Assembly: GCA_016188575.1 (NCBI GenBank)
Contig: JACPHN010000027.1
Span: 1 to 11,267 of the forward strand
DNA length: 11,267 nucleotides
Direction of reading: 5' to 3'
From: Candidatus Schekmanbacteria bacterium
GTDB lineage: Bacteria; CSSED10-310; JACPHN01
The position numbers and the translations under genes are program-made. Shown here in pieces: positions 1-11,267 of this stretch (position 1 is its first letter; the number at the start of each line of letters is the position of its first letter). A model generated the notes under the pieces. That model was not told the origin of the DNA, did no database searches, and saw nothing but the letters and a program-made list of their open reading frames with translations.

Positions 1-2
1 CT

Positions 3-554
3 GTTTACGCCGTGATTGACATCGATGGGACCGTAGCTGATGAGACGGCGCGCCGCCTGGCGGCCACCGATGAGCAGGGCAAGATGGACTGGGACGCATA
101 CTTTAGAGCTGCCGACGTCGATCGGGATCCGCCCATCCCCGACGCCGCCACCGTGCTCAGCAGCGTCCACGCGGCCGGCGTGGCGATTGCCTACGTGAGC
201 AGCCGCCCGGAGTCGCTGCGCGAAACGACGGCGGCGTGGCTCGACCGCTACCAATTTCCCACCGGCGACCTCATTCTCCGCGGCAAATACCAGCGCACGC
301 ACGAGTTCAAGTCCGCCGCCCTGCAACGCCTCGCACAATCCGGCACGATCGCCTTCGCCGCCGGGGACCGCGAGCAAGACCTCGAAGTCTACCGCGCGGC
401 CGGTGTGCCAGCGGTGCACGTGACCGGCGTCGAGGCCGGGGTGTGGCGAGCACTGGCGCCGCAGATCGGCGGCGCGCTTGCGGCGGCCGGTATCGCCTGG
501 TCGGCGCCGGCTGTTGTCGCCCCAGCCGAAGGGCCAAATACGCCGCGAAAATAG
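3..554 (+). CDS. HAD-superfamily phosphatase-like protein, 5' end outside window
   Basis: The reading frame is already open at the window edge (Val-Tyr-Ala precede the first GTG at 12), so the N-terminus is missing or lies just outside. The first residues, VIDIDGTVAD, are HAD motif I (DxDGT, nucleophile and acid/base Asp). YVSSRPE at about residues 60-66 (counted from the GTG at 12) fits motif II. A Lys in HEFKSAALQRL fits motif III, and GDREQDLEVYRAAGV fits the acidic motif IV. This order, and the FK...L..L...GDR..D...YR..GV tail, resemble the 3'-phosphatase domain of T4 polynucleotide kinase and other HAD family IIIB enzymes. The expected activity is phosphate-ester hydrolysis with Mg2+; the substrate cannot be told. 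No signal peptide is visible, so it is probably cytoplasmic. The last 30 residues are Ala/Pro-rich and outside the fold. The stop is TAG at 552-554. I am fairly sure of the superfamily, not of the subfamily. Confidence 0.85.
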   Translation, partial: VYAVIDIDGTVADETARRLAATDEQGKMDWDAYFRAADVDRDPPIPDAATVLSSVHAAGVAIAYVSSRPESLRETTAAWLDRYQFPTGDLILRGKYQRTHEFKSAALQRLAQSGTIAFAAGDREQDLEVYRAAGVPAVHVTGVEAGVWRALAPQIGGALAAAGIAWSAPAVVAPAEGPNTPRK

Positions 555-582
555 CGATGCGGTCGCTTGCCGGCAGCGGAGC

Positions 583-608
583 AGTTGCGAACATGCCGGA
601 ACGCAACT
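583..608 (+). terminator. weak terminator-like hairpin after the phosphatase gene
   Basis: AGTTGCG (583-589) pairs with CGCAACT (602-608) around a 12-nt loop, starting 29 nt after the stop codon. The position suits a transcript end. However, no T run follows and the stem is short, so intrinsic termination is doubtful. Confidence 0.2.
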
Positions 609-845
609 ACCGTCCACCCAGATACGATCACGCTCCGTCAGAGGGTTGAGCGCGGCAGTGATCGCTCGTGTGGGGTCGATCCTGGCTCCATCCGCGCGCT
701 GAGTCACGCCTCGGCCGCTGCGGCTTGAATCCACGGCCTGCCCGGCGCGAACCCGCCATCACCGGCATGCCGGCGAAAGCCAGCATCAAATTACCATGAA
801 AGCGCGGTTGGGCCGAGAGGCGATGAGACAAAAACACCCCGCCTC

Positions 846-863
846 CTACGACGCGAGTCGTAG
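846..863. repeat. perfect 7-bp hairpin with GCGA loop
   Basis: CTACGAC-GCGA-GTCGTAG is a perfect 7-bp stem. On the plus strand the loop is GCGA, a GNRA-type tetraloop. It is followed by AAAAA on the plus strand, so read on the minus strand a T run precedes the stem and a second T run comes about 11 nt after it. This is not a canonical intrinsic terminator in either direction. It lies 31 nt beyond the stop of the weak minus-strand ORF at 895-1107. Confidence 0.4.
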
Positions 864-894
864 AAAAAGCTGGATGGCGATTCGGGAAGAGCGG

Positions 895-1107
895 CTACGC
901 TTTCGCCTTGGTGGGCGGTGCGGCCTTGGAAACGGAGTACCCGTATTTCGCGAGCAGCCGCAACCATCGCGGCGCGTTCCTTTTCACCATCGCCGTTTCC
1001 TGGTCCGCCGTCGGATCGACGTCCGAACGCCGACCACCATAATCCACTCGACCATCGTGCGGACCCTCCTCGCCCGATATTCCATACCGACTCCGCCCAG
1101 CTTTCAT
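895..1107 (-). CDS. possible small hypothetical protein or gene remnant (70 aa)
   Basis: An ATG-started ORF of 70 codons ends at TAG (895-897). Its C-terminal half (ETAMVKRNAPRWLRLLAK and on to a Lys/Ala tail) has the look of a real basic protein end rather than random GC-rich translation. I do not recognise a family. No Shine-Dalgarno sequence is visible before the ATG. Another minus-strand frame just upstream (around 1090-1150) contains NFTCRTCKDTPGYESW with a CxxC pair, which could be an earlier part of the same gene before a frameshift. It sits downstream of the copy A beta-helix gene on the same strand, but nothing homologous follows the copy B gene, so it is not part of the duplicated unit. 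Treat as uncertain. Confidence 0.2.
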   Translation of the reverse strand: MKAGRSRYGISGEEGPHDGRVDYGGRRSDVDPTADQETAMVKRNAPRWLRLLAKYGYSVSKAAPPTKAKA

Positions 1108-1208
1108 AGCCGGGGGTGTCTTTGCACGTACGACATGTGAAATTCAGGTGCGGACCGCGAGCTTGCACGACCCGGTCGGTCCACGTCACTCCGCTCGGAC
1201 CGCGCCGC

Positions 1209-2255
1209 TCACGGCGCGTCGTCCCGGGAAAACAGCGTGATCCCGCCGCCGGCCGCGAGCGACGCGGCTTTCAGGGCCGCCACTTCCTCATCAAGCGCGG
1301 CGCGGCCTGGCCAGGCATCGGCGCCGCGCGGCACCAGCGGTTCCTCGGTGAGGAATTCGGACGTGTCGATGCAGCCGAGGCTCGGGGTGTCGGAGCAGTC
1401 GCGCACCATCGCCGCGATCTCCACCGGGTCGGTGGTGCCCCAGTAGTTGAATTTGGCGGAGGTCTCGACCGGATAGGAGCCGGTAACGCCGTGAATCACG
1501 GGGACGCCGTTGCCGACGAAGATGTTGCGACCCCGGCTGCCGAGCGTGCCCCCGCCCAGATCTCCTGGGCCGCTGTAGCGCATCGGGTGGCCGCCGGCCA
1601 GCGCCCCGCTAGTGTTGTTGCGAAACTCGTTGTCCTCGACCAGACCGAGACCGCCGCCATCTACCCAGTAGTCGATCGCGAGCCCGCGCGTGTCGTTGAT
1701 GCGGTTGGCTACCACTTCGTTGATGCCGAAGTAGGCGGTAACGGCGGCTATGCCGCAGTCGAAGATGTCGTTGTAGGCGAGACGACTCACGTCCTGGCCT
1801 CGTTTGATTACACCTCCCCCGTTGTCACATTGAAAAACGTTCCCCTCTAGCACCCACGAGATGTAGGTGCTGACGCCCGCACCATGGAAGCGACAACCGT
1901 AGGCGCTGATAGAAACGAATCCCGTGATCCCGCCGTTCTCGATACCCAGGTTCTTGGCAGTAAACCGGGATCCAGCCCAGATTCCCCCTACGATCACGGC
2001 GCCAGTGTTCGATTCACCCGCGATCGTGAGATCCGACAGCGTTTCGGCATTGATCTCTTCGATGTATCGTCCTTTCGGGATATAGATCACGTCGCCCTTC
2101 TGGGCGTCGTCGACCGCGGCTTGAATGGTTGCATAATCGCCCTGCCCATTCAGGGTAATCCCCCGACCCGCGGTGTCGTCGCAAGTCCAGGAAACGGTCA
2201 TGCCCGCGGCGGTGAGCGCTGCCACTGCGAAGCGCGCCTTGCATCTACCAGCCAT
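1209..2255 (-). CDS. exported right-handed beta-helix (pectate-lyase-like) protein, copy A
   Basis: This 348-aa protein starts at ATG 2255, whose first 11 nt overlap the end of the upstream GH99-like gene (TAG at 2247-2245), so translation is probably coupled. Residues 1-24 form a signal peptide: a basic MAGRCKAR start, a hydrophobic FAVAALTAAGMTVSW core, then a Cys. SWTC is not a good lipobox, so lipidation is doubtful. From about residue 40, DYATIQAAVDDAQKGDVIYI is the usual entry strand of pectin-lyase-fold proteins. It is followed by irregular rungs rich in N, G, V and I (for example ENGGITGFVSI, VVANRINDTRG, LVEDNEFRNNTSGAL) and the rung-type motif KFNYWGTTDP near residue 263. The C-terminal 60 residues are more helical. 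No catalytic triad can be assigned; it could be an enzyme, a binding protein or a surface structure. Copy B (6293-7339) has the same length. Confidence 0.85.
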   Translation of the reverse strand: MAGRCKARFAVAALTAAGMTVSWTCDDTAGRGITLNGQGDYATIQAAVDDAQKGDVIYIPKGRYIEEINAETLSDLTIAGESNTGAVIVGGIWAGSRFTAKNLGIENGGITGFVSISAYGCRFHGAGVSTYISWVLEGNVFQCDNGGGVIKRGQDVSRLAYNDIFDCGIAAVTAYFGINEVVANRINDTRGLAIDYWVDGGGLGLVEDNEFRNNTSGALAGGHPMRYSGPGDLGGGTLGSRGRNIFVGNGVPVIHGVTGSYPVETSAKFNYWGTTDPVEIAAMVRDCSDTPSLGCIDTSEFLTEEPLVPRGADAWPGRAALDEEVAALKAASLAAGGGITLFSRDDAP

Positions 2256-5200
2256 GGGCCTTCACCTCCGGCAGATGCGCGGTACGCACGTGGTCCAGGT
2301 ACATCTCGGCCACCTCGGGTGTCGGCGCGGCCCCCGGATCGGGGTCGGCGACACCGCGCCAGAAGAAGTCGTAGATGTCGGCGGCGGGGGTGATCGCTTC
2401 CGCGTCCTCGTAGGTGCAACTTCCGGCCGGATAGGGCGCGGGCGCGGCAAATGGTGGCAGGGTAGCCGGCTCGATGTTGGTGCCCTCGTACCACTCGTTG
2501 AATTCGGTGATCCCCACGTAGTCGGGTTCATACTTCAAGGTCAGCGCGAAGAAGTCGTCGAAGAAGGCGAATTCGTCACCGCAGGGTTTCACGTAGCGGG
2601 CATCGTCGGGAGCCTCCGTGCCCCAGGAAGGGTCGTCCCACGGTGGCGCGGCCGAGGCGTCGTAGTGACGCCCGATGCGCTCGATTATCGTGCGGTCGTG
2701 GCTTGCCGCCCGGGTCTTGTCGAAGCCGGCGGCGTAGGTCGGAATCCACAGCAGCGGCGATGGGGCGTACTGATCGCGAAAGTTGTGAAAAGCCGCGTCA
2801 GCTTCCTGATAGGGGCTGGTCTCGGGCCGGCCCCGATTCGGCCCGACATGCAACGGCGCGTAGTGATTCAATCCCGCGAACCCCCCGTCGCGCACGTATT
2901 CCGGCTGCACCGCCTGCGCCGTCACATTCGCCCGGAACCGCCCCCGCAAGGTCGCCAGGTGTGGGCACCACGCCGGGTTCGCCGGGTCGTCGGCGGCCAG
3001 CGTGCACTCGCAGGTACCGCCGGCGCCGGTCGGGCAAGCGGGGATCTGGGGCACGACCGGCTCCAGCCCGAACCGCTGGGTCGCGAAGGTCACGAAGAGC
3101 GGCATCCCCGTGCGGCTGATGTCGTAGAAGAAGCCGTCCTGATGCCCGTAGGTGTAGAGCACCCCCTTTTGCTCCCGGACCACGTGGCACGGCGACTTGT
3201 AGGGCGGGTCCACGGTCGCGTCTACGAGAAACGCGGTGGTAATCCCTTTTTCCGCCAGCAGCGCGATCAGCGTCTCGATGTCGGTGTCGAAACCGGGCGA
3301 CGGCCCGGAGCCCTGGATCGGGTCCGGTTCCGCCTGCTGCACCGGCCGGCAGGCGCCGAAGTCGCCGATTGCCCCGGAGATATCGCCGCCGGTGACGGGA
3401 TCGGCAGGGTCCGGCCCCTTGCCGACCCAGGAGTAGATCACCGTCCCGGCGCCGGACTGCGCGATCCAGTCGGCGTGCCGTTTCAACAACGCGGTGCGCT
3501 GTTCCGTGCTCACCCCGAATTCGGCGCTCCGCATCGAGCTGACGTAATGGCCGACGTCCGGGTCGGTCAGCACCCACGGATAGAAGGCGGCGCCGAGGTT
3601 ACGGGGATAATCGCGGATGACCGGCGGGTCGGCCTGGAGATTGTCCGCCCCCCAGGTGTGCGGGTAGTACCAGCCGTGGTAGTGGAGCATGAGCCGCCGC
3701 AGGTTGGTCTCGACCCGCGGGTCGTGCTCGGTCGCCAGGGAGCGCAGCACCAGCCGGGTCGTTCTGGTGCCGCCGTCGAGCGGCGCGAAGCGTGCCACCA
3801 CCCGGTCGATCGACTGCCAGGCCGGGTCGGTGGCGACGTGGCGGCGGCTCTCTTCCGCCGGCACCCCCGGCTCACCCTCGCGCCGCAAGAGGAATTCGCG
3901 CTTGGGCAGCACCAGCAGCTTGCGGCCGCGCAGCCAGCCGGGCACCGTCGCCGACAGCAGCACCCGCTGGGGATTGGGCTCGCCGCCCGCGACTGCGACC
4001 GGGTCGCGGTCGACGAGCTCGACCGTGACCAGCGCCGACTCCGGCGTGGGCTCCTGGGCGTCGAGGCTTTCGAGGTCCAGCAGCACCGCGTTGCCGGCGG
4101 ACAGGTCGAGAGGCGGGTCCGGTGCCAGGCGGATGGCGGGGGAAAGGTCGTCGTCCGCGAAGTCGATGGCGACCTGCAAGCCGTCGGGCTCGCCCTGCTC
4201 GCCGGTGTTGGCGGTCAGGGTGACCAGCGCCGAGGTCGCGTCCTCGGGTAGCCAGAGGTCGAGGTCCCCGAAATCAGAGATCAGCGCACCGTGCGCGCCG
4301 CCAGGGATCGGGCCGTCGACGCGGGCGGAAACCGGGTCGCCGGGGGTGCAGGTGCCGTCCGCGTGGCAGGCGGAGAGGACGTAGGTGACCACGGGGTCGA
4401 GCGGGTCGAGCTCCAAGGATTCGATGGCGCTGTCGACGAAGGTGGTGGTGAGGCGGTTAGCGCTGGCGAACACCGTGGCGTCCACGGCGAAGGCGTCGAC
4501 GCGCGCCGCCGGGGCACCCGCTCGCGCGGCCAGAGCCGCCGACGCCGCCAGCGCCGACAACAACAACACCCGGCAGGGGCGCGATTCGTCGCGCCCCCGT
4601 TGGCGTTGACAAGATAATCGCGCCGAAATTGAGCCGTCGCGCTGACCGGGCGCGATGAATCGCGCCCCCCCGGAAATGGCGCGCCGCCGCCCTGCGCGAC
4701 CCGCGGCGATCCCCGCCCCCATGGCCGCGATCGCCGCCACCAGCCACCCGCTCCCGAGCGCGGGTGCCGGGGTGCCGAGCGTTCGCACCAGCGCGTAGCG
4801 GCTAACCCGGCGGTCGGCGCTCGGGGTCCAGGCCATGCCGACAGCCCCCTGATGCCCGAAGGCGATGCGCAGCTCGGGCTGGGGCGGCGCCGGCGCGGGC
4901 GGCGAGGTGGGCGTCGGCGTCGGGGTGGCGGGGATCTCGTGCCTGGGGAAGCGAATCTCGTCGACGAAGGCGATCCCCTCGGCAACCTCCCTCCCTCCCC
5001 CTGCACGCGGTAGGAGGAATTGCAGGAGCGCGCGCGCCGTGTCTGCCTCCTCACCTCCTCCCGCACGCGGGCGGAGGCCAGGAAGGGGGGCGTCCCCGCG
5101 GGTGTAGGTGAAAGTCAGCGTGCGCCTGCCTCGCGCCACCGTGACCACCTTCTCGTCCCAGTCCTCGGTTCCCTCGACGCTGCCGCGCGCGATGCCGTCG

Positions 5201-5598
5201 ATCAGGAAGCTGAAAGCGTCGCCGGCCGGCATGTCGGTCTTGGAGAAGAAGCGGATCCGCTCGTTTTCCAGCATGTCGAGCATCAGCGCGACCGCCGCCG
5301 TCTCGCCCGGCTTCAGGTTGGCCGACCGCAGCGACAGCGCCCCGTGATGGCTCTCCGCGCCGGTGCCGAACCAGGCGCCGAGCGGCGAGGTTTGCCACGG
5401 GTACTCGGACTCATCGAGGCCGCCGGACTCGAAGCTCTCGGCTGGGGTGGGCGTCGGCGTCGGGGTTACCGTCGGCGTGCGCGTCACCGTGGGTGTGCCG
5501 GTCACGGTCGGAGTGCGCGTGACTGTTGGGGTACGGGTGGCGGTGGGCGTCGCCGGTGCATCAGGCGTGCCCGTGGCGGTCGCGGTGGCCGCATTCAC
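2245..5598 (-). CDS. secreted multidomain protein with jelly-roll module and GH99-like domain, copy A (5' end out of frame at a G tract)
   Basis: The open frame gives 1117 residues from a GTG at 5598. The likely true start is ATG 5693, cut off by the 12-G tract (see that entry), which would add 32 residues. Order, numbered from 5598: Thr-Pro linker (15-53) with four [R/G]TPTVT repeats; a jelly-roll/MAM-like module from FESGGLDESEYPW (56) to about 220, interrupted by a palindrome-encoded insert (about 168-205); a second Thr-Pro linker and an FN3-like scrap; a TM-plus-Arg segment (GSGWLVAAIAAMGAG, about 280-305); a palindrome-encoded link; a second signal-like segment (344-370); a beta-rich Cys-containing region; and from about 600 a GH99-like barrel. 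Evidence for GH99 is AAFYPW, the DVGHYVSS.R......H..W region ending in VIYSWVG, and EFNEWYEGTNIEP. E1035 and E1038 match the glutamates three apart that are catalytic in GH99 endo-alpha-mannan enzymes. Activity and substrate are inferred. Confidence 0.8.
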   Translation of the reverse strand: MNAATATATGTPDAPATPTATRTPTVTRTPTVTGTPTVTRTPTVTPTPTPTPAESFESGGLDESEYPWQTSPLGAWFGTGAESHHGALSLRSANLKPGETAAVALMLDMLENERIRFFSKTDMPAGDAFSFLIDGIARGSVEGTEDWDEKVVTVARGRRTLTFTYTRGDAPLPGLRPRAGGGEEADTARALLQFLLPRAGGGREVAEGIAFVDEIRFPRHEIPATPTPTPTSPPAPAPPQPELRIAFGHQGAVGMAWTPSADRRVSRYALVRTLGTPAPALGSGWLVAAIAAMGAGIAAGRAGRRRAISGGARFIAPGQRDGSISARLSCQRQRGRDESRPCRVLLLSALAASAALAARAGAPAARVDAFAVDATVFASANRLTTTFVDSAIESLELDPLDPVVTYVLSACHADGTCTPGDPVSARVDGPIPGGAHGALISDFGDLDLWLPEDATSALVTLTANTGEQGEPDGLQVAIDFADDDLSPAIRLAPDPPLDLSAGNAVLLDLESLDAQEPTPESALVTVELVDRDPVAVAGGEPNPQRVLLSATVPGWLRGRKLLVLPKREFLLRREGEPGVPAEESRRHVATDPAWQSIDRVVARFAPLDGGTRTTRLVLRSLATEHDPRVETNLRRLMLHYHGWYYPHTWGADNLQADPPVIRDYPRNLGAAFYPWVLTDPDVGHYVSSMRSAEFGVSTEQRTALLKRHADWIAQSGAGTVIYSWVGKGPDPADPVTGGDISGAIGDFGACRPVQQAEPDPIQGSGPSPGFDTDIETLIALLAEKGITTAFLVDATVDPPYKSPCHVVREQKGVLYTYGHQDGFFYDISRTGMPLFVTFATQRFGLEPVVPQIPACPTGAGGTCECTLAADDPANPAWCPHLATLRGRFRANVTAQAVQPEYVRDGGFAGLNHYAPLHVGPNRGRPETSPYQEADAAFHNFRDQYAPSPLLWIPTYAAGFDKTRAASHDRTIIERIGRHYDASAAPPWDDPSWGTEAPDDARYVKPCGDEFAFFDDFFALTLKYEPDYVGITEFNEWYEGTNIEPATLPPFAAPAPYPAGSCTYEDAEAITPAADIYDFFWRGVADPDPGAAPTPEVAEMYLDHVRTAHLPEVKAHGW
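4558..4566. repeat. CAA x3 microsatellite (TTG x3 on coding strand)
   Basis: Three CAA units here correspond to four in copy B (9649-9660). They encode the Leu run that starts the internal signal-like segment, so slippage changes its length by one Leu without breaking the frame. Confidence 0.8.
4577..4596. repeat. REP-like palindrome, GCGCGATTCGTCGCGC type
   Basis: GGGCGCGATTCGTCGCGCCC forms an 8-bp stem around a 4-nt centre. It is one of a pair in inverted arrangement with 4648-4667, and both lie in frame within the large gene. The type resembles dispersed extragenic palindromes, usually found between genes, which supports reading this stretch as a former intergenic spacer. Confidence 0.8.
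4648..4667. repeat. REP-like palindrome, second of the pair in copy A
   Basis: GGGCGCGATGAATCGCGCCC has a perfect 9-bp stem around GA. It faces the palindrome at 4577-4596 in inverted orientation, about 50 bp away. Translated on the minus strand, the pair and its spacer give about 35 Arg/Ser/Gly-rich residues with no resemblance to a folded domain. Confidence 0.8.
4994..5077. repeat. pair of 24-nt palindromes inserted in frame in copy A only
   Basis: Two imperfect palindromes (4994-5017 and 5054-5077) share 20 of 24 bases, including the core GCACGCGG, and begin exactly 60 bp apart. The second pairs at 10 of 12 positions. Each has CCTCC/GGAGG ends, a pattern seen in dispersed extragenic palindromes of GC-rich genomes. 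Together with flanking bases they make about 96 bp that copy B lacks (around 10080-10095), a multiple of three that keeps the frame open. They encode about 32 residues rich in Gly, Ala, Arg and Leu inside the jelly-roll module. Confidence 0.85.
5464..5535 (-). repeat. 18-bp coding tandem repeat (TPTVT hexapeptide x4)
   Basis: Four 18-bp units encode RTPTVT, RTPTVT, GTPTVT and RTPTVT in the linker between the signal peptide and the jelly-roll module. The copy B linker is diverged (TPTASPTRTVTVTPTP, then SATRAPSATRTPTAT) and carries a frameshift. Such linkers are typical of exported multidomain proteins. Confidence 0.85.
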
Positions 5599-5693
5599 CG
5601 GCGCCGGCGACCCGGCCAGCGCCAGCAGCAGAAACGCTACCCCCCCCCCCCGGAGAAACGCCGTGCCACACCATCAAACCACTTTGCTCGCAT
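5599..5693 (-). other. start and signal-peptide coding segment of the copy A large gene
   Basis: ATG at 5693-5691 is preceded by GGAGG (5705-5701) with a 7-nt spacer, the same arrangement as at 10748 in copy B. It reads MRAKWFDGVARRFS and then enters the G tract. After the tract, the frame used by the long ORF reads VAFLLLALAGSPAPVNA, a hydrophobic core with a signal-peptidase-like NA end. The two halves together make a normal Sec-type signal peptide with a basic n-region. As sequenced, with 12 G, the ATG frame stops at TAG directly after the tract (18 codons). Confidence 0.75.
5640..5651 (-). repeat. 12-nt G tract on coding strand (poly-C on plus), candidate phase switch
   Basis: Twelve uninterrupted C on the plus strand are 12 G in the coding direction, placed between the n-region and the hydrophobic core of the signal peptide. 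From ATG 5693 the codons are TCC GGG GGG GGG GGG TAG. One more G, or two fewer, restores GTA GCG TTT and the full 1149-residue protein. The equivalent tract in copy B has 11 G. Confidence 0.85.
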
Positions 5694-5732
5694 CGCCATC
5701 CCTCCATGGTTTCAGCACACATCACACCTTCA

Positions 5733-5761
5733 ATGTTATGCAGGCGCGCGCCCGAACGCAA
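5733..5761 (-). promoter_or_regulatory. candidate promoter upstream of copy A
   Basis: Read on the minus strand, TTGCGT (5761-5756), a 17-nt spacer and TAACAT (5738-5733) lie about 40 nt before the ATG at 5693. Copy B keeps the same layout with TTGCGT, 17 nt and TAGGAT. The -35 box and spacing fit a housekeeping-type promoter, but the -10 boxes are poor. Confidence 0.35.
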
Positions 5762-5836
5762 CCCGCGGCGCGGCATGGCCAACCGGTCGGGGTGGACGAC
5801 ACCGCGGTGGGCAAGTGGCGGTAGCGGCGCGAAGAG

Positions 5837-5853
5837 GCGGGCCGGAGGCCCGC
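5837..5853. repeat. GCGGGCC-GGA-GGCCCGC palindrome upstream of copy A
   Basis: A perfect 7-bp GC stem with a 3-nt loop, of a kind often dispersed between genes in GC-rich bacteria. At the matching place in copy B the sequence differs but still folds (GCCTG-CCC-CAGGC, about 10897-10909). It lies upstream of the candidate promoter. Confidence 0.6.
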
Positions 5854-5949
5854 GCATCCGGGAAGCCTCACTCCTGGCGCGAGCGGGTCCGGCAGAAAGC
5901 ATGGCCAGGCCCCTTCGAGTCAATCGTGCGCAGGCTTGCCGAAAGGACA

Positions 5950-6289
5950 GAGTGAACCGCGCCCCCGGCGGAATCCCGCGATCTGCCGCCGCCTACTCGA
6001 GGCGCTGGCCGAGCTCCATCCTGACCTCGCCCGGCGGATGGACCACGGACCCTGCCCGGAGGGCGTGAAACCGCGCGGACCCTCCCACGACCCCGCCACG
6101 CCGCTGGAAATGGTCCGAGCGCCCGCAGTGCGGCGGCAGCACCGGCGCACGTTCGGCGGGCGTCCGTGCCGGATGCGTCCGGAGGATCGCAGCGCTGCGC
6201 ACGTCGGGCCGCACCGAACCTATTGGCACCCCAGGGCTGAGTCCGTCTCCTCCTGGGCCGCGCTGCGTTCATGCGCGCGCGATGCTCCT
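5950..6289. other. unique spacer between copies A and B
   Basis: These 340 bp separate the two copies and match neither the flank at 555-1205 nor that at 11012-11267. Several GC-rich frames stay open across it, but none has a start with a ribosome-binding site or a recognisable domain. A plus-strand frame around 5980-6040 reads AICRRLLEALAELHPDLARR, which is helix-like but too short to call. I see no transposase, tRNA or att-like site at either end. Confidence 0.4.
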
Positions 6290-6292
6290 CGC

Positions 6293-7339
6293 TCACGGCG
6301 CGTCGTCCCGGGAAAACAGCGTGATGCCGCCGCCGGCCGCGAGCGATGCGGCTTTCAGGGCCGCCACCTCCGCGTCGAGCGCGGCGCGGCCCGGCCAGGC
6401 ATCGGCGCCACGCGGCACCAGCGGTTCCTCGGCGAGGAATTCGGAGGTGTCGATGCAGCCGAGGCTGGCGGTGTCGGAGCAGTCGCGCACCATCGCCGCG
6501 ATCTCCGCGGGGTCGGTAGTGCCCCAGTAGTTGAATTTGGCGAAGGTGGTTTCCGGATAGGAGCCGGTTTCGCCATGGATGACCGGCACGCCGTTTCCCA
6601 CGAAGATGTTGCGCCCGCGACTCCCCAGCCATCCTCCACCGAGATCTCCTGGGCCGCTGTAGCGCATCGGGTGGCCGCCGGCCAGCGCCCCGCTGGTGTT
6701 GTTGCGAAACTCGTTGTCCTCGACCAGACCCAGACCGCCGCCATCCACCCAGTAGTCGATCGCGAGCCCGCGCGTGTCGTTAATCCGGTTGGCTACCACC
6801 TCACTGATGCCGAAGTAGGCGGTGACGGCAGTGTTTCCGCAGTCCAGGATGTCGTTGTAGGCGAGACGGCTGAAGCTCTGGCCTCGCTTGGTCGCTGCTC
6901 CGCCGCCATTGCATTGAAAGACGTTTCCCTCGAGCACCCATGAAATGTACGTGCTTATCCCTGCACGGCGAAAACGACAACCGTAAGCACTGATAGAAAC
7001 GAATCCCGTGATGCCGCCGTTCTCGATACCCAGGTTCTTGGCAGTAAACCGGGATCCAGCCCAGATTCCCCCTACGATCACGGCGCCAGTGTTCGATTCA
7101 CCCACGATTGTGAGATCCGACAGCGTTTCCGCATTGATCTCTTCGCTGTATCGTCCTTTCGGGATATAGATCACGTCGCCCTTCTGGGCGTCGTTGACTG
7201 CGGCTTGAATGGTTGCATAGTCGCCCTGCCCATTCAGAGTGATCCCGCGACCCGCAGTGTCGTCGCAGGTCCAGGAAACCGTCATGCCCGCGGCGGTGAG
7301 AGCTGCCACTGCGAAGCGCGCCTTGCCTCTACCAGCCAT
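6293..7339 (-). CDS. exported right-handed beta-helix (pectate-lyase-like) protein, copy B
   Basis: This 348-aa paralogue of the protein at 1209-2255 has the same length and the same 11-nt overlap with the gene before it. I chose ATG 7339 because it aligns with the copy A start and begins a clean signal peptide (MAGRGKAR, then FAVAALTAAGMTVSW). An upstream in-frame start at 7615 exists, but it would only translate the end of the GH99-like gene in a wrong frame. The beta-helix entry (DYATIQAAVNDAQKGDVIYI), the rungs and KFNYWGTTDP are kept. Differences from copy A cluster in one rung region (NGGGAATKRGQSFS against DNGGGVIKRGQDVS), while neighbouring stretches are almost identical. The gene is intact although the upstream gene is broken, so it may still be translated from its own or re-initiating ribosomes. 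Biochemical role unknown. Confidence 0.85.
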   Translation of the reverse strand: MAGRGKARFAVAALTAAGMTVSWTCDDTAGRGITLNGQGDYATIQAAVNDAQKGDVIYIPKGRYSEEINAETLSDLTIVGESNTGAVIVGGIWAGSRFTAKNLGIENGGITGFVSISAYGCRFRRAGISTYISWVLEGNVFQCNGGGAATKRGQSFSRLAYNDILDCGNTAVTAYFGISEVVANRINDTRGLAIDYWVDGGGLGLVEDNEFRNNTSGALAGGHPMRYSGPGDLGGGWLGSRGRNIFVGNGVPVIHGETGSYPETTFAKFNYWGTTDPAEIAAMVRDCSDTASLGCIDTSEFLAEEPLVPRGADAWPGRAALDAEVAALKAASLAAGGGITLFSRDDAP

Positions 7340-8996
7340 ACGCCACCACCTCCGGCAGATGCGCGGTGCGCACGTGGTCAAGGTACATCTCGGCGACCTC
7401 GGGTGTCGATGCGGCCCCCGGATCCGGGTCGGCGACGCCGCGCCAGAAGAAGTCGTAGATGTCGGCCGCGGGGGTAATCGCTTCAGCATCCTCGTAGGTG
7501 CAACCCCCGGCCGGATAGGGCGCGGGCGCGGCAAATGGCGGCAGGGTACCAGGCTCGATGTTGGTGCCCTCGTACCACTCGTTGAATTCGGTGATCCCCA
7601 CGTAGTCGGGATCATACTTCAGGGTCAGCGCGAAGAAGTCGTCGAAGAAGGAGAATTCGTCGCCGCAGGGCCTCACGTAGCGGGCATCGTCGGGAGCGTT
7701 CGCGCCCCAGGATGGATCATTCCACGGTGGTGCTGCCGAGGCGTCGTAGTGGCGCCCAATGCGCTCGATTCTCGTGCGGTCGTGGCTCGCGGCCCGGGTC
7801 TTGTCGAAGCCAGCGGCGTAGGTCGGGATCCACAGTAACGGGGAGGGGGCGTATTGCTCGCGAAAATTGCGAAACGCCACATCGGCTTCTTCGAAGGGTC
7901 TGGTTTCGCGGCGGTCCCTGTTCGGCCCGACATGCAACGGCGCATAGTGATTGAGTCCCGCGAATCCCCCATCCCGCACGTATTCCGGCGGCGCCGCCTG
8001 CGCTGTCACATTCGCCCGGAAACGGCCCCGCAAGGTCGCCAGGTGTGGGCACCACGCCGGGTTCGCCGGGTCATCCGCAGCCAGGGTGCAATCACAGGTG
8101 CCGCCGGCGCCGGTCGGGCAAGCCGGAATCTCGGTGATCCCCCTCAGCCCGAACCGCTGGGTCGCGAAGGTCACGAACAGCGGCATCCCGGCGCGGCTGA
8201 TGTCGTAGAAGAAGCCGTCCTGATGCCCGTAGGTGTAGAGCACCCCCTTCTGCTCCCGGACCACGTGGCACGGTGACTTGTAGGGTTTGTCCACGGTCGC
8301 GTCCACGAGAAACGCGGTGGCGATCCCTTTTTCCGCCAGCAGCGCGATCAGCGTCTCGATATCGGTGTCGAAGCCGGGCGAGGGTCCGGAGCCCTGGATC
8401 GGGTCCGCTTCCGCCTCCTGCACCGGCCGGCAGGCGGCGAAATCGCCGATCGCCCCGGAGATCTCGCCGCCGGTGACCGGGTCGGCGGGGTCCGGCCCCT
8501 TGCCGACCCACGAGTAGATCACCGTCCCCGCCCCCGACTGCGCGATCCAGTCGGCGTGCCGTTGCAACAACGCGGTGCGCTGTTCCGCGCTCACCTCGAA
8601 TTCGGCGCTGCGCATCGAGCTGACGTAGTGGCCCACGCTCGGGTCGATCAGCACCCACGGGTAGAAGGCGGCGCCGAGGTTACGGGGATAATCGCGGATG
8701 ACGGGCGGGTCGACCTCGAGGTTGTCCGCCCCCCAGGTGTGCGGGTAATACCAGCCGTGGTAGTGCATCATCAGCCGGCGCACGTTGGTCTCGACCCGCG
8801 GGTCGTGCTCGGTCGCCAGGGTGCGCAGCAGCACCCGCACCGTCCCGGTGCCGCCGTCGACCGGCACGAAGCGCACGGCGACGCGGTCGATCGACTGCCA
8901 CGCCGGATCGGTGGCGACGTGGCGGCGGCTCTCTTCAGCCGGCACGCCCGGCTCACCCTCGCGCCGCAAGAGGAATTCGCGCTTCGGCAACACCAA
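7329..8996 (-). CDS. GH99-like domain, C-terminal part of the frameshifted large protein, copy B
   Basis: These 555 residues correspond to the C-terminal half of the copy A large protein (from VLPKREFLLRREGEPG onward) and contain the whole GH99-like barrel. Present are YPWVLIDPSVGHYVSS, VIYSWVGKG, DGFFYDISRAGMPLFVTF and EFNEWYEGTNIEP with both motif glutamates. It is separated from its N-terminal half by a 10-bp tandem duplication (9007-9026) that changes frame. The GTG at 8996 is simply the first start-like codon after the break; no ribosome-binding site or signal peptide precedes it, so an active exported product from this piece alone is unlikely. A difference from copy A lies in the loop FGLRGITEIPACP (copy A: FGLEPVVPQIPACP). 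Best read as part of a pseudogene, unless the duplication is an assembly error. Confidence 0.65.
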   Translation of the reverse strand: MVLPKREFLLRREGEPGVPAEESRRHVATDPAWQSIDRVAVRFVPVDGGTGTVRVLLRTLATEHDPRVETNVRRLMMHYHGWYYPHTWGADNLEVDPPVIRDYPRNLGAAFYPWVLIDPSVGHYVSSMRSAEFEVSAEQRTALLQRHADWIAQSGAGTVIYSWVGKGPDPADPVTGGEISGAIGDFAACRPVQEAEADPIQGSGPSPGFDTDIETLIALLAEKGIATAFLVDATVDKPYKSPCHVVREQKGVLYTYGHQDGFFYDISRAGMPLFVTFATQRFGLRGITEIPACPTGAGGTCDCTLAADDPANPAWCPHLATLRGRFRANVTAQAAPPEYVRDGGFAGLNHYAPLHVGPNRDRRETRPFEEADVAFRNFREQYAPSPLLWIPTYAAGFDKTRAASHDRTRIERIGRHYDASAAPPWNDPSWGANAPDDARYVRPCGDEFSFFDDFFALTLKYDPDYVGITEFNEWYEGTNIEPGTLPPFAAPAPYPAGGCTYEDAEAITPAADIYDFFWRGVADPDPGAASTPEVAEMYLDHVRTAHLPEVVAYGW

Positions 8997-10524
8997 CAGC
9001 TTGCGGCCGCGCAGCCCCGCGCAGCCAGCCGGGCACCGTCGCCGACAGCAGCACCCGCTGGGGATTGGGCTCGCCGCCCGCGACCGCCGCCGGGTCGCGG
9101 TCGACCAGCTCCACCGACACCAGCGCCGACTCCGGCGTGGGCTCCTGGGCGTCGAGGCTTTCGAGGTCCAGCAGCACCGCGTTGCCGGCTGACAGGTCGA
9201 GGGGTTGATCCGGCGCCAGGCGAATCGCCGGCGCGAGCTGGTCGTCCGCGAAATCGACGGCCACCTGCAGGCCGTCCGCCTGGCCCTGCTCGCCGGGGTT
9301 GGCGGACAGCGTGACCAGCGCCGAGCCGGTGTCCTCGGGCTGCCAGAGCGCGGGGTCGCTGAAATCCGAGATCAGCTCGCCGTGGGCGCCGCCGGGGACC
9401 GGACCGTCGACGCGGGCGGAAACCGGCACGCCGCGGGTGCAGGTGCCGTCCGGGTGGCAGGCGGAGAGGACGTAGGTGACCACCGGGTCGAGCGGGTCGA
9501 GGTCGAGCGATTCGATGGCGCCGTCGACAAAGGTGGTGGTGAGGCGGTTAGCGCTGGTGAACACCGTGGCGTCCACGGCGAAGGCGTCGACGCGCGCCGC
9601 CGGGGCACCCGCTCGCGCGGCCAGAGCCGCCGACGCCGCCAGCGCCGACAACAACAACAACACCCGGCAGGGGCGCGATTCGTCGCGCCCCTGTTGGCGT
9701 TGACAAGATAATCGCGCCGAAATTGACCCGTTGCGCTGACCGGGCGCGATGAATCGCGCCCCCCCGGAAATGGCGTGCCGCCGCCCTGCGCGCCCCGCCG
9801 CGATCCCCGCCCCCATGGCCGCGATCGCCGCCACCAGCCACCCGCTCCCGAGCGCGGGTGCCGGGGTGCCGAGCGTCCGCACCAGCGCGTAGCGGCTAAC
9901 CCGGCGGTCGGCGCTCGGGGTCCAGGCCATGCCGACAGCCCCCTGATGCGCGAAGGCGATGCGCAGCTCGGGCCGCGGCGGCGCCGGCGCCGGCGCCGCG
10001 GTCGGCGTTGGCGTCGCGGTCGCGGGAATCTCGTGCCGCGGAAAGCGGATCTCGTCCACGAAGGCGATCCCCTCCTCCGCGGCTTCCGTAGCCCCACGGG
10101 TGTAGGTGAACGCCAGCGTCCGCAGTCCTCGGGCCACCGTTACCACTTTCTCGTCCCAGTCCTCGATGCCCTCCACGCTGCCCCGGGAAATGCCGTCGAT
10201 CAGGAAGGCGAAGCGGTCGCCGGGGGGCATGTCGGTCTTGGCGAAGAAGCGGATCCGCTCGTTTTCCAGCATGTCGAGGGTCAGCGCGACCGCCGCGGTC
10301 TCCTCCGGTTTCAGATTGGCCGAACGCAGAGACAGCGTGCCGTGGTGGCTCTCGGCGGAGGTGCCGTACCAGGCGCCGAGCGGCGAGGTCTGCCACGGAT
10401 ACTCGGATTCGTCGAGGCCGCCGGACTCGAAGCTCTCGGCGGGGGTGGGCGTCGGCGTCGGGGTCACTGTGGGAGTGCGCGTCATTGTAGGTCGCCGTCG
10501 GCGTCCGCGTGGCGCTGGGAGCAC
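8953..10524 (-). CDS. N-terminal part of the frameshifted large protein, copy B (jelly-roll module, anchor-like segment, beta-rich region)
   Basis: The frame runs 523 codons. Residues before MTRTPTVT are out-of-frame reading of the Thr-Pro linker, so true homology starts near 10484. It carries the jelly-roll module (ESFESGGLDESEYPWQ onward) without the palindrome insert of copy A: YTRG is followed by ATEAAEEGIAFVDE. Then come the Thr/Pro linker, the FN3-like scrap (AVGMAWTPSADRRVSRYALVR), the TM-plus-Arg segment, the palindrome-encoded link, the signal-like Leu/Ala segment with one extra Leu, and the Cys-containing beta-rich region. After GWLRG the frame diverges (AARPQAVGVAEAR) because of the 10-bp duplication and stops at 8953. 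As sequenced it has no usable start with a signal peptide. Probably a piece of a broken gene. Confidence 0.6.
   Translation of the reverse strand: MLPAPRGRRRRPTMTRTPTVTPTPTPTPAESFESGGLDESEYPWQTSPLGAWYGTSAESHHGTLSLRSANLKPEETAAVALTLDMLENERIRFFAKTDMPPGDRFAFLIDGISRGSVEGIEDWDEKVVTVARGLRTLAFTYTRGATEAAEEGIAFVDEIRFPRHEIPATATPTPTAAPAPAPPRPELRIAFAHQGAVGMAWTPSADRRVSRYALVRTLGTPAPALGSGWLVAAIAAMGAGIAAGRAGRRHAISGGARFIAPGQRNGSISARLSCQRQQGRDESRPCRVLLLLSALAASAALAARAGAPAARVDAFAVDATVFTSANRLTTTFVDGAIESLDLDPLDPVVTYVLSACHPDGTCTRGVPVSARVDGPVPGGAHGELISDFSDPALWQPEDTGSALVTLSANPGEQGQADGLQVAVDFADDQLAPAIRLAPDQPLDLSAGNAVLLDLESLDAQEPTPESALVSVELVDRDPAAVAGGEPNPQRVLLSATVPGWLRGAARPQAVGVAEARIPLAARG
9007..9026. repeat. 10-bp exact tandem duplication that breaks the copy B frame
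   Basis: CCGCGCAGCC occurs twice in a row (9007-9016, 9017-9026), whereas copy A has it once (around 3925). Ten bases are not a multiple of three, so this alone separates the two halves of the copy B large gene. Confidence 0.9.
9649..9660. repeat. CAA x4 microsatellite (TTG x4 on coding strand)
   Basis: One unit longer than the copy A tract at 4558-4566. It adds one Leu to the internal signal-like segment. Confidence 0.8.
9671..9690. repeat. REP-like palindrome in copy B
   Basis: Same sequence, GGGCGCGATTCGTCGCGCCC, as 4577-4596 in copy A. It was therefore present before the duplication. Confidence 0.8.
9742..9761. repeat. REP-like palindrome, second of the pair in copy B
   Basis: Same sequence, GGGCGCGATGAATCGCGCCC, as 4648-4667, again inverted relative to its partner at 9671-9690. 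Confidence 0.8.
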
Positions 10525-10748
10525 GAGTGGCGCTCGGAGTGGGCGTCACGGTCACGGTGCGCGTGGGGCTGGCAGTAGGGGTAGCGGTGGGCGTCGCCGG
10601 CGCATCAGGCGTGCCCGTGGCGGTCGCGGTGGCAGCGAGCGCCGGCGCCGGCGACCCGGTCAGCGCCAGGAGCAGAAGCGCTACCCCCCCCCCCACACGC
10701 ACACCCCGAAAAACGCAGTGACACGCCGCTAAACCACTTTGCTCGCAT
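10525..10748 (-). pseudogene. 5' end of the copy B large gene: start, signal peptide and linker in broken frames
   Basis: ATG 10748 has GGAGG seven nt upstream and reads MRAKWFSGVSLRFSGCACG before the 11-G tract. The tract puts the following core (VALLLLALTGSPAPALAA) in another frame. A GTG at 10702 would be in frame with that core (MRVGGGVALLLLALTG), but it has no good ribosome-binding site. A second break near 10485, where TACA-like extra bases precede ATGACGCGC, shifts the Thr-Pro linker out of frame with the jelly-roll module. So at least one and probably two frame changes separate this start from 8953-10524. Confidence 0.6.
10684..10694 (-). repeat. 11-nt G tract on coding strand in copy B
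   Basis: Eleven C on the plus strand, at the same place in the signal peptide as the 12-nt tract of copy A. From ATG 10748 the codons before it end in TGT, so 10 or 13 G would be needed to reach GTA GCG CTT. At 11 G the frame reads GGT AGC and later meets TGA in the linker. Confidence 0.85.
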
Positions 10749-10787
10749 CGTCATGCCTCCAGGGTTTCCGTACCCATCGCACCTTCA

Positions 10788-10816
10788 ATCCTATGCGGGC
10801 GCGTGCCCAAACGCAA
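10788..10816 (-). promoter_or_regulatory. candidate promoter upstream of copy B
   Basis: On the minus strand, TTGCGT (10816-10811), 17 nt and TAGGAT (10793-10788) correspond to the copy A candidate at 5761-5733. The conserved -35 box and spacing in diverged DNA are the main support; the -10 box is weak. Confidence 0.3.
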
Positions 10817-11012
10817 CCCGCGGCCCGCGGCGCGGTATGGCCAATCGGTCGGGGCGGGCCACACCGTGGTGTACCCGTGGCAGTAGCTGCGCGAAGATGC
10901 CTGCCCCAGGCCCACGCACCCGGGGAACCTTGCTCCTGGCACGAGCGAGTCCGGCCAGGAGCATGGACAGACCCCTTCGAGTCAATCGTGCGCACGCACG
11001 CCGAAAGGACAC

Positions 11013-11267
11013 GTCGCCGTTGCGCTGCAGGTTCCCGAGGACGCCGAACCGCTCTTTCACTACCTCGACGGCGTGCTCAAGGGGCAAAACGAGGACTATC
11101 CTGGCGCGATAGAGGCGTTCGAGGTCGCCCTCGCCGCCGATCCGGACCAGGCGGACCTGCACGTGGCCCTCGCCGAAGCGTGCCTGCAGGCGCTGCGCGG
11201 CCAGCGCGGCGACCAGTCTCTGACGCTCTTGATGCGCGCCCTGCTCGAAGACGAGCGTGCCCTGCTC
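11013..11267 (+). CDS. tetratricopeptide-repeat protein segment, no start codon visible, runs off the window
   Basis: Eighty-five codons are open to the window end. EPLFHYLDGVLKGQNEDYPG followed by AIEAFEVALAADPDQADLHV and ALAEACLQALRG shows TPR-like helix pairs, with the usual AIEAFEKAL...DP..A pattern near residues 31-49. The codons upstream of 11013 remain open to a TAG near 10890 but contain no ATG, GTG or TTG; the first in-frame candidate is GTG at 11073, inside the repeat. The point where TPR-like coding begins coincides with the end of the copy B homology (11011). This suggests that the duplicated segment replaced the true 5' end. Alternatively the start is non-standard. TPR proteins are protein-protein interaction scaffolds; nothing more specific can be said. 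Confidence 0.55.

Follow-up and report, generated by a model that had tools for sequence, protein, structure and literature searches.

Organization of the locus

The window, a stretch of 11,267 nucleotides, comprises the entire contig C144 of a 9,204,407-bp assembly (275 contigs, 93.8% complete) from an uncultured bacterium whose genome measures 9.2 Mb with 67% GC. Two paralogous copies, A and B, are located on the minus strand (Table 1). Each copy is followed by a gene for a right-handed beta-helix-like protein (positions 1209–2255 and 6293–7339), and the block of copy plus beta-helix-like gene forms a tandem duplication with a period of approximately 5.08 kb.

In copy A, the frame of the ATG at 5693–5691, which is accompanied by an additional in-frame ATG at 5699, reads MRAKWFDGVARRFSGGGG and then meets a TAG ending at 5637. 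The preliminary description of this DNA had reported a GGAGG, a spacing of 7 nt, this ATG, a run of 12 G, and an immediate TAG, and the layout was borne out on the minus strand. The secretory frame, VAFLLLALAGSPAPVNA..., opens at 5640 and remains open for 1131 codons up to the stop at 2245. The G12 tract sits between the ATG and this secretory frame, forming a length-sensitive repeat near the start. Poly-G codes for Gly in all three frames, and only a tract length of 1 mod 3 connects the ATG frame with the secretory frame. The secretory frame is one G away from the assembled register, and the earlier statement that adding one G or removing two would connect the start to it agrees with this rule.

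Table 1 Features of copies A and B in the window
Feature	Position	Strand	Remarks
Shine-Dalgarno GGAGG, copy A	5701..5705	-	7 nt before ATG 5693
Short ATG frame, copy A	5637..5693	-	charged signal-peptide start MRAKWFDGVARRFS, four Gly from the tract, TAG
G12 tract, proposed switch of copy A	5640..5651	-	out of frame as assembled
Gene 1 of copy A, secretory frame	4684..5640	-	hydrophobic core and cleavage region, Pro-Thr stalk, MAM/CBM-like domain, C-terminal membrane segment and RR
MAM/CBM-like beta-sandwich domain, copy A	4930..5436	-	fold taken from the copy B sequence
Linker with GGGCGCGAT..ATCGCGCCC palindromes, copy A	4570..4683	-	dN/dS 0.75 versus C271; gene 1/gene 2 boundary
Gene 2 of copy A	2245..4569	-	own signal-peptide-like start, then GH99-like protein
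GGAGG (10760–10756) and start codons (10754, 10748), copy B	10746..10760	-	
G11 tract, copy B	10684..10694	-	out of frame as assembled
MAM/CBM-like domain, copy B	10024..10434	-	frame broken upstream near 10,490
10-bp tandem duplication, copy B	9000..9030	-	frame break (near 9,010)
GH99-like part, copy B	7329..8996	-	

Coding content of copy A and copy B

Comparison of copy A with its paralogue C271 revealed dN/dS values of 0.31 before the linker, 0.75 within it, and 0.16 after it. The linker contains two of the palindromes given in Table 1 and is probably non-coding, with gene 1 ending near 4684 and a second signal-peptide-like start lying near 4569. The 1131-codon frame probably comprises two genes, encoding a MAM/CBM-like adhesin and a GH99-like protein in that order. 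Thus, the run of more than 1100 open codons described earlier stands as an open frame, while a single protein of more than 1100 residues is unsupported.

The domain of gene 1 begins with SFESGG. Elsewhere in the genome, 14 stretches can be aligned with the SFESG domains of the two copies, and these domains are homologous to the family that carries CT tracts (see below). No Pfam or NCBIfam family was found for gene 1, and a PDB sequence search with the SFESG domain profile gave no match. A structural model of the domain, built from the copy B sequence (pLDDT 88.4, pTM 0.83), matches MAM/CBM sandwiches; it resembles MAM domains (meprin, Z of approximately 14), gingipain adhesin domains (Z of 12.7), and carbohydrate-binding modules (Z of approximately 12). 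A modeled fold is not proof of function, but a natural guess for the gene 1 product is a cell-surface role in adhesion or sugar binding. Within its MAM/CBM-like domain, copy A has an in-frame insertion of approximately 96 nt (window positions 4985–5085) that is missing from copy B. The insertion consists of GC-rich palindromic repeats, and similar palindromes occur in intergenic positions beside other G tracts. The match of gene 2 to Pfam Glyco_hydro_99 reaches 28.6 bits over 36 aligned residues, below the curated cut-off of 33, and the predicted product is named only GH99-like.

Copy B had been described as having the same design with a different tract length. Its tract, G11, is indeed different and also out of frame, but the coding frame is broken elsewhere as well. 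At least two frame breaks occur besides the tract, one in the Pro-Thr repeat near 10,490 and one at the duplication near 9,010, so that the secretory frame is open for only 262 codons. An intact coding sequence under selection lies behind the tract of copy A but not behind that of copy B. Because of the further breaks, the tract alone cannot switch copy B, and the earlier suggestion that the two paralogues could be switched independently finds no support.

Distribution of poly-G tracts in the genome

Within the window, G8 words occur nine times versus a shuffle mean of 1.8, with 1 of 200 shuffles reaching nine. Across the genome, G10+ runs amount to 36 distinct tracts, and 12 distinct G11+ runs were found versus approximately 71 expected from base composition alone. 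A poly-G excess as such was accordingly rejected. Since G11+ runs are rarer than composition predicts, a G12 by itself is unsurprising at 67% GC. The telling feature of the poly-G tracts is their position and their recurrence at that position, not their number.

Three copies of the SFESG family carry MRKV[G10] signal peptides. In a teneurin-like RHS family, in which a TTR_TEN domain was found, poly-G tracts are located in the N-terminal region (G25, G17, G13, G11, three G10, and three G9), and a CSLREA-type family has G11 and G10 tracts in its N-terminal region. Many other G10+ tracts are intergenic, often within GCTTGC[G] palindromic repeats. Two further tracts, the G12 at C81:5338-5349 (L051) and the G10 at C140:21293-21302 (L064), are positioned just downstream of an exact TTGACA in distantly homologous genes for secreted proteins. 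Their -10 elements are weak or spaced by 20 nt, and a promoter scan of these two loci at standard settings returned no promoter. A role of these two tracts as promoter-spacer switches is possible, and they are treated here as leads only.

G tracts are also present in relatives of the same phylum. A scan of the named relatives with the copy A protein gave no match, and a scan with acetolactate synthase returned best hits from mixed phyla at 58–70% identity. In the 30 G-tract contexts read from phylum relatives, nothing comparable to the family of signal-peptide switches described here was seen. At two loci in phylum relatives, L396 and L387, a G tract lies close to a start. In one genome of the phylum, two contigs end 15–25 bases from runs of G13–G14 (G001:C40:19-28, L395; G001:C103:30-39, L407), as if assembly had halted at variable tracts.

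CT and GA tracts in surface-protein and methyltransferase genes

A TC-rich signal peptide in the paralogue C143 prompted a search for CT tracts. The genome contains 16 distinct (CT)7+ tracts versus 0.03 expected from composition, and seven other genomes of the phylum contain none. All 16 are located inside genes, and 14 of them lie in signal-peptide codons of the SFESG adhesin-like family, with signal peptides judged by eye from a charged start and a hydrophobic core. The repeats are found within the signal-peptide codons of a paralogous family of surface proteins. The starts include MPRRVMSLSL.., MTQRVASLSL.., and MSWRVPSLSL.., and (CT)n codes for Ser-Leu in every frame.

The remaining two of the 16 dinucleotide tracts occur in other genes. 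A (GA)8 tract at C194:39191-39206 (L257:1991-2006) interrupts the gene for a type III DNA methyltransferase; matches to the profile PDLC03634 cover positions 3–475 before the tract and 481–621 after it, in different frames. The gene is a candidate phase-variable methylation system (phasevarion). An (AG)13 tract at C86:9974-9999 (L250:1975-2000) comes immediately after the ATG of a gene for 232 aa, for which no Pfam match was obtained, and its assembled length keeps the gene in frame (RERERE...).

Tract length, frame, and selection among paralogues

Comparison of near-identical paralogues revealed differences in tract length of up to 18 nt, a variation seen between paralogues of one assembled genome and not within one locus. 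Between C237 and C74, 97 of 100 and 94 of 100 flanking positions are identical, with tracts of 25 versus 10 G. Between C86 and C14b, the identities are 93 of 100 and 94 of 96, with tracts of 30 versus 12 nt.

Genes that are always on would have all their tracts in frame, and random switching would leave one third in frame. Of the 30 resolved tracts, approximately 5 keep the frame (4 of 17 poly-G tracts of 9 or more; 1 of 13 CT tracts), namely those of three RHS copies, C213, and the C77a signal peptide; C151, C2, and C213 have long tracts that are in frame, and 12 of the 13 resolved CT tracts are out of frame. The out-of-frame share is somewhat above two thirds (P of approximately 0.04 if the copies were independent, which they are not), and the deficit of in-frame tracts relative to one third is mild.

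Intact frames of 1114, 883, at least 583, and 632 codons extend behind out-of-frame tracts. The gene 1 domains of copies A and B show a dN/dS of 0.22 at a dS of 0.31, and pairs within the CT-tract family mostly fall between 0.2 and 0.5. These values point to purifying selection behind out-of-frame tracts, on sequences that are not decaying freely. Besides the tract, extra breaks are found in copy B, C271, C239, C77a, C67, and C14b; as several family members carry other frameshifts, decay is also under way. At C153:1-250 (L273), the signal peptide of one subfamily is joined to the domain of another, which suggests that these adhesin-like paralogues undergo gene conversion or swap modules.

Proposed phase variation and competing explanations

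We consider it likely that the G12 tract of copy A acts as a contingency switch in signal-peptide codons, one of a genome-wide set governed by slipped-strand phase variation. The preliminary description had read copy A in this way, and the reading gains strong support from the G and CT tracts across the genome, the methyltransferase gene split by (GA)8, the variable tract lengths, and the purifying selection. Dozens of similar genes are interrupted at the same place by G or CT, and the surface proteins are therefore probably phase-switched. Alongside the frame anatomy, the recurrence, the length differences between paralogues, and the selection described above, we infer slippage, switching of export, and a mixed population. 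In this model, DNA polymerase slippage would add or remove G residues in the tract at high frequency. At about one in three lengths, the charged start MRAKWF.. would be fused to the hydrophobic core, and the PT-rich MAM/CBM-like protein of copy A would be exported and stay anchored through its C-terminal membrane segment. Other lengths would yield an early stop or a wrong-frame product. The population would be mixed in switch state, and the assembly would be a snapshot with most tracts out of frame.

A sequencing or assembly error, with the true tract in frame and the gene always on, had been named as the main alternative. G12 is a difficult homopolymer, and contigs of this 275-contig assembly often terminate inside these paralogues. 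The pure homopolymer version of this explanation is nevertheless weakened because the CT tracts, which are dinucleotide repeats, behave alike and are likewise out of frame in nearly all resolved cases; the splitting of the type III methyltransferase gene by (GA)8, and flanks that are conserved between paralogues on both sides of a tract whose length is not, also speak against error, which we regard as quite unlikely. The tract-bearing copies might instead be decaying pseudogenes or silent donor cassettes for the few intact copies (C258, C77b, C211, and C162). Such a role would fit the additional breaks listed above, the existence of intact copies with a short tract or with none, and the C153 chimera, which is as expected of gene conversion. 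Opposing it are the long intact frames behind out-of-frame tracts, with their low dN/dS values, and the long in-frame tracts of C151, C2, and C213, and decay does not predict dinucleotide tracts almost only in signal peptides; on balance, decay or a cassette role is unlikely.

If the tract caused slippage during transcription or frameshifting by the ribosome, expression would be constant and low with the DNA unchanged. Long G runs are slippery, and ribosomal frameshifting has been reported alongside slipped-strand mispairing in gonococcal opa-type genes (Belland 1989, as cited in PMC3960869). However, the needed shift differs among copies (+1 and +2 registers), tract length is not conserved, and CT tracts are not classical slip sites. 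Programmed frameshifting was rejected because the registers differ between copies, and slippage or frameshifting as a whole appears very unlikely. Translation could also begin downstream of the tract, for example at GTG 5598, from which 1117 codons are open, leaving the tract in an untranslated leader. This start would lie past the predicted cleavage region and give a protein without a signal peptide, whereas the upstream ATG has GGAGG at 7 nt and opens with charged residues, as is usual for signal peptides; in addition, the upstream start of the tract-free or short-tract copies C162, C258, and the Z copy C96 runs in frame into the hydrophobic core. We judge a downstream start to be highly improbable.

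The phase-variation interpretation thus holds for copy A, and far more widely than one window. As a tentative extension, the genome, which represents a poorly sampled phylum, may carry approximately 30 or more phase-variable genes, for MAM/CBM-like adhesins, teneurin-like RHS proteins, CSLREA-type proteins, and the type III methyltransferase, with exchangeable G and CT signal-peptide modules placed before one adhesin domain family and mostly silent at a given moment.

Relation to known systems and biological meaning

In Helicobacter pylori, CT repeats in the signal-peptide region of oipA (also babA and sabA) form a switch that operates by slipped-strand mispairing (PMC10564699). The CT-tract paralogues described here similarly carry (CT)n in the signal-peptide codons of adhesin genes, with the frame setting on or off. 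In contrast, copy A has a G tract instead of CT, the proteins are PT-rich and MAM/CBM-like whereas those of H. pylori are Hop porin-like, and the host genome is that of an uncultured organism with 9.2 Mb and 67% GC. The Neisseria opa gene family has CTCTT repeats in leader-peptide codons (PMC3960869) and is likewise a multi-copy family of surface proteins in which every copy carries a separate repeat within the signal-peptide codons; the repeat unit here is G or CT instead of CTCTT, and variation is inferred from paralogues and not from switching within a locus. MmyCI of Mycoplasma mycoides, a phase-variable type III methyltransferase, has AG repeats (PMC3498834), comparable to the AG/GA dinucleotide tract that breaks the mod gene frame on C194. 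The organisms differ, and for the C194 gene both methylation and switching are putative. In Neisseria porA and Treponema tp0126, poly-G lies between -35 and -10, according to the description given in PMC7864442. The tracts on C81 and C140, just past an exact TTGACA, resemble this arrangement but differ in their weak -10 element or 20-nt spacing. In meningococci, homopolymers of 8 or more are mostly variable in resequenced strains (PMC5084427). The hypervariable repeat gene of an uncultivated Gracilibacterium, known from the literature, is of a different kind from the tracts here, and our literature search found no paper linking phase variation with teneurin/Rhs proteins.

Repeat-based phase variation is known chiefly from host-adapted bacteria with small genomes, such as Neisseria, Helicobacter, Campylobacter, and Treponema. 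The mechanism is known; the novelty lies in how widely it would be used in the large, GC-rich genome of an uncultured organism without a close relative in collections. For annotation, there is a risk that dozens of switchable genes are called pseudogenes or started too late, with their signal peptides missed. A repertoire of this size in a 9.2-Mb genome suggests that phase variation is of use in other lifestyles as well, such as those that involve defense against phage or protists, or growth on surfaces that change.
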